Part shown: one piece after another, positions 1 through 64,000 of the stretch | Numbering within the stretch: position 1 is the stretch's first letter | Layout: the number at the start of each line of letters is the position of its first letter | Assembly (NCBI GenBank): GCA_015277795.1 | Contig: CP063848.1 | Span: 4,898,001-4,962,000, forward strand | DNA: 64,000 nucleotides | Direction of reading: 5' to 3' | From: Massilia sp. UMI-21 | GTDB lineage: Bacteria > Pseudomonadota > Gammaproteobacteria > Burkholderiales > Burkholderiaceae_D | Position numbers and translations under genes: made by a program | The notes under the pieces: generated by a model | Seen by the model: only the letters and a program-made list of their open reading frames with translations | What the model was told of the DNA's origin: nothing | Databases searched by the model: none

Positions 1-1012
1 GAACCTGCCGGTACTCGGCCTTGCCGTCGCCGCCGACCACCACCACGAACTTGCGGCTCTGGTCGGTGCCCACGGCACGGTCGTTGATCACGATGCTGTT
101 CTCGGCCACGCCGCTCCCCACCTGCACCCGGGCGAACAGGCCGGGGGCCAGCGCGCGCTCCGGATTGGCGAGCAGGGCGCGCATGCGCACGCTGCCGGTG
201 CGGGCGTCGAGGTGGTTGTCGACGAATTCGAGCCTGCCTTCGTGCGGGAAGCCTTCTTCGTTGGCCAGGCCGACTTTCACGACCGCTCCCTGGGCGCGCT
301 GGGCGCGGGTGCCGACGCGCAGGTAGGTTTGCTCGTCGCCGTCGAAGCTGGCGTAGATGCGGTCGAGCGAAACCACGGAAGTCAGCACGGCGCTGGCATC
401 GACCAGGTTGCCGAGGGTGATCTCGGCCTTCGACACGCGGCCGTCGATCGGCGCCAGCACCCTGGTATAGGCCAGGTTCAGGCGTGCCGCTTCGAACTGC
501 GCCTGGGCGGCGCGGGCGCTGGCCTCGAGCTCCTTCTGCGCGGCGGCTTTTTCGTCGAACTCGCGCTGGGCGATGGCTTTATCGAGCAGCAGGCGTTCGG
601 CGCGCTGCAGTTCCAGGCGCGCCAGGTCGGCACGGGCGCGCGCCGCGGTCGCGCCGGCGCCGGCGCGATCGGCTTCGGCCTGGTAGGGCCGCGGGTCGAT
701 CACGAACAGCAGCTCGCCCTTCTTCACTTCGGCGCCCGGCCTGAAATTGACGGCGGTGATGTAGCCGCTGACGCGCGAGCGGATCTCGACCATCTCGACC
801 GCCTCCAGGCGGCCCGAGAATTCCTGGGTTTCGGCCACCGGCTTTTCGATGACGACCGCCGCGGAGACCGGCGCTGCGGCCGGCGCCGCCGCCGCTGCGT
901 CCTCCTCGCTGTTGGCGTCGGCGCAGCCGGCGAGCACCGCGCCCGCCAGGCCTGCGGCTGCCAGCAGTCCGGCGAGTGTCCTTGGCTTGCCCATGTGTTG
1001 TTGGCTATTCAT
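1..1012 (-). CDS. RND efflux periplasmic adaptor lipoprotein, 3' end outside window
   Basis: Membrane-fusion (adaptor) subunit of a tripartite RND pump, expected to link an inner-membrane RND transporter to an outer-membrane channel. About 337 codons are visible; the C-terminus lies beyond base 1. The chosen ATG at 1012 opens a type II signal peptide with lipobox LAGC, so the mature protein should be lipid-anchored. An Ala/Glu-rich linker follows the Cys, then the HlyD/AcrA-type fold with a long helical hairpin. It follows the alpha/beta hydrolase-like gene (stop at 1344) on the same strand, with 331 bp between. Drug or solvent export is the family role; the substrate cannot be inferred. Confidence 0.85.
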   Translation of the reverse strand, partial: MNSQQHMGKPRTLAGLLAAAGLAGAVLAGCADANSEEDAAAAAPAAAPVSAAVVIEKPVAETQEFSGRLEAVEMVEIRSRVSGYITAVNFRPGAEVKKGELLFVIDPRPYQAEADRAGAGATAARARADLARLELQRAERLLLDKAIAQREFDEKAAAQKELEASARAAQAQFEAARLNLAYTRVLAPIDGRVSKAEITLGNLVDASAVLTSVVSLDRIYASFDGDEQTYLRVGTRAQRAQGAVVKVGLANEEGFPHEGRLEFVDNHLDARTGSVRMRALLANPERALAPGLFARVQVGSGVAENSIVINDRAVGTDQSRKFVVVVGGDGKAEYRQV

Positions 1013-1343
1013 GATCAACCTTTCTTGTTTGATGAGACAAAAAGATCCCTGTCGCCGCCGGATGCGAGCCGGAGGCGAGGAAAAAGGGGGCCTGTTCCGC
1101 GCCCGCAGGCGTGGATGGCGGATTTCTTACTGGAGAAGGGGCCGCGCGCTCAGCGCGGCCCCGGCGCGGGCGTCAACAGCGCCGCTGGCGTCGGTTTGCA
1201 GGTGCCTGGTACATACTCACCTCTTTCGAAGACGGTCCCTCACGTCGCCTCGGCGACGGCTTTTGGGAAAAACGGGGCCTCCCCCATGCGCGTGGCACGG
1301 TGGTGTTCGGAAGGCAGTGACGGTGGGTGCCGGTGCTGGGCGG
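1013..1343. other. Intergenic gap with a strong GC hairpin
   Basis: No convincing gene. Bases 1138-1162 form a perfect 10-bp GC stem with a 5-nt loop. On the minus strand, where the upstream hydrolase is transcribed toward the efflux adaptor, the stem is followed only by a short pyrimidine stretch, so it could attenuate or process the transcript rather than act as a classic terminator. A second smaller hairpin lies near 1230-1250. Confidence 0.4.
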
Positions 1344-2195
1344 TCAGCGCTCCAGCCCCGCAAGGAAGGTGGCGATTTCCGCGAGCGCGTGCACCTTGCA
1401 TGCACATTCGTTGCGCCCGTCCGGGTCTTGCAGGGGCGCCGGCGGCATGCGCCGCACCGTGGTGCGCACGCCGGCATTGATCAGTTTGGCGCCGTATTGT
1501 TCGGCCTCGTCGCACAATGGGTCGTCCTCGGCCGAGAGGATCAGGGCCGGCGGCAGGTTCTTCAGCCGGCTCGAGCGCAAGGGCGAGGCGTACGGATGCG
1601 CGCGGTCGGCGGCGTGCGGCAGGTAGCCGCGGTAGGCGGCGGCGCAGTCGCTGGTGACTTTTTCGCGGTCCGGGCACTCGTTCATCTGGCGCATCGAACA
1701 GGTCGACAGGCCCGGATCGAGCATCGGCATGATCAGGATCTGGCCGGCCAGCCTGGGGGCGGCGCGGTCGCGCGCCATCAGGGCGCAGACCGCGGCCAGG
1801 TTGGCGCCGGCCTCGATGCCCATCACCACCAGCTTCTTGCCGGACCAGCCGAGCTTCGCCTTGTTCTTCGTGGTCCACAACAGCACCGCGTGCGCATCTT
1901 CCACCGCGGCCGGGAACGGGCTGACGGTGGCCAGCGTGTAGTTCGAGGCGAGCACCGCGCGCTCTTCATTGCATTGAGCCAGGTGGCGCAGGAACTCGTC
2001 CGCTTCCTCCATGTCGCCCGAAACGAAGCCGCCGCCATGGAAGAACACGATCAGGGTGTCGCGCTTGGCCGGGGTGCTTGCCGACTTGCCGGCGGTGTAC
2101 AGGCGCGCGGCCAGCGCTCCCTGGGCCCCGGCAGCTTCCAACTCGCGCACGTCCACCGCGATGGCGGTCTGTTGCAATTCCACCACCGCGCTCAT
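1344..2195 (-). CDS. Alpha/beta-hydrolase-fold (HSL-like) protein lacking the catalytic serine
   Basis: A 283-residue protein of the hormone-sensitive-lipase/alpha-beta hydrolase 3 family. The oxyanion-hole motif HGGGF is at residues 53-57 and the acid-loop DPL is kept in the C-terminal half. The nucleophile elbow, normally GDSAG, reads GIEAG with Glu at residue 128, and no HGF-type catalytic histidine motif is visible near the C-terminus. It is therefore probably a non-catalytic member, perhaps structural or ligand-binding. The ATG at 2195 is preferred over the upstream in-frame start because it has a GGAGG-type ribosome site. Its start overlaps the stop of the small exported protein upstream (ATGA), indicating translational coupling. 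Confidence 0.8.
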   Translation of the reverse strand: MSAVVELQQTAIAVDVRELEAAGAQGALAARLYTAGKSASTPAKRDTLIVFFHGGGFVSGDMEEADEFLRHLAQCNEERAVLASNYTLATVSPFPAAVEDAHAVLLWTTKNKAKLGWSGKKLVVMGIEAGANLAAVCALMARDRAAPRLAGQILIMPMLDPGLSTCSMRQMNECPDREKVTSDCAAAYRGYLPHAADRAHPYASPLRSSRLKNLPPALILSAEDDPLCDEAEQYGAKLINAGVRTTVRRMPPAPLQDPDGRNECACKVHALAEIATFLAGLER

Positions 2196-2407
2196 CGCTT
2201 GCCTCCTTCGGGCGCCACGGCCCAGCGGTCGGCCTTGCCTTGCGGGCATGCATCGCAGCGCATCTCGACCTGCATCGAGAGCGCCTTCAGGCCGCGCGCT
2301 TCCGCGCCGGCCGCCTGCGAATAGGCGTCGGTCCCCAGCAAGCCTGCCAGCGCTACCCCGCTCAGGGCAACTGCTACCGTGGTGAAGATTCCGTCCCGCA
2401 TGCTCAT
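2192..2407 (-). CDS. Small exported or membrane-anchored hypothetical protein
   Basis: A 71-residue protein beginning MSMRDG, with one hydrophobic N-terminal segment that could be a signal peptide or anchor. The short hydrophilic tail has two cysteines spaced CDAC. No family recognised. It is first in the minus-strand run leading to the hydrolase-like protein and efflux adaptor, and it overlaps the next gene by four bases. The CxxC-like spacing might bind metal or form a disulfide, but that is a guess. An upstream in-frame start at 2461 is possible; the one chosen opens the hydrophobic segment directly. Confidence 0.55.
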   Translation of the reverse strand: MSMRDGIFTTVAVALSGVALAGLLGTDAYSQAAGAEARGLKALSMQVEMRCDACPQGKADRWAVAPEGGKR

Positions 2408-2496
2408 GGCCAGCTTCGTGTATGTCTTTACTTTATGTTGCGATGCACACACTATAGCCATGGACTACAATCAGATAAAGATGGCAATAACGAATT

Positions 2497-2520
2497 GATT
2501 GTTCAGATTACCGAACAATC
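2497..2520. promoter_or_regulatory. Candidate LysR-type operator in divergent promoter region
   Basis: A perfect 8-bp inverted repeat (GATTGTTC/GAACAATC) with an 8-bp spacer lies between the minus-strand efflux run and the LysR gene, 30 bp before the regulator's ATG. Location between divergent units and the dyad form fit a LysR-family binding site. A further GAACA half-site follows at about 2521. Confidence 0.55.
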
Positions 2521-2549
2521 GAACAGACAAGCAATACAAGGACCGGTCC

Positions 2550-3509
2550 ATGAACAAGCTCCAGGCCATGGAAGTATTCATCCATGTCGTCGACTGCGGC
2601 AGTTTCACCAAGGCTGCCGAGATGCTGAACCTGCCCAAGGCGACCGTCTCGACGCTGGTGCAGACGCTCGAGGCCACGCTGGCGGTCAAGCTGCTGCACC
2701 GCACGACCCGCCAGGTGATGATCACCTCGGACGGCGCCGCGTATTACGAGCGTTGCGTGCAGATCCTGTCGGACGTGCGCGACGCCGAGGAATCGCTGTC
2801 GCGCCACCGCCTGAGCCCGAGCGGACGCCTGCGCATCGACACGCCCACCGGCCTGGCCTCGGAAATCCTGATCCCCGCCCTGCCCGCCTTCTTCGAGCGC
2901 TACCCGGACATCACGCTGGAACTGGGCAGCACCGACCGGCCGGTCGACCTGGTCGAGGAAGGGGTCGACTGCGCGGTGCGCGGCGGCGAGCTGTTCGACC
3001 CGAACCTGATCGCGCGCCGCATCGGCGTGATCAACTTCGTCACCGCCGCCGCGCCCAGCTACATCGAGCGCTTCGGGATGCCGCAGCACCCGCGCGACAT
3101 GGAGCGCCACCGCTGCGTGAACTACTTCTCTGCCAAGACCGGCAAGATCTCCCAGTGGGATTTCACCCGCGACGGCGAGCGCATCGAGGTCACCCTGCCC
3201 GGCGCCATCGCGCTCAACGATTCGAACGCCTACGTGCACGCGGGCCTGGCGGGCCTCGGCATCATCAACATGACGGACTACCTGCTGCTGCAGCACATCG
3301 CAGCCGGGCGCATGCTGCGCGTGCTGCCCGAGTGGAGCATCGACCCGCTGCCGGTGCACGTGGTGTACCCGCAGAACCGCCACCTGTCGGCCAAGGTGCG
3401 CGTGTTCGTCGAATGGATCTCGGAGCTGTTCGCGGCGCATCCGAACCTGCGCCTGCAGGCCCCGCGGGCGGGGCTGCCGGCGGCCGAAAGCCAGGCGCGG
3501 ACGGTGTAG
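2550..3509 (+). CDS. LysR-family transcriptional regulator
   Basis: 319 residues. The N-terminal winged helix-turn-helix (about residues 1-60) contains the typical SFTKAAEMLNLPKATVS stretch. A periplasmic-binding-like effector domain follows, of the subgroup that often controls divergent efflux or redox genes. The ATG at 2550 is preceded by AAGGA and begins at the canonical MNKLQAMEVF position; the longer reading frame from 2499 would run through the operator dyad. Most likely it regulates the divergent small-protein/hydrolase/RND operon and itself. The effector is unknown. Confidence 0.9.
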   Translation: MNKLQAMEVFIHVVDCGSFTKAAEMLNLPKATVSTLVQTLEATLAVKLLHRTTRQVMITSDGAAYYERCVQILSDVRDAEESLSRHRLSPSGRLRIDTPTGLASEILIPALPAFFERYPDITLELGSTDRPVDLVEEGVDCAVRGGELFDPNLIARRIGVINFVTAAAPSYIERFGMPQHPRDMERHRCVNYFSAKTGKISQWDFTRDGERIEVTLPGAIALNDSNAYVHAGLAGLGIINMTDYLLLQHIAAGRMLRVLPEWSIDPLPVHVVYPQNRHLSAKVRVFVEWISELFAAHPNLRLQAPRAGLPAAESQARTV

Positions 3510-3541
3510 AATCGTCGCAAACAAAAACGCCGGAGACAGCC

Positions 3542-3988
3542 ATGGACCACCGTTCCCAAACACGCGACATCGACCTCCTGCTGGCGCGCTACGCCGAAAG
3601 CCACCGCCACCACACCAACGAGATCATCCACTTCGTGTGCATCCCGTTGATCGTCCTGAGCCTGCTGGGCATCCTGTGGGCGATCCATCCGCTGGTGGCC
3701 GTCGCCGCCACGCTGGCCTCGCTCTACTACTACGCCAGGCTGTCGCACGGCTTCGCCATCGGCATGGGTGCGATGAGCGCCGTCATGCTGGGCGTGCTGG
3801 CCCTGATGCCCGACATGACGGTGCTGCCGGTGTCGATCGCGGTCTTCGTGGTGGCCTGGATCGGCCAGTTCATCGGCCACAAGATCGAAGGCAGGAAGCC
3901 CTCGTTCTTCGACGATCTGCGCTTTTTGCTCATTGGGCCGCTGTTCGTGCTGTCTTTCCTGTACCGCCGCCTGAACCTCGCTTACTAG
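3542..3988 (+). CDS. Mpo1-like (DUF962) integral membrane protein
   Basis: 148 residues. The N-terminal HRHHTNEIIHF motif (residues 21-31) and a later GHKIEGR motif near the end of the membrane region supply the conserved histidines of the Mpo1/YGL010w family. Yeast Mpo1 is an Fe(II)-dependent dioxygenase in fatty-acid alpha-oxidation; bacterial roles are not established. About four hydrophobic helices are visible. It stands alone, 32 bp after the LysR gene, and is followed immediately by a palindromic repeat element that begins within its stop region. Confidence 0.8.
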   Translation: MDHRSQTRDIDLLLARYAESHRHHTNEIIHFVCIPLIVLSLLGILWAIHPLVAVAATLASLYYYARLSHGFAIGMGAMSAVMLGVLALMPDMTVLPVSIAVFVVAWIGQFIGHKIEGRKPSFFDDLRFLLIGPLFVLSFLYRRLNLAY

Positions 3989-4096
3989 TAGGGTGGACGG
4001 CTTCGCCGTCCGCGCGTTCAAGTACCGTATGCGCAATCACGGCGCGTCCATTCAAACGTGATTTGAACGCGCGGGCGGGAGACCCGCCCACCCTAC
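3988..4096. repeat. Palindromic intergenic element, copy A
   Basis: The ends are an inverted GTAGGGTGG/CCACCCTAC pair. Each arm holds its own hairpin: GGACGGC-TTC-GCCGTCC on the left and GGGCGGG-AGA-CCCGCCC on the right. Next to the hairpins come inward GCGTTCAA/TTGAACGC motifs. A roughly 40-bp unrelated core separates the arms. The same plan recurs at about 13.3, 36.6 and 44.8 kb. Confidence 0.85.
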
Positions 4097-4139
4097 GACC
4101 CGCCATGCACAAATGCCCGGGAGAACGTATACTCGCGCG

Positions 4140-5078
4140 ATGCCCTCTTCCGTCCTGTTTACCGTCGCCGCCCTGATCTGGGGGTCGACCTTCTTCGCCA
4201 TCACCCTGCAACTGGGCGAAGCGCCGCCCGCCGTCTCGGTCGCCTACCGCTTCTTCCTGGCCGCGGCCACGCTGTTTGCGATCTGCCTGGTGCGGCGCGA
4301 CAGCCTGCGGCTGCCGTTGCGCACCCACGGCTGGATGGCGCTGCAGGGCGTGCTCACCTTCTGCATCTCCTACCTGTGCACCTATCAATCCGAGCAATAC
4401 GTGGTCTCGGGCCTGGTGGCGGTGATGTTCGCGCTGATGGTGTTCTGGACGCCGCTGCTCAGCAGCCTGTTCTTCGGCACCGCCATCAACCGCCGCACCA
4501 TCGCCTGCGGCGTGGTCGCGATCGCCGGCGTCGCCCTGCTGTTCTGGCATTCGATCGGCGCCGCGTGGCGCGATTTCCAGCAGGGCGGCAGCCCCGCCTT
4601 CATCGCCGGCGTGATCCTGGCGCTGGCCGCCACCATCGCCAGTTCGGCCGGCAGCATCGTGGTCACCAAGGTGAAGGAAGAATGCGCCAACCTGCCGCTG
4701 ACCATGGCCTGGTCGATGCTGTGGGGCGCATCGATGGTGACCGTGTGGTCGCTGGCGCACGGCGACCGCTTCGTGCTGCCCGCCAGCCCGACCTACTGGG
4801 GCGGGCTGGTCTACCTGTCGATCTTCGGCTCGGTGATCGCCTTCTTCGCCTACTTCACCCTCATCGGGCGTATCGGCGCGCAGAAGACCGTGTACATCGG
4901 CGTCATCACGCCGGTGCTGTCGGTGCTGCTGTCGATCAAGCTCGAAGGCTACCGTCCCGGCCCGGTCGAATTCGCCGGCATGATCCTGTGCCTGGCCAGC
5001 GTGGCCTGGGCCCTGCGCGCGCCGGCGGCCAACAAAGTCGTATCCGCAAACCTGAACAATCCACTCGAAACGCCATGA
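4140..5078 (+). CDS. EamA/DMT-family transporter
   Basis: 312 residues with about ten hydrophobic helices arranged as two EamA repeats, each beginning with the typical small-residue-rich segment (WGSTFFAI near the N-terminus). Drug/metabolite transporter superfamily proteins in the inner membrane export amino acids, nucleosides or drugs; the substrate here is not predictable. The start at 4140 is chosen because the longer frame adds nine hydrophilic residues before the first helix. The stop overlaps the next gene's ATG (ATGA at 5075), so it is probably co-translated with the acetyltransferase. Confidence 0.85.
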   Translation: MPSSVLFTVAALIWGSTFFAITLQLGEAPPAVSVAYRFFLAAATLFAICLVRRDSLRLPLRTHGWMALQGVLTFCISYLCTYQSEQYVVSGLVAVMFALMVFWTPLLSSLFFGTAINRRTIACGVVAIAGVALLFWHSIGAAWRDFQQGGSPAFIAGVILALAATIASSAGSIVVTKVKEECANLPLTMAWSMLWGASMVTVWSLAHGDRFVLPASPTYWGGLVYLSIFGSVIAFFAYFTLIGRIGAQKTVYIGVITPVLSVLLSIKLEGYRPGPVEFAGMILCLASVAWALRAPAANKVVSANLNNPLETP

Positions 5079-5563
5079 CCACTTTCTCCATCCGTCCTGC
5101 CCAGCCCACCGACGTCGCGCACATCCATTCCATGATCCTGGAGCTGGCCGTGTTCGAGAAACTCGAACACCTGGTGGTAGCCACCGAAGACCTGCTGCAC
5201 GAAGGCCTGTTCGGCGAGCGCCCGTCCTGCGAAGCCATCATGGGCGAGGAAGACGGCGAAGTGGTCTGCTTCGCGCTGTTCTTCCATAACTTCTCGACCT
5301 TCCTCACCAAGAAGGGCCTCTACCTCGAGGACCTGTACGTGCGCCAGTCGCACCGCGGCAAGGGCTATGGCACGCAGATGCTGACCCGCCTCGCGCAAAT
5401 CGCGGTCGAGCGCAACTGCGGCCGCTTCGAGTGGTCGGTGCTGGACTGGAACGAGCCGGCGATCGGCTTCTACAAGCAGATGGGCGCGGAGATCCTGCCC
5501 GACTGGCGCATCTGCCGCCTCACCGGCGACACCCTCGACGCACTGGCCGAGCGCCGCGCCTGA
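5075..5563 (+). CDS. GNAT-family N-acetyltransferase
   Basis: 162 residues covering a single GNAT fold. The acetyl-CoA-binding motif RGKGYG and the downstream WSVLDWNEPAIGFYKQMG segment resemble the diamine/spermidine acetyltransferase (SSAT-like) subgroup, so a small amine substrate is plausible but unproven. It is translationally coupled to the EamA transporter, suggesting that one modifies and the other exports a related compound. A hairpin follows at 5588-5613. Confidence 0.85.
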   Translation: MTTFSIRPAQPTDVAHIHSMILELAVFEKLEHLVVATEDLLHEGLFGERPSCEAIMGEEDGEVVCFALFFHNFSTFLTKKGLYLEDLYVRQSHRGKGYGTQMLTRLAQIAVERNCGRFEWSVLDWNEPAIGFYKQMGAEILPDWRICRLTGDTLDALAERRA

Positions 5564-5581
5564 GCCAAACGAGCGCGCAAA

Positions 5582-5613
5582 GAAAAACCCACGGGGCCGG
5601 GAGGCGCCGTGGG
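5582..5613 (-). terminator. Rho-independent terminator, best oriented for the minus strand
   Basis: Stem CCCACGG/CCGTGGG (5588-5594 with 5607-5613). On the minus strand it is followed by a T tract (plus-strand A run 5583-5587). It would stop readthrough from the hut operon, which ends at 5863, before it enters the acetyltransferase gene, and may also help end the plus-strand transcript. Confidence 0.6.
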
Positions 5614-5862
5614 CGAACCCATTTTCGTCAAATGGGGAGGGGAGATGGTGAATCACACGTTTCTACTATAGGTGTGGATTCTTAATGATCAATTAAGCCT
5701 TACATCTGCTTACGCTTGTTACCGAGCTGTTTTTCTTGCCGTTGAAGTGATCATTCCCGAGTTCGAATTTTTCGGTTTGACGCGAGTCAAATCAAGTAGA
5801 TGTGCAGGGGATGAAGCGTCGCGGATACGCCTCATCCGCGCCTAATCTGCACCGTATCCGCT

Positions 5863-7095
5863 TCAGAATGCGACGTGCGCAGCCCGCACCACGCCGTCGT
5901 TGACGACCGTGCGGCAGGGATTCGCGCCGATGGCATACGCCAGGTCGGCCGGCCGCGCGATCTCCCACAGGGCCAGGTCGGCCCGTTTTCCGGTTTCCAG
6001 CGTGCCGATCTCGCCGTGCAGGCCGAGCGCACGCGCGGCATGGCTGCTTGCGCCCTGCAGCGCTTCCTGCGGCGTCAGGCGCCACAGGGTGCAGGCCATG
6101 TTCATGGCCAGCAGCAGCGAGGTCATCGGCGAAGTGCCCGGGTTGCAGTCGGTGGCGACGGCCATCGGGACCTTCGCCGCACGCAGCGCGGCAATCGGCG
6201 GCTGCACCGTCTCGCGCAGGAAGTAGTAGGCGCCCGGGAGCAGCACGGCCACCGTGCCGGCACGCGCCATCGCGTCGACGCCCGCCTGGCTCAGGTATTC
6301 GAGGTGGTCGGCCGACAGCCCGCCATGGCGCGCCACGAGTTCGGCGCCCTGCTGGTCCGACAGCTGCTCGGCATGCAGCTTGACCGGCAGGCCGAGTTCA
6401 CGCGCCGCGTCGAACACGCGCGCGGTCTGCGCATGGGTGAAGCCGATCGTTTCGCAGAAAGCGTCCACCGCATCGACCAGGCCTTCACGGGCCAGCTGCG
6501 GCAGCATGCGCTGGCACAGCTCGTCGACATAGGCGTCCGGACGGCCGGCGAATTCCGGCGGCAGCGCATGGGCGCCCAAAAAGGTGGTGGCGACCCGCAC
6601 CGGCAGGCGCGCCGCGACCTCGCGCGCGGCGCGCAGCATGCGCGACTCGGCTTCCAGCTCCAGCCCGTAGCCGGACTTGATCTCCAGCGTCGTGACGCCT
6701 TCCGAGAGCAGCCTGGCCACGCGCGGCAGGCTTTGCGCCAGCAAAGCATCGACGCTGGCCGCGCGGGTGGCGCGCACCGTCGACATGATGCCGCCACCCT
6801 GGCGCGCGATATCCTCGTAGGTGGCGCCGTTCAGGCGCGCTTCCCACTCGTGGCTGCGGTTGCCGGCGTGGACGATGTGGGTATGGCAGTCGACCAGGCC
6901 CGGCGTCATCCAGGCGCCGCCGCAGTCGTGCTCAAGGCGCGCCGGCGGCGCGTCGCGGCGCGCGCCGAGCCAGGCGATGCGGCCATCCTTCACGGCCAGC
7001 GCGGCATCGCGCATCTCGCCATAGCCATCGGCGGCGCCAGGCGCCATCGTGGCCAGGTGCACGTTGGTGAACAACAGGTCCGCCACGTCATTCAT
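5863..7095 (-). CDS. hutI: Imidazolonepropionase
   Basis: 410 residues, usual family length. Cytosolic metal-dependent amidohydrolase that opens imidazolone-5-propionate to N-formimidoyl-L-glutamate, the third step of histidine breakdown. The metal-site HTH is at residues 71-73, followed by HAGNRS; the later KLHAEQ and TDCNPG motifs supply other metal and substrate residues. It is the last gene of the hut operon and overlaps hutD by eight bases. The 300 bp downstream hold no gene and end at a terminator. Confidence 0.95.
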
Positions 7096-7708
7096 AGGAT
7101 GCTTCGTCCTCGTCTTCTTCGTCGTGGTACCAGACGTCCACGATGTAGATGCTGCCGCGCCCCGCGTCCAGCTTCCAGGTCGAGCCGGCCTCCAGCACCA
7201 CCGCGTCGTAGCGCACCAGGCCGATACGCTCTTCTTCGTTGCGCAGTTCGAGGGAATCGCCCTCGGCCAGGAACAGCACGGTCACATCGGCGCGCGCCAC
7301 GAATGTAGAAGACACGGTGGAGTCGCCGGCCAGCCGGCGGCGCCCGAAGGTGTGGTAGCAGCGCTCGCTGCGCGTCATGACGTTGAAGTCGGTGCTGGCG
7401 CCGCGGCTGAGCTTTGCGATCACGTTCGAGGCGCCGTCGAAGGCCACCACCGGCTCGGTCTCGGTCACCATGGTCGGCTCGCCGTCGATCTCGAGCGTCA
7501 TGCCGTGGCCGTCGACCAGGGCCAGGGTGCGGTCCACGCCCGGGAACAGCGAGAACGCGCCATCCTTTTCGATGGTGGCCAGGCTCACGCGCCATTCGAA
7601 ATCCTCGAAGCCGGCATCCGGCGGCCCGATGGCGATTTCGGTCGTGCTGCCGGTGCCGTTCTTCCACGGCACCGGCGACAGTCCTGCAAACGGGATCAGT
7701 ACGGTCAT
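7088..7708 (-). CDS. hutD: HutD/Ves family cupin protein
   Basis: 206 residues with the [15 protein letters not shown] motif near the N-terminus that typifies HutD. The protein is a bicupin of no known catalytic role; in Pseudomonas it has been proposed to limit hut activity. The acidic C-terminal tail is unusual-looking but common in the family. It lies between hutF and hutI with overlaps on both sides, so it is certainly part of the operon. Confidence 0.9.
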
Positions 7709-9093
7709 GGGCCCACCTCACTAGATTTGCGCAATTCAATCATGGCCTGGCGATAGCGTTGCCTGACCGCGTCCTGCGCCACGTGGCGCCCGTCCTGCAC
7801 CACCCAGCGCCCGCCGCACAGCACCTCGCGTACCAGGTTGTCGTTACCGCAGAACAGGAAGCGGCCGAGGACATCGGTGTCGGGCACGCCGTCCAGGTTC
7901 GGATGGCCGCCATCCAGCACCAGCAGGTCGGCGCGCAGGCCTTCCGCCAGCGCCCCCACCTTGCGCCCCGCCGCCTGTGCGCCGCCGCGCAGGGCGGCCT
8001 GCCACAGGTACTGGCCGACATCGCGCTGCCCTTCGGTGAACGCGATGTTGCGGCGCTGGTGCGCCAGGCGCTGGCCATACTCCAGCCAGCGCAGTTCCTC
8101 GACCGGGCTTTGCGACACATGGCTGTCGCTGCCGATGCCGAAACGCCCGCCAAGCGCGATGAAGCGCTGCAGCGGGAACAGGCCGTCGCCCAGGTTGGCC
8201 TCGGTGGTCGGGCACAGGCCGGCGACCGCGCCGCTGCGCGCGATCGCCTGGATTTCCTCGTCGTTCAGGTGGGTCGCGTGCACCAGGCACCAGCGCCCGT
8301 CCACCTCGACCTGCTCCATCAGGTATTCGACCGGGCGGCGGCCCGAGAACGCGATGCTCTGCTCGATTTCAGCCTGCTGCTCGGCGATGTGGATGTGCAG
8401 CGGACGCCCGGCCGGCAGGCTGGAAACCAGTTCGCGCATCTGCCCGATGGTGGCCGCGCGCAGCGAATGCGGCGCGGCGCCGACTTCGAGCTGGCCGCCG
8501 CGCAGCGGCTGGAGCGCCTCGACGATGCCGAGGATATCGTCGACGCCCGTGCGAAAGCGCCGCTGCTCGGGGCGTAGCGGCTGTTCGCCGAAGCCGGCGT
8601 GGCTGTACAGCACCGGCAGCAGGGTCAGGCCCATGCCGGTGGCCTGGCCGGCGGCGGCGACGCGCTCGGCGGTTTCGGCCGGCCGCGCATAGGATTCGCC
8701 ATCGGGGCCGCGCTGCAGGTAGTGGAATTCGCACAGCGAGGTGTAGCCGTGGCGCAGGCATTCGACGAACAGCTGGGCGGCGACGGCCTCGATCTGGTCG
8801 GGAGTGATGCGCGCCGCGAAGCGGTACATCAGGTCGCGCCAGGTCCAGAAGCTGTCGGGACCGCAGTCCGGACCATCCGCCGCACGCTCGGTGAGCCCGC
8901 CCAGCGCGCGCTGGAAGGCGTGCGAGTGCAGGTTGACCATGCCGGGGATGACGTAGTCGGCGCGCGCTACCCCCAGGGGCGGCGCGGCCTGTGCCTCGAC
9001 GCGGGTCAGGTCGCCCTGCGCATCCCATTCGAGCAGCACGTCGCGCCGCCAGCCCTCGGGCAGCAATGCATGGCGCGCGAACAGGGCTCTCAT
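7705..9093 (-). CDS. hutF: Formimidoylglutamate deiminase
   Basis: 462 residues. Amidohydrolase that deiminates N-formimidoylglutamate to N-formylglutamate and ammonia, which commits this organism to the five-step pathway. The metal motif NLHSHAFQRAL is in the N-terminal quarter, HIAEQ and GSDSHVS in the C-terminal half. The ATG at 9093 overlaps the stop of hutG; upstream sequence in the same frame is hutG read out of frame. The stop overlaps hutD by four bases. Confidence 0.93.
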   Translation of the reverse strand: MRALFARHALLPEGWRRDVLLEWDAQGDLTRVEAQAAPPLGVARADYVIPGMVNLHSHAFQRALGGLTERAADGPDCGPDSFWTWRDLMYRFAARITPDQIEAVAAQLFVECLRHGYTSLCEFHYLQRGPDGESYARPAETAERVAAAGQATGMGLTLLPVLYSHAGFGEQPLRPEQRRFRTGVDDILGIVEALQPLRGGQLEVGAAPHSLRAATIGQMRELVSSLPAGRPLHIHIAEQQAEIEQSIAFSGRRPVEYLMEQVEVDGRWCLVHATHLNDEEIQAIARSGAVAGLCPTTEANLGDGLFPLQRFIALGGRFGIGSDSHVSQSPVEELRWLEYGQRLAHQRRNIAFTEGQRDVGQYLWQAALRGGAQAAGRKVGALAEGLRADLLVLDGGHPNLDGVPDTDVLGRFLFCGNDNLVREVLCGGRWVVQDGRHVAQDAVRQRYRQAMIELRKSSEVGP

Positions 9094-9890
9094 GCGCGCA
9101 CCCGCTCGCTTGCCCATGCCGCGGCCGCGCCGATCATGTCCTTCAGCAGCGGCTGGACCCGGGCCGCGACCTCGGGACGGTATTCGAAGGGCGGCGCTTC
9201 GTTCATGTACAGGCACTGGCACATCTCGAGCTGGATCGCGTGCACGTCCTGGCCGGGCTGGCCGTACTGGCGGGTAATGTGGCCGCCCTTGAAGCGGCCA
9301 TTGAGCGCGATGCTGAAGCGGTCCTGGGCGCGTGCGATACCCACTACCGCGCCTTCCAGGCCGGGGTCGCAGGACTTGCCGTCGGCGGTGCCGAAGTTCA
9401 GGTCCGGCAGGCGGCCCTCGAAGAAGCGTGGAACGACGGAAGCGATCGAGTGCGCATCCCACAGCACCACGCGGCCGAACTGCCGCTTCAGGCGTTCGAG
9501 CTCGGTGCGCAACTGCGCGTGGTAGGGCGTCCAGTAACGCTCAAGGCGGCGCCGCACTTCCGCGCCGGAAGGCTGCATGCCGGGCAGGTAGAGGCTTTCG
9601 CGCCCAAACGTATCGACCGGGCACAGCCCCGTGGTGTCCAGGCCCGGATACAGGTTGGTGTCTTCCGGCGGCCGGTTCAGGTCGATGAGGTAGCGCGACC
9701 AGCGCGCCGAGATGGTCGACACCCCCATCTCTTCCAGGAAGCCGTAGAGTTCGGGCAGGTGCCAGTCGGTGTCGGCGCGCGCCGTGGCGCAGGGCGCCAG
9801 GGTGCCTGCGACCTCGTCCGGAATGTCGGTGCCCGCATGGGGCATCGACACGAGCATGGGGAGCCTGCCTGCCTTGAACCGGAAATCCAT
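9090..9890 (-). CDS. hutG: N-formylglutamate deformylase
   Basis: 266 residues. Hydrolyses N-formylglutamate to glutamate and formate, the last step of the pathway opened by HutF. The family's SMPHAGTDIP motif near the N-terminus, DLNRPPED and LWDAHSI in the middle and MNEAPPFEY near the end are all present. AGGAGAGG precedes the ATG at 9890. It lies 19 bp after hutH and overlaps hutF. Confidence 0.95.
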   Translation of the reverse strand: MDFRFKAGRLPMLVSMPHAGTDIPDEVAGTLAPCATARADTDWHLPELYGFLEEMGVSTISARWSRYLIDLNRPPEDTNLYPGLDTTGLCPVDTFGRESLYLPGMQPSGAEVRRRLERYWTPYHAQLRTELERLKRQFGRVVLWDAHSIASVVPRFFEGRLPDLNFGTADGKSCDPGLEGAVVGIARAQDRFSIALNGRFKGGHITRQYGQPGQDVHAIQLEMCQCLYMNEAPPFEYRPEVAARVQPLLKDMIGAAAAWASERVRA

Positions 9891-9909
9891 TGCCTCTCCT
9901 GATTGATGT

Positions 9910-11472
9910 TTATGGATGCAGTACCGTGAACAGTTCCTTGACCGATGCCGACAGCTCGCCGTTCACGACCATCAGGCGCGCGGCCTCGATGTCCGGGGCG
10001 AAGAAGCGGTCGGCGTCGTACGGCGCCACCCGCGCGCGCAGCTGGGCATGCACGTGCTCGAGGTGCCCGGAACTCTTCAGCGGACGGTGGAACTCGATGC
10101 CCTGCGCCGCCGCCAGCAGTTCGATGCCCACGATCACGGACGTATTGTGCGCCATCTGGTCGAGACGGCGCGCCGCGAAGGTGGCCATGCTGACGTGGTC
10201 TTCCTGGTTGGCCGAGGTCGGCAAGCTGTCGACGCTGGCCGGATGGGCCAGTGACTTGTTCTCCGAGGCCAGCGCGGCCGCGGTGACGTGGGCGATCATG
10301 AAGCCCGAATTCAGGCCGGGTTCCTTGACCAGGAAGGCCGGCAGGCCGGACAGGTTGGCGTCGATCAGCAGCGCGATGCGGCGCTCGGACAGAGCGCCGA
10401 CCTCGGCGATGGCCAGCGCCAGCGTGTCGGCGGCAAAGGCGACCGGCTCGGCATGGAAGTTGCCGCCCGAGAGGATGTCGCCGCCTCCGGCGACATCCGG
10501 CGCAGCAAACAGCAAGGGATTGTCGGTCACGGCATTCGCCTCGATCAGCAGGGTGCGGCCGGCATTGCCGATCAGGTCCATCGCCGCGCCCATCACCTGC
10601 GGCTGACAGCGCAGGCTGTACGGGTCTTGCACGCGCTCGTCGCCCACCAGGTGCGAAGCACGGATGGCGCTGCCCGCCATCAGCTCGCGATAGATGTGGG
10701 CCGCCGCGATCTGGCCGGGCTGGCCGCGCACCGCATGGATGCGCGCATCGAAGGGCGCGTCGCTGCCGCGTGCGGCGTCGACCGACAGCGCGCCGGCCAC
10801 CATGCCCGCCTCCAGCACACGCTCGGCCATGAACAGGCCGTGCAGCGCCAGCGCGGTCGAGACCTGGGTGCCGTTGATCAGGGCCAGGCCTTCCTTGGCG
10901 GCCAGGGTCACCGGCTCGATGCCGGCCGCGCCCAGCGCCTGCTTCGCGTCCATCAGTTCACCGCGATAGCGCACCGGCCCCACGCCCAGCATGGCCAGGG
11001 TCATGTGGGCCAGCGGCGCCAGGTCGCCCGAGGCGCCGACCGAGCCCTGCGAGGGAATCGCCGGCATGATGCCGGCGTTGTACAGGGCGATCAGGGTCTC
11101 GACGATCAGGGGGCGCACGCCGGAATAGCCGCGCGCCAGGCTGCCGATCTTGGTCAGCAGGATCAGGCGCACGATGTTGTCGGCGATGAGCGTTCCGGTG
11201 CCGACCGCGTGCGACAGGATCAGGTTGCGCTGCAGCGCTTCCAGCTGCTCGTTCGGGATGTGGGCCTTGGCCAGGATGCCGAAACCGGTGTTGATGCCAT
11301 AGGCCGGGTCGCCCTTGGCGGTGATCCGCTCGACCAGGGCGCAGGAGGCCTCGACGGCCTTCCAGGCCTCGGGCGCCAGGCTCAGGGGCACGTGCGCGGC
11401 CCAGACGGCACGCAGGTCGGCCAGCGCCAGCTGGCCGGGTTGCAGGGTGAGATGGTGGTGTGCGTCGCTCAT
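9910..11472 (-). CDS. hutH: Histidine ammonia-lyase
   Basis: 520 residues. Deaminates histidine to trans-urocanate using a self-formed MIO cofactor; the Ala-Ser-Gly triad is at residues 147-149 within [26 protein letters not shown] and other conserved active-site motifs are intact. The gene is second in the operon, 12 bp after hutU, with only a weak ribosome site, so translation may depend partly on hutU. Confidence 0.97.
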
Positions 11473-11484
11473 GGTGCTTGTACT

Positions 11485-13188
<1,704 letters not shown>

Positions 13189-13216
13189 GGCGGCTCCTGG
13201 GTTGGAATCAGCGATG

Positions 13217-13245
13217 AGTCTAGGTTGTCTATACAACCACGTCAA
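13217..13245 (-). promoter_or_regulatory. hut operon promoter with operator in the spacer
   Basis: Read on the minus strand: a -35 TTGACG, a 17-bp spacer and a -10 TAGACT. The spacer contains GGTTGTATAGACAACC, a perfect 6-bp dyad (GGTTGT/ACAACC) at 13223-13238. HutC-family operators have the general form TGTA-N2-TACA; this one differs from it at one base. A repressor bound here would occlude RNA polymerase. HutC is encoded at 17.1 kb. Confidence 0.75.
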
Positions 13246-13274
13246 CTACATTTATCGTTGCACTTGATGCCGTT

Positions 13275-13408
13275 GTAGGGTGGACGAGGTAATTTCGGGC
13301 AATGCCCGGAATTACAAACGTCCGCGCGTTCAACAATCACATGAATCGTCACACCACTTCTACTCACCCACTGTTTGAACGCGTGGGCGGCAAAGCCGCC
13401 CACCCTAC
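13275..13408. repeat. Palindromic intergenic element, copy B (expanded left arm)
   Basis: Same plan as copy A: GTAGGGTGG at one end, CCACCCTAC at the other, inward GCGTTCAA and TTGAACGC motifs, and right-arm hairpin GGGCGGC-AAA-GCCGCCC. The left arm holds an extra hairpin of about 27 bp (GTAATT..AATTAC around CGGGC-AAT-GCCCG) between the GGACG and CGTCC halves. It lies between the divergent hut promoter side and the end of the amidohydrolase gene. Confidence 0.85.
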
Positions 13409-13420
13409 GATATCCTCGGA

Positions 13421-15091
13421 TTACTTCTTGAATACCTGCTTCCCACCCACCCAGGTTTCCAGCACGCCGGTCTTGAAGATGTCGTAGGTCGGCATGCGGA
13501 ACAGGTCGCGGTCGATCACGATGAAGTCGGCATGCTTGCCCGGCTCCAGCGAACCCAGGCTGTTTTCCTGGTGGCCGGCGTAGGCGGCGTCCAGGGTGAA
13601 GCAGCGGAAGGCCTCTTTCAGCGACATCGCCTGGTTCGGGTACCAGCCCGCCACCGGCTGGCCGGCGTGGTCCATGCGGGTGACGGCGGCGTGGATGCCG
13701 AAGAAGGGATTCGGCGACTCCACCGGGAAGTCCGAACCGCAGGCGATGCGCGAGCCCTGGTGCAGGAAAGTACGCCAGGCGTAGGCGCCCTTGATGCGCT
13801 CCGGGCCGACGCGGGTCTCGGCCATGTTCTTGTCCGAGGTGGCGTGGGTCGGCTGCATCGACGGGATGATGCCCAGGGTCTTGAAGCGCGGGATGTCCTG
13901 CGGCGCCACGACCTGGGCGTGCTCGATGCGGTGGCGCTGTGCTTCGCTCTTGGTCGCTTTCAGTTCCTTCTGGTAGATGTCCAGGATCTGCTTGTTGCCG
14001 GCGTCGCCGATGGCGTGCACATTGACCTGGTAGCCCTTGCGCATGGCCTTGGTCATCATCGCATCCATCTGCGCGGCTTTGAAGAACAGCAGGCCGTGCG
14101 AATGCGGCTCGTCGCTGTAGGGCTTGATGAGCGCGGCGCCGCGGCTGCCCAGCGCACCGTCCGAATAAAGCTTGACCGCGCGCAGCGCGTACATGCCGTC
14201 GGCATAATCCTTGAGCGGGCCGTTCTTTGCCAACTGGTCGAAATCCTCGCCGGTGCCGCCGATCATGGCGTACACGCGCGCGGTGAGCTTGTTCTTGTCG
14301 GCGTAATCGCGGTACAGGCGGTCTTCGCCCACGCCGATGCCGGCGTCGTGCACGGCGGTCAGGCCGACCCGCGCCAGCTCTTGCAGCGAGCGGTCGAGCA
14401 CCGTGCGGGCCTCGAGCTCGGTCTGGGCCGGCATGACTTTGGTCACCAGCTCCTGGGCCGCGTCGACCAGCACGCCGGTGGCCTCGCCGCTCGCGTCGCG
14501 CATGATTTTGCCGCCGGCCGGGTCGGGCGTCGATTTGGTGATGCCGGCCAGCGCCAGCGTACGGCTGTTGGCCCAGCCGGCGTGGCCGTCGACGCGTTCC
14601 AGCCAGACCGGGCGGTCGGAGACCGCGGCATCGAGTTCGGCGGCGGTCGGGAAGCGGCCCAGCTTCCAGTTTTCCTGGTTCCAGCCGCGGCCGCGGATCC
14701 AGGCGTGGTTCGCATTCGCCTTGGCATAGGCGGCGATCGCCTGCGTGGCGCCGGCCAGCGAGGTGGTGCCGGACAGGTCGAGCTGGGTCAGCTGCTGGCC
14801 CAAGCCGAATACGTGGCCGTGCGCGTCGATCAGGCCCGGCAGCACGGTGCGGCCACCCATGTCGACCTGGCGCGCAGCTTTCACCCTGGCTGCCACCTCG
14901 GCATCGCTGCCGACAGCCGTGATGCGCCCTTTATCGTCGAAAGCCAGTGCGCTGAACTGCACCAGCTCGCCCTTGGCATTGAGGGTATAGCCGTTGGCGT
15001 TGGTGATGACGGTGTCGGCATGGGCCGACGAGAGGACGCCGAGGCCGGCGAGGACGATCAATGAACACAGGGGGATCTGGCGCACGCGCAT
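13421..15091 (-). CDS. Secreted YtcJ-like amidohydrolase (amidohydrolase family 3)
   Basis: 556 residues. A Sec signal peptide (residues 1-25, cleavage after SSAHA) precedes a metal-dependent amidohydrolase with GLIDAHGHVFG as the N-terminal metal motif, VNVHAIGDAGNKQ in the middle and CGSDFPVESPNPF near the C-terminus. YtcJ-type enzymes hydrolyse N-substituted amides or imines, mostly with unknown natural substrate; here it would act in the periplasm. GGAGA precedes the ATG at 15091. It sits between hut operon and ada but has its own leader, so a link to histidine metabolism is only positional. Confidence 0.85.
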   Translation of the reverse strand: MRVRQIPLCSLIVLAGLGVLSSAHADTVITNANGYTLNAKGELVQFSALAFDDKGRITAVGSDAEVAARVKAARQVDMGGRTVLPGLIDAHGHVFGLGQQLTQLDLSGTTSLAGATQAIAAYAKANANHAWIRGRGWNQENWKLGRFPTAAELDAAVSDRPVWLERVDGHAGWANSRTLALAGITKSTPDPAGGKIMRDASGEATGVLVDAAQELVTKVMPAQTELEARTVLDRSLQELARVGLTAVHDAGIGVGEDRLYRDYADKNKLTARVYAMIGGTGEDFDQLAKNGPLKDYADGMYALRAVKLYSDGALGSRGAALIKPYSDEPHSHGLLFFKAAQMDAMMTKAMRKGYQVNVHAIGDAGNKQILDIYQKELKATKSEAQRHRIEHAQVVAPQDIPRFKTLGIIPSMQPTHATSDKNMAETRVGPERIKGAYAWRTFLHQGSRIACGSDFPVESPNPFFGIHAAVTRMDHAGQPVAGWYPNQAMSLKEAFRCFTLDAAYAGHQENSLGSLEPGKHADFIVIDRDLFRMPTYDIFKTGVLETWVGGKQVFKK

Positions 15092-15190
15092 GCTTTCTAT
15101 TCTCCGTTTTATATGGGTGACCGCGCTTCGTGGGCGCGGCACGGAGAGTGTATAGAAATTCAAGGAAGGGGCATAGCGCCGGACGGAAAC

Positions 15191-15880
15191 TCAGCCGGCG
15201 TCGTGGAAGATGATCCCCAGGGTATGCCGCGTGCCGCGCCGCAGCCGGCTCACGCCATGGCGCATCGCCACCCGGTAGACGCCGCGGGTACCCTGTACCG
15301 GCCGCTGGTTGACCGCGAACACGACCGCGTCGCCCTGGCCAAGGGGCACCACCTCGGCCCGCGACTGCATGCGCGGGCGCTGCTCCGTCAAGACCAATTC
15401 GCCGCCGTCGAAATCCTCACCGGGCCGGGACAGCAGCACCGCCACCTGCAGCGGGAACACCAGCTCGCCGTACAGATCCTGGTGCAGGCAGTTGTAGTCG
15501 CCCTCGCGGTAGCGCAGCAGCAGCGGCGTGGGCTGGCGCTGGCCGGCGGCATGGCAGCGCGCCAGGTAGTCCGCGTGCTCGTCCGGGAAGCGCGACTCGA
15601 TGCCCAGCAGCGCGTTCCAGCGGTTGGCGATGGCGGCCAGCGGCGGATACAGGGCGGTGCGTAGCGCCGCCAGCGGCGCCGGCAACGGGTACGCAAAATA
15701 CTGGTACTCGCCCCTGCCGAAGCCGTGCTGCTGCATCACGACCCGGCTGCGGAACAGCACGGGCCGGTCGTACAGCGCGCCGGCGGCCACGCAGTCCTGC
15801 GGCGCCAGCAGCCCCGGAATCACGGCGCAACCGAAGGCGTCGAGTTCGGCGGCCACGCGCTCCCAGTCGATCGGCGTCAT
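15191..15880 (-). CDS. 2OG-Fe(II) oxygenase coupled to ada
   Basis: 229 residues. Double-stranded beta-helix dioxygenase; the iron triad is H133, D135 (in CLHQDLYGE) and H208 (in RHGVS), with R218 placed to bind 2-oxoglutarate. The start codon overlaps the stop of the bifunctional ada gene (ATGA), so both are translated together. By family resemblance it belongs to uncharacterised 2OG oxygenases often found near ada. Operon position suggests a role in alkylation damage, analogous to but not orthologous with AlkB. Confidence 0.85.
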   Translation of the reverse strand: MTPIDWERVAAELDAFGCAVIPGLLAPQDCVAAGALYDRPVLFRSRVVMQQHGFGRGEYQYFAYPLPAPLAALRTALYPPLAAIANRWNALLGIESRFPDEHADYLARCHAAGQRQPTPLLLRYREGDYNCLHQDLYGELVFPLQVAVLLSRPGEDFDGGELVLTEQRPRMQSRAEVVPLGQGDAVVFAVNQRPVQGTRGVYRVAMRHGVSRLRRGTRHTLGIIFHDAG

Positions 15881-16941
15881 TGACCGGCCTCGCGCTCGAG
15901 CAGGGTGCGCTTGCGTTCGATCCCCCAGCGGTAGCCGGACAGCGCGCCGTCGGTGCGGACCACGCGGTGGCAGGGAATCGCCACCGCCACCGGATTGGCG
16001 GCGCAGGCGCCCGCCACGGCACGGGCGGCGTTCGGCATGCCGAGGCGCTCGGCCAGTTCGCTGTAGCTGACCGTGGCGCCGGCCGGAACGGCGCGCAGCG
16101 CTTCCCAGACGCGGCGCTGGAAGGCGGTGCCGCGCACGTCGAGCGGCAGGTCGAGCCCCAGGCGCGGCGCCTCTACCAAGGCCAGCACCTGCGCCACCGT
16201 GCGTTCGAAGCCGGGCTCCGCCCCGACCAGTTCGGCCCGCGGGAAGCGCGCCTGCAGGTCGTGCAGCAGCGGCTCCGGCTCGTCGCCGATCAGGATCGCG
16301 CAGATGCCTTTCGCGGTGCTCGCCACCAGGATCGCGCCGAGCGAACAGCCGGCAAGCGCGAAGCGGATGGTCTCGCCCTGCCCGCCGGCGCGGTAGCGGC
16401 CCGGCGTCATGCCGAGCGCCGCGGCGCTGGCTTCGTAGAAGCGGCCGCTCGAGCCGAAGCCGGCCTGGTACAGCGCGTCGGTCACGCTCGGCGCGGCCGC
16501 CAGTCCCTGTTGCAGGCGCGCGGTGCGGCGCGCCGCCGCGTAGGCTTTCGGCGTGATGCCGGTATGCGCCTTGAAGATGCGGTGGAAATGAAAGCGGCTC
16601 ATGCCGGCGGCCTGCGCCAGGCTGTCCAGGTCGGGGGACAGTTCCGCCTCGTCGATCAGGCGGCAGGCCTGCGCCACCGCAGCGGCCTGGCGCTCCGCGA
16701 GCGGCGCCTGCGCCGGCTTGCAGCGCAGGCAGGCGCGAAAGCCGGCCGCTTCGGCGTCGGCGCAGCTGGCGTGGAAGGCGACGTTGGCGCGCAGCGCCAC
16801 CCGCGACGGGCAGGAGGGGCGGCAGTACACGCCGGTGCTGCGCACGGAATAGTAGAACCGGCCGTCGGCGTCGCGGTCGCGGCGCTGCACGGCGGCCCAG
16901 CGCGCCTCGTCGGTATCGAACAGGCTGCTCATGGCGGTCAT
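15877..16941 (-). CDS. ada: Bifunctional Ada: transcriptional activator and methylated-DNA methyltransferase
   Basis: 354 residues, same domain order as E. coli Ada. The N-terminal zinc domain has C40, C44, C71 and C74, and accepts methyl groups from phosphotriesters. An AraC-type HTH lies at about residues 90-180. The C-terminal O6-methylguanine methyltransferase has the active-site PCHRV with Cys324. Methylation would turn it into an activator of its own operon, which includes the downstream 2OG oxygenase. The start at 16941 (MTAMSSLF) could also be the second Met four codons later; GGAGGAG lies upstream. Confidence 0.95.
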   Translation of the reverse strand: MTAMSSLFDTDEARWAAVQRRDRDADGRFYYSVRSTGVYCRPSCPSRVALRANVAFHASCADAEAAGFRACLRCKPAQAPLAERQAAAVAQACRLIDEAELSPDLDSLAQAAGMSRFHFHRIFKAHTGITPKAYAAARRTARLQQGLAAAPSVTDALYQAGFGSSGRFYEASAAALGMTPGRYRAGGQGETIRFALAGCSLGAILVASTAKGICAILIGDEPEPLLHDLQARFPRAELVGAEPGFERTVAQVLALVEAPRLGLDLPLDVRGTAFQRRVWEALRAVPAGATVSYSELAERLGMPNAARAVAGACAANPVAVAIPCHRVVRTDGALSGYRWGIERKRTLLEREAGQ

Positions 16942-17091
16942 GATGACGTCCTCCTCCAGGTAAAGATGCGCCCAGCGTAACGAAGCGCCGGCCGCAAGGC
17001 ACTCCGCGGCTTGCTTTCAAATTGCATTTGACGGCGATGCTAGAATTTGGTGTCGCGGCAGACTGCCGCCCATGCCTTCCCGGAGAGTAGT

Positions 17092-17808
17092 TTGGAAGAA
17101 TCGATCGCGCAAGACAGCACCCCTATTTTCCAGCGAATCAAGGATTACCTGGTTGCCGAAATCGCGTCGGGCCGCTGGAAAGAAGGCGACCTGGTGCCGT
17201 CCGAGCAGGCGCTGGTGCGCCAGTTCGGCGTCTCGCGCATGACCGTCAACCGCGCGGTGCGCGAGCTGACCGCCGAGCAGATCCTGGTGCGGCGCCAGGG
17301 TTCGGGCACCTACGTGGCGCCGCAGAAGTACCAGGCGACGCTGGTCGAGATCCGCAACATCGCCGACGAGATCCGTGCCCGCGGCCGCGCCCACCGCAGC
17401 GATCTGCGCCTGCTCGGCGAAGATACCGCCACCGAGGAACTGGCCGCCGAATTCGAGCTGGCTCCGGGCGCCGCGCTGTACCACTCGGTCATCGTCCATT
17501 TCGAGAACGACCTGCCGATCCAGGTCGAAGACCGCTGGGTCAACCCGGCCTGCGCGCCGAGCTACCTGGACCAGGACTTCAGCAGCATCACGCCGAACGA
17601 ACACCTGATGGCGGCCGCGCCGCTGCAGGGCGCTACCTATGCCATCGAAGCGCAGCCGGCGCCGGCCGGGATCGCCGTCCTGCTGGGAATCGATGCGGGG
17701 CTGCCCTGCCTGGTGCTACAGCGCCGCACCACCTCGGGCGGGCGGGTCGCCTCGGTGGCCACGATGTGGCATCCAGGCCACTTGGCGCGCTTTACCGGCA
17801 GCGTTTGA
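17092..17808 (+). CDS. hutC: HutC-type GntR-family histidine utilisation repressor
   Basis: 238 residues. An N-terminal GntR winged helix (about residues 10-75, with VSRMTVNRAVRELTAE) is followed by the UTRA effector domain that senses urocanate in this family. The start is taken as TTG at 17092 because GGAGAG sits six bases upstream and the protein then begins EESIAQDSTPIFQRIK as in other HutC proteins; TTG or GTG at 17047/17050 are alternatives. It is separated from the hut operon by three unrelated genes but is the obvious repressor for the dyad at 13223-13238. Confidence 0.9.
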   Translation: MEESIAQDSTPIFQRIKDYLVAEIASGRWKEGDLVPSEQALVRQFGVSRMTVNRAVRELTAEQILVRRQGSGTYVAPQKYQATLVEIRNIADEIRARGRAHRSDLRLLGEDTATEELAAEFELAPGAALYHSVIVHFENDLPIQVEDRWVNPACAPSYLDQDFSSITPNEHLMAAAPLQGATYAIEAQPAPAGIAVLLGIDAGLPCLVLQRRTTSGGRVASVATMWHPGHLARFTGSV

Positions 17809-17900
17809 GGCCAGCTGCGTGCGAAAGGTGTTCAATATCTTCACGGAACCAGGAAACTTCTTCATAATGGCCTCCTTCGACCCGATCTTGACCAGCCTGC

Positions 17901-18320
17901 ATGAAGCCCCCTTCCTCGCCCGCACCGCAGGCCGCGCCCCGGCGCGTGCTGCTGCTCGACGATGACCGCTTCATGCTCGCGGTGCTGCGCGACATGTTCG
18001 ACATGCTCGACAAGGGTGGCGGCGGCGGCCCCTTCGACGTTCACGCCGAGGACGACGCGCGGCGCGCACTGGTGGCCCTGCCGCGCCATGCGCCCGAGCT
18101 GCTGGTCTGCGACCTGGCGATGCCCGACATGGACGGCATCGAGTTCCTGCAGGCCGCGGCCGACCAGGGCTTCAACGGCCGGGTGATTCTAGTGACGGGC
18201 ATGGAAGACGGCGTGCGCGATGCGGCCAGCGAGCTGGCACGCGCCCTCGGCTTGCAGGTGGCGGGCGCCTTCCGCAAGCCGCTGGCGATCGAGCAGCTGC
18301 GGCGCGCGGTGCAATGTTGA
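17901..18320 (+). CDS. Stand-alone receiver-domain response regulator
   Basis: 139 residues made of a single receiver domain, with an acidic cluster LLLDDD near residue 20, phosphoacceptor D71 in CDLAMPDMDG, a conserved Thr at 99 and Lys126 in FRKP. There is no output domain, so it must act through protein contacts or as a phosphate sink. A Gly-rich loop (residues 39-43) is inserted between helix 1 and strand 2. No cognate kinase is adjacent. Confidence 0.85.
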   Translation: MKPPSSPAPQAAPRRVLLLDDDRFMLAVLRDMFDMLDKGGGGGPFDVHAEDDARRALVALPRHAPELLVCDLAMPDMDGIEFLQAAADQGFNGRVILVTGMEDGVRDAASELARALGLQVAGAFRKPLAIEQLRRAVQC

Positions 18321-18551
18321 GATTTTGTACAAAGCGACCCACACTTTCTGAAAAAATGGGGTATTATTCGGCACATCCCCGCCTGACACCTCCTAGCCGC
18401 CTTTCCATATTGAATTTTGCACGCAGTGCCTCCACCATTGTGTAGCAGCTAGTTATTCAATTAGCAGTACGCGGAACGCGGCCAGGACTACGCAGGTTTG
18501 GCACTACTGGCCACAGGCGTTAATTGATCCTTACCTCTTTTGAGGAACATA

Positions 18552-18878
18552 ATGAGCGAAAACATTAAACACATCACCGATGCAAGCTTCGATGCCGAAG
18601 TGCTCAAGTCCGAGCTCCCGGTCCTGGTCGATTTCTGGGCTGAGTGGTGCGGCCCGTGCAAGATGATTGCACCGATTCTGGAAGAAGTTGCCCAGCAGTA
18701 CGCAGGCAAGCTGGTGGTGGCCAAGGTCGACGTCGACGCCAACCAGGCCGTCCCGGCCCAGTTCGGCATCCGCGGCATCCCGACCCTGATCCTGTTCAAG
18801 AATGGCGCTGCCGCTGCACAGAAAGTCGGCGCCATGGCCAAGGGCCAGCTGGTTCAGTTTATCGACAGCAATATCTGA
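18552..18878 (+). CDS. trxA: Thioredoxin 1
   Basis: 108 residues, standard length. Cytosolic disulfide reductase with the active-site WCGPC (C33, C36), the buried Asp in VDFWA and the cis-Pro loop GIPTL. The ATG at 18552 ([13 protein letters not shown]) has AGGAA upstream; a TTG four codons earlier is less likely. It stands before rho as in many betaproteobacteria. Confidence 0.97.
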
Positions 18879-18894
18879 TACTGTTACCATAGGC

Positions 18895-18920
18895 GACGGC
18901 AGCGCGCCCGCGCTGCCGTC
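18895..18920 (+). terminator. Strong hairpin between trxA and rho, no T tract
   Basis: A perfect 11-bp stem (GACGGCAGCGC/GCGCTGCCGTC) with a 4-nt loop lies 17 bp after the trxA stop. It is not followed by T residues, so it may protect the trxA 3' end or be part of the rho leader rather than an intrinsic terminator. Confidence 0.5.
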
Positions 18921-19029
18921 ATGTCGTGAAGCGAACCGGCTCCGGTGCTTCCCGCTTCGCAGTTTTTAAATTTAACCTCGTAGTTCCCTCCCCTACCATA
19001 CTTTCCCGTCACGGGACACCCACACAAAC

Positions 19030-20292
19030 ATGCATTTATCTGAACTGAAGGCAATGCACGTCTCCGCGCTGCTGGAGATGGCCATCGGCCTCGACATCGA
19101 CAACGCAGCCCGCCTGCGCAAACAGGAACTGATGTTCGCGATCCTGAAGAAGCGCGCCAAGCAGGGCGAACAGATCTTCGGCGACGGCGCCCTCGAAGTC
19201 CTGCCGGACGGCTTCGGCTTCCTGCGCTCGCCGGACGCCAGCTACATGGCCTCGACCGACGACATCTACATCTCGCCGTCGCAGATCCGCCGGTTCAACT
19301 TGCATACGGGTGACTCGATCGAAGGCGAAGTGCGTACGCCGAAGGACGGCGAGCGCTACTTCGCGCTGGTGAAGGTGGACAAGGTCAACGGCGAGTCGCC
19401 GGAAGCCTCGAAGCACCGCATCCTGTTCGAAAACCTGACGCCGCTGCACCCGAACGAACCGCTGCGCCTCGAGCGCGACATGAACGGCGCCGAGAACATC
19501 ACCGGCCGTATCGTCGACCTGATCTCGCCGATCGGCAAGGGCCAGCGCGGCCTGCTGGTGGCCTCGCCGAAGTCGGGCAAGTCGGTCATGCTGCAGCACA
19601 TCGCGCACGCGATCACCGCCAACCACCCGGACGTGACCCTGATCGTCCTCTTGATCGACGAGCGTCCGGAAGAAGTGACCGAGATGCAGCGATCGGTGCG
19701 CGGCGAAGTGGTCGCCTCGACCTTCGACGAACCGGCCACCCGCCACGTGCAGGTCGCCGAGATGGTGCTGGAAAAGGCCAAGCGCCTGGTCGAGATGAAG
19801 AAGGATGTCGTGATCCTGCTGGACTCGATCACCCGCCTGGCGCGTGCCTACAACACCGTGATCCCGGCTTCGGGCAAGGTGCTGACCGGCGGTGTCGACG
19901 CCAACGCCCTGCAGCGTCCGAAGCGTTTCTTCGGCGCCGCGCGTAACGTCGAGGAAGGCGGCTCGCTGACCATCGTCGCCACCGCCCTGATCGAGACCGG
20001 TTCGCGCATGGACGACGTGATCTACGAGGAATTCAAGGGCACCGGCAACATGGAAGTGCACCTCGAGCGCCGCCTGGCCGAGAAGCGCGTCTACCCGGCG
20101 ATCAACCTGAACAAGTCGGGCACCCGCCGCGAAGAACTGCTGATCAAGCCGGACCAGCTGCAGAAGATCTGGATCCTGCGCAAGCTGCTGTACTCGATGG
20201 ACGAGATCGAGGCGATGGAGTTCATCCTCGACAAGATGCGCGCGACCAAGAACAATGTCGAATTCTTTGACATGATGCGCCGCGGCGGCTAA
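19030..20292 (+). CDS. rho: Transcription termination factor Rho
   Basis: 420 residues, typical length. Hexameric RNA-dependent ATPase. The N-terminal RNA-binding domain contains the GFGFLRS motif (61-67). Walker A is ASPKSGKS near residues 178-185; Walker B ([14 protein letters not shown]), Q-loop and R-loop regions are intact. Rho genes commonly regulate themselves by attenuation in the leader, for which the 150-bp upstream gap with its hairpin leaves room. An intrinsic terminator follows at 20317. Confidence 0.98.
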
Positions 20293-20316
20293 GCCGTCGC
20301 AGCCTGTTGCGCGATG

Positions 20317-20341
20317 AGGCGGCCTGCGGGTCGCCTTTTTC
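20317..20341 (+). terminator. Intrinsic terminator of rho
   Basis: Stem AGGCGGCC/GGTCGCCT (one G-U pair), tetraloop TGCG, then a T5 run, 25 bp after the rho stop. Confidence 0.75.
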
Positions 20342-20493
20342 TTTGGCGCAGCTGCAAGCGCCTTGCCTGCGGACCTGAACCACCCTATAATCTCCGGTTC
20401 AGTCCAACCCTGGCAAGTGATCGGCAATCGGGTCAAGAAGCAAGTCGACCGACGAAGTGCCGTTTGGCTACCAACTATATCGAAAGCACAATC

Positions 20494-20763
20494 ATGAAGA
20501 CCGATACCCATCCGGATTACCGCGAAGTCCTGTTCCACGACGTGTCCTGCGACTTCAAGTTCATCACCCGTTCGACCATCAACACCCGCGAAACCGCTAC
20601 CTACGAAGGTAAGGAATACCCGCTGGTGAAGATCGAAGTCTCGGCTGAATCGCACCCGTTCTACACCGGCAAGCACAAGATCGTCGACACCGCTGGCCGC
20701 GTCGAGAAGTTCCGCCAGAAGTTCGGTTCGGTCGGTTCGAAGACCTCGGTCGCCAACGGCTAA
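20494..20763 (+). CDS. rpmE2: 50S ribosomal protein L31, type B
   Basis: 89 residues. The sequence matches the C-minus (type B, YkgM-like) form: it lacks the CxxC...CxxC zinc site of type A L31 and keeps only one Cys (in VSCDFKF). Type B proteins replace the zinc-binding form under zinc limitation in organisms that have both; whether a type A copy exists here cannot be seen. The ATG at 20494 is used because upstream sequence in frame does not resemble L31. Confidence 0.95.
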
Positions 20764-20818
20764 TTCGCCCAGGCACCACGCAAGCTCCCGGGCGACAAGG
20801 CCCGGAGTTGCCAGAAAA

Positions 20819-20848
20819 GAAGCCGGTTCTCCGGCTTCTTTTTTTTTC
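20819..20848 (+). terminator. Intrinsic terminator of rpmE2
   Basis: Perfect stem GAAGCCGG/CCGGCTTC, loop TTCT, then an uninterrupted run of about nine T residues. Confidence 0.9.
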
Positions 20849-20890
20849 GCGGCTATACTACGCGACTATTCTTTCCCGCTTCACTGAACG

Positions 20891-22612
20891 ATGAAACCCG
20901 TCCGCCTTCCCGCTGCCGCCACCCTGGCACTGCCCCGCTGGGCCCTGCTCGCGCTGGGCATGCTGTACATTTTGCCGGGCCTGATCGGCCGTCACCCGTG
21001 GAAGGAAGACGCCGGCCCCTTCGGCATCATGTGGACCATGGCGCATGGCGGCCTGGACGACTGGCTGTACCCGAACATCGCCGGCCTGGCCGCCGCCGAG
21101 GAAGGGCCGCTGGCCTTCTGGCTCGGCGCCATCTGCATCAAGCTGTTCGGCTGGATCCTGGGCGACGTGCTGGCCGCGCGCGTCTCGACCATCGGCATTT
21201 TTGTTACCGGCGCGATGTCGCTCTGGTACACCGCCTTCCACCTGGGCCGGCGCGCCGAAGCGCAGCCGCTGCGCCTGGCCTTCGGCGGCCAGCCCGAACC
21301 CGACGACTACGGCCGTACGCTGGGCGATACCGCGGTCCTGATTTACCTGGGCTGCCTCGGCCTGCTGGTACAGAGCCACCTGACCCTGGCCGCCACCCTG
21401 CAGGGCGCCCTGCTCGCCTATTTCCTGTACCGCGCGGTGCGCTACGTCGAAACCTCCTCGACCCGCAACGCGGTGCTGGTCGGGCTGTCGCTGGGGCTGC
21501 TTTCGCTCACGCGCGGCATCCTGGCGCCGGCGGCGCTGGTGCTGGCGCTGTATGCCTGCACCCGCTACCTGAAGCTGGCCACCCGCGACACCTTGCGCCA
21601 CCTGGCGATCGCGGCCGGTGTCGGATTTCTTATCACCCTGGTCTGGATCGTGCCGGCCGCCCTGCTGCGCCCCTACGGCCTGTCGCCGGTCGGCGAATGG
21701 CTGGACTGGAACGCCGGCCAGGTCGGCCTGCCGACCCTGGCATCGCTGAAGGACTTCCTCCGCATCGGCGTCTGGTTCTTCTGGCCGGCCTGGCCCTTCG
21801 CCCTGTGGGCGATCTGGGCCTGGCGCCGCCAGCAGCACCTGCTGCACATCGTGATGCCGGTCATGTTCTTCGTCGCCCTGACGCTGCTGCTGCTGTGCGA
21901 CCCCGCGCTCGAGAACGGCGACTTCCTCAAGATGCTGGCGCCGCTGGCGCTGATGGCCGCCTTCGGCCTGCCCACCATGAAGCGCGGCGCGATCAATGCG
22001 ATCGACTGGTTCTCGGTGATGGTGCTGACCATCCTGGGCGCGCTCATCTGGCTGTTCTGGATCGCCAAGCTCACCGGCTGGCCGGCCCAGCTGGCCAAGA
22101 ACGCACTCAAGCTGGTGCCGGGCTTCAAGCCGGAAGTCGGCATCGTCGCCTTCCTGGTGGCGGCCGCCGCCAGCATCGGCTGGATCATGCTGGTCCACTG
22201 GCGCCTGTCGCGCCAGCCCTCGGTGCTGTGGCGCGCGGTGGTGCTGTCCTCTAGCGGGCTGATCCTGGTGTGGGTGCTCTTGATGACCCTGTTCCTGCCG
22301 GACCTGAACTACAGCAAGAGCTACGCCACCGTAGCCCAGCAGATCGCGGCGCGCCTGCCGGCCGACGCCGACTGCATCGAGACCAACCTGGGCCCGGCCC
22401 AGCGCGCCTCGATCGCCTATTTCGGCCGCCTGCCCTTCGTCAGCCTGGCCGGCGGGCGCTGCCAGTACGTCCTGCTGCGCGACAGCATCCGCAGCCGCGA
22501 CGACAGCGCGCTGGCGCGCCGCTACGGGCTGCGCGGCGCCGAAGTGCTGTGGGAAGGCCGGCGCGCCTCCGACCGCGACGAACGCTTCCGCCTGTTCCGG
22601 CGCCCGCGCTGA
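20891..22612 (+). CDS. Multi-spanning membrane protein, GT-C (ArnT/PMT-like) glycosyltransferase fold
   Basis: 573 residues with about ten to twelve hydrophobic helices and a soluble C-terminal domain of roughly 100 residues. The first periplasmic loop contains HPWKEDAGPFG, where GT-C enzymes carry the acidic catalytic residue, and the topology resembles ArnT-type lipid-linked sugar transferases. The acceptor and sugar are unknown. It stands between terminators as a single transcription unit. A strong hairpin plus T run follows at 22631. Confidence 0.75.
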   Translation: MKPVRLPAAATLALPRWALLALGMLYILPGLIGRHPWKEDAGPFGIMWTMAHGGLDDWLYPNIAGLAAAEEGPLAFWLGAICIKLFGWILGDVLAARVSTIGIFVTGAMSLWYTAFHLGRRAEAQPLRLAFGGQPEPDDYGRTLGDTAVLIYLGCLGLLVQSHLTLAATLQGALLAYFLYRAVRYVETSSTRNAVLVGLSLGLLSLTRGILAPAALVLALYACTRYLKLATRDTLRHLAIAAGVGFLITLVWIVPAALLRPYGLSPVGEWLDWNAGQVGLPTLASLKDFLRIGVWFFWPAWPFALWAIWAWRRQQHLLHIVMPVMFFVALTLLLLCDPALENGDFLKMLAPLALMAAFGLPTMKRGAINAIDWFSVMVLTILGALIWLFWIAKLTGWPAQLAKNALKLVPGFKPEVGIVAFLVAAAASIGWIMLVHWRLSRQPSVLWRAVVLSSSGLILVWVLLMTLFLPDLNYSKSYATVAQQIAARLPADADCIETNLGPAQRASIAYFGRLPFVSLAGGRCQYVLLRDSIRSRDDSALARRYGLRGAEVLWEGRRASDRDERFRLFRRPR

Positions 22613-22630
22613 CACCCCTCCCCACCAACA

Positions 22631-22664
22631 AGCCGCCGGCCGCCACCGGCGGCTTTTGTTTTTC
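22631..22664 (+). terminator. Intrinsic terminator
   Basis: Stem AGCCGCCGG/CCGGCGGCT, six-base loop, followed by TTTGTTTTT, 18 bp after the GT-C gene stop. Confidence 0.85.
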
Positions 22665-22850
22665 CTGGCATGATTCCTGCATGTTTTTCACCAGTGCGCG
22701 GCACACCAGCGCGAATATGAGAATCTATGACTGCAAGGCGGTGCGTTTGATGGGAGTCAACTGAGCCGTGGGGCCGGTCGTCACAATAAAACAGGTCGTT
22801 TTTTGTTGGCACACAGGCTCGACCGATCAAGCAGCGCTGGAGGAGATACC

Positions 22851-23318
22851 ATGAAAAGCGTTACCTTTTCGGAAATCGTACGGATTCGCGAACGGCCGTA
22901 TTTTCTACGCCGTCCCGCCACCTGGCGCCAGCTGTTTCCCTGGGTCCTCACGGTGGCGGTCGGCCTGCCGCTGCTGATGTTGGCGCTGCATGCCATCGAC
23001 CCGGGCACCCCGCTGCCCTACATCGTGCTGCCGGCCCTGGCCGGCGGGCTACTGCCGGTCGCCATGGTGGGGCCGGGACGCTTCGAGATGCGCACCCGCT
23101 TCGATTCGCACTACATGATCGGCACCCTCGACGAAGCCCTGGTCTCGCTCGGCTACCGTCGCATGGCATCCGACCCCGACCGCATCAGCTATTTCCGTCC
23201 ACAGCCCTGGCTGCGCGGCCGCGAGGGTGCCATCGAAGTGGCGGTGCATCCGCACACGCTGCAGGTCGTCGGCCCGGTCGGCAGCCTGCGCCTGCTGCAA
23301 CAACGTATTTCCTGCTGA
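22851..23318 (+). CDS. Hypothetical inner-membrane protein
   Basis: 155 residues. Two adjacent hydrophobic segments (about residues 27-47 and 52-72) form a hairpin in the membrane; the remainder is a soluble domain of about 80 residues. No family recognised. GGAGGAG precedes the ATG at 22851, supporting that start over the in-frame one at 22803. It ends 140 bp before the tRNA-Leu gene, just outside the mobile element. Confidence 0.7.
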   Translation: MKSVTFSEIVRIRERPYFLRRPATWRQLFPWVLTVAVGLPLLMLALHAIDPGTPLPYIVLPALAGGLLPVAMVGPGRFEMRTRFDSHYMIGTLDEALVSLGYRRMASDPDRISYFRPQPWLRGREGAIEVAVHPHTLQVVGPVGSLRLLQQRISC

Positions 23319-23457
23319 TCCAGGCGGTGCTTGCCCGTCGCGCCGGACGGTTCCGGTGGGGCCTTGCGAGCTGCGCAGGTCGGGCCGTTTCCGCGTCTTT
23401 TGTCGTGATACTGGTCAGCTCCGCAATCCATGTGCTAAGATGCGCGCCTGCTATTGG

Positions 23458-23542
23458 GCCTCTGTGGCGGAATTGGTAGACGCACTTGACTCAAAATCAA
23501 GCGCCGAAAGGCGTGCCGGTTCGATTCCGGCCGGAGGCACCA
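23458..23542 (+). tRNA. tRNA-Leu (anticodon CAA)
   Basis: An 85-nt class II tRNA. The acceptor stem GCCTCTG pairs with CGGAGGC, the D-loop is GGAATTGGTAGACGC, the anticodon stem CTTGA/TCAAG frames loop CTCAAAA with anticodon CAA (reads UUG). A short variable arm, T-loop GGTTCGATTCC and encoded CCA follow. The 3' end is the likely insertion point of the mobile element that begins immediately downstream. Confidence 0.97.
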
Positions 23543-23578
23543 ACTACACCCAACGCAGCACACCGCTTTTACCCGCTT

Positions 23579-23602
23579 CCTAAGTGAATTCAACGACTTA
23601 GG
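23579..23602. repeat. Inverted repeat just inside the island
   Basis: CCTAAGT and ACTTAGG separated by ten bases, 37 bp after the tRNA end. It could be a weak terminator (no T run) or a recombination-arm site. Confidence 0.4.
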
Positions 23603-23711
23603 GAGCGCGGCGTGCTAGAAGGCTCCCGACACTTTCCCGCTTTATCTCCCACTCATCACGCACGTTTTACGCAATAATTACGCACGAAACTACTCAGCAG
23701 GAGTTTAGAGC

Positions 23712-24506
23712 GTGGCTTCATATGCAAAGAGGACAACTGGCTGGCGCGTCCAGATTGCAATCTAGGGTGTCCGCGAATCAAGAATATTTTCCACGAAGGC
23801 TGAAGCAGTTGCATGGGCCACTGCACGCGAGGGAGATATCCGCTCCGGCAAGGCCATCAGCGGCTCAACCGTCAACCGCGAACTCAATTTGTTGTCGAAC
23901 GTTTTTACAGTCGCGGCAAAGGAATGGAAGTGGATCGCTGCCAGCCCGACGACGAATGTCCGCCGACCAAAGGAATCTGAACCGCGCGACCGGCTGTACA
24001 CCGACGACGAAATCGAGCGCATCTGCTTTGCTTTAGGTTTCGACTTAGGAGACGAGATGCTGGCCGAGACAGTCAGCCAACGGGTTGCCGTGGCGTTTCT
24101 GTTCGCAATCGAGACAGCGATGCGCGCTGGCGAGATCTGCGGACTTCTCCCACGCGACGTGGCTGGCCGCGTGGCCACGCTGACTGAGGCCAAGAATGGC
24201 ACCAGGCGGAAAGTCCCGCTGACCAAGCGCGCGATGGAGCTGCTCGAGCTACTGCCATCAGCGCAGGATGGTGCCAGCATATTTGCTCTCTCAACCAAAT
24301 CGCTCGATACGTTATTCCGCAAGGCCAAGACGCGGGCCGGAATCGAGGACGCTACGTTTCACGACTCACGCCACTTGGCCATCACCACGCTGGCAAAGAA
24401 ACTGCATGTCCTCGACCTAGCACGCATGGTCGGGCACCGTGACCTGAAGCAGTTGCAAGCGTATTACAATGAGACTGCCGAAGAGATTGCTACCCGGCTA
24501 GACTAA
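23712..24506 (+). pseudogene. Phage-type tyrosine recombinase, nonsense codon plus internal deletion
   Basis: Reading from GTG at 23712, the frame gives an integrase N-terminus, hits TAG at 23763-23765, then continues in the same frame to 24506. Around residue 48-50 the sequence jumps from the N-terminal arm-binding part to the core (SGSTVNRELNLLSN), so about 60-70 residues usual in this family seem deleted. Catalytic motifs remain: Arg in AMRAGE, HDSRH, GHRD and the nucleophile Tyr in YYNE. A 205-residue product could start at 23889 but would lack the N-terminal domains. It was presumably the integrase that used the tRNA-Leu site. Confidence 0.85.
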
Positions 24507-24530
24507 GGTGCCCCCCTACATAGGACAGCT

Positions 24531-24776
24531 ATGACCACCTTCAAAGGAAAAATCGACATCGAGGCAGTTGACATACCCACTATGGCAAATATGTCAGACG
24601 ATGAGTTTAGACAGTTTGTTAAGGGCGATGGCCTGTTTTGGATTGATCACCATGACATCTTGAGGTCGACGCCGGCAGAGTACCCGCTCGCTACTCGCAA
24701 GTCGCAACTGGATATCCTGATCGAGACACTGACAGAATACCGAGATCGTATGAGGGACGAGAACTCCTACAGATGA
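24531..24776 (+). CDS. Hypothetical protein of the island
   Basis: 81 residues, acidic N-terminal half, no membrane segment and no family I recognise. The ATG lies 24 bp after the integrase stop. AT-richer codon use than the core genome supports foreign origin. Confidence 0.5.
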   Translation: MTTFKGKIDIEAVDIPTMANMSDDEFRQFVKGDGLFWIDHHDILRSTPAEYPLATRKSQLDILIETLTEYRDRMRDENSYR

Positions 24777-24856
24777 TCACGCCAATGATGCATTGGTATC
24801 TTCCCTATAGGAGGCAGAGCTCCCTCACCTAACCAACGCTGAAAGCTACGCCGAAT

Positions 24857-25661
24857 ATGGAAGACCTTCTTGCGATTGCACGTCGCCAAATCGATATCTT
24901 CATTGACGTCCAGATGAATGACGAGCTTCCAAATGAGTTTGCACAGGTACGACGTTCTGCGAACGAGGTTGGCTTTATTCACTCTAGCCGCTACATTCTT
25001 ACCCTCGACGCCGTTTGCGCACAGCTAATCACACGCCGGGGGAGCGGGTATCTGGGAAATTCTGCATCGCTGCGTTACGACAGGAAGAGTGGATTATTCT
25101 CCAGACTTGGCTGAAAAGTTGAAGCTCTTCAGTACTCCATACCTCAGGGGCACGGCTGGAGGGCTTACTGAACGTGCTGCCAGAGAAAGCCGTATCGGTG
25201 TTCAGGCAAGAGACTCCGAGGCTGCACGCGTCCGTGCTGTTGCAACGCTTGAGGCTGAGATCGAATTATTTTGCGCAGTACTTTCAAGGGCACCGCAACC
25301 TGCTCAGTACCAACCTCCTCACGTCATCAATATTCCTGGCTCAAGCGTGGCCGACCTTCAAACAGGGAATCATTCCTCCGCGACCCTGACAAACGTCTCA
25401 GTTTCAAGCCAGCACTCTGATGTCGCAGCCGCGGTGGCCGCGCTAAAGGCCGAACTTCATGCAGCTGATGTTGAGGGCGCGCCGATCTTTTTAGTTCAAG
25501 AGGCTGAAGCTGAACTTACAAAAGTGGCCCCTCAGAGATCGCGATTGAAAGGATTTGTAGATGCGATTGGGAGTTGCGCTAGCGGAGCAATCAACGTTGG
25601 AACAAAGCTCCCGGACGCGGTTGAGGGGGCGAAGCGCGCGATCGAGATATTACCGTTTTGA
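24857..25661 (+). pseudogene. Unknown island gene, probably split by a frameshift
   Basis: Two overlapping reading frames: 24857-25114 (85 residues) and 25089-25661 (190 residues). The second frame is open upstream of its ATG and reads smoothly as IWEILHRCVTTGRVDYSPDL, while the first frame turns into unrelated sequence after a G5 run at 25038-25042. One indel in that run would join them into a protein of about 268 residues. The function is unknown; the C-terminal part is Ala-rich and helical. Two separate genes remain possible. Confidence 0.55.
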
Positions 25662-26108
25662 TCCTATGCGCCTAGGAGCAGATATATCTTAAGCTTGGGA
25701 AGCCGTAGCGAAAACCGCTCAACCATGCGCGCTACTGCGCCTTCTCTGCTCCACAAAATCCTAGCTCTTGCCTTCGCAAACGGTAGTATCCGTGCGGATC
25801 AAAATCCGTTTGTGGAGCAGTACAAGCACGTTCATCGAGATACAACAGCATCCCACCATCGAATTTGACCCGGCCGTCGGCCAGGCCGAACGTGGCTTGG
25901 TACACTACTTTAGCGACCGGTGCGACCCGTTCAAGTCGATGCTGCCGCTGCTGATCGAAGGTGCCGGCCATGAGGCTAAGTGTTCAGTATCGTGCGATCA
26001 TATTCCTCGCCGTAGCTGGCCTTTGTTTCGTGCAAAAGCTATGCTGGGCGACTTGATTGCTGGGTTCAGCAGTCCCGGCATTCAATCGCACCAGGAGCAG
26101 TTGGCAGC
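25662..26108. other. Gap before the IS481 transposase
   Basis: No well-supported gene. A minus-strand frame at 25732-25971 (79 residues) and a plus-strand frame at 25768-26112 overlap each other, and neither resembles a known family; the minus one reads somewhat more like a protein. A 12-bp perfect inverted repeat (CTGCTCCACAAA at 25746, TTTGTGGAGCAG at 25809) lies here, as does CTCAACCATG at 25718, which recurs inverted at 27096 and may mark an IS end. Confidence 0.4.
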
Positions 26109-27105
26109 ATGAGTTCACGCATTCATCCACAGGCCCGTACCACACCGAAGATCCGCCAGGAGATCAAGGATTCGGGCCTGTCTTCCAGAGAAGCTGCCAA
26201 GGTTTTCAACATCACGCGAGCCACTGCACAGAAGTGGCTTGGACGCGATGACGTACACGATCGCTCGCACCGCGCTCACACACTGCATACAACCTTGAGC
26301 CAGGCCCAGGAAGCCATTGTTCTGTCTCTGCGCCAGTCACTCTACCTGCCGCTCGACGATCTTCTGTTCATTACCAAGCAGTACATCAATCCGGCCGTCT
26401 CGCGCGCGGGCATTGCGCGCCTGCTAAAGCGTGAAGGCATGTCGCGCCTGACGGACTTGATTGCGACGGCAGAGGGAGAGAAGATCACGCCGAAGAAGAC
26501 CTTCAAGGACTACGAACCCGGCTTCATCCACATCGATATCAAGTACCTGCCGCAGATGCCGGACGAGACCTCACGCCGCTATCTGTTCGTCGCTATCGAT
26601 CGCGCCACGCGCTGGGTCTTCATGCACATCTACAGCGACATGACGGAGAAAAGTAGCGTCGATTTTCTGCGCCGTTTGAAGTTGGCTTCGCCGATCAAGA
26701 TCAGCAAAATCCTGACCGACAACGGCTCGCAATTCACCGACCGTTTCACCACCAAGGACAAGAAGCCCAGCGGCAAACACGCATTCGACGTCGCCTGCGC
26801 AGCCCTGCCTGCAGAACATCGCCTGGCGCCGCCACGCCATCCGCAAACCAATGGCATGGTCGAGCGCTTCAACGGGCGCATCAACGAATTGCTGCAGCAG
26901 ACCCGTTTCGATAGCCGGGCCGATCTGCAGGCCACTTTGCTGAACTATCTGAAGCTGTACAACCACCACATTCCACAACGCGCCATCGGCAGTAAAACCC
27001 CCATCCTCGCTCTCAAGGAATGGCAACAAAAGCGGCCGGAGTTATTCGTTAAACGCGTTTATGATCAAACGGGACTCGACAGCTAAGCGCGTGTTCATGG
27101 TTGAG
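25718..27105 (+). mobile_element. IS481-family insertion sequence (limits tentative)
   Basis: The transposase gene at 26109-27086 is intact. A 10-bp inverted pair, CTCAACCATG at 25718-25727 and CATGGTTGAG at 27096-27105, brackets it and is the best candidate for terminal repeats, though the implied length (1.39 kb) is long for the family and no target duplication is evident. The right-hand neighbour is a broken gene, consistent with insertion. Confidence 0.5.
26109..27086 (+). CDS. IS481-family transposase
   Basis: 325 residues. An N-terminal helix-turn-helix (about residues 12-45, ending WLGRDD) binds the ends. The RNase-H-like DDE core follows: Asp in FIHIDIKYLP, Asp in LTDNGSQF and Glu in MVERFNGR. 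The HPQTNGMVERFNG signature is typical of IS481/IS3-type integrases. The frame is full length with no interruption, so the element may still be active. Confidence 0.92.
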   Translation: MSSRIHPQARTTPKIRQEIKDSGLSSREAAKVFNITRATAQKWLGRDDVHDRSHRAHTLHTTLSQAQEAIVLSLRQSLYLPLDDLLFITKQYINPAVSRAGIARLLKREGMSRLTDLIATAEGEKITPKKTFKDYEPGFIHIDIKYLPQMPDETSRRYLFVAIDRATRWVFMHIYSDMTEKSSVDFLRRLKLASPIKISKILTDNGSQFTDRFTTKDKKPSGKHAFDVACAALPAEHRLAPPRHPQTNGMVERFNGRINELLQQTRFDSRADLQATLLNYLKLYNHHIPQRAIGSKTPILALKEWQQKRPELFVKRVYDQTGLDS

Positions 27106-27321
27106 TCACCACTAGCAAGATTGTTGACTACACGATCGAGCATACTCGGCATCCGGACTTTGCGGACCGGATCGTGGTTGACGAGAAGTATCAGGAGCTT
27201 TTCGATGCGGTGAAGCGCGCTATTGCGGGCGGCAGTCGAGATCGATCGAATCGAGTACGCTGCGATCGAGGCGACGATGAAAGCCGTTAAGGCGAAAACT
27301 TTGCATGTGAAGACCGCTTAG
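27105..27321 (+). pseudogene. Gene remnant beside the IS, with a frameshift
   Basis: Two frames joined by a one-base slip near 27229-27236 read as one sensible peptide: KIVDYTIEHTRHPDFADRIV up to AIAGG, then VEIDRIEYAAIEATMKAV to a TAG at 27319. There is no start codon and the left end abuts the presumed IS end. The parent gene is not recognised; a phage protein is likely from position. Confidence 0.5.
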
Positions 27322-27448
27322 TTGCCGCTTACTGTCGGAAAAGTTTACATTAAGAAACTCCCCATTATGCAAGCCGTTGAAAATAAACTACTATTCCCCT
27401 TGGCACACAAGTTGCTAAGTTTGCTGGACCAACACTATTGGATCCACA

Positions 27449-28009
27449 ATGAAAAACGCCAGTAAGTACCGTATGTTTTTGAAAGCACTTACGTTTTCGA
27501 CCGCATTAATTGCAGCAAGTGCCAGCGCTGCGCCCATCCTAATCTACGAAGGTGGAGTCCTGACCGGAGCTACAGCTATTGTTATCGACAATAAAAGCTT
27601 TAATGTCGACTTTCTGTCAGGCCCCTGTAGCTTTGCGCTACGTTGTGACAACGTGGGATTTTCCTTTAAAGACGAGCAATCAGCGTTGAAGGCTGCAAGC
27701 GCTCTCGCAACCCAAGTTTTTGCCGGCTCGGAATTTAATCCGGTGATTCCGGGATGCGAATTCGGAGGCGACTGCTGGTTCGCTACCCCATATTTGCTTT
27801 CAGGCGACAAAGTCTATGCTGCAGGATTTCATAACGCTGTCAACATGCCTGACAGGATCGAACTAATGGATTTTGGTACCCGTACCAAGCTTGACAACGT
27901 CACATTCGCAAGATGGTCGAAGGAAGCGAGTATTCCTGAACCAAGCTCAATCGCGCTGATTGGTTTTGCAATGGCAGGCCTAGGTTTTGCTCGTCGCCGC
28001 AAGTTATAG
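27449..28009 (+). CDS. PEP-CTERM sorting-domain protein
   Basis: 186 residues. Signal peptide (residues 1-28, cleavage after SASA), an extracellular domain of about 130 residues with four cysteines, then the C-terminal PEP-CTERM tripartite tail: the PEP motif in SIPEPSS, a hydrophobic helix rich in Gly/Ala, and a basic RRRK end. Such tails are cut by exosortase during export and are linked to exopolysaccharide and biofilm matrix. No exosortase is in the window. The gene lies inside the decayed element with a long non-coding leader of its own. Confidence 0.88.
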   Translation: MKNASKYRMFLKALTFSTALIAASASAAPILIYEGGVLTGATAIVIDNKSFNVDFLSGPCSFALRCDNVGFSFKDEQSALKAASALATQVFAGSEFNPVIPGCEFGGDCWFATPYLLSGDKVYAAGFHNAVNMPDRIELMDFGTRTKLDNVTFARWSKEASIPEPSSIALIGFAMAGLGFARRRKL

Positions 28010-28071
28010 GTTGTAATCGCCGGATCGGCGTGCACTTTGACCTGGCGCAAGCGCAGTAGTCGCCGTGCTAG

Positions 28072-28605
28072 CTACCATTCCCCAATGCATACCCGATCCG
28101 ACCGCATGACCGCGTTACACGTCGACCTGGCCATCAGTCTGGCCGGATCGCCTGGCGTTGCGGCCGGCACCGGCGAACTATTCCAGCTCGGGCTCCGATC
28201 GAGCTTGCCCACCAGGTGCTGCTCAGGCCTGGCGAGCGGCACGGTGCGGTAGCGGCTTCCGCCGCGCACCCGCACCGCCCAAAACATAGGCCAGCGTCGC
28301 CAGGCTGAGACCCCGCACACTTCCATGGCCTCAAGGAGGATCGCGTCCGCCACCTCGCGCGGCACCGCGCCGCCGCTGTACAGGAAGTCGTGCACCACTG
28401 CCGCAGCCTGGCCCACACCGGCGAACAGCCAGTAGGCGAGCGGCCAGCGCGGCACGCTGGCAAAGTCGGTGATGAACCCGTTGGGCACCAGGATCATCCG
28501 GTCGAACTTCGCCGAGTAGAAGGCCAGCAGCGCGGTGAGCTGCCAGTGCTCGTCATCGATCTGCTCGACCGACAGCTGCGTGTGAAACCGGGCCGGCGCC
28601 TTCAT
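28072..28605 (-). CDS. DUF1353 phage protein with extended C-terminus
   Basis: 177 residues. The first 115 or so match DUF1353, a phage family of unknown role near lysis genes: GFITDFASVPR, then VVHDFLYSGG and a conserved A-rich helix. Residues beyond about 125 are Pro/Arg/Ser-rich and look like a readthrough tail, so the original stop may have been lost by a frameshift. The ATG overlaps the stop of the small lipoprotein frame (ATGA). Confidence 0.7.
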   Translation of the reverse strand: MKAPARFHTQLSVEQIDDEHWQLTALLAFYSAKFDRMILVPNGFITDFASVPRWPLAYWLFAGVGQAAAVVHDFLYSGGAVPREVADAILLEAMEVCGVSAWRRWPMFWAVRVRGGSRYRTVPLARPEQHLVGKLDRSPSWNSSPVPAATPGDPARLMARSTCNAVMRSDRVCIGEW

Positions 28606-28706
28606 TTCACCGCCGCGCCCGGAGCCGGGTACTGGTATGAGGCCTTGACGGTCAAGCCGGAGCAGCCGGCGAGAGCAGCCAGTAGGGCGAGTGCGATCAG
28701 CTTTTT
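28602..28706 (-). pseudogene. Small phage lipoprotein frame without a start codon
   Basis: The frame reads KKLIALALLAALAGCSGLTV and ends at TGA 28602-28604, overlapping the next ATG. It has a clear lipobox (LAGC) and resembles short lysis-associated or outer-membrane spanin-type lipoproteins. GGAGG is correctly placed upstream, but where ATGAAAAAG is expected the DNA has AT-AAAAAG (28703-28708). Loss of one G would explain both the missing start and the TAA stop of the upstream endolysin. No other in-frame ATG, GTG or TTG precedes it. Confidence 0.55.
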
Positions 28707-29067
28707 ATGCGGCCTCCAGGGTGTCGAAACGGGTCAGGTTGCGGGCGTTCATGGTGGCGATCAGCTTGTCGCTGTACGCCGGATCGGTAGCATAGCCAGC
28801 GGCGTGCACCGCGCGAGCCCAGCCGGCGCCGGTCTTCTCGGCCCAGCACTTGCTGTAGCGCGGGTTGTCGCGGAAAAACTTGGCTCGGTCGAGGATGCAC
28901 GCGTCCCAGGTCGGGTACACGCGCCACTTGGCGACCACCTTAATGGACTTGCCGCGCACGACTTCGGTCGTCAGCATGTCGAGCGTCTCGCCCTTCCAGG
29001 CGCGATCAGCCTTCACGCCGAACAGGTTGCGCCCGCGGCTGGCCAGCTTGGACGGTAATCCCCACAC
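28705..29067 (-). pseudogene. Endolysin (glucosaminidase/muramidase family), N-terminus removed by IS3 insertion
   Basis: 120 residues remain: LASRGRNLFGVKAD followed by the WDACILDRAKFF and AEKTGAGWARAVHAAGYATDP segments, typical of the C-terminal two thirds of FlgJ-like glucosaminidase phage lysins. The reading frame ends at the left edge of the IS3 element (29072). The missing N-terminal part, which would carry the catalytic Glu, is not found on the far side of the IS, so the gene is truncated rather than simply interrupted. Confidence 0.75.
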
Positions 29068-29121
29068 AAAAAGAGCGCGTTCAGAAGTAGAATTTTCTAC
29101 TTAAGATACAGAAAGCTCTAC

Positions 29122-29388
29122 ATGAAGACGTCCCGCTTTACCGACAGCCAGATCATCGCCATTCTGAAGCAAGCCGAAGCCGGCAGCCCTGTCCCGGAGC
29201 TGTGCCGCGAGCACGGCATCAGCAACGCCACGTTCTACAAGTGGCGCGCCAAGTATGGCGGGATGGACGCGTCGCTCATGGCTCGCATGAAGGAACTCGA
29301 GGATGAGAACCGGCGCCTGAAGAAGATGTATGCCGAGGAGCGTCTGAAGGCCGAAATTGTCGGGGAGGCGCTAACAAAAAAATGGTAG
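29122..29388 (+). CDS. IS3-family OrfA
   Basis: 88 residues. A helix-turn-helix (residues 5-45, with [20 protein letters not shown]) and a C-terminal leucine-zipper-like helix form the DNA-binding half of the transposase. Seven A residues at 29376-29382, just before the stop and overlapping the orfB start, form a classic -1 slippage site for making the OrfAB fusion transposase. Confidence 0.9.
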
Positions 29389-30208
29389 CGCCATCTCAGC
29401 GGCGAGAGATGGCGCAGTGGGCCGTGGCACAGCGGTCAGCCACGATTAACCTGGCGTGCCGGGCGTTTGGCATCAGCCATACCTCCTACCGGTACAAGGC
29501 CAATCTGGACGCGGAAAATAGCGTCATCGCTGATTGGCTGGTACGGCTGACGAACAACCAGCGCAACTGGGGCTTTGGGCTGTGCTTCCTGTACCTGCGC
29601 AACGTCAAAGACTTCAAATGGAACCACAAAAGGGGTTACCGGATTTACCGTGAGCTCGAGCTGAATCTGCGAATCAAGCCGCGCCATCGTCTGGTACGCG
29701 AGAAGCCGTTGCCGTTGGCCGTGCCGACTGCGATCAACCAAAGCTGGTCGATGGGCTTCATGCATGACCAGCTTGCCGACGGGCGCAGCATCCGCCTGTT
29801 CAATGTCATCGATGATTTCAATCGGGAAGGCCTGGGAATCGAGGTCGATTTCTCGCTGCCATCCGAGCGCGTCATCAGATCACTGGACCGTATTATCGAA
29901 TGGCGCGGCAAACCGAATGCGATTCGCTGCGACAACGGCCCCGAGTACATCAGCGCCGTGACCTTGGCCTGGGCCGCCAGACGCGGCATCCGCATCGATT
30001 TCATCCAGCCAGGCCAGCCTCAGCAAAATGCCTACGTCGAGCGTTACAACACGACCGTGCGCTACGATTGGCTGGCGCATCACCTCTTTGAACGCTCGAC
30101 GAAATCCAGGAATTTGCCACTCGCTGGCTGTGGACCTACAATCACGACCGGCCCAACATGGCAATAGGTGGCATCACACCAAAACAGAAACTTGCCCTTG
30201 CCGCTTAA
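29382..30208 (+). pseudogene. IS3-family OrfB, frameshifted near the C-terminus
   Basis: The integrase core is present: Asp in [11 protein letters not shown], Asp in CDNGPEY and Glu in NAYVERYN. Near 30093 the frame shifts by one base; the open frame runs to 30167 with a wrong tail, while the correct C-terminus ([19 protein letters not shown]) continues in another frame to TAA at 30206-30208. The element is therefore probably inactive unless complemented. Confidence 0.85.
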
Positions 30209-30285
30209 CCTCTACTTTTGGCGTGCTCTAAAAATGGAGGGATTACCGAACCACTTAGCTGAATCACACTGTTGTCCTGGCTCGA

Positions 30286-30319
30286 AACCCGCCTATCTGC
30301 TACAGAGAGCGGGTTTTTT
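30286..30319 (+). terminator. Intrinsic terminator at the right edge of the island
   Basis: Stem AACCCGC/GCGGGTT with a 16-nt loop and six T residues. Its position just beyond the last mobile-element sequence suggests it may be the original tRNA-Leu terminator, displaced by the insertion. Confidence 0.65.
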
Positions 30320-30842
30320 GCTATCTCCCCTTCGCTTCATCTCGCTTGGTCCGGTCGCGACCAAGGCTTTTCTTGTCGATTTTCCTTACATCCGAACCGC
30401 ATACGGTCTCCATGGGGAACACGCGACTGCGACAGAGACTGTTGCAAGACGATGCAAACGGGTTCAGAACGGAATGGCGGGCAGGTATGGGGGCCAGCGT
30501 GGCGCGAACGAAGACGTCCATCCGCTGTTTTGTCTTGGTTGCCTGTATGACTTTCATTCCGCGAGACTCGCTTGAGTGGGTTTCCATATTCCAATAATCT
30601 TTCCCTCCATTTACGGCAGCGGCGCCCGGAATGCACGCGCGTAAAATTAAATCCGAAATGATTAGGACAATGGGCGAAAGACCTGTATCTTCTACCTGGC
30701 ACTACATCAAGTCGTTGTTATTGTTGGTCTTTCTTTCCCGTCTTGCCTTTCGGCAGTCCCGTTTGATTTCCTCCCGTTACTCCTTCTCTTGGTCGATTGT
30801 GCGCCTCGGGCAATTTTGCCTATGCAAACAAAAGGAATTCAC
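30320..30842. other. Non-coding stretch including the cold-shock gene leader
   Basis: No reading frame here resembles a protein. The last 150-200 bp before the cold-shock gene are pyrimidine-rich (for example around 30720-30790), fitting the long structured 5' leader typical of cspA-type genes. AAGGAATT at 30833 is the ribosome site. The rest shows nothing I can name. Confidence 0.4.
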
Positions 30843-31052
30843 ATGACTACTCAAACTGGCACCGTAAAATGGTTCAACGATGCGAAAGGCTTCGGCTTTA
30901 TCACGCCTGATGCAGGCGGCGGCGACTTGTTCGCCCATTTCCAGGATATTCAATCGCAAGGTTTTAAAAGCCTGGCGGAAAACCAGCGCGTTTCCTTCGT
31001 TCGCTCGACCGGACCCAAGGGCGAAAAAGCCGGAAACATCTGCGCCATCTAA
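30843..31052 (+). CDS. Cold-shock domain protein (CspA family)
   Basis: 69 residues, a single OB-fold. RNP1 is KGFGFIT (about residues 15-21) and RNP2 is LFAHF (where most relatives have LFVHF). Binds single-stranded RNA/DNA and acts as an RNA chaperone. The upstream ATGs in frame are not used because AAGGAATT precedes this one. A terminator follows at 31127. Confidence 0.95.
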
Positions 31053-31126
31053 TCGGCGTACCTGATCTGCGGCGCGCACCACGCAGATAGCGTGGGCGAG
31101 GCCGCAGCGCAAAAGCCGCGATGGAG

Positions 31127-31160
31127 AATGCCGTTCAGTGCAGACTGAGCGGCATTTTTT
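31127..31160 (+). terminator. Intrinsic terminator of the cold-shock gene
   Basis: A 13-bp stem beginning AATGCCG and ending CGGCATT (one wobble pair), loop GCAG, then six T residues. Confidence 0.85.
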
Positions 31161-31252
31161 GTTTGCGGAGCCGGCATCGTGCAGCCATCGGTCGGCGCCG
31201 ACGTGGCTCTTTTTGCCGAGCCCGGCCATACCGCGATCGCCAGTATGCCTCC

Positions 31253-32020
31253 TCAAGGCAGCCGGATCGGCTGCCCCCAGTCCTCGTAGCCGCGTTCGAT
31301 ACGGCGTCCAGTGCCGTCGCGTGCGATGGTGTCGAAGGCGGCATTCAGGCGGGTGACCACCGCATCCGGAACGCCCGGGTTACAGGCCAGGTACAGTTCG
31401 ATGCGCTTGAATACCAGCAGGGGCACGATCTTCTTGTCGTAGCCGTAGCGGGACAGGATGGTGCTGCCGCTGCGCAGGCTGGCCGCCCAAAGGTCGATAC
31501 GGTCGAGCAGCAGCTTGCCGGCATTGGCCAGGTCTTCGTTGGCGGCGTCGACCCGGAATCCGCGCCCCCGCAGGTAGGCGTCGCGGGCGTCGCCGTTGTA
31601 GGTGCCGATGCGCAGGCCGCGGGCATCGTCGAGGCTGCGCAACTTCAGCCTGCTGTCGGCGCGCCCCATCATGACCCACTCGCCGACGTCGGTCGGCCCA
31701 ACCCACTTGAACAGCCCTTCCCGCTCGGGCGTGCGCGAGGTCGAATAGACACAGGCATCCGGCCGCTGTTGCGCCGCCAGGTAGGCGCGCTTCCACGGCA
31801 GCAATTCGATGCGGTAGTCGACTCCGGCACGCTGCATTGCCTCACGCACCTTGTCGGTGGCGATGCCGATCACGCGCGCCCCATCCAGCATGCTCGACGG
31901 TGCCGAGGTTTCGGTGGTGAGATACAAGCGCGGCCGGACTGCGGGCACCGCGTCCACGGCGGCATGGGCCGCAGCACTGAGCACACCGAGTGCCATCGCA
32001 AGATACTTTTTTAACAACAT
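31253..32020 (-). CDS. Periplasmic solute-binding protein (SBP family 3)
   Basis: 255 residues. Signal peptide of about 20 residues (MLLKKYLAMALGVLSAAAHA), then a two-lobe binding fold of the amino-acid type, with the hinge segment LRIGTYNGDARDAYL. No permease or ATPase is adjacent, so it may be an orphan receptor or sensor. The ATG at 32020 opens the signal peptide; the longer frame adds 39 non-secretory residues. Confidence 0.8.
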   Translation of the reverse strand: MLLKKYLAMALGVLSAAAHAAVDAVPAVRPRLYLTTETSAPSSMLDGARVIGIATDKVREAMQRAGVDYRIELLPWKRAYLAAQQRPDACVYSTSRTPEREGLFKWVGPTDVGEWVMMGRADSRLKLRSLDDARGLRIGTYNGDARDAYLRGRGFRVDAANEDLANAGKLLLDRIDLWAASLRSGSTILSRYGYDKKIVPLLVFKRIELYLACNPGVPDAVVTRLNAAFDTIARDGTGRRIERGYEDWGQPIRLP

Positions 32021-32255
32021 TTCTATCGGGCCGAATGGGTGTGTGCGTGTTGATGAATGCAGGTTAGCACTACCAAGTTTTTTTCGGCAACGCATGTAAT
32101 GACGCACGCCGCCCGGGGTGGCGCAAGTGCGACACATTACCGTGTCAAACGCGGATCATGCCGGATCACAACAAGACTTTCCTACGTGAAAATGCGATAC
32201 TGCCCAGACCTTTTTCGGGCGCTTTTCATTGCCCAGTTCATCGCAAAAGTCGCCC

Positions 32256-35591
<3,336 letters not shown>

Positions 35592-35612
35592 CGTTTTTCT
35601 GGATTGATCCGC

Positions 35613-36605
35613 ATGACCCAACCGAACAACCGTCCGCTGATCCTGGCAGTCGATGACGAGGCCAGCAACCTGCAACTGCTGCGCCAGATCCTGCAGGACC
35701 ACTATCGCCTGCTGTTTGCCAAGGATGGCGCGCGCGCGCTCGAACTGGCGCGCCAGGAGCGTCCCGACCTGGTGCTGCTCGACGTGATGATGCCGGGCAT
35801 GTCCGGCTACGAAGTGTGCGCCTCGCTCAAGGCCAATCCGGATACCGCGGCAACGCCGGTGATCTTCGTGACCGCCCTGACCGACACCGCCGACGAGCTG
35901 GAAGGCTTCGAGGCCGGCGCGGTGGATTACATCACCAAGCCGGTCAGCCCGCCGATCGTGCGTGCGCGCGTGCGCACCCACCTGTCGCTGGTGCGCATGG
36001 AAGCGCTGCGCGCGACCCGCCTCGAGATCGTTCAGCGGCTCGGCCTGGCGGCCGAGTACAAGGACAACGAGACCGGCCTGCACGTGATCCGCATGAGCCA
36101 CTTCTCGCGCATCCTCGGCATTGCGGCCGGCATGGGCGAACTGGAAGCCGACGACCTGCTGCACGCCGCCCCGATGCACGACGTCGGCAAGATCGGCATC
36201 CCCGACCGCATCCTGCAGAAACCCGGCCCGCTCGATCCGGACGAGTGGAAGATCATGCAGAGCCACGTCATGATCGGCGCCGAGATCATCGGCGAACACG
36301 CCGGCGGCATGCTGGCGCTGGCCTCGCAGATCGCGCTCACGCACCACGAGAAGTATGACGGCAGCGGCTATCCGAACGGCCTGCGCGGCGAGCAAATCCC
36401 GCTGGCCGGGCGCATCGTGGCGATCGCCGACGTGTTCGACGCCCTGACCTCGAAGCGGCCCTACAAGCGCGCCTGGACCGAACAGGAGGCGCTCGACTTC
36501 CTGCGCGAGCAGAAAGGCCGGCACTTCGACCCGGCGCTGGTGGACTTGTTCATCGGGCAGATGCCGGCGGTGCGGGCGGTGCAGGAGCGCTGGGCGGAAG
36601 CCTGA
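35613..36605 (+). CDS. Response regulator with HD-GYP c-di-GMP phosphodiesterase domain
   Basis: 330 residues. Receiver domain (1-120, phosphoacceptor Asp57 in LLDVMMPGMSG) followed by an HD-GYP domain: the HD pair is H189-D190 in MHDVGKIGIPD, then HHEKYDGSGYP. HD-GYP enzymes cleave c-di-GMP, as RpfG does. It begins 21 bp after the MHYT kinase and is its obvious phosphorelay target. Palindromic element copy C follows the stop. Confidence 0.93.
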   Translation: MTQPNNRPLILAVDDEASNLQLLRQILQDHYRLLFAKDGARALELARQERPDLVLLDVMMPGMSGYEVCASLKANPDTAATPVIFVTALTDTADELEGFEAGAVDYITKPVSPPIVRARVRTHLSLVRMEALRATRLEIVQRLGLAAEYKDNETGLHVIRMSHFSRILGIAAGMGELEADDLLHAAPMHDVGKIGIPDRILQKPGPLDPDEWKIMQSHVMIGAEIIGEHAGGMLALASQIALTHHEKYDGSGYPNGLRGEQIPLAGRIVAIADVFDALTSKRPYKRAWTEQEALDFLREQKGRHFDPALVDLFIGQMPAVRAVQERWAEA

Positions 36606-36611
36606 GGGTTC

Positions 36612-36719
36612 GTAGGGTGGACGGCTTCGCCGTCCGCGCGTTCAACTAGACGGTGATATGACGCGCATCGGCCATCAGAGGCCGGCTGCACGCGCGGTCG
36701 GCAGAGCCGACCACCCTAC
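36612..36719. repeat. Palindromic intergenic element, copy C
   Basis: Left arm GTAGGGTGGACGGCTTCG.. identical to copy A; right arm has diverged to GGTCGGC-AGA-GCCGACC before CCACCCTAC, but still pairs. It sits between the convergent HD-GYP and glycosyltransferase genes. Confidence 0.8.
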
Positions 36720-36727
36720 AACGACGA

Positions 36728-37897
36728 TCACCCCGCCGGCGGCACGCCCGCCAGTCCCACGCCCGCCCCCGCATTCGCGGACGCCCTGCGCGCCACCAGC
36801 TCCTTGTACAGGTCGGTATAGTTGGCCGCCATCTGCTCGGACGTGAACAGCTCGTGGTAACGCGCTTCGGCGCGCGCGCCCATGCGGCGCGCCAGCTCCG
36901 GCTGCTCCCACAGCGCCTGCATCGCGCCGCGCAATGCCTGCGGATCCTCGGGCGGCACCGCCAGGCCGGTCTCGCCGTCGCGGTTGATATAGGTGGTGCC
37001 GGTGCCGATCTCGCACGAGATCATCGGTTTGCCGTACATGGCCCCTTCCAGCAGCGAGATGCCGAAGGCTTCCGAGCGCAGGTGCGAGGGGAAGGCGAGC
37101 GCATAGCACAGGCTGAGCAAGGCCGCCTTGTCGGCTTCTTCCAGTGCGCCGGTGAAGATCAGGTGCTTCAGCCCCAGGCGCGCGGCCTGTTCCTTCAGTG
37201 CCGCTTCTTCCGGACCGGTGCCGACGATCACGATCGGATAGTCCAGTCCCTTGGCCGCCTCGAGCAGGACGTGCAGACCCTTGTAATAGCGCAACACACC
37301 AACGAACAGGAAGAACTTCGGTCCCACCCGGGCGCGCCAGTGTGCCAGGCGGCAAGGTTCGACGTTCGGGTAGGTGGCCTTGTCCAGGCCGTAGGTGATG
37401 ACGCGGGTCTTGTCGCGGTAGCGCTGCAGCACGCCGGATGAGGCCAGGTAGTTGGGCGAGGCCGCGACGATGGCGTCGACACTGTCGAGGAAACGGTACT
37501 TGAGTGGCTGGTACAGGCGCAGCCAGCGCTTCTGGCGCACGATGTCGGAGTGGTAGCTGACGACCGTCGGCTTGTTGACGCGCGCCATGAAGTGGGCCAG
37601 GTCCATGAAGGGCCAGGGGAAGTGGTAGTGCACGACGTCTGCCTCGCGCGCCATGCGCGCCAGCGCGCCGAGGGCCTGCACCGAGCAGCCGTTGGAGGCG
37701 ATCTCGAAGTTCAGCGGCACCCGGTGCACCGTGTGTCCGTCGACGCTGATCGGCGCCAGGTCCTTCTGGCGCGACAGCGACAATACGGTGTTGCTCACGC
37801 CCAGGCGCGTCGTGCCGACGCACAGCTGGCGGATCACCTGTTCGATGCCGCCGACCGAGTCCGGATAGTACGTCTTGTAGAAATGAAGGACACGCAT
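36728..37897 (-). CDS. Glycosyltransferase family 4 (probable D-rhamnosyl/mannosyltransferase)
   Basis: 389 residues, GT-B fold. The N-terminal acceptor domain begins MRVLHFYKTYYPDSVGGIEQ; the C-terminal donor domain has the EAFGISLLEGAMYGKP motif with the paired Glu of GT4 retaining enzymes. It resembles WbpY/WbpZ-type transferases that assemble D-rhamnan. It is last in the minus-strand cassette with gmd and rmd, ending a few bases from repeat copy C. Confidence 0.85.
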   Translation of the reverse strand: MRVLHFYKTYYPDSVGGIEQVIRQLCVGTTRLGVSNTVLSLSRQKDLAPISVDGHTVHRVPLNFEIASNGCSVQALGALARMAREADVVHYHFPWPFMDLAHFMARVNKPTVVSYHSDIVRQKRWLRLYQPLKYRFLDSVDAIVAASPNYLASSGVLQRYRDKTRVITYGLDKATYPNVEPCRLAHWRARVGPKFFLFVGVLRYYKGLHVLLEAAKGLDYPIVIVGTGPEEAALKEQAARLGLKHLIFTGALEEADKAALLSLCYALAFPSHLRSEAFGISLLEGAMYGKPMISCEIGTGTTYINRDGETGLAVPPEDPQALRGAMQALWEQPELARRMGARAEARYHELFTSEQMAANYTDLYKELVARRASANAGAGVGLAGVPPAG

Positions 37898-37906
37898 GTT
37901 GGAAGC

Positions 37907-39043
37907 TTACTGCGAAAGTACTGCACGGTACACCTCGGCGGTCTGCCGTGCGGTGGCGTGCCAGGTCAGTTGTTCGGCGCGCGCGCGTCCCGCTGCAATG
38001 CAGCGCGCGCGCTCGCGGGGATCGAGCGCCAGGGTGTGCAGCGCCTCGGCGAGCAGCCCGGTGTCGAGCGGATCGACCTCGAGCGCCGCGCCTTGCGTCA
38101 CCTCGGGCAGCGAACTGGCGTTCGAGGCCACCACCGGGACATGCGAGGCGAAAGCCTCGACCACGGGGATGCCGAAGCCTTCGTACAGCGAGGGAAAGGC
38201 GAACACGCCGGCGCCGGCGTACAGGTGGCGCAGCGCCTGCTGGTCGGTGAGTTTGTCGAGCCAGACCAGGTTCTCGCCGTCGGCCTGCACGCGCTGGAGA
38301 CGGGTGACCAGCGCCTCGCAGCGCCAGCCGCGCGCGCCGACCACGACCAGCGCGCGTTCGTCGCGCAGGGCCTTGGGCAGGCTCAGCCAGGCATCGAGCA
38401 GGCGGTCGACGTTCTTGCGCGGCTGCAGCGTGCCGACGGTGAGGAAGTAACCGGGCTTGAGTTCGAGTTGTGCGAGCGTGGCGGCCACCTCGGACGCGTG
38501 AGGCGTCTCGAGCCATTCGTCATCCACGCCGCAGTAGACTACCGAGACCCGGTTCGGGTTCACGCCGAAGCACGCCACCAGTTCGTCGATCGCGAAGTGG
38601 GACAGCGCGATGACATGGTCGGCCTTGGCCGTCGCCTTGCGCTGCAGCCAGTTCTTGACGCTGCGCAGGCGCGGATTGCACCACTCGGGATACTTGATGG
38701 GCAGCGCATCGTGCAGGGTCGCGACCACCGGACAATCCATGCGCACGATGCGGTAGTCGGTCACATGGAACAGGTCGGCCGGCATGTGGACACGGTGCGC
38801 CCCGGGGGTGGCCAGGTCGACCAGCGAGGCGGTTTCGAAGGATTGCGGCATCGGCTGCCCGATGCTGATGCCGCCGTCCGCGCGGAAACGCGGCCAGGAA
38901 TACGGCGACACGCTGCAGCCGGTACGCGGCAGGTGGCGCATCAGCGCGCGGGTGTAGACCCCGATGCCATCGAGGCGGCCGCCGGTCAGGCCCGGTTCGA
39001 TCATGGTCGTTCCGAGTCCGACGGTGAGACCGCCCGCGCTCAC
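37907..39043 (-). CDS. Glycosyltransferase family 4/1 (mannosyl- or rhamnosyltransferase)
   Basis: 378 residues, GT-B fold. GTMIEPGLTGGRLDGIGVYT at the N-terminus and SLYEGFGIPVVEAFA in the donor domain. The start is a GTG at 39043 overlapping the rmd stop (GTGA); sequence further upstream in the same frame is rmd read out of frame. Together with the other GT and the gmd-rmd pair it likely builds a GDP-sugar-derived polysaccharide. Confidence 0.85.
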   Translation of the reverse strand: MSAGGLTVGLGTTMIEPGLTGGRLDGIGVYTRALMRHLPRTGCSVSPYSWPRFRADGGISIGQPMPQSFETASLVDLATPGAHRVHMPADLFHVTDYRIVRMDCPVVATLHDALPIKYPEWCNPRLRSVKNWLQRKATAKADHVIALSHFAIDELVACFGVNPNRVSVVYCGVDDEWLETPHASEVAATLAQLELKPGYFLTVGTLQPRKNVDRLLDAWLSLPKALRDERALVVVGARGWRCEALVTRLQRVQADGENLVWLDKLTDQQALRHLYAGAGVFAFPSLYEGFGIPVVEAFASHVPVVASNASSLPEVTQGAALEVDPLDTGLLAEALHTLALDPRERARCIAAGRARAEQLTWHATARQTAEVYRAVLSQ

Positions 39044-39981
39044 GCCTGGTACATCCAGCGCAGCGTCTCGGACAGCGGCGTTGGGTCGAGTTGGCCGATG
39101 ACGGCAGTCAGCTTGCTGTTGCTGCCCGACAGCGTGAGCACGTCGTTGGCGCGGACGAAAGCCGGATTGACGTGCACGTCGATGTGGTAGCCGGCGATCT
39201 CGCTCATCATGTCGATCAGGTTGGCCAGCGAGTGCGAGTTGCCGGAACAGACGTTGAAGGCTTCGCCCCTGGGGGCGACGGCCATCAGGCGGCGGTAGGC
39301 GCGCACCACCATGCGCACATCGGAGAAATCGCGCGCGATCGCCAGGTTGCCCAGTTCGATGCGCTGGTCCTTGCGGCGGAAGTGCGAGACGATCTTGGGC
39401 AGCAGGAAGTTCTCGGTCTGGCCGACGCCCGTATAGTTGAACGGGCGCGCGATGGTGATCGGCAGCTTGTCCATCCACAGGCGCGCCATGTATTCCATGG
39501 CCAGCTTGCTGACCGCGTAGTCGTTGGCCGGACTCGGGGGCACGTTCTCGTCGATGACGGGCACGCTGGCATTGCCGTAGATGTTGGCCGATGAGGCCAG
39601 CAGCACGCTGGTGGGGCGGTGCTTGCCATCGGCCAGGGCCTGCAGCAGGTTGCGCGTGCCGACCACGTTGACGCGGTAGATCAGTTCGGAATTCGTGTGG
39701 GCCACGAAGGCGATGCCGGCCAGGTGCGCGACCACGTCGGGCTGCACCGCGTCGACCACGCGCGCCACGGCGTCGCAGTCGCACAGGTCGACCTCGAAGA
39801 CATCCGGCCCGCACTCTTCGCCCGGCAGGACGGTGCCGTAGACGCGGTAACCCGCGGCCGTCAGCTCCTGCGCCATGTAGTAGCCGGTGAAGCCGCGCAG
39901 GCCGGTGATCAGCGCGCGCCGCCCCTCGCCTTCTCTCCCGCCGATGAACGCCGGGATGTCATCCGTGGCCATGCGTTCCAT
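39040..39981 (-). CDS. rmd: GDP-6-deoxy-4-keto-D-mannose reductase
   Basis: 313 residues, short-chain dehydrogenase of the extended type. The Rossmann motif is GLRGFTGYYM near residue 27, then SSANIYG and the catalytic Tyr-Lys pair in NDYAVSKLAME. Reduces the gmd product to GDP-D-rhamnose. A fucose synthase-type activity is less likely because that enzyme also epimerises and has a different motif set. The start could be Met1 or Met4. It lies 3 bp after gmd. Confidence 0.85.
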   Translation of the reverse strand: MERMATDDIPAFIGGREGEGRRALITGLRGFTGYYMAQELTAAGYRVYGTVLPGEECGPDVFEVDLCDCDAVARVVDAVQPDVVAHLAGIAFVAHTNSELIYRVNVVGTRNLLQALADGKHRPTSVLLASSANIYGNASVPVIDENVPPSPANDYAVSKLAMEYMARLWMDKLPITIARPFNYTGVGQTENFLLPKIVSHFRRKDQRIELGNLAIARDFSDVRMVVRAYRRLMAVAPRGEAFNVCSGNSHSLANLIDMMSEIAGYHIDVHVNPAFVRANDVLTLSGSNSKLTAVIGQLDPTPLSETLRWMYQA

Positions 39982-39984
39982 GAT

Positions 39985-41118
<1,134 letters not shown>

Positions 41119-41310
41119 TTAGAAACTCGTGCAATAAAAGCAACACTTATGCGAACATTATGCCCCGAAATGGCTGGGGTACGTCGCCCGCTTACGGTTT
41201 GTTACCGTTGTATTTGCGCGAAGACAAATAACGAAATTCAGAGACAAATACGCCTGATGCAGATCAAAATCCTGCATCAGGCGCGTGCTCTAACGAGGGT
41301 CAGTGCTTAC

Positions 41311-43623
41311 TTATCTTTGTGAAACTGCATCCACGACACACAGGGCCGTCATGTTGACGATGCGGCGCACCGTCGACGACGGGGTCAGGATGTGGACCGG
41401 CCGTGCGCAGCCCAGCAGCACCGGACCGATCGCGATGCCGTTGCCGGCGGCGCTCTTGACCAGGTTGTAGGAAATATTGGCGGCGTCGATGTTCGGCATC
41501 ACCAGCAGGTTGGCGTCGCCGGTCAGGGCCGAGTTCGGCATGATCTTCATGCGCACCTTGGCTTCGATCGCGGTGTCGCCATGCATCTCGCCGTCGATTT
41601 CCAGGTCCGGCTTGGCCTGCTGCACCAGCGGCAGCACGGCGCGCATCTTCTGGGCCGACGCGCTGTTGGCGGTGCCGAAGTTCGAATGCGACAGCAGGGC
41701 CGCGCGCGGCTGGATGCCGAAGCGCTCCAGCTCCTCGGCCGCCATGACGGTGATCTCGGCCAGCTCCTGCGCGCTCGGGTTCTCGTTGACGTGGGTGTCG
41801 ACGATGGCCAGCTGGCGGTCCGGCGTGATCAGGAAGTTCATCGCCGCGTACACGTTCGTGCCCGCGCGCTTGCCCAGCACCTGGTCGATGTAGTGCAGGT
41901 GCATCCAGGTGGTGCCGTAGGTGCCGCAGATCAGGCCGTCGGCATCGCCCTTGTGGACCATCATGGCGCCGATCAGGGTATGGCGGCGGCGCATCTCGAT
42001 CTTGGCCAGGTCGATGGTCACGCCCTTGCGCTTGGCCATCTCGTAGTAGGCCTGCCAGTAGTCGCGGTAGCGCTCGTCGTAGTCCGGGTTGATCACGTCG
42101 ACGTGCTGGCCGAGCTTGAGGCGCAGGCCGAACTTCTCGATGCGCTTTTCCAGCACCGCCGGGCGGCCGACCAGGATCGGGCGCGCCAGCTTCTCGTCGA
42201 CCACCACCTGCACCGCGCGCAGCACGCGCTCGTCCTCGCCTTCGGCGTAGACGATGCGCTTGGCTTCCATCGGCGCCCCCTTGGCCACCGAGAACAGCGG
42301 CTTCATGAAGGTGCCGCTGCGGTACACGAACTGCTGCAGGCTCTCGGCATACGCGGCCAGGTCGTCGATCGGGCGGGTGGCGACGCCGCCGTCCTGCGCG
42401 GCCTTGGCCACCGCCGGAGCGATGTGGGTCAGCAGGCGCGGATCGAAGGGCATCGGAATCAGGTATTCCGGGCCGAAGGACAGGTTGTTGATGCCGTAGG
42501 CCGAGGCCACGATGTCCGACTGCTCGGCGTGGGCCAGGTCGGCGATCGCGTGCACCACGGCGATTTCCATCTCGCGGGTGATGGTGGTCGCGCCGCAGTC
42601 CAGCGCGCCGCGGAACATGTAGGGGAAGCACAGGACGTTGTTGACCTGGTTCGGATAATCCGAGCGGCCGGTGGCGATGATGGCGTCGCTGCGCACGGCC
42701 TTGACGTCTTCCGGCAGGATCTCCGGGTTCGGGTTGGCCAGCGCCAGGATCAGCGGGTTGGCGGCCATGGACTCGACCATGTCCTGCTTCAGGACGCCGC
42801 CGGCCGACAGGCCCAGGAAGATGTCGGCGCCCGGGATCACGTCACGCAGCGAACGGTGCGGGGTATCCTGGGCAAAGCGCTCCTTGTCCGGGTCCATCAA
42901 CTCGACGCGGCCCTTGTAGACCACGCCGGCCAGGTCGGTCACGAAAATGTTCTCTACGGGGAAGCCGAGGTCGACGATCAGGTCGAGGCAGGCCAGCGCC
43001 GCGGCGCCGGCGCCGGACACCACCAGCTTGCAGTTTTTAATGTCCTTGCCGACCACCTTCAGGCCGTTCAGGATGGCGGCGCCGACGATGATCGCGGTGC
43101 CGTGCTGGTCGTCGTGGAAGACCGGGATCTTCATGCGCTCGCGCAGCTTGCGCTCGATGTAGAAGCATTCCGGCGCCTTGATGTCCTCCAGGTTGACGCC
43201 ACCGAAGGTCGGCTCGAGCGAGGCGATGATGTCGACCAGCTTGTCCGGGTCGTTCTCGTTGATCTCGATGTCGAATACGTCGATCGCCGCGAACTTCTTG
43301 AACAGCACGCCCTTGCCTTCCATGACCGGCTTCGAGGCCAGCGGGCCGATGTTGCCCAGGCCGAGCACGGCGGTGCCGTTCGTGATCACGGCGACCAGAT
43401 TGCCGCGCGCCGTATATTTATACGAGTTGGCCGGGTCCTTGACGATCTCCTCGCAGGGCGCGGCGACGCCCGGCGAATAGGCCAGCGCCAGGTCGCGCTG
43501 GTTCAGCAGGCCCTTGGTCGGGGTGACGCTGATCTTGCCGGGGCGGGGAATCTGGTGATATTCGAGCGCTGCAGCACGCAGTTGTTGACGCAGTTCTTCT
43601 TTCTTGTCCGATGACGAGTCCAT
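41311..43623 (-). CDS. maeB: NADP-dependent malic enzyme with C-terminal phosphotransacetylase-like domain
   Basis: 770 residues. The N-terminal 430 residues are malic enzyme ([31 protein letters not shown], Rossmann [13 protein letters not shown]), which decarboxylates malate to pyruvate. The C-terminal 340 residues are a Pta-like domain that senses acetyl-CoA and regulates activity in MaeB. Full length with no interruption. Its promoter region (43624-43804) is shared with the divergent thiL. Confidence 0.96.
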
Positions 43624-43710
43624 GCCTGGCAGCTTTCCTGAAACTAGAGGGGAACCTCCAATTTTATCAGACGAACAGTTGACAAGGGCTACGTATTTTC
43701 AACAAGCAGC

Positions 43711-43770
43711 GACTTGATTCATAAGACTTGCTTATAAGTCAAGCTTTCATATGAGCTCAGCTTATAGCTC
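43711..43770. repeat. AT-rich tandem small hairpins between maeB and thiL
   Basis: Two short dyads with similar loops, GACTT-GCTTAT-AAGTC (43725-43740) and GAGCT-CAGCTTAT-AGCTC (43753-43770), preceded by a related GACTTGATTCATAAG (43711). They lie in the divergent promoter region and stand out from the GC-rich surroundings. They may be regulator sites or a small repeat. Confidence 0.45.
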
Positions 43771-43804
43771 CGCGTATGGATGAATGCGGGGTTTAGAATG
43801 CGGC

Positions 43805-44767
43805 ATGCTTTCCGAATTCGACCTCATCAAACAATTCTTCCAGCGCCCGCGCCCGGGCCGGGCCGACCTCGGCATCGGCGACGACTGCGCCCTGCTCACT
43901 CCGACGCCGGGCCGGCAGCTGGCGATCTCGAGCGACATGCTGGTCGAGGACCGGCATTTCTTCGCCGGCGCCGATCCCTGCATGCTGGGCCACAAGAGCC
44001 TGGCGGTGAACCTGTCCGACCTGGCGGCGATGGGCGCGCGCCCCCTGGCCTTCACGCTGGCGCTCAGCCTGCCCGCCGCCGATCCGGCCTGGCTGGAGGG
44101 ATTTTCGCGCGGCTTGTTCGCGCTGGCCGACGCCCACGGCTGCGAACTGGTCGGCGGCGACACCACCAAGGGGCCGCTCAACATCTGCATCACGGTGTTC
44201 GGCGAACTGGCGCCGGGGCATGCGCTGCGGCGCGATGCGGCCCAAGTGGGCGACGACATCTGGATTTCGGGAACGCTGGGCGACGCGCGCCTGGCGCTGG
44301 CAGGCTACTGGAACGAAGTAGCGCTGCCTGAAGCGGACCACGCGCAGGCGGCGCAGCGGATGCACATGCCGGCGCCGCGCGTGGCGCTGGGCCTGGCGCT
44401 CTCGGCCCAGCCGATCGCCCATGCGGCGCTCGACATCTCGGACGGCCTGGTCGGCGATCTCGGGCATATCCTGGCCGCCTCGCGGGTCGGGGCGACGCTG
44501 GACGTGGATGCGCTGCCGGCCGGGCCGGTGCTGGCGCGGCAAGCGCGCGACCTGCGGCGCAGGTTCACCGCGGCCGGCGGCGACGACTACGAACTGTGCT
44601 TCACGGCGCCGGCGGCCCAGCGTGCGGCGGTGCTGGAGGCAGGGCGCGCCAGCGGCACGCCGGTGACGCGCGTCGGCGCCATCGAGGCGGAACCGGGCTT
44701 GCGTTTCGTGGATGCGCAAGGGGCGCCGCTCGAGCTCAAGCTGAGCGGGTGGGATCACTTCAGTTGA
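43805..44767 (+). CDS. thiL: Thiamine-monophosphate kinase
   Basis: 320 residues. Phosphorylates thiamine monophosphate to the diphosphate. The conserved GIGDDCAL near residue 26, SSDMLVEDRHF, VNLSDLAAMGARPLA and GGDTTKG motifs are intact, and DISDGLVGDLGHI lies in the C-terminal half. The ATG at 43805 gives the standard MLSEFDLI start; the frame open from 43784 adds seven unlikely residues. Element copy D follows. Confidence 0.95.
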   Translation: MLSEFDLIKQFFQRPRPGRADLGIGDDCALLTPTPGRQLAISSDMLVEDRHFFAGADPCMLGHKSLAVNLSDLAAMGARPLAFTLALSLPAADPAWLEGFSRGLFALADAHGCELVGGDTTKGPLNICITVFGELAPGHALRRDAAQVGDDIWISGTLGDARLALAGYWNEVALPEADHAQAAQRMHMPAPRVALGLALSAQPIAHAALDISDGLVGDLGHILAASRVGATLDVDALPAGPVLARQARDLRRRFTAAGGDDYELCFTAPAAQRAAVLEAGRASGTPVTRVGAIEAEPGLRFVDAQGAPLELKLSGWDHFS

Positions 44768-44844
44768 ACGCGTGGGCGGGAAACCCGCCCACCCTACGGT
44801 AAGCCTACATTGTAGGGTGTTCGGCTTTGCCGAACGCGCGTTCA
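44764..44844. repeat. Palindromic intergenic element, copy D (arms in reversed order)
   Basis: The right-type arm (TTGAACGCGTGGGCGGG-AAA-CCCGCCC.., then CCCTAC) comes first and the left-type arm (GTAGGGTG-TTCGGC-TTT-GCCGAA.., then GCGTTCA) second, so the GTAGGG ends face each other across 14 bases. It overlaps the last codons and stop of the minus-strand REC-GGDEF-EAL gene. Confidence 0.8.
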
Positions 44845-47483
44845 TTCCGCGTTTGACGTTCCCTCGTCTTCGCGCGGCGTCTTGCGGTCGTCGTACGGCC
44901 CATACGTCAGCCAGTAGTGCCGGAACGCCAGCCGGATGTTCTCGCGCAGCTGCAGCTCGTTCCACGGCTTGGTATAGAAGCGGTAGATGGCGCCGCGGTT
45001 GATCGAGTCGAGCACCGTCTCCACCCCGGTGTCACCCGACAGGATGATGCGGATCGTGTCCGGATACATCTCCTTGACCTTGCTGAGGAACTCGGTGCCG
45101 CTCATCATCGGCATGCGCTGGTCGCACAGGATCACCTGCACCCGGTACAGCGCCAGGAATTCGAAGCCTTCGGCCGGCGACGAGGCCGTCAGCACCCGGT
45201 AGTTGTCGCGCCTGAACAGGCGGTGCAGCGCGGTCAGCACGTTGACGTCGTCGTCCACAATGAGCAGGGTCTGCGCCTTGTCGTCCTGGGCCGGCGGCTG
45301 GTCGGGCTGGGCGCGGTTGTCCAGGACCAGGCGCGCCAGTTCCTCGCACGGCAGCGCGCGCGCGAAGTGGAAGCCCTGGATTTCGTCGCAGCGGTGGCGC
45401 CGCAGGTAGGCCATCTGGGCGCGCGTCTCGACGCCTTCCGCGATCACCTGCATGTGCAGGCTGTGCGCCATGCTGATGATCGCCAGCGCGATCGCCGCGT
45501 CGTCCGGGTTGGTGACGATGTCGCGCACGAACGCGATGTCGATCTTGAGCTTGTCGATCGGGAAGCGCTTGAGGTAGGCGAGCGACGAGTAACCGGTGCC
45601 GAAGTCGTCGATCGCGATGCGGATGCCGAGCTCCTTCAGGCGCCCCAGCACCGCGATGGTGTGCTCGGCGTTCGACATCAGCGCGCTTTCGGTCAGCTCC
45701 AGCTCGAGCAGGCCCGGCTCGATCGCGTGGCGCTCGAGCGCCGCGCGGATCACGCCTTCCAGGTCGCCCTCGACGAACTGGCGGCTCGAGACGTTCACCG
45801 CCACCCGCACGTCGCGCACCCCTTGCGCGTTCCAGGCGGCGATCTGGCGGCAGGCTTCGTCGACGATCCATTCGCCGACGCGCACCACCAGCCCGGTTTC
45901 TTCCATGATCGGGACGAATTCGGCCGGATAGACCAGGCCGAAGCCGGGCCGGTTCCAGCGCAGCAGCGCTTCGACGCCCGAGACGCGGCCGGTGTTCAGC
46001 TCCAGCTTGGGCTGGTAGTAGAGCACGAACTGGCCGCCCTCGAGCGCGCCGCGCAGCGCCAGTTCGAGGTCGAGGCGCGCCAGCACCTGCACGTTCATGC
46101 CGGCCGTGAAGAAGCGGTAACCGTCGCGTCCCGCTTCCTTGGCGCGCACCATGGCGGTGTCGGCATACTTGACCAGGGTGCCCGGCTCGGTCGCGTCTTC
46201 CGGATACATCGCGATGCCGATGCTGGCCGTCAGCGCGGCCTGCTGGCCGTGCAGGTCGAAGGGCAAGCGCAGCGCCTCGCGCACCTCGTTGGCGACGTTC
46301 ACGGCTTCCTGCTGGTCGCGCGTCATGGTCAGGATCAGCGCGAACTCGTCGCCGCCCAGGCGGCCGGCGGTGTCGCGCAGGCGCACCACCCGCACCAGGC
46401 GCGTGCTGAACTGGCGCAGCAACTCGTCGCCGAGCGCGGTGCCGAGCGAGTCGTTGATGATCTTGAAGCGGTCGAGCGTGATGCACAGCACCGCCACGCG
46501 CCAGTGCTTGTCGCGCGCCAGTTCGATCGCGTCGCGCAGGTTCTGGAAGAACAGGGTGCGGTTCGGCAGGCCGGTGAGCGCATCGTAGCTGGCCATGTGG
46601 CGCATGCGTTCCTGCGCATGCAGGCGCTCGCTGATGTCGCGCGCCACCGCGATCAGCATGCGGCTCTTGCCCAGGTCCTGGAGTTTCCAGCTGATTTCCA
46701 CCGGTACCGCGCCCTGCCCGCCCGCCCTGAGCAGCTCGGTTTCGACGATGTCGCCGGGAAGCGCGCCGTATTCGATTTTCGCCTCGTGGGTCATCTGCCC
46801 GCCTTCCCCGCGCGCAACCGAGGGCGCTTCGCTGACCGCCGCCAGGTGGCGCTCCAGCAGTTCGCGCGTGGCCAGGCCCAGCGCCACCGGATCGATCCGC
46901 AGCAGCGCGTCGCGCGAGAAGCCCAGCATGCGGCAGGCGCCGTCCGAGACGTCGACCATCGCCATCGAGGCGGTATCGATCAGGAAGATCGCATCGGGCG
47001 TCGCATCCATCGCGCCGCGAAAACGCGCCAGCTCGGCGGTGCGCTCGCGCACCTCGCGCTCGAGCTGCACGCCGTAGTCCTGCGACTCGCGGTGCAGCAG
47101 GCGCACTTCCAGCAGGTTGCGGATGCGCGTCATGACCTCGACCGTGTCGAAAGGCTTGCCGATGAAGTCGCGAGCGCCGGCTTCGAGCGCGGCCAGCTTC
47201 TTGTCCGGCTCGGCCGTCACCACCAGCACCGGCAGCCAGGAATCGCTCTCGAGCGGCTTGAGCGCCTCCATCACGTCGAAGCCGTCCATGCCCGGCATGT
47301 GCAGGTCGAGGATGATCAGGTCGTAGCGCTGCTTCAGGTGCATCGACACCACCTGGCGCGGGTCATGGGTAGCCGAGACATTCTCGTACCCGGTGGTCTT
47401 CAGGAGGTACTCGAGCAGCTGGACGTTGACGGGTTCGTCGTCCACGACCAGGATGCGCGCGCGGCGGATATCTTGCAGTGAAA

Positions 47484-47487
<4 letters not shown>
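44842..47487 (-). CDS. REC-PAS-GGDEF-EAL-REC response regulator (c-di-GMP turnover)
   Basis: 881 residues. N-terminal receiver (Asp61 in LDLHMPGMDG), a PAS domain at about 155-290, GGDEF with an intact GGDEF motif at 378-382, EAL with EAL at 506-508 and downstream NVSSRQ, ELTES and DDFGTGYSS motifs complete, and a second receiver at the C-terminus (Asp789 in LCDQRMPMMSG). Both cyclase and phosphodiesterase sites look competent. The start overlaps the stop of the hybrid kinase (ATGA), so the kinase at 47484-49529 is the likely phosphodonor. Confidence 0.93.
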
Positions 47488-49529
<2,042 letters not shown>

Positions 49530-50045
49530 GCGGTCCCCGGCCCGGCCCGGGCAGCCGAGCGCTGGCCGCCGGCGCGGCCATGCCGGTCCATTCGAAGGAA
49601 GGCAGGGAGCGCCACGGCGGCGGTGCCGCACGGTAGCGCCGGATCCTTCCGGTCACGCGCAGGTGGTTCGAGCGGCATCCTGGATCCTACGGAAAACGGA
49701 ATCAGCGGTGAATAGGCAAATGCGCGGCAAATGCGCGCGGCAAGAGCGTGGAACAGGCGCACTTCCGGCGTGTCAAATCGGCGCCGCCGGGTGAGCACGG
49801 CGGCGCGTACAGCATAGCGGAGCGTTTCGTGACATGTCGCACGGAACTTTTCACGATTCATCGAGTCGGCGCTCGCCGAGACAGCCCATGCGAGGTGGGT
49901 AAAAATCCATACAGCATTTCATGCAAGCTTTGTGTGTCAGCAGGGCACGGACCGCGCTAGAATGAAACCGCGGGGCGCATCCATGCGCCCGCACCGGCCT
50001 CGGTTCAGTAAGGGCTCAGTCCATCCGCACCCAAAGGAGTCTCAC
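49530..50045. other. Gap with promoters but no supported gene
   Basis: A minus-strand frame at 49526-49861 (111 residues, Arg/Ala-rich) overlaps the kinase start by an ATGA but looks like composition-driven noise. On the plus side, before pncC, a GGGCGCAT/ATGCGCCC inverted repeat lies at 49973-49990, and AAAGGAG at 50033 is the ribosome site of pncC. Confidence 0.4.
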
Positions 50046-50528
50046 GTGACGAACGATATTCTCGATCTTGCTACCCAAGTTGGCCGGGCGCTCGAGGCCA
50101 AGCGCCTGATGCTGGCGACCGCCGAATCCTGCACCGGAGGCGGCGTGTCCCAGGCGATCACCGACATCCCGGGCTCCACCGGCTGGTTCGACTGCGGCTT
50201 CGTCACCTATTCGAATGCCTCCAAGACCGAACTGCTGGAGGTGCCGGCGGCGCTGGTCGCGCAGTTCGGTTCGGTAAGCGAGGAAGTGGCCGGCAAGATG
50301 GCCGAGGGCGCTCTGTCCAACAGCAACGCCGACGTGGCGGTGTCGACCACCGGCATCGCCGGACCGACCGGCGCGGTGCCGGGCAAGCCGGTCGGCACCG
50401 TGTGCTTCGGCTGGTCGCGCGGCGAGACGACCCACACCGAGCGCCTGGTGTTCCAGGGCGACCGCCAGTCGGTGCGCGAGCAGGCCGTGGCGCACGCGCT
50501 ACGCGGACTGTTGCGCTTCATCGAATAA
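50046..50528 (+). CDS. pncC: Nicotinamide-nucleotide amidohydrolase (CinA C-terminal family)
   Basis: 160 residues, comparable with stand-alone PncC. Deamidates NMN to nicotinate mononucleotide in NAD recycling. TAESCTGGG near residue 20 holds the catalytic Ser region, with TYSNASK and STTGIAGPTG further on. The start is GTG at 50046 with AAAGGAG upstream; no ATG in frame fits. A metallophosphoesterase gene follows 13 bp later. Confidence 0.93.
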   Translation: MTNDILDLATQVGRALEAKRLMLATAESCTGGGVSQAITDIPGSTGWFDCGFVTYSNASKTELLEVPAALVAQFGSVSEEVAGKMAEGALSNSNADVAVSTTGIAGPTGAVPGKPVGTVCFGWSRGETTHTERLVFQGDRQSVREQAVAHALRGLLRFIE

Positions 50529-50541
50529 ACCGGCCGCGCCC

Positions 50542-51483
50542 ATGATCCGGATGGCGCAGCGCCTGCTGGGCGGCCTGGCGCTGCTCGCGGCGGCCGGCCC
50601 TGGCCTGGCAGGCCCGCCCGCCGCCGCGCCGCCCCCTTCGGCCGCATACACCGTGTACGCGGCCGGCGACATCGCGCGCTGCAAGCATCCCGACCCGCGC
50701 TGGTCCGGAGCGGCCGCCACGGCCAGGCTGGTCGAGGGGCGCTTGCGCGCCGACGCACATGCCGGCACGCCGGCCGCCGTGCTGACCCTGGGCGACCATA
50801 CCTACCCCGCCGGCAAGGCGGCCGAGTTCGAACACTGCTACGGCCCGACCTGGGGGCGCTTCCGCGACCGCACCTGGCCCACACCCGGCAACCACGAGTA
50901 TGCGACGCCCGGCGCCAAGCCCTATTTCGCCTATTTCGGCGAACGGGCCGGCAGCCCGCAGCAGCCCTGGTACAGCCTGCGGCTCGGCAGCTGGCTGGTG
51001 ATCTCGCTCGACAGCAACCTGGAAGGCGCCGCGCACGCCGCCCAGATCGCCTGGCTGCGCACCGAACTGGCGCGCCGGCCGAGTACCTGCACCCTCGCCT
51101 TCTGGCACCATCCGCTGTACACCTCGGGCGGCCACCTCGGCCCGGGCCGCATGCGCGACGCGTTCGCGCTGCTGCATGCGGCCGGCGCCGAGCTCGTGTT
51201 GTCGGGCCACGACCACGACTACGAGCGTTTCGCGCCGCAGGATGCCGATGGCCGGCTCGACCGGGCCAGGGGCGTGCGCCAGTTCGTGGTCGGCACCGGC
51301 GGCGCCTATGCCACGCCTTTCCTGCAGCTCACCGCCCACAGCGAGGTGCGCGAAGCCAGTTACGATGGCGTGCTGGCGCTGCGCCTGCTCGACGGCGCCT
51401 ACGAATGGCGCTTCCTGCCGGCCGACCCGAGCCGCGTGCCGGCCGGCGCCACGCTCGACCATGGACGTGGCAGCTGCCACTGA
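50542..51483 (+). CDS. Secreted metallophosphoesterase
   Basis: 313 residues. Signal peptide (about 1-24) followed by a calcineurin-like fold. Metal motifs are GDIARC, LGDHTYP, GNHEYA, a HH pair in FWHHPLY and GHDHDYERF, all in order. It resembles purple-acid-type or alkaline phosphatases acting in the periplasm; substrate unknown. Ends 11 bp before the M16 protease. Confidence 0.87.
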   Translation: MIRMAQRLLGGLALLAAAGPGLAGPPAAAPPPSAAYTVYAAGDIARCKHPDPRWSGAAATARLVEGRLRADAHAGTPAAVLTLGDHTYPAGKAAEFEHCYGPTWGRFRDRTWPTPGNHEYATPGAKPYFAYFGERAGSPQQPWYSLRLGSWLVISLDSNLEGAAHAAQIAWLRTELARRPSTCTLAFWHHPLYTSGGHLGPGRMRDAFALLHAAGAELVLSGHDHDYERFAPQDADGRLDRARGVRQFVVGTGGAYATPFLQLTAHSEVREASYDGVLALRLLDGAYEWRFLPADPSRVPAGATLDHGRGSCH

Positions 51484-51494
51484 AGGAGCAGCGC

Positions 51495-54320
51495 ATGCGA
51501 TACTTCCGGCTGCTCGTTCTTATTCTGATGATGACCACATTCGTTCCACCCACCGGCGCCCAGTCCGCGCCCGCCCCGTCGCCCATCCCGCTGCCCACCG
51601 TCGCCTTCGAGAAAACCACCCTGCCCAACGGGCTGCAGGTGATCCTGGTCGAAGACCGGCGCCTGCCCATCGTGGCGGTAAACATCTGGTACCACGTCGG
51701 CCCGGCCAACGAGGCGCCCGGGCTGACCGGTTTCGCCCACCTGTTCGAGCACATGATGTTCGCGGCCACGCGCCACATCCCGCGCGGCATGGCCGACCGC
51801 CTGCTGGAAGGCGCCGGCGCCACCGACAGCAACGGCGGCACCGGCTACGACCAGACCAGCTACTATGACACCGTGCCCGCCAACCAGCTGGAGCTGGCGC
51901 TGTGGGTGCACGCCGATCGCATGGGCTACCTGCTCGACGTGCTCGACCAGAAAGCCTTGACCAACCAGCAGGACGTGGTGCGCAACGAGCGCCGCCAGAC
52001 GGTCGAGGACGAACCCTACGGCCTGGTGGAGGAAGCGCTGGCGCATGCGCTGTTCCCCAAGGGCCATCCCTACCACGCGTCGATCATCGGCTCGCATGCC
52101 GACATCCAGAACGCGAAGCTGGAAGACGTGCGCCGCTTCTTCGCGCGCTACTACGGTCCGAACAACGCCAGCATCGTGATCGCCGGCGACATCGACAAGG
52201 CGAAGACGCTCGCCCTGGTCGAACGCTATTTCGGCAGTTTCAAGCGCAGCGCGCCGGTGGCGCGTCCCAGCGTGGCGACGCCCCCGATCACCAGCGAGCG
52301 CCGCGTGGTGGTGCGCGACCGCGTGGAGCTGCCGCGCATCTTCATGGGCTGGCTGACGCCGCCCGCCTACCGGCCGGGCGACGCCGAGCTGGCGGTGGCC
52401 GCCGCGATCCTGGGTGGCGGCAAATCGAGCCGGCTGTACAAGAAGCTGGTCTACGAGCGCCAGATCGCCCAGGACGTGGACGCCACCCAGAATTCCTACG
52501 GCCTGACCTCGACCTTCGTGATCGACGTCACCGCCCGCCCCGGCGTCGAAGCGCGCGCGCTGGAAGCGGCGGTCGACGCCGAACTGGCCGAACTGCGCGA
52601 GCACGGCCCCTCGCAGCGCGAGGTCGAGCGCGCCCGCAACAGCATCGAGACCGCGCTCCTGAGCTCCATCGAGAAGCTCGGCGGCGACGGGCTGGCCGAC
52701 CAGCTCAACCACTACAACCAGTACACCGGCGACCCCGGCTACCTGGCCAAGGACCTGGCGCGCCTGCGCAGCATCACCCCGGCCGACGTGCAGCGCGCGG
52801 TGCGCAGTCACCTGGACCGGCAGGCGCGCGCGGTCGTCACCGGCCTGCCCGGCAAGCCGGTGATCGACGATCCGCGCCCGCCGAAGGCGAAGCGCGGCGC
52901 CGCGCCGGCGCCGGGCGACGCCGGGAATGCCATCAACGCACCCGAGCCCTGGCGTGCAGAGCAGCCGAAGGCCGGCCCGACGCCGCAGTTCTCGCTGCCG
53001 CAGGGCGCATCCTTCACGCTCGCCAACGGCTTGCGCGTGATCCACCACTACAAGCCGGGCCTGCCCCTGGTATCGGCCCAGCTGGTGGTGCGCAGCGGCA
53101 GCGCCGCCAACCCGGCCGCGATGCCGGGCCTGGCCGGCTTCACCGCGCAGATGCTGGAAGAAGGGACGAATACCCGCAGCGCACCGCAGATCGCCGACGA
53201 GATCGCGCAACTGGGCGCTTTCCTCGACAGCGGCAGCAGCGCCGACGCCTCCGCCGTCTCGCTGCTGTCGCTGCGCGCCACCTTCGCCCCGTCGCTCGAG
53301 GTGCTGGCCGACATCGTGCTGCGTCCCGCCTTTCCGATCGCGGAGGTAGAGCGCCAGCGCGCCGACCGGATCGGCGAACTGATCCAGCAGCGCGACGACC
53401 CGGAAGCCGTGGCGGCAGTGGCCTCCCTCGGCGCGCTGTACGGCAGCAGGCACCCGAAGGGCCATGGCCAGCTCGGCACCGAACCGGCGATCCGCGCGGT
53501 GACCCGCGCCGACCTGGTGGACTTCTGGCGCCGCCACTATGTGCCGGAGAATGCCGCGCTGGTGGTATCGGGCGACATTGCGCACGACGAGCTGAAAGCG
53601 CTGGTGGAAGCGCGCTTCGCAGCCTGGCCGCGCGCCGAGGCGCCGGCCGGCGGCGGCCCCGACCCGGCGGGCACACGGGCCCGTCTGGTCGTGGTCGATC
53701 AGCCGGACGCGGTCCAGACCGCGCTACGGGTCGGCAGCATCGGCGTGGCGCGCGACACCCCCGACTATCCGGCCCTGCAGGTCATGAACGGCGCGCTGGG
53801 CGGCATGTTCTCCAGTCGCCTCAACAACAAGCTGCGCGAAGAAAAAGGCTATACCTACGGCATCCATTCGTACTTCCGCACCGACCGCACGCCGGGGCCC
53901 TTCGTCATCGCCGGCAGCGTCCGGGCCGATGCCACCGGCGCCGCGGTGCGCGAGATCTTCCGCGAGGTGAACGGCATGCGCGACGCACCGCTGCCGCCCG
54001 CCGAGCTGCTTGCCGCGCGCGACGCCCAGGTGCTGTCGCTGCCCGGCCAGTTCGAGACCAATGCCGACATCGGCGCCAGCCTGGCCGAGACCTTCGTCTA
54101 CGACTTGCCGCTCGACTACTATGCCCGCCTGCCGGCCCAGCTCTCCAGCGTCACGGCCGAGCAGGTGCAGGCCGCCGCGCGCAAGCACCTGGTGCCGGAA
54201 AAGATGGTCGTGGTGGCCGTGGGCGACCGCAAGCGCATGCTGCCGCAGCTGCAGCCGTTGCGGCTGGGGACGGCGGAAGTGCGCGACAGCGACGGGCAGT
54301 TGCCGCATCCGCGGCAATAG
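51495..54320 (+). CDS. Exported M16 family zinc protease, duplicated domain
   Basis: 941 residues. Signal peptide of 22-23 residues, then two pitrilysin-like halves. The first has the inverted zinc motif HLFEH (82-86) and the downstream Glu region; the second half, from about residue 495, has the fold without HxxEH and is probably structural. AAGGAG precedes the ATG at 51495. Probably periplasmic peptide degradation. It follows the phosphoesterase closely and may share its transcript. Confidence 0.9.
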   Translation: MRYFRLLVLILMMTTFVPPTGAQSAPAPSPIPLPTVAFEKTTLPNGLQVILVEDRRLPIVAVNIWYHVGPANEAPGLTGFAHLFEHMMFAATRHIPRGMADRLLEGAGATDSNGGTGYDQTSYYDTVPANQLELALWVHADRMGYLLDVLDQKALTNQQDVVRNERRQTVEDEPYGLVEEALAHALFPKGHPYHASIIGSHADIQNAKLEDVRRFFARYYGPNNASIVIAGDIDKAKTLALVERYFGSFKRSAPVARPSVATPPITSERRVVVRDRVELPRIFMGWLTPPAYRPGDAELAVAAAILGGGKSSRLYKKLVYERQIAQDVDATQNSYGLTSTFVIDVTARPGVEARALEAAVDAELAELREHGPSQREVERARNSIETALLSSIEKLGGDGLADQLNHYNQYTGDPGYLAKDLARLRSITPADVQRAVRSHLDRQARAVVTGLPGKPVIDDPRPPKAKRGAAPAPGDAGNAINAPEPWRAEQPKAGPTPQFSLPQGASFTLANGLRVIHHYKPGLPLVSAQLVVRSGSAANPAAMPGLAGFTAQMLEEGTNTRSAPQIADEIAQLGAFLDSGSSADASAVSLLSLRATFAPSLEVLADIVLRPAFPIAEVERQRADRIGELIQQRDDPEAVAAVASLGALYGSRHPKGHGQLGTEPAIRAVTRADLVDFWRRHYVPENAALVVSGDIAHDELKALVEARFAAWPRAEAPAGGGPDPAGTRARLVVVDQPDAVQTALRVGSIGVARDTPDYPALQVMNGALGGMFSSRLNNKLREEKGYTYGIHSYFRTDRTPGPFVIAGSVRADATGAAVREIFREVNGMRDAPLPPAELLAARDAQVLSLPGQFETNADIGASLAETFVYDLPLDYYARLPAQLSSVTAEQVQAAARKHLVPEKMVVVAVGDRKRMLPQLQPLRLGTAEVRDSDGQLPHPRQ

Positions 54321-54352
54321 GCTGACCGCACCGGCCCGTGCAAGCCCGCACT

Positions 54353-54401
54353 TGCCGGGCGCCGGTGTTTCATCTAACATGTGAACAAATCTTCACATGT
54401 T
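54353..54401 (+). promoter_or_regulatory. Promoter and operator of the arsR-CDF operon
   Basis: A -35 TTGCCG (54353), 16-bp spacer and -10 TAACAT (54375). A perfect 10-bp inverted repeat AACATGTGAA-N6-TTCACATGTT covers 54376-54401, overlapping the -10 and expected start point. The TGAA-N6-TTCA core is the form bound by ArsR/SmtB metal repressors, which would block transcription until metal is bound. Confidence 0.8.
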
Positions 54402-54405
54402 GAAT

Positions 54406-54732
54406 ATGACGACACTACCCGAATTCGAGCACGCCGCCGGCGCGGTCGAGCAGCTGGCCGACCTGTTCCACCTGCTCGGCGACGCCACCCGCCTGCGCAT
54501 CGTGCTGGCCTGCCTGGCGCAACCGACCGCGGTGGGCGACATCGCCGCCGCCCTCGACTTGTCCAGCTCGCTGGTCAGCCATCACCTGCGCCTGCTGCGC
54601 GCGGCCCGCATCGTCAAGGCCGAGCGCCAGGGCAAGCAGGTCTTCTACGCCGCTGCCGACGCCCACATCAGCAGCCTGCTCGCCAACATGTTCGAGCACA
54701 TCGCCGAACCAGCCACCGGAATGGACGCATGA
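54406..54732 (+). CDS. ArsR/SmtB-family metal-responsive repressor
   Basis: 108 residues. Winged helix-turn-helix with HLLGDATRLRIVLACL and DLSSSLVSHHLRLLRAARIV. ATG 54406 (MTTLPEF) is preferred to 54397 because the latter lies inside the operator dyad. No Cys pair is in the alpha-3 helix; the C-terminal helix carries the HISSLLANMFEH segment, whose Asp/His residues could form the alpha-5 zinc site. Overlaps the CDF exporter start by four bases, so both are co-expressed. Confidence 0.88.
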   Translation: MTTLPEFEHAAGAVEQLADLFHLLGDATRLRIVLACLAQPTAVGDIAAALDLSSSLVSHHLRLLRAARIVKAERQGKQVFYAAADAHISSLLANMFEHIAEPATGMDA

Positions 54733-55709
54733 GTCACGATCACAAGCACGACGGCCACAAGCACGAGGGCCACGGCTTCGGCCACCACCACCACCACATG
54801 CCCGACCCGGCCGGGCACGGGCGCGCCTTTGCCCTGGCGATCGGCGTCAACACGCTGTTCGTGGCCATCGAATTCATCTACGGCTTCATCGCCCATTCCA
54901 CCGCCCTGATGGCGGACGCCGGCCACAACCTGTCCGACGTGCTGGGCCTGATGCTGGCCTGGGGCGCGGCGGCGCTGGCCAAGAGCGCGCCGACCCGGCG
55001 CTATACCTACGGCCTGCGCGGCTCGTCGATCCTGGCGGCGCTGGCCAATGGCCTGCTGCTGATGGTGGCCTGCGGCGCCATCGCCCTGGAGGCGGTACAG
55101 CGCTTCACCGAACCGGCGCCGGTACAGGGCTTGACGGTATCGATCGTCGCGGCGATCGGTGTCGTGATCAACGGCTTCTCGGCCTGGCTGTTCATGGCCG
55201 GCAGCAAGGGCGACCTGAACCTGCGCGGGGCCTACCTGCACATGGCGGCCGACGCCGCGCTGTCGCTGGGCGTGGTGATCTCGGGGCTGGCCATCATGGG
55301 CACCGGCTGGACCTGGATCGACCCGGCGGTGAGCCTGGCGATCGTGGTCGTGATCGTGCTCGGCACCTGGTCGCTGCTGCGCGAGTCGGTGCTGCTGTCG
55401 ATGGCGGCGGTGCCGCCCGGCGTGGACGCCGGCGCGGTACAAGCATACCTGGCCGCCCAGCCGGGCGTGAAGGAAGTGCATGACCTGCACATCTGGGCCT
55501 TGAGCACCACCGAAACCGCGCTGACGGCGCACGTGGTGATGCCGGACGGGTATCCGGGCGACGGGATGCTGGACCAGATGGCGGCGAAACTACGGAGCGA
55601 CTTCGGCATCCACCACTGCACGCTGCAGGTAGAGGAAGGAACAACGCATCACCATTGTGCGCTGGGCGGCCACGGCCATGACAGCCACGACCATGCCCAT
55701 GCGCACTAG
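54729..55709 (+). CDS. Cation diffusion facilitator (Zn/Cd/Co efflux)
   Basis: 326 residues. His-rich N-terminus (GHHHHHM near residue 20) and C-terminus (HGHDSHDHAHAH) flank six hydrophobic helices and a cytoplasmic domain. Helix 2 has ADAGHNLSD and helix 5 has HMAADAALS, the HxxxD and DxxxD-type transport site. It exports divalent metals, most likely zinc, in exchange for protons, under control of the upstream ArsR protein. Confidence 0.92.
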   Translation: MSHDHKHDGHKHEGHGFGHHHHHMPDPAGHGRAFALAIGVNTLFVAIEFIYGFIAHSTALMADAGHNLSDVLGLMLAWGAAALAKSAPTRRYTYGLRGSSILAALANGLLLMVACGAIALEAVQRFTEPAPVQGLTVSIVAAIGVVINGFSAWLFMAGSKGDLNLRGAYLHMAADAALSLGVVISGLAIMGTGWTWIDPAVSLAIVVVIVLGTWSLLRESVLLSMAAVPPGVDAGAVQAYLAAQPGVKEVHDLHIWALSTTETALTAHVVMPDGYPGDGMLDQMAAKLRSDFGIHHCTLQVEEGTTHHHCALGGHGHDSHDHAHAH

Positions 55710-55714
55710 GCCGT

Positions 55715-56230
55715 TCAGTCGCAGATGAACCTGCCGCTGCTGGAATGCTCGATATACGTCGGTGGCCTGTCCGGAGCGCTCGCTTCGATGTAGGTCACCG
55801 CGCAAGTAGCCCGGTTCGACGGGCTCACGTTTTTCGGCGAGACCGTCAGGCCGCCGTACTCGAAGCTGATGTTGTAGTCGTCGTTGAGCCCCACGCCCAT
55901 GCCGAGGCCGGCCGCCGCCGCGAACATCCGCACCTCGCCGAGGTCCGCGGCTGCCGGGTAGCCATTGCGAATCAACACGGTCTGGCCTTCGAAGGTGACC
56001 GTGCCAGTCGACATGTTGTTACTGACCATTGCCTTGGCGCGCACCATGGTTGCCGTCGATATCAGAGCGCCCTTGGCCGCCTTCAGGTTGGCGGCACGGG
56101 CGTCTCCGGCCAGGTTGGAAAATCTCGGCAAGGCAGTCGCCGCCAGGATACCGAGTATCACGATCACCGCAATCAGTTCGATCAGGGTGAAACCGCCCTG
56201 CTTGCCCGCTTTGAAATGTGAATTGGCCAC
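55715..56230 (-). CDS. Type IV pilin-like protein (MshA-type)
   Basis: 171 residues. Prepilin leader ending KQGG, processing before Phe, with Glu5 of the mature protein in FTLIEL and the following hydrophobic alpha helix. The C-terminal domain contains two Cys (one near the end, as in minor or MSHA pilins). The start is taken as GTG at 56230 with GGAGCGG upstream, giving a 15-residue leader; the longer frame from 56386 is not leader-like. No assembly genes are adjacent, so its machine must be elsewhere. Confidence 0.8.
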   Translation of the reverse strand: MANSHFKAGKQGGFTLIELIAVIVILGILAATALPRFSNLAGDARAANLKAAKGALISTATMVRAKAMVSNNMSTGTVTFEGQTVLIRNGYPAAADLGEVRMFAAAAGLGMGVGLNDDYNISFEYGGLTVSPKNVSPSNRATCAVTYIEASAPDRPPTYIEHSSSGRFICD

Positions 56231-56481
56231 AGCCCGCTCCGTGGAAAATATGCCGATGAACGTCGGTGCGAGCGTTCGACGTCGAACGCATATCGCACCG
56301 TCGATGACAGCATAAGACGGAGGAAAATCGCGATGATGACCTAAGGCAACATATATCCTTAGGGAAATATTGTGCGATGCAGGCATGCACTTGATCGTCG
56401 ATCAAGCTACCCGGGCAGCCGTTGACTGCCCTGCCTCATGCAGGGATAGGAAAATCTGCGCCGCTAGCCGGCGCGCGCCGA

Positions 56482-57414
56482 TCAGCCGGCCAGGTTCGCG
56501 TACAGCGCCGTGCTGAGATAGCGCTCGCCGAACGAGGGAAGGATGGTCACGATCAGCTTGCCCGCGTTCTCCGTCCGCTGCGCCACCTGGATCGCGGCCC
56601 ACAAGGCGGCGCCGGACGAAATCCCGACCAGCAGCCCTTCCTCGCGCGCCGCGGCGCGTGCGGTCTCGAAGGCGTCCTCGTTCTTCACGGCGATGACTTC
56701 GTCGTAGATGCCGGTATTGAGCACCGCCGGCACGAAGCCGGCGCCGATGCCCTGGATCGGGTGCGGCCCCTTGGTGCCTTTCGACAGCATGGGCGAGGCT
56801 TCCGGCTCCACGGCGATCGACTGGAAGCCAGGTTTACGCGCCTTGAGCACTTCGCTCACGCCGGTGATGGTGCCGCCGGTGCCGATGCCGGCCACCAGGA
56901 TGTCGACCTTGCCGTCGGTGTCGCGCCAGATTTCCTCGGCCGTGGTGTTGCGGTGGACTTCCGGGTTGGCCGGGTTGTTGAACTGCTGCGGCATGAAGCA
57001 GCGCGGATCTGCCGCCACCAGTTCTTCGGCACGCCGGATCGCACCCAGCATGCCTTCGCTGCCGGGAGTGAGCACCAGTTCGGCGCCATAGGCGCGCAGC
57101 AGCATGCGCCGCTCGTTGCTCATGGTCTCGGGCATCACCAGCCTGCAACGGTAGCCGCGCGCGGCGCACACCATCGCCAGCGCGATGCCGGTGTTGCCGC
57201 TGGTGGGTTCGACGATGACGGTGTCGGGCTTGATCAGGCCGGCCCGTTCGGCGGCCTCGATCATGGCCAGGCCGATGCGGTCCTTGACGCTGTGCGCCGG
57301 GTTCTGGAATTCGAGCTTGCCGACGATCTCGGCGCCGGCGTTCGGGGCCAGCCTGCGGATTCGTACGAGGGGAGTGTTGCCGATCAGTTCAGTAACGTCG
57401 TTCGCGATACGCAT
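56482..57414 (-). CDS. cysK: Cysteine synthase A
   Basis: 310 residues. PLP-dependent O-acetylserine sulfhydrylase. The lysine that binds PLP is K44 in [15 protein letters not shown] and GTGGTITG anchor the phosphate, and GISSGAA is present near the C-terminus. Standard length and complete. No serine acetyltransferase neighbours it. Confidence 0.95.
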
Positions 57415-57456
57415 GCCGGGCTCCGGAGTGGGTTTATTGTTGAGCGTCTAACAAAA

Positions 57457-57527
57457 CCCTCAGGGCAAGGCGCGTCGTCGAAGGCAGTACGCAAGTACGA
57501 CGAGACGATGCAACGCAGCCATGAGGG
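57457..57527. repeat. Possible intergenic repeat or hairpin element
   Basis: Bounded by CCCTCA and TGAGGG and flanked by similar GTTGAGCG/GTTGGGCG motifs. The inside contains GGCAGTAC-GCAA-GTAC. The pattern resembles dispersed intergenic repeats of Burkholderiales, but only one copy is in the window. Confidence 0.35.
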
Positions 57528-57543
57528 GAATCGTTGGGCGCTC

Positions 57544-58113
57544 TTACTTGACCTTGACCAGTTCCACGTCGAAGATCAGATCGGCGTCCGGCGGAATCAT
57601 GCCGCCGGCGCCGCGCTTGCCGTAGGCCAGCGCGCTCGGGATGACCAGGGTGCGCTTGCCGCCCACCTTCATGCCGGCCACGCCCTGCTCCCAGCCCTTG
57701 ATGACGCGGCCTGCGCCCAGCTGGAACTCGAGCGGATCGCCGCGGTCGAGCGAGGAATCGAACTTCTTGCCGCGCTGCTTGGGCGCCAGCGGCTTGTGCA
57801 GCCAGCCGGTGTAGTGGACCAGCACCGTGCTGCCGATGGTGGCTTCCCTGCCCTTGCCGACCACGCGGTCGATGATCTCGACCTGCGGCGCCGGCGGCTC
57901 CGGCATCACCGGCTCGGCCTGCGGCGCGGCTTCTTGCGGCGTGACACCTTGCGGCTGGACCGCCTGGGGCTGGCTTGCCTGCGGCACGGTCTGCTGCTCG
58001 GGCGGCGGCTGGGTGGTCGGCTTGGACGCGTCCTGCTGCTGGGTGGCGGTATCCTGGGCGCTGGCGGCACAGGCGGCCAGCATCAGTGCGGCAAATGCGG
58101 TACGACGGATCAT
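57544..58113 (-). CDS. Exported FKBP-type peptidyl-prolyl isomerase with PQ-rich linker
   Basis: 189 residues. Signal peptide (1-19), a Pro/Gln-rich low-complexity linker (about 25-75), then a single FKBP domain (80-189) with VLVHYTGWL, KFDSSLDRG, VIKGWEQGVAGMKVGG and AYGKRGAGG motifs. Catalyses proline cis/trans isomerisation in the periplasm. The linker is presumably flexible and could tether the enzyme. Confidence 0.92.
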   Translation of the reverse strand: MIRRTAFAALMLAACAASAQDTATQQQDASKPTTQPPPEQQTVPQASQPQAVQPQGVTPQEAAPQAEPVMPEPPAPQVEIIDRVVGKGREATIGSTVLVHYTGWLHKPLAPKQRGKKFDSSLDRGDPLEFQLGAGRVIKGWEQGVAGMKVGGKRTLVIPSALAYGKRGAGGMIPPDADLIFDVELVKVK

Positions 58114-58148
58114 GTGGGCTCTTCCATCAAAGTGATCGATAACTGATC

Positions 58149-59042
58149 CTATGATAGCAAGGCCTCTTCCGCTTGCACAGTTTGTGCGTCAGCAGGGGCT
58201 TGCGCGACCGCCGGCAGGGGCTGCGCGTTCGCGGCGTCCGCCAGCTTGCGCAGCAGGTGGCCGGCCGCCACCATGCCGAAGGTGGCCGTGACCACCATGC
58301 TCGAACCGAAGCCGGCGCAGTTCAGGCCGGTAATACCGTTCGGATCCACCGCACAGGCCTCGCCGCTGTCGGGATAGCGCAGCGGCTCCATCGAGAACAC
58401 GGCGTCGATGTGGTACTTGTTCTTCTCGCCCTTGGCGAAACCGTAATGGGCGCGCAGGATCTTGCGCACCTTCTTGAGCAGGGGCTCCTGCTCGGTGCGG
58501 GCCAGGTCGCGCACCTCGATTCTGGTCGGATCGGTCTGGCCGCCGGCGCCGCCGATGACGACCAGGGGCAGCTGCTTGGCGCTGCAATACGCGATCAGGG
58601 CCGCCTTCGACTTGACGCCGTCGATGGCGTCCACGACGTAATCAAAACCTTTACCGGCGATCATCGTCTCGATGTTCTCCGGGTCGATGAAGTCTTCGAC
58701 CAGCGTCACTTTGCAAAATGGGTTGATCTGCGCGATGCGCTCCTTCAGCGCGGCGATCTTGGCCATGCCGATGGTCGAGCTCAAGGCCTGGAGCTGGCGG
58801 TTGATGTTCGATTCGGCCACGTTGTCGAGGTCGATCAGGGTCAGGTGGCCGACGGCGCTGCGCGCCAGCGCCTCGACGATCCAGGAGCCGACGCCGCCGA
58901 CACCGATCACGCAAACGTGCGCCGCACGGAAGCGTTCGAGTGCACGCTCGCCGTAGAGGCGCGCGATCCCGCCGAAGCGGCGCGCAAAGTCGACTTCCTC
59001 GTCCAGGGTGGCTGCCAGGGTAGGGGTATCAATGCGATTCAT
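58149..59042 (-). CDS. tcdA: tRNA threonylcarbamoyladenosine dehydratase
   Basis: 297 residues. E1-like enzyme that cyclises t6A37 to ct6A in tRNA, using ATP. The IGVGGVGSW nucleotide motif, DLDNVAESNINRQ and the catalytic region AIDGVKSK are present; there are scattered Cys (for example CSAKQ). The tail after about residue 275 is Ala/Gln-rich. It is divergent from the hemerythrin-PNPOx gene, 88 bp away. Confidence 0.92.
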   Translation of the reverse strand: MNRIDTPTLAATLDEEVDFARRFGGIARLYGERALERFRAAHVCVIGVGGVGSWIVEALARSAVGHLTLIDLDNVAESNINRQLQALSSTIGMAKIAALKERIAQINPFCKVTLVEDFIDPENIETMIAGKGFDYVVDAIDGVKSKAALIAYCSAKQLPLVVIGGAGGQTDPTRIEVRDLARTEQEPLLKKVRKILRAHYGFAKGEKNKYHIDAVFSMEPLRYPDSGEACAVDPNGITGLNCAGFGSSMVVTATFGMVAAGHLLRKLADAANAQPLPAVAQAPADAQTVQAEEALLS

Positions 59043-59130
59043 CCCGTCATTTTAGCGGACGTCGCTTGCGCATCTGCACTAAAATAACTCCTAGTCAACC
59101 AAATTCTTCTCGTGTGTCAACAAAACGCCA

Positions 59131-60348
59131 ATGACTCTCCACCTGCACGACACCGCCCCCGATTTCGACCAGCCGATCGCCGTCCTCAAGCATTGCCACG
59201 ACCGCATTCGCAAGCAGCTGGCCACCCTCGACAAGCTGCTCGCGCACCTGCCGGAATTCGGCGCCGACGAACAGGCGCGCCAGGCCGCGCGCGCGGTCCT
59301 GAACTACTTCGAGAAGGCGGCCCACCTGCACCACGAGGACGAGGAACAGGACCTGATCCCGATGTTGCGCGCCGTCGCCCAGGGCGAGGACGCGGCCACG
59401 CTGCAGGCGCTGGCGCCGGTGATCCTGCAGGATCACAAGGACATGGATGCGCTGTGGCAGGATTTGCACGAGCAATTGACCGCCATCGCCGAAGGCCAGG
59501 CTGCCACGCTGTCTGCCAGCGCGGTGCAGCGCTTCTGCCAGCGCTATTGTTCCCACATGGAGCGCGAGGAAGGAAGCATGGCGCCGATGGCGCTGCGCCT
59601 GTTCAGCCCGGAGCAGATGGCCCAACTGGGCAAGGCGATGCAGGCACGCCGCGGCATCGGACCAGCCGCGCGCCAGGCTGCGGGAGTCTCCTCCCCTGCC
59701 GCGTCGATCGGTCAGGCCGTGGCCGACCTGCGCAAGGACTACGGCCAGGCCAGCCTGAACGAGACCGACGTGCTGGACGACCCGATCCTGCAGTTCACGC
59801 AGTGGTTCGAGCAGGCGCTGAAGGCCGAGGTGAACGAGCCGAACGCCATGTCGGTGGCCACCGTGGCCGCCAACGGGCGCCCGAGTTCGCGCATCGTGCT
59901 GGTGAAGCAATTCGACGAGCGCGGTTTCACCTGGTATACCAACTACGACAGCCGCAAAGGCCAGGAGTTAGAGGATAATCAATATGCAGCGTTGTTGTTC
60001 TTTTGGAGCGAACTGGAACGCCAGGTTCGCATCGAAGGACGTGTAGAGCGCACCGCGAGCGAGGAAAGCGACCGGTATTTCCGCAGCCGGCCACTGAAAA
60101 GCCGCCTGTCGGCCATTGCCTCGCACCAGAGTGCGCCGATCGGCAGCCGCGCCGAGCTGGAACAGCATTACGAGGCCGTGGCACGGCAGGCCGGTGAAGA
60201 CCCGGCGCGACCAGGCAACTGGGGCGGCTACCGCCTGGTGCCCGAGCGCCTGGAATTCTGGCAGGGGCGCCGCTCCCGCTTCCACGACCGCATCGTCTAC
60301 GAGCGGCAGGAAGACGGCAGCTGGCGCCGCCTGCGCCTGCAACCGTAG
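59131..60348 (+). CDS. pdxH: Hemerythrin domain fused to pyridoxamine/pyridoxine 5'-phosphate oxidase
   Basis: 405 residues in one uninterrupted frame. Residues 1-165 form a hemerythrin-type four-helix bundle with candidate di-iron ligands H21/H23, H65, H68, E72, H102, H142 and E146. A linker of about 30 residues follows. Residues 197-405 are a complete PNPOx: RIVLVKQF for [36 protein letters not shown] and the closing RFHDRIVY. PNPOx makes pyridoxal phosphate using O2. The fused iron/O2-binding domain suggests oxygen supply, sensing or peroxide handling. Usual PdxH proteins are about half this length. A separate start for the oxidase (GTG near residue 197) has no obvious ribosome site. Confidence 0.9.
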
Positions 60349-60411
60349 GCCGGCCGCAGCGCACGCTAGCCATCGAGCGCGCATGCCGGCCGTTCATGCC
60401 GGAGGTATGCC

Positions 60412-61626
60412 GTGTTCGAACAGATGATGCTGTCAGCCTGGAGCACAGGCCTGCGAGACAAGCTGTCCCTGCCCTTGCGGGTCGAACTGTGGGATGGCCG
60501 GCAACTCGAATTCTCCGCCGAACCCGCGCGCGTGACCATCCGGGTGCCGGACCGCGCGGCCTTGCGCTACCTGCGCTCTCCCTCGCTGTACAGCCTGGGA
60601 CGCGCCTATGTCGAGGGCGCGATCGACATCAAGGGATGCGCCGCCGATATCATCCAAGTCGGCAATGCCCTGGCGGCCCACCTGGACAAGGGGCGCGGCC
60701 GGCTGGGCGAGCTGCTGCGCCTGCGCCCCCACCTTGCGCCGCACACCCGCCAGAGCGACGCCGAGGCGATCCGCTACCACTACGACGTCTCCAACGACTT
60801 CTACGCCGCCTGGCTCGATCCGGCCATGGTGTATTCCTGCGCCTACTTCGAGAATGGCGACGAAGACCTGGCCACGGCGCAGCAGAAGAAGATCGACCAC
60901 ATCCTGCGCAAGATCGACCTGCGGCCCGGCCAGCGCCTGCTGGATATCGGCTGCGGCTGGGGCGCGCTGGTGCTGCGCGCCGCGCAAGGGTTCGGTGCCC
61001 GCTGCCTCGGCGTCACCCTGTCCGAGAACCAGGCGCTGCTTGCGCGCGAGCGGATCGCGCGCGCCGGCCTGCAGGGGCAGGTCGAGATCCGCCTGCAGGA
61101 CTACCGCGACGTCGACGGCGAATACGACCGCATCACCAGCGTCGGCATGTTCGAGCACGTCGGCGTACAGCACCTGCCCGCGTATTTCTCGCGCGTGAAC
61201 CGGCTGCTGGCGCCCGACGGCGTCGTCATGAACCACGGGATCACCACCACGAATGTCGACAACAGCGCCACGCCCTACGGCGGTGGCGAATTCATCGACC
61301 AGTATGTGTTCCCGCACGGCGAGCTGGCCCACCTGTCCACGGTGGTGCGGACCATGCAGGAAGGCGGGCTGGAAGTACGCGACGTCGAAAACCTGCGCCG
61401 CCATTATGCAAAGACCTGCGCGATCTGGACCGACAACTTCGAAGGCAATGCCGCGCACATCCGGACCCTGACGGAGGAGAAGCGCTTCCGCATCTGGCAC
61501 CTCTACCTGGCCGGCTGCGCCTACGCCTTCGCGCATGGCCGGATCAGCCTGTACCAGATCGTGTGCGGGAAGGCCGATGGGAACGCGGATCGACTGCCGT
61601 GGTCACGCAAGTACATGTACCCGTAG
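60412..61626 (+). CDS. cfa: Cyclopropane-fatty-acyl-phospholipid synthase
   Basis: 404 residues. Adds a methylene group from SAM to unsaturated phospholipid acyl chains. The SAM site LDIGCGWGALVL lies near residue 177, HYDVSNDFYAAWLD precedes it, and the active-site segment SVGMFEHVG is present. The start is GTG at 60412, with GGAGG eight bases upstream. It stands 63 bp after the PNPOx fusion gene and may be co-transcribed. Confidence 0.95.
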   Translation: MFEQMMLSAWSTGLRDKLSLPLRVELWDGRQLEFSAEPARVTIRVPDRAALRYLRSPSLYSLGRAYVEGAIDIKGCAADIIQVGNALAAHLDKGRGRLGELLRLRPHLAPHTRQSDAEAIRYHYDVSNDFYAAWLDPAMVYSCAYFENGDEDLATAQQKKIDHILRKIDLRPGQRLLDIGCGWGALVLRAAQGFGARCLGVTLSENQALLARERIARAGLQGQVEIRLQDYRDVDGEYDRITSVGMFEHVGVQHLPAYFSRVNRLLAPDGVVMNHGITTTNVDNSATPYGGGEFIDQYVFPHGELAHLSTVVRTMQEGGLEVRDVENLRRHYAKTCAIWTDNFEGNAAHIRTLTEEKRFRIWHLYLAGCAYAFAHGRISLYQIVCGKADGNADRLPWSRKYMYP

Positions 61627-61656
61627 GCGCGTTCACATCATGGCATTGCCGCCCTG

Positions 61657-62196
61657 CTACTTGAGGCGCTCGCTGAAGGTCTTGCGGAACTTCGCCACCT
61701 TCGGCGCCACCACGAACGCGCAGTAGCCCTGCAAGGGATGCTGCGCGAAATAATTCTGGTGGTAGTCCTCGGCCTTGTACCAGGTCTCCTGCGGCAGCAG
61801 TTGGGTCACGATCGGCGCATCCCACACCGATGCCATTTCGGCCATCACCTGGCGCGCGGTCGCTTCCTGCTCGGGCGAGGTCGTGAAAATCACCGAGCGG
61901 TACTGCGAACCGACGTCGTTGCCCTGGCGGTCCACCGTGGTCGGGTCGTGGATGGTGAAGAAGACCTCCAGGATGTCGCGGTAGCTGATCACCGACGGGT
62001 CGAACTCCACCCGCACCACCTCGGCATGACCGGTCGTGCCGGCGCACACTTGCTCGTACGTCGGCCGGTCGACCTGGCCGCCCATGTAGCCCGATTCCAC
62101 GCGCGTCACGCCGCGCGCCTCGAGGTAGACCGCCTCCAGGCACCAGAAGCATCCGCCCCCCAGAATGGCTACCTCGCTCCCTGCTTGCTCGCTCAT
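61657..62196 (-). CDS. msrA: Peptide methionine sulfoxide reductase A
   Basis: 179 residues. Reduces methionine-S-sulfoxide. Catalytic Cys16 in GGCFWCLEA, with the conserved GYMGG, GHAEVVRVEFDP and YHQNYFA segments. The ATG at 62196 gives the standard start; the frame extends further upstream but through the promoter of the flavin reductase gene on the other strand. Confidence 0.95.
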   Translation of the reverse strand: MSEQAGSEVAILGGGCFWCLEAVYLEARGVTRVESGYMGGQVDRPTYEQVCAGTTGHAEVVRVEFDPSVISYRDILEVFFTIHDPTTVDRQGNDVGSQYRSVIFTTSPEQEATARQVMAEMASVWDAPIVTQLLPQETWYKAEDYHQNYFAQHPLQGYCAFVVAPKVAKFRKTFSERLK

Positions 62197-62314
62197 CGCA
62201 CACCTTGTTTCGTCAGTTTCGATACTTCTTAATGTAACGCAAAGCGCGCTTTCATGCAGGGCGCTCGGGATGAGAAACCGGTCAAGCGTCCGACAGTGGC
62301 ATAATGGCGATCCA

Positions 62315-62821
62315 ATGAATACACGCTCTCCCCGCGCCACGACGCGCGGCTTCGATTCGGCGCATTTTCGCCATGCCCTGTCGCAATTCGCCACCGGTGT
62401 CACCATCATCACCACGCGTCTTGCCGACGGCTCGTTCCGCGGGCTGACCGCCAGTTCCTTCAACTCGGTCTCGCTCGAGCCTCCGCTCGTCCTGTGGAGC
62501 CTGGGCGCCGGCGCCAACAGCCTGCCCATTTTCAGCGGCAACTCGCACTACGTCATCAACGTGCTCGCCGCTGGCCAGCAGGAACTGGCCCTGCGCTTCT
62601 CGCGCCGCAGCGTCGACAATCCCTTCGACGGCGTCGAGTACGAACTGTCGCGGACCGGCCTGCCGATCCTGAAAGGCGTCTCGGCCTGGTTCGAATGCCA
62701 TAACCGCAGCCGCTATCCGGAAGGCGACCACGTCATCTTCGTCGGCGAAGTCGAGGAATGCGCGGTGCACCCGCAACCGGCGCTGCTGTTCCACGGCGGC
62801 CGCTTCGGGGCGACCGGCTAG
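62315..62821 (+). CDS. Flavin reductase-like (DIM6/NTAB) protein
   Basis: 168 residues covering one FMN-binding split-barrel domain. FATGVTIITTRL and the GLTASSFNSVSLEPPL stretch identify the flavin reductase component family of two-component monooxygenases; GDHVIFVGEV closes the fold. No oxygenase partner is adjacent. It probably supplies reduced flavin from NADH. Confidence 0.88.
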   Translation: MNTRSPRATTRGFDSAHFRHALSQFATGVTIITTRLADGSFRGLTASSFNSVSLEPPLVLWSLGAGANSLPIFSGNSHYVINVLAAGQQELALRFSRRSVDNPFDGVEYELSRTGLPILKGVSAWFECHNRSRYPEGDHVIFVGEVEECAVHPQPALLFHGGRFGATG

Positions 62822-63029
62822 CACAGGCACCCGCTCTCGCTGCGGGAAGCATGCGGCTATTGTTGCCCGTAGAGACTTGCTTTGTACCGAGTAAAAATGA
62901 AAATGCCTGTCGCAGTTTCAAAAGATACGGCGGCGCAGCATTCCTATAATAATCAGGCTATGGCGTGCCCCAGGGACGGGCGCGCGCCTCCGTTATTGTG
63001 AGAAAAACCCCACCGAGACAGGAAGATCC

Positions 63030-64000
63030 ATGAGCCATTCCGATTCGCCCCGCAAAGCCGCTTTCCACTGGGATGACCCGCTGCTGCTGAACAGCCAGCT
63101 CACCGATGAAGAGCGGATGGTGCGCGACGCCGCCGCGAGCTACTGCCAGGACAAGCTGAAGCCGCGCATCCTCGAGGCCTTCCGCCACGAGCGCATGGAT
63201 ACCGCGATCTTCCGCGAAATGGGCGACCTCGGCCTGCTCGGCCCGACCATCCCGGAACAATACGGCGGCCCCGGCCTGAACTACGTCGCCTACGGCCTGA
63301 TCGCGCGCGAAGTCGAGCGCGTCGATTCCGGCTACCGCTCGATGATGAGCGTGCAGTCCTCGCTGGTGATGGTGCCGATCTTTGAATTCGGCAACGAAGA
63401 AACCAAACAAAAATACCTGCCGAAGCTGGCCACCGGCGAGTGGATCGGCTGCTTCGGCCTGACCGAACCGAACCATGGTTCCGACCCGGGCTCGATGGTC
63501 ACCCGCGCCCGCAAGGTCGAGGGCGGCTATTCGCTCAGCGGCTCGAAGATGTGGATCACCAACTCGCCGGTCGCCGACGTGTTCGTGGTCTGGGCCAAGG
63601 ACGACGAAGGCGCGATCCGCGGCTTCGTGCTGGAAAAGGGCTGGAAAGGCCTGAGCGCGCCGGCGATCCACGGCAAGTTCGGCCTGCGCGCCTCGGTTAC
63701 CGGCGAGATCGTCATGGACGAGGTGTTCTGCCCCGAAGAAAACGCCTTCCCGGACGTGCGCGGCCTGAAGGGTCCGTTCACCTGCCTGAACTCGGCGCGC
63801 TATGGCATCGCCTGGGGCGCGCTGGGCGCGGCCGAAGACTGCTGGCACACCGCGCGCCAGTACGTGCTGGACCGCAAGCAGTTCGGCAAGCCGCTCGCCG
63901 CCAACCAGCTGGTGCAGAAAAAGCTGGCCGACATGCAGACCGAAATCACCCTCGGCCTGCAGGGCTGCCTGCGCCTGGGCCGCATGAAGGATGAAGGCAC
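63030..64000 (+). CDS. gcdH: Glutaryl-CoA dehydrogenase, 3' end outside window
   Basis: About 323 codons visible. Acyl-CoA dehydrogenase family: [27 protein letters not shown] and [15 protein letters not shown] are characteristic of the GcdH subgroup, which oxidises and decarboxylates glutaryl-CoA to crotonyl-CoA in lysine/tryptophan breakdown, passing electrons to ETF. GGAAG precedes the ATG at 63030. The catalytic Glu near residue 370 lies beyond the window. Confidence 0.93.

Follow-up and report, generated by a model that had tools for sequence, protein, structure and literature searches.

The window analysed here is a stretch of 64,000 nucleotides from Massilia sp. UMI-21 (contig CP063848.1, positions 4,898,001 to 4,962,000). 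At positions 59131..60348 (+) it holds an open reading frame of 405 aa with an ATG start, in which Pfam and NCBIfam models recognise a hemerythrin-like (HHE) domain of putative di-iron type fused to a pyridoxine/pyridoxamine 5'-phosphate oxidase (PdxH). The four-helix HHE domain takes up residues ~10–176 (59158..59658, +). It is followed by a linker at residues ~177–194 (59659..59712, +), delimited by model confidence, by evolutionary rate and by the stops or overlaps found there in two-gene relatives, and then by a complete PdxH domain at residues 195–405 (59713..60345, +). The Pfam model Hemerythrin (PF01814) matches residues 15–154 with 60.4 bits (cut-off 25.3), placing the N-terminal half among HHE proteins. 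PNPOx_N (PF01243) matches residues 227–351 with 102.3 bits (cut-off 28.1) and PNP_phzG_C (PF10590) residues 364–405 with 68.1 bits (cut-off 27), and the pdxH equivalog TIGR00558 scores 261.1 bits against a cut-off of 180, which assigns the C-terminal half to PdxH. No further N-terminal domain, and no ScdA_N, was found by the Pfam search of the 405-aa fusion. In an AlphaFold model, helices at 15–43, 47–82, 85–120 and 129–157 form the expected four-helix HHE fold; pLDDT is at least 90 at 292/405 residues and below 50 at residues 179–190, within the linker, and the pTM of 0.53 leaves the relative facing of the two domains unfixed. We regard this anatomy, an HHE domain, a linker and a complete PdxH in a single frame, as close to certain. 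The preliminary description had reported an in-frame hemerythrin–PdxH fusion on one open frame; that observation is confirmed by the reading frame and by the Pfam and TIGR00558 scores, and its reading of the fusion as a whole is partly supported.

The fused gene is flanked by a divergent tcdA gene (58149..59042, −; NF011696, 314.7 bits, cut-off 304), which marks a conserved locus, and by a cyclopropane-fatty-acid synthase-like gene, here called cfa, as the next gene downstream (60412..61626, +; best match NF040703, 469.4 bits, below the cut-off of 650). Beyond cfa, an MsrA-like methionine sulfoxide reductase and a flavin-reductase-like protein were recognised by eye (61657–62541, −, and 62165–62821, +). 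A scan of positions 58950–60500 found neither promoters nor terminators.

HHE proteins are widespread, and for most of them no function is known. Here, conservation of the putative iron ligands was assessed in 161 linked HHE rows (108 fused and 53 from the two-gene form described below), representing 137 distinct sequences (91 fused and 46 two-gene); one locus with a decayed HHE gene (L059) and one with a run of N (L063) were left out of these counts and of the trees. Helix 1 carries H23 (codon 59197..59199, +), which is invariant in 161/161 linked rows and in 20/20 rows from outside the family. In helix 2, the stretch H67-H68-E69-D70-E71-E72 (59329..59346, +) contains putative ligands in which E71/E72 sit four residues past H67/H68, as pairs that do not resolve into individual iron-binding residues. 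Helix 3 provides H102 (59434..59436, +), and helix 4 provides H142 and E146 within the stretch from H142 to E147 (59554..59571, +). Altogether, ten residues (H23, H67, H68, D70, E71, E72, H102, H142, E146 and E147) are identical in 161/161 linked rows. In the rows from outside the family, E146 is kept in 20/20 and E147 in 9/20. Compared with the five His, one Glu and one Asp of hemerythrin, the conserved set reads as His plus Glu, and E146 follows H142 by four residues; conservation extends to D70. The putative di-iron set H23, H67/H68, E71/E72, H102, H142 and E146, which had been called near-complete, is by pattern in fact complete for the HHE type, and the domain probably binds iron, with two irons as the expected complement. 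One further residue, H21 (59191–59193), is a His in 161/161 linked rows and is absent in 20/20 relatives from other families, 18 of which have Ala. It may be an interface residue, or just a clade mark, the linked set being drawn from one bacterial family. Five further hemerythrin domains are encoded elsewhere in the Massilia sp. UMI-21 genome.

The de novo route to PLP passes through PdxH, a slow housekeeping enzyme. PNP oxidase forms PLP from PNP and PMP with FMN, using O2 and releasing H2O2. The PdxH half of the fusion is 39–43% identical to E. coli structures, and the active-site residues K72, Y129 and R133 of E. coli PdxH (numbers taken from PDB titles) correspond by position to K259, Y316 and R320, as does S137 to S324; E. 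coli H199 matches H385, in the stretch RSRFHDR, after a one-residue shift made by eye. Across the 108 fused rows, the counterparts of E. coli K72 and S137 are conserved in all 108, and those of Y129 and R133 in 106 each. The preliminary description had left it to be checked whether the genome, which is 100% complete in one contig of 5.30 Mb, carries a second, stand-alone pdxH. Three genes have PNPOx_N matches over the cut-off, the fusion with 102.9 bits and two others with 50.1 and 44.5; these two proteins (L002 and L003) match TIGR03618 alone, below its cut-off, and give no pdxH match. The PF10590 profile has a single match in the genome. With the PNPOx_N, NCBIfam and PF10590 profiles no second PdxH was found, so that the fusion is the only PdxH found. 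Because PdxJ of the de novo route is also present, de novo PLP synthesis in this organism should need the fusion.

The domain pair is conserved across genomes, a point for which the preliminary description had proposed a search. In a protein collection, 8000 candidates were scored and 5170 matched, and every one of the 120 listed has the same domain set; in a second protein search, started from a distant fusion, the 120 listed all have hemerythrin, PNPOx_N and the C-terminal region. In the bacterial family of this organism, which is sampled with 294 genomes from 44 genera, 276/294 genomes match the query. The fusion is present in 102/294 (101 with a full-length frame without a stop, and G018 by direct reading), including 27/27 genomes of the same genus, and by organism name it occurs in Massilia, Telluria, Duganella, Pseudoduganella and Janthinobacterium. 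Another 72/294 genomes have a two-gene form, HHE and then pdxH. Of these, 19 have an in-frame stop between HHE and pdxH, and 53 were obtained by re-searching 60 further family genomes (six of 66 multi-match genomes were left out) and have HHE immediately 5' of pdxH in the same orientation, with just part of HHE visible in G046 and G088. Linkage or fusion is thereby seen in 174/276 matching family genomes; G222, with a run of N in the gene, was excluded from the counts, and the 168 classified rows include organisms fetched twice. For 100/294 family genomes, a PdxH match was obtained and no HHE neighbour was found among the matches listed (up to 6 candidates scored per genome). In 5/5 such loci inspected, tcdA or cfa is kept and HHE is absent. 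Two observations concern small genomes: in a 1.7-Mb genome of genus g28 (G102; L059, G102:C24:1-4000), the HHE gene upstream of an open pdxH is broken by stops, and the query finds nothing at E <= 1e-10 in any of the 13 sampled genomes of genus g7 (1.2–2.6 Mb).

The order of the locus is constant: tcdA, which points the other way, comes first, followed by HHE and pdxH and often by a cfa-like gene. The best 80 of 518 confirmed places, all of them named loci in which HHE could be aligned, comprise 65 fused loci, 14 two-gene loci and 1, on a short contig, without pdxH. The two-gene loci belong to Undibacterium, Collimonas, Glaciimonas, Noviherbaspirillum, Herminiimonas, Paucimonas and further relatives. 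In this same set, tcdA is found at 62/65 fused and 14/14 two-gene loci, and cfa at 60/65 and 9/14. With start codons assigned by rule, the two genes overlap by 4 bases (ATGA; spacing −4) in 9/55 rows and lie 1–21 bases apart in 32/55, exactly 12 in 10 of these; the widest gap is 168. These 55 rows become 46 distinct ones once L059, L063 and repeats are dropped.

Outside the family, neither fusion nor linkage was seen in the samples taken. A search of 399 genomes of the order with the full-length query (E <= 1e-95) gave 8 matches, all of them within the family, at a threshold that weak distant fusions would escape. An HHE profile has matches in 122/399 order genomes (10 in the family) and in 44/369 class genomes (one being the genome itself). 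From these matches, 20 + 43 loci lying outside the family, with one place represented twice, were inspected for PdxH by tblastn (E <= 1e-3) over ~1.5–2 kb of flank on each side, as far as the contig extends, and it was found at 0. A PdxH C-terminal profile matches 250/398 phylum genomes; among the matches listed, 0/7 frames of at least 340 aa outside the family carry a hemerythrin domain. These samples leave room for independent fusions that involve other types of HHE domain.

In a tree of both domains (80 representative rows, 378 columns), all 36 fusions lie on one side of one branch (support 98/86), and the same single-fusion branch appears in 98% of 200 bootstrap trees. By design, this tree omits genomes without HHE; repeated and short rows, L059, L063 and L123 were left out as well. 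Among its rows, no return from the fusion to two genes is seen. On the tree of PdxH alone, which has long branches, the fused state needs 3 changes and a single origin is not recovered. Since all fusions share one branch of the two-domain tree, the simplest history is one fusion, and we consider it very probable, from these alignments, that a two-gene unit was fused a single time, in a lineage common to the Massilia/Duganella/Pseudoduganella/Janthinobacterium clade. On this history, the stop that separated two closely spaced genes would have been lost. An Undibacterium-type genome (G209) had been a candidate for a second, independent fusion (reported frames of 450 aa each); direct reading shows stops between its genes, which are therefore not fused.

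The linker is the place where the two-gene relatives have stop codons or gene overlaps. It is also the fastest-evolving part of the fusion: its median dN/dS is 0.69 (NG86, 43 fused genes, 511 pairs), compared with 0.33 for HHE and 0.18 for PdxH (the same 43 genes, 695 pairs each; rough values, the pairs being non-independent). These rates indicate purifying selection on both halves. Between fixed points on either side of the linker, the length ranges from 29 to 67 residues. An oxidase start of its own near residue 197, which the preliminary description had named as something that would refute its reading, is unsupported. At the old pdxH start position, ATG occurs in 0/108 fused rows and GTG in 15/108 (rows that include some organisms fetched twice). 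From −12 to +4 codons around it, 5/108 have ATG and 87 have GTG or TTG, which are common codons in such GC-rich DNA, and 20 have no start codon. A start codon with a preceding Shine-Dalgarno-like word lies near the old start in just 4/108, and the gene at 59131–60348 has one GTG there, without such a word. No conserved internal start is left.

A few loci have the two parts separated. At L123 (contig PKWO01000291.1, a metagenome assembly), HHE lies at a locus with tcdA or cfa alongside and without pdxH, and in G095 (L210, C65; 120 contigs) it lies beside cfa without an adjacent pdxH, which is on another contig (L211); an assembly fault is possible in both. In G019, a metagenome-derived genome whose fusion sits on a long branch, the fused PdxH (L061 = L080, on the same contig; G019:C141:16453-17658) carries Asn instead of Y316 and Gln instead of R320. 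Its HHE ligands are all retained, and another contig encodes a stand-alone pdxH (G019:C181:51685-52314). The fused oxidase of G019 may have changed or lost its job while the HHE domain stays. The HHE genes without pdxH in L123 and G095, the G019 case and the many pdxH genes without HHE indicate that neither part strictly needs the other. Purifying selection and gene linkage nonetheless favour a shared role.

What might this role be? The preliminary description had proposed that the HHE domain could deliver or sense oxygen or dampen peroxide, and the site probably handles H2O2, NO or O2 beside the flavoenzyme. As in E. coli, the C-terminal half would make PLP from PNP and PMP with FMN and O2, releasing H2O2, and the N-terminal half would bind two irons and be held in reach of PdxH by the flexible linker. 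The HHE site could then act on small oxidants near the flavin and PLP, as a low-rate peroxidase or NO peroxidase or as a redox buffer using H2O2 (and NO). Scavenging of H2O2 or NO near the flavin by the tethered HHE domain is our first choice, argued by analogy and proposed tentatively, at somewhat less than even chances. It is preferred because a hemerythrin-like protein of Mycobacterium kansasii (HLP) consumes H2O2: passages of PMC8913304 describe it as an NO peroxidase, in which NO supplies the electrons for H2O2 turnover, and as a weak catalase. The precedent is loose, since the ligand set differs and the catalase activity is weak. Other points against scavenging are that PdxH, being slow, produces little H2O2, and that each part is found without the other at the loci named above.

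A sensor or regulator, in which the di-iron site responds to O2, NO or redox state by altering PdxH activity, is a possible but rather unlikely alternative. Hemerythrin-domain chimeras with GGDEF or HD-GYP have the same domain order as the fusion, and DcrH is another chimeric sensor of this kind. However, allostery would expect a fixed interface, which the fast-evolving linker of variable length does not suggest; the two-gene form has no covalent link, and PdxH is a housekeeping enzyme, both of which also argue against control of this kind.

An unlikely reading is that the fusion is neutral or acts at the level of expression, with the HHE domain doing an independent job and linkage or fusion fixing co-expression only. 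The flexible and fast-evolving linker is consistent with it, as are the HHE genes without an adjacent pdxH in L123 and G095 and the many pdxH genes without HHE. We favour it slightly more than we otherwise would because of G019, with its changed PdxH active site, intact HHE ligands and second pdxH. The persistence of linkage or fusion in most of the matching family genomes speaks against it, as does the lack of any return to two genes among the rows of the two-domain tree, from which genomes without HHE were left out.

We think it improbable that the HHE domain donates iron or repairs nitrosative damage in the manner of RIC/YtfE, having been first co-expressed and then fused with PdxH. The ligand pattern resembles H84, H129, E133, H160, H204 and E208 of YtfE, as given in passages of PMC9268430, and RIC models do match, although weakly: TIGR03652 reaches 24.3 bits against a cut-off of 204.7, and NF008221 14.2 against 254. 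Against this reading, the scores are far below these cut-offs, no further N-terminal domain was matched in Pfam, and such a function offers no evident reason for linkage to pdxH.

A more speculative possibility, to which we give little weight, is a flavin/di-iron tandem, an enzyme of a new kind, in which H2O2 (or electrons) from the FMN of PdxH would serve at the HHE site for the oxidation or reduction of NO or another small molecule. If true, vitamin B6 oxidation would drive detoxification, as a convergent counterpart of the flavodiiron proteins, and this would hold for the two-gene form too. Finally, the joining of two genes by a sequencing or assembly error, which the preliminary description had named as a danger and for which the two-gene forms in relatives might have spoken, is refuted by the full-length fusion in the 102/294 genomes, one-contig ones included.

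PdxH fusions as such are not new, and chimeras that join hemerythrin to a catalytic domain are already familiar. It had been stated that usual PdxH proteins are single-domain and that no characterised example of this fusion was known; the second part stands, as none was found in targeted literature searches, and the first needs qualifying, plant PDX3 already being two-domain. Searches of titles and the starts of abstracts for hemerythrin with PdxH gave no description of the fusion; earlier mention is possible, for instance in the 2008 surveys of bacterial hemerythrins to which PMC9388753 refers. Database records name the fusion simply pyridoxamine 5'-phosphate oxidase. The same name is carried in JGI/NCBI by HHE-only proteins of ~180 aa (P0241, P0244, P0250, P0262 and others) whose Pfam list is hemerythrin alone; it was probably copied from the fusion, which thus explains this annotation error. 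As far as our searches reach, the fusion is uncharacterised, and its two-gene origin is what is new here. Here an HHE domain has a constant genetic partner: some genera keep the pair as two closely spaced genes, and in others a fusion of single origin joins the domain to a flavoenzyme that uses O2. This hints that vitamin B6 supply may be connected, in a way so far unrecognised, with the chemistry of O2, H2O2 and NO.

Compared with known systems, the fusion shares the catalytic and C-terminal dimerisation regions and the active-site residues of E. coli PdxH and differs from it in the additional N-terminal HHE domain of ~175 residues and in a PdxH part without its own ATG. Two neighbouring families score below their cut-offs: PhzG (NF038138) with 180.3 against 270, and the PA2171 ribosome-binding persister proteins (NF053874) with 28.8 against 190. 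The stand-alone HHE protein of the NMB1532 type (PDB 2p0n) is a separate chain with Ala where the fusion has H21. RIC/YtfE, in passages of PMC9268430, has 4 His and 2 Glu in a four-helix bundle, a pattern that fits that of the fusion, whereas the fusion lacks ScdA_N and scores far below the family cut-offs; according to the same passages, N. gonorrhoeae RIC is also without ScdA_N. M. kansasii HLP is, in passages of PMC8913304, a hemerythrin-like di-iron protein using H2O2, as proposed here, but with different ligands, a five-helix core and no fusion partner. Plant PDX3, as PMC10517258 describes it, likewise joins a PNP/PMP oxidase to an unrelated second domain in one chain, the partner there being an NAD(P)HX epimerase domain. 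Bhr-DGC and Bhr-HD-GYP, in passages of PMC9388753, have an N-terminal hemerythrin-type domain and a C-terminal functional domain, as the fusion does; in the fusion, however, the partner is a flavoenzyme of vitamin B6 metabolism, and the ligand pattern is that of HHE proteins rather than that of hemerythrin.
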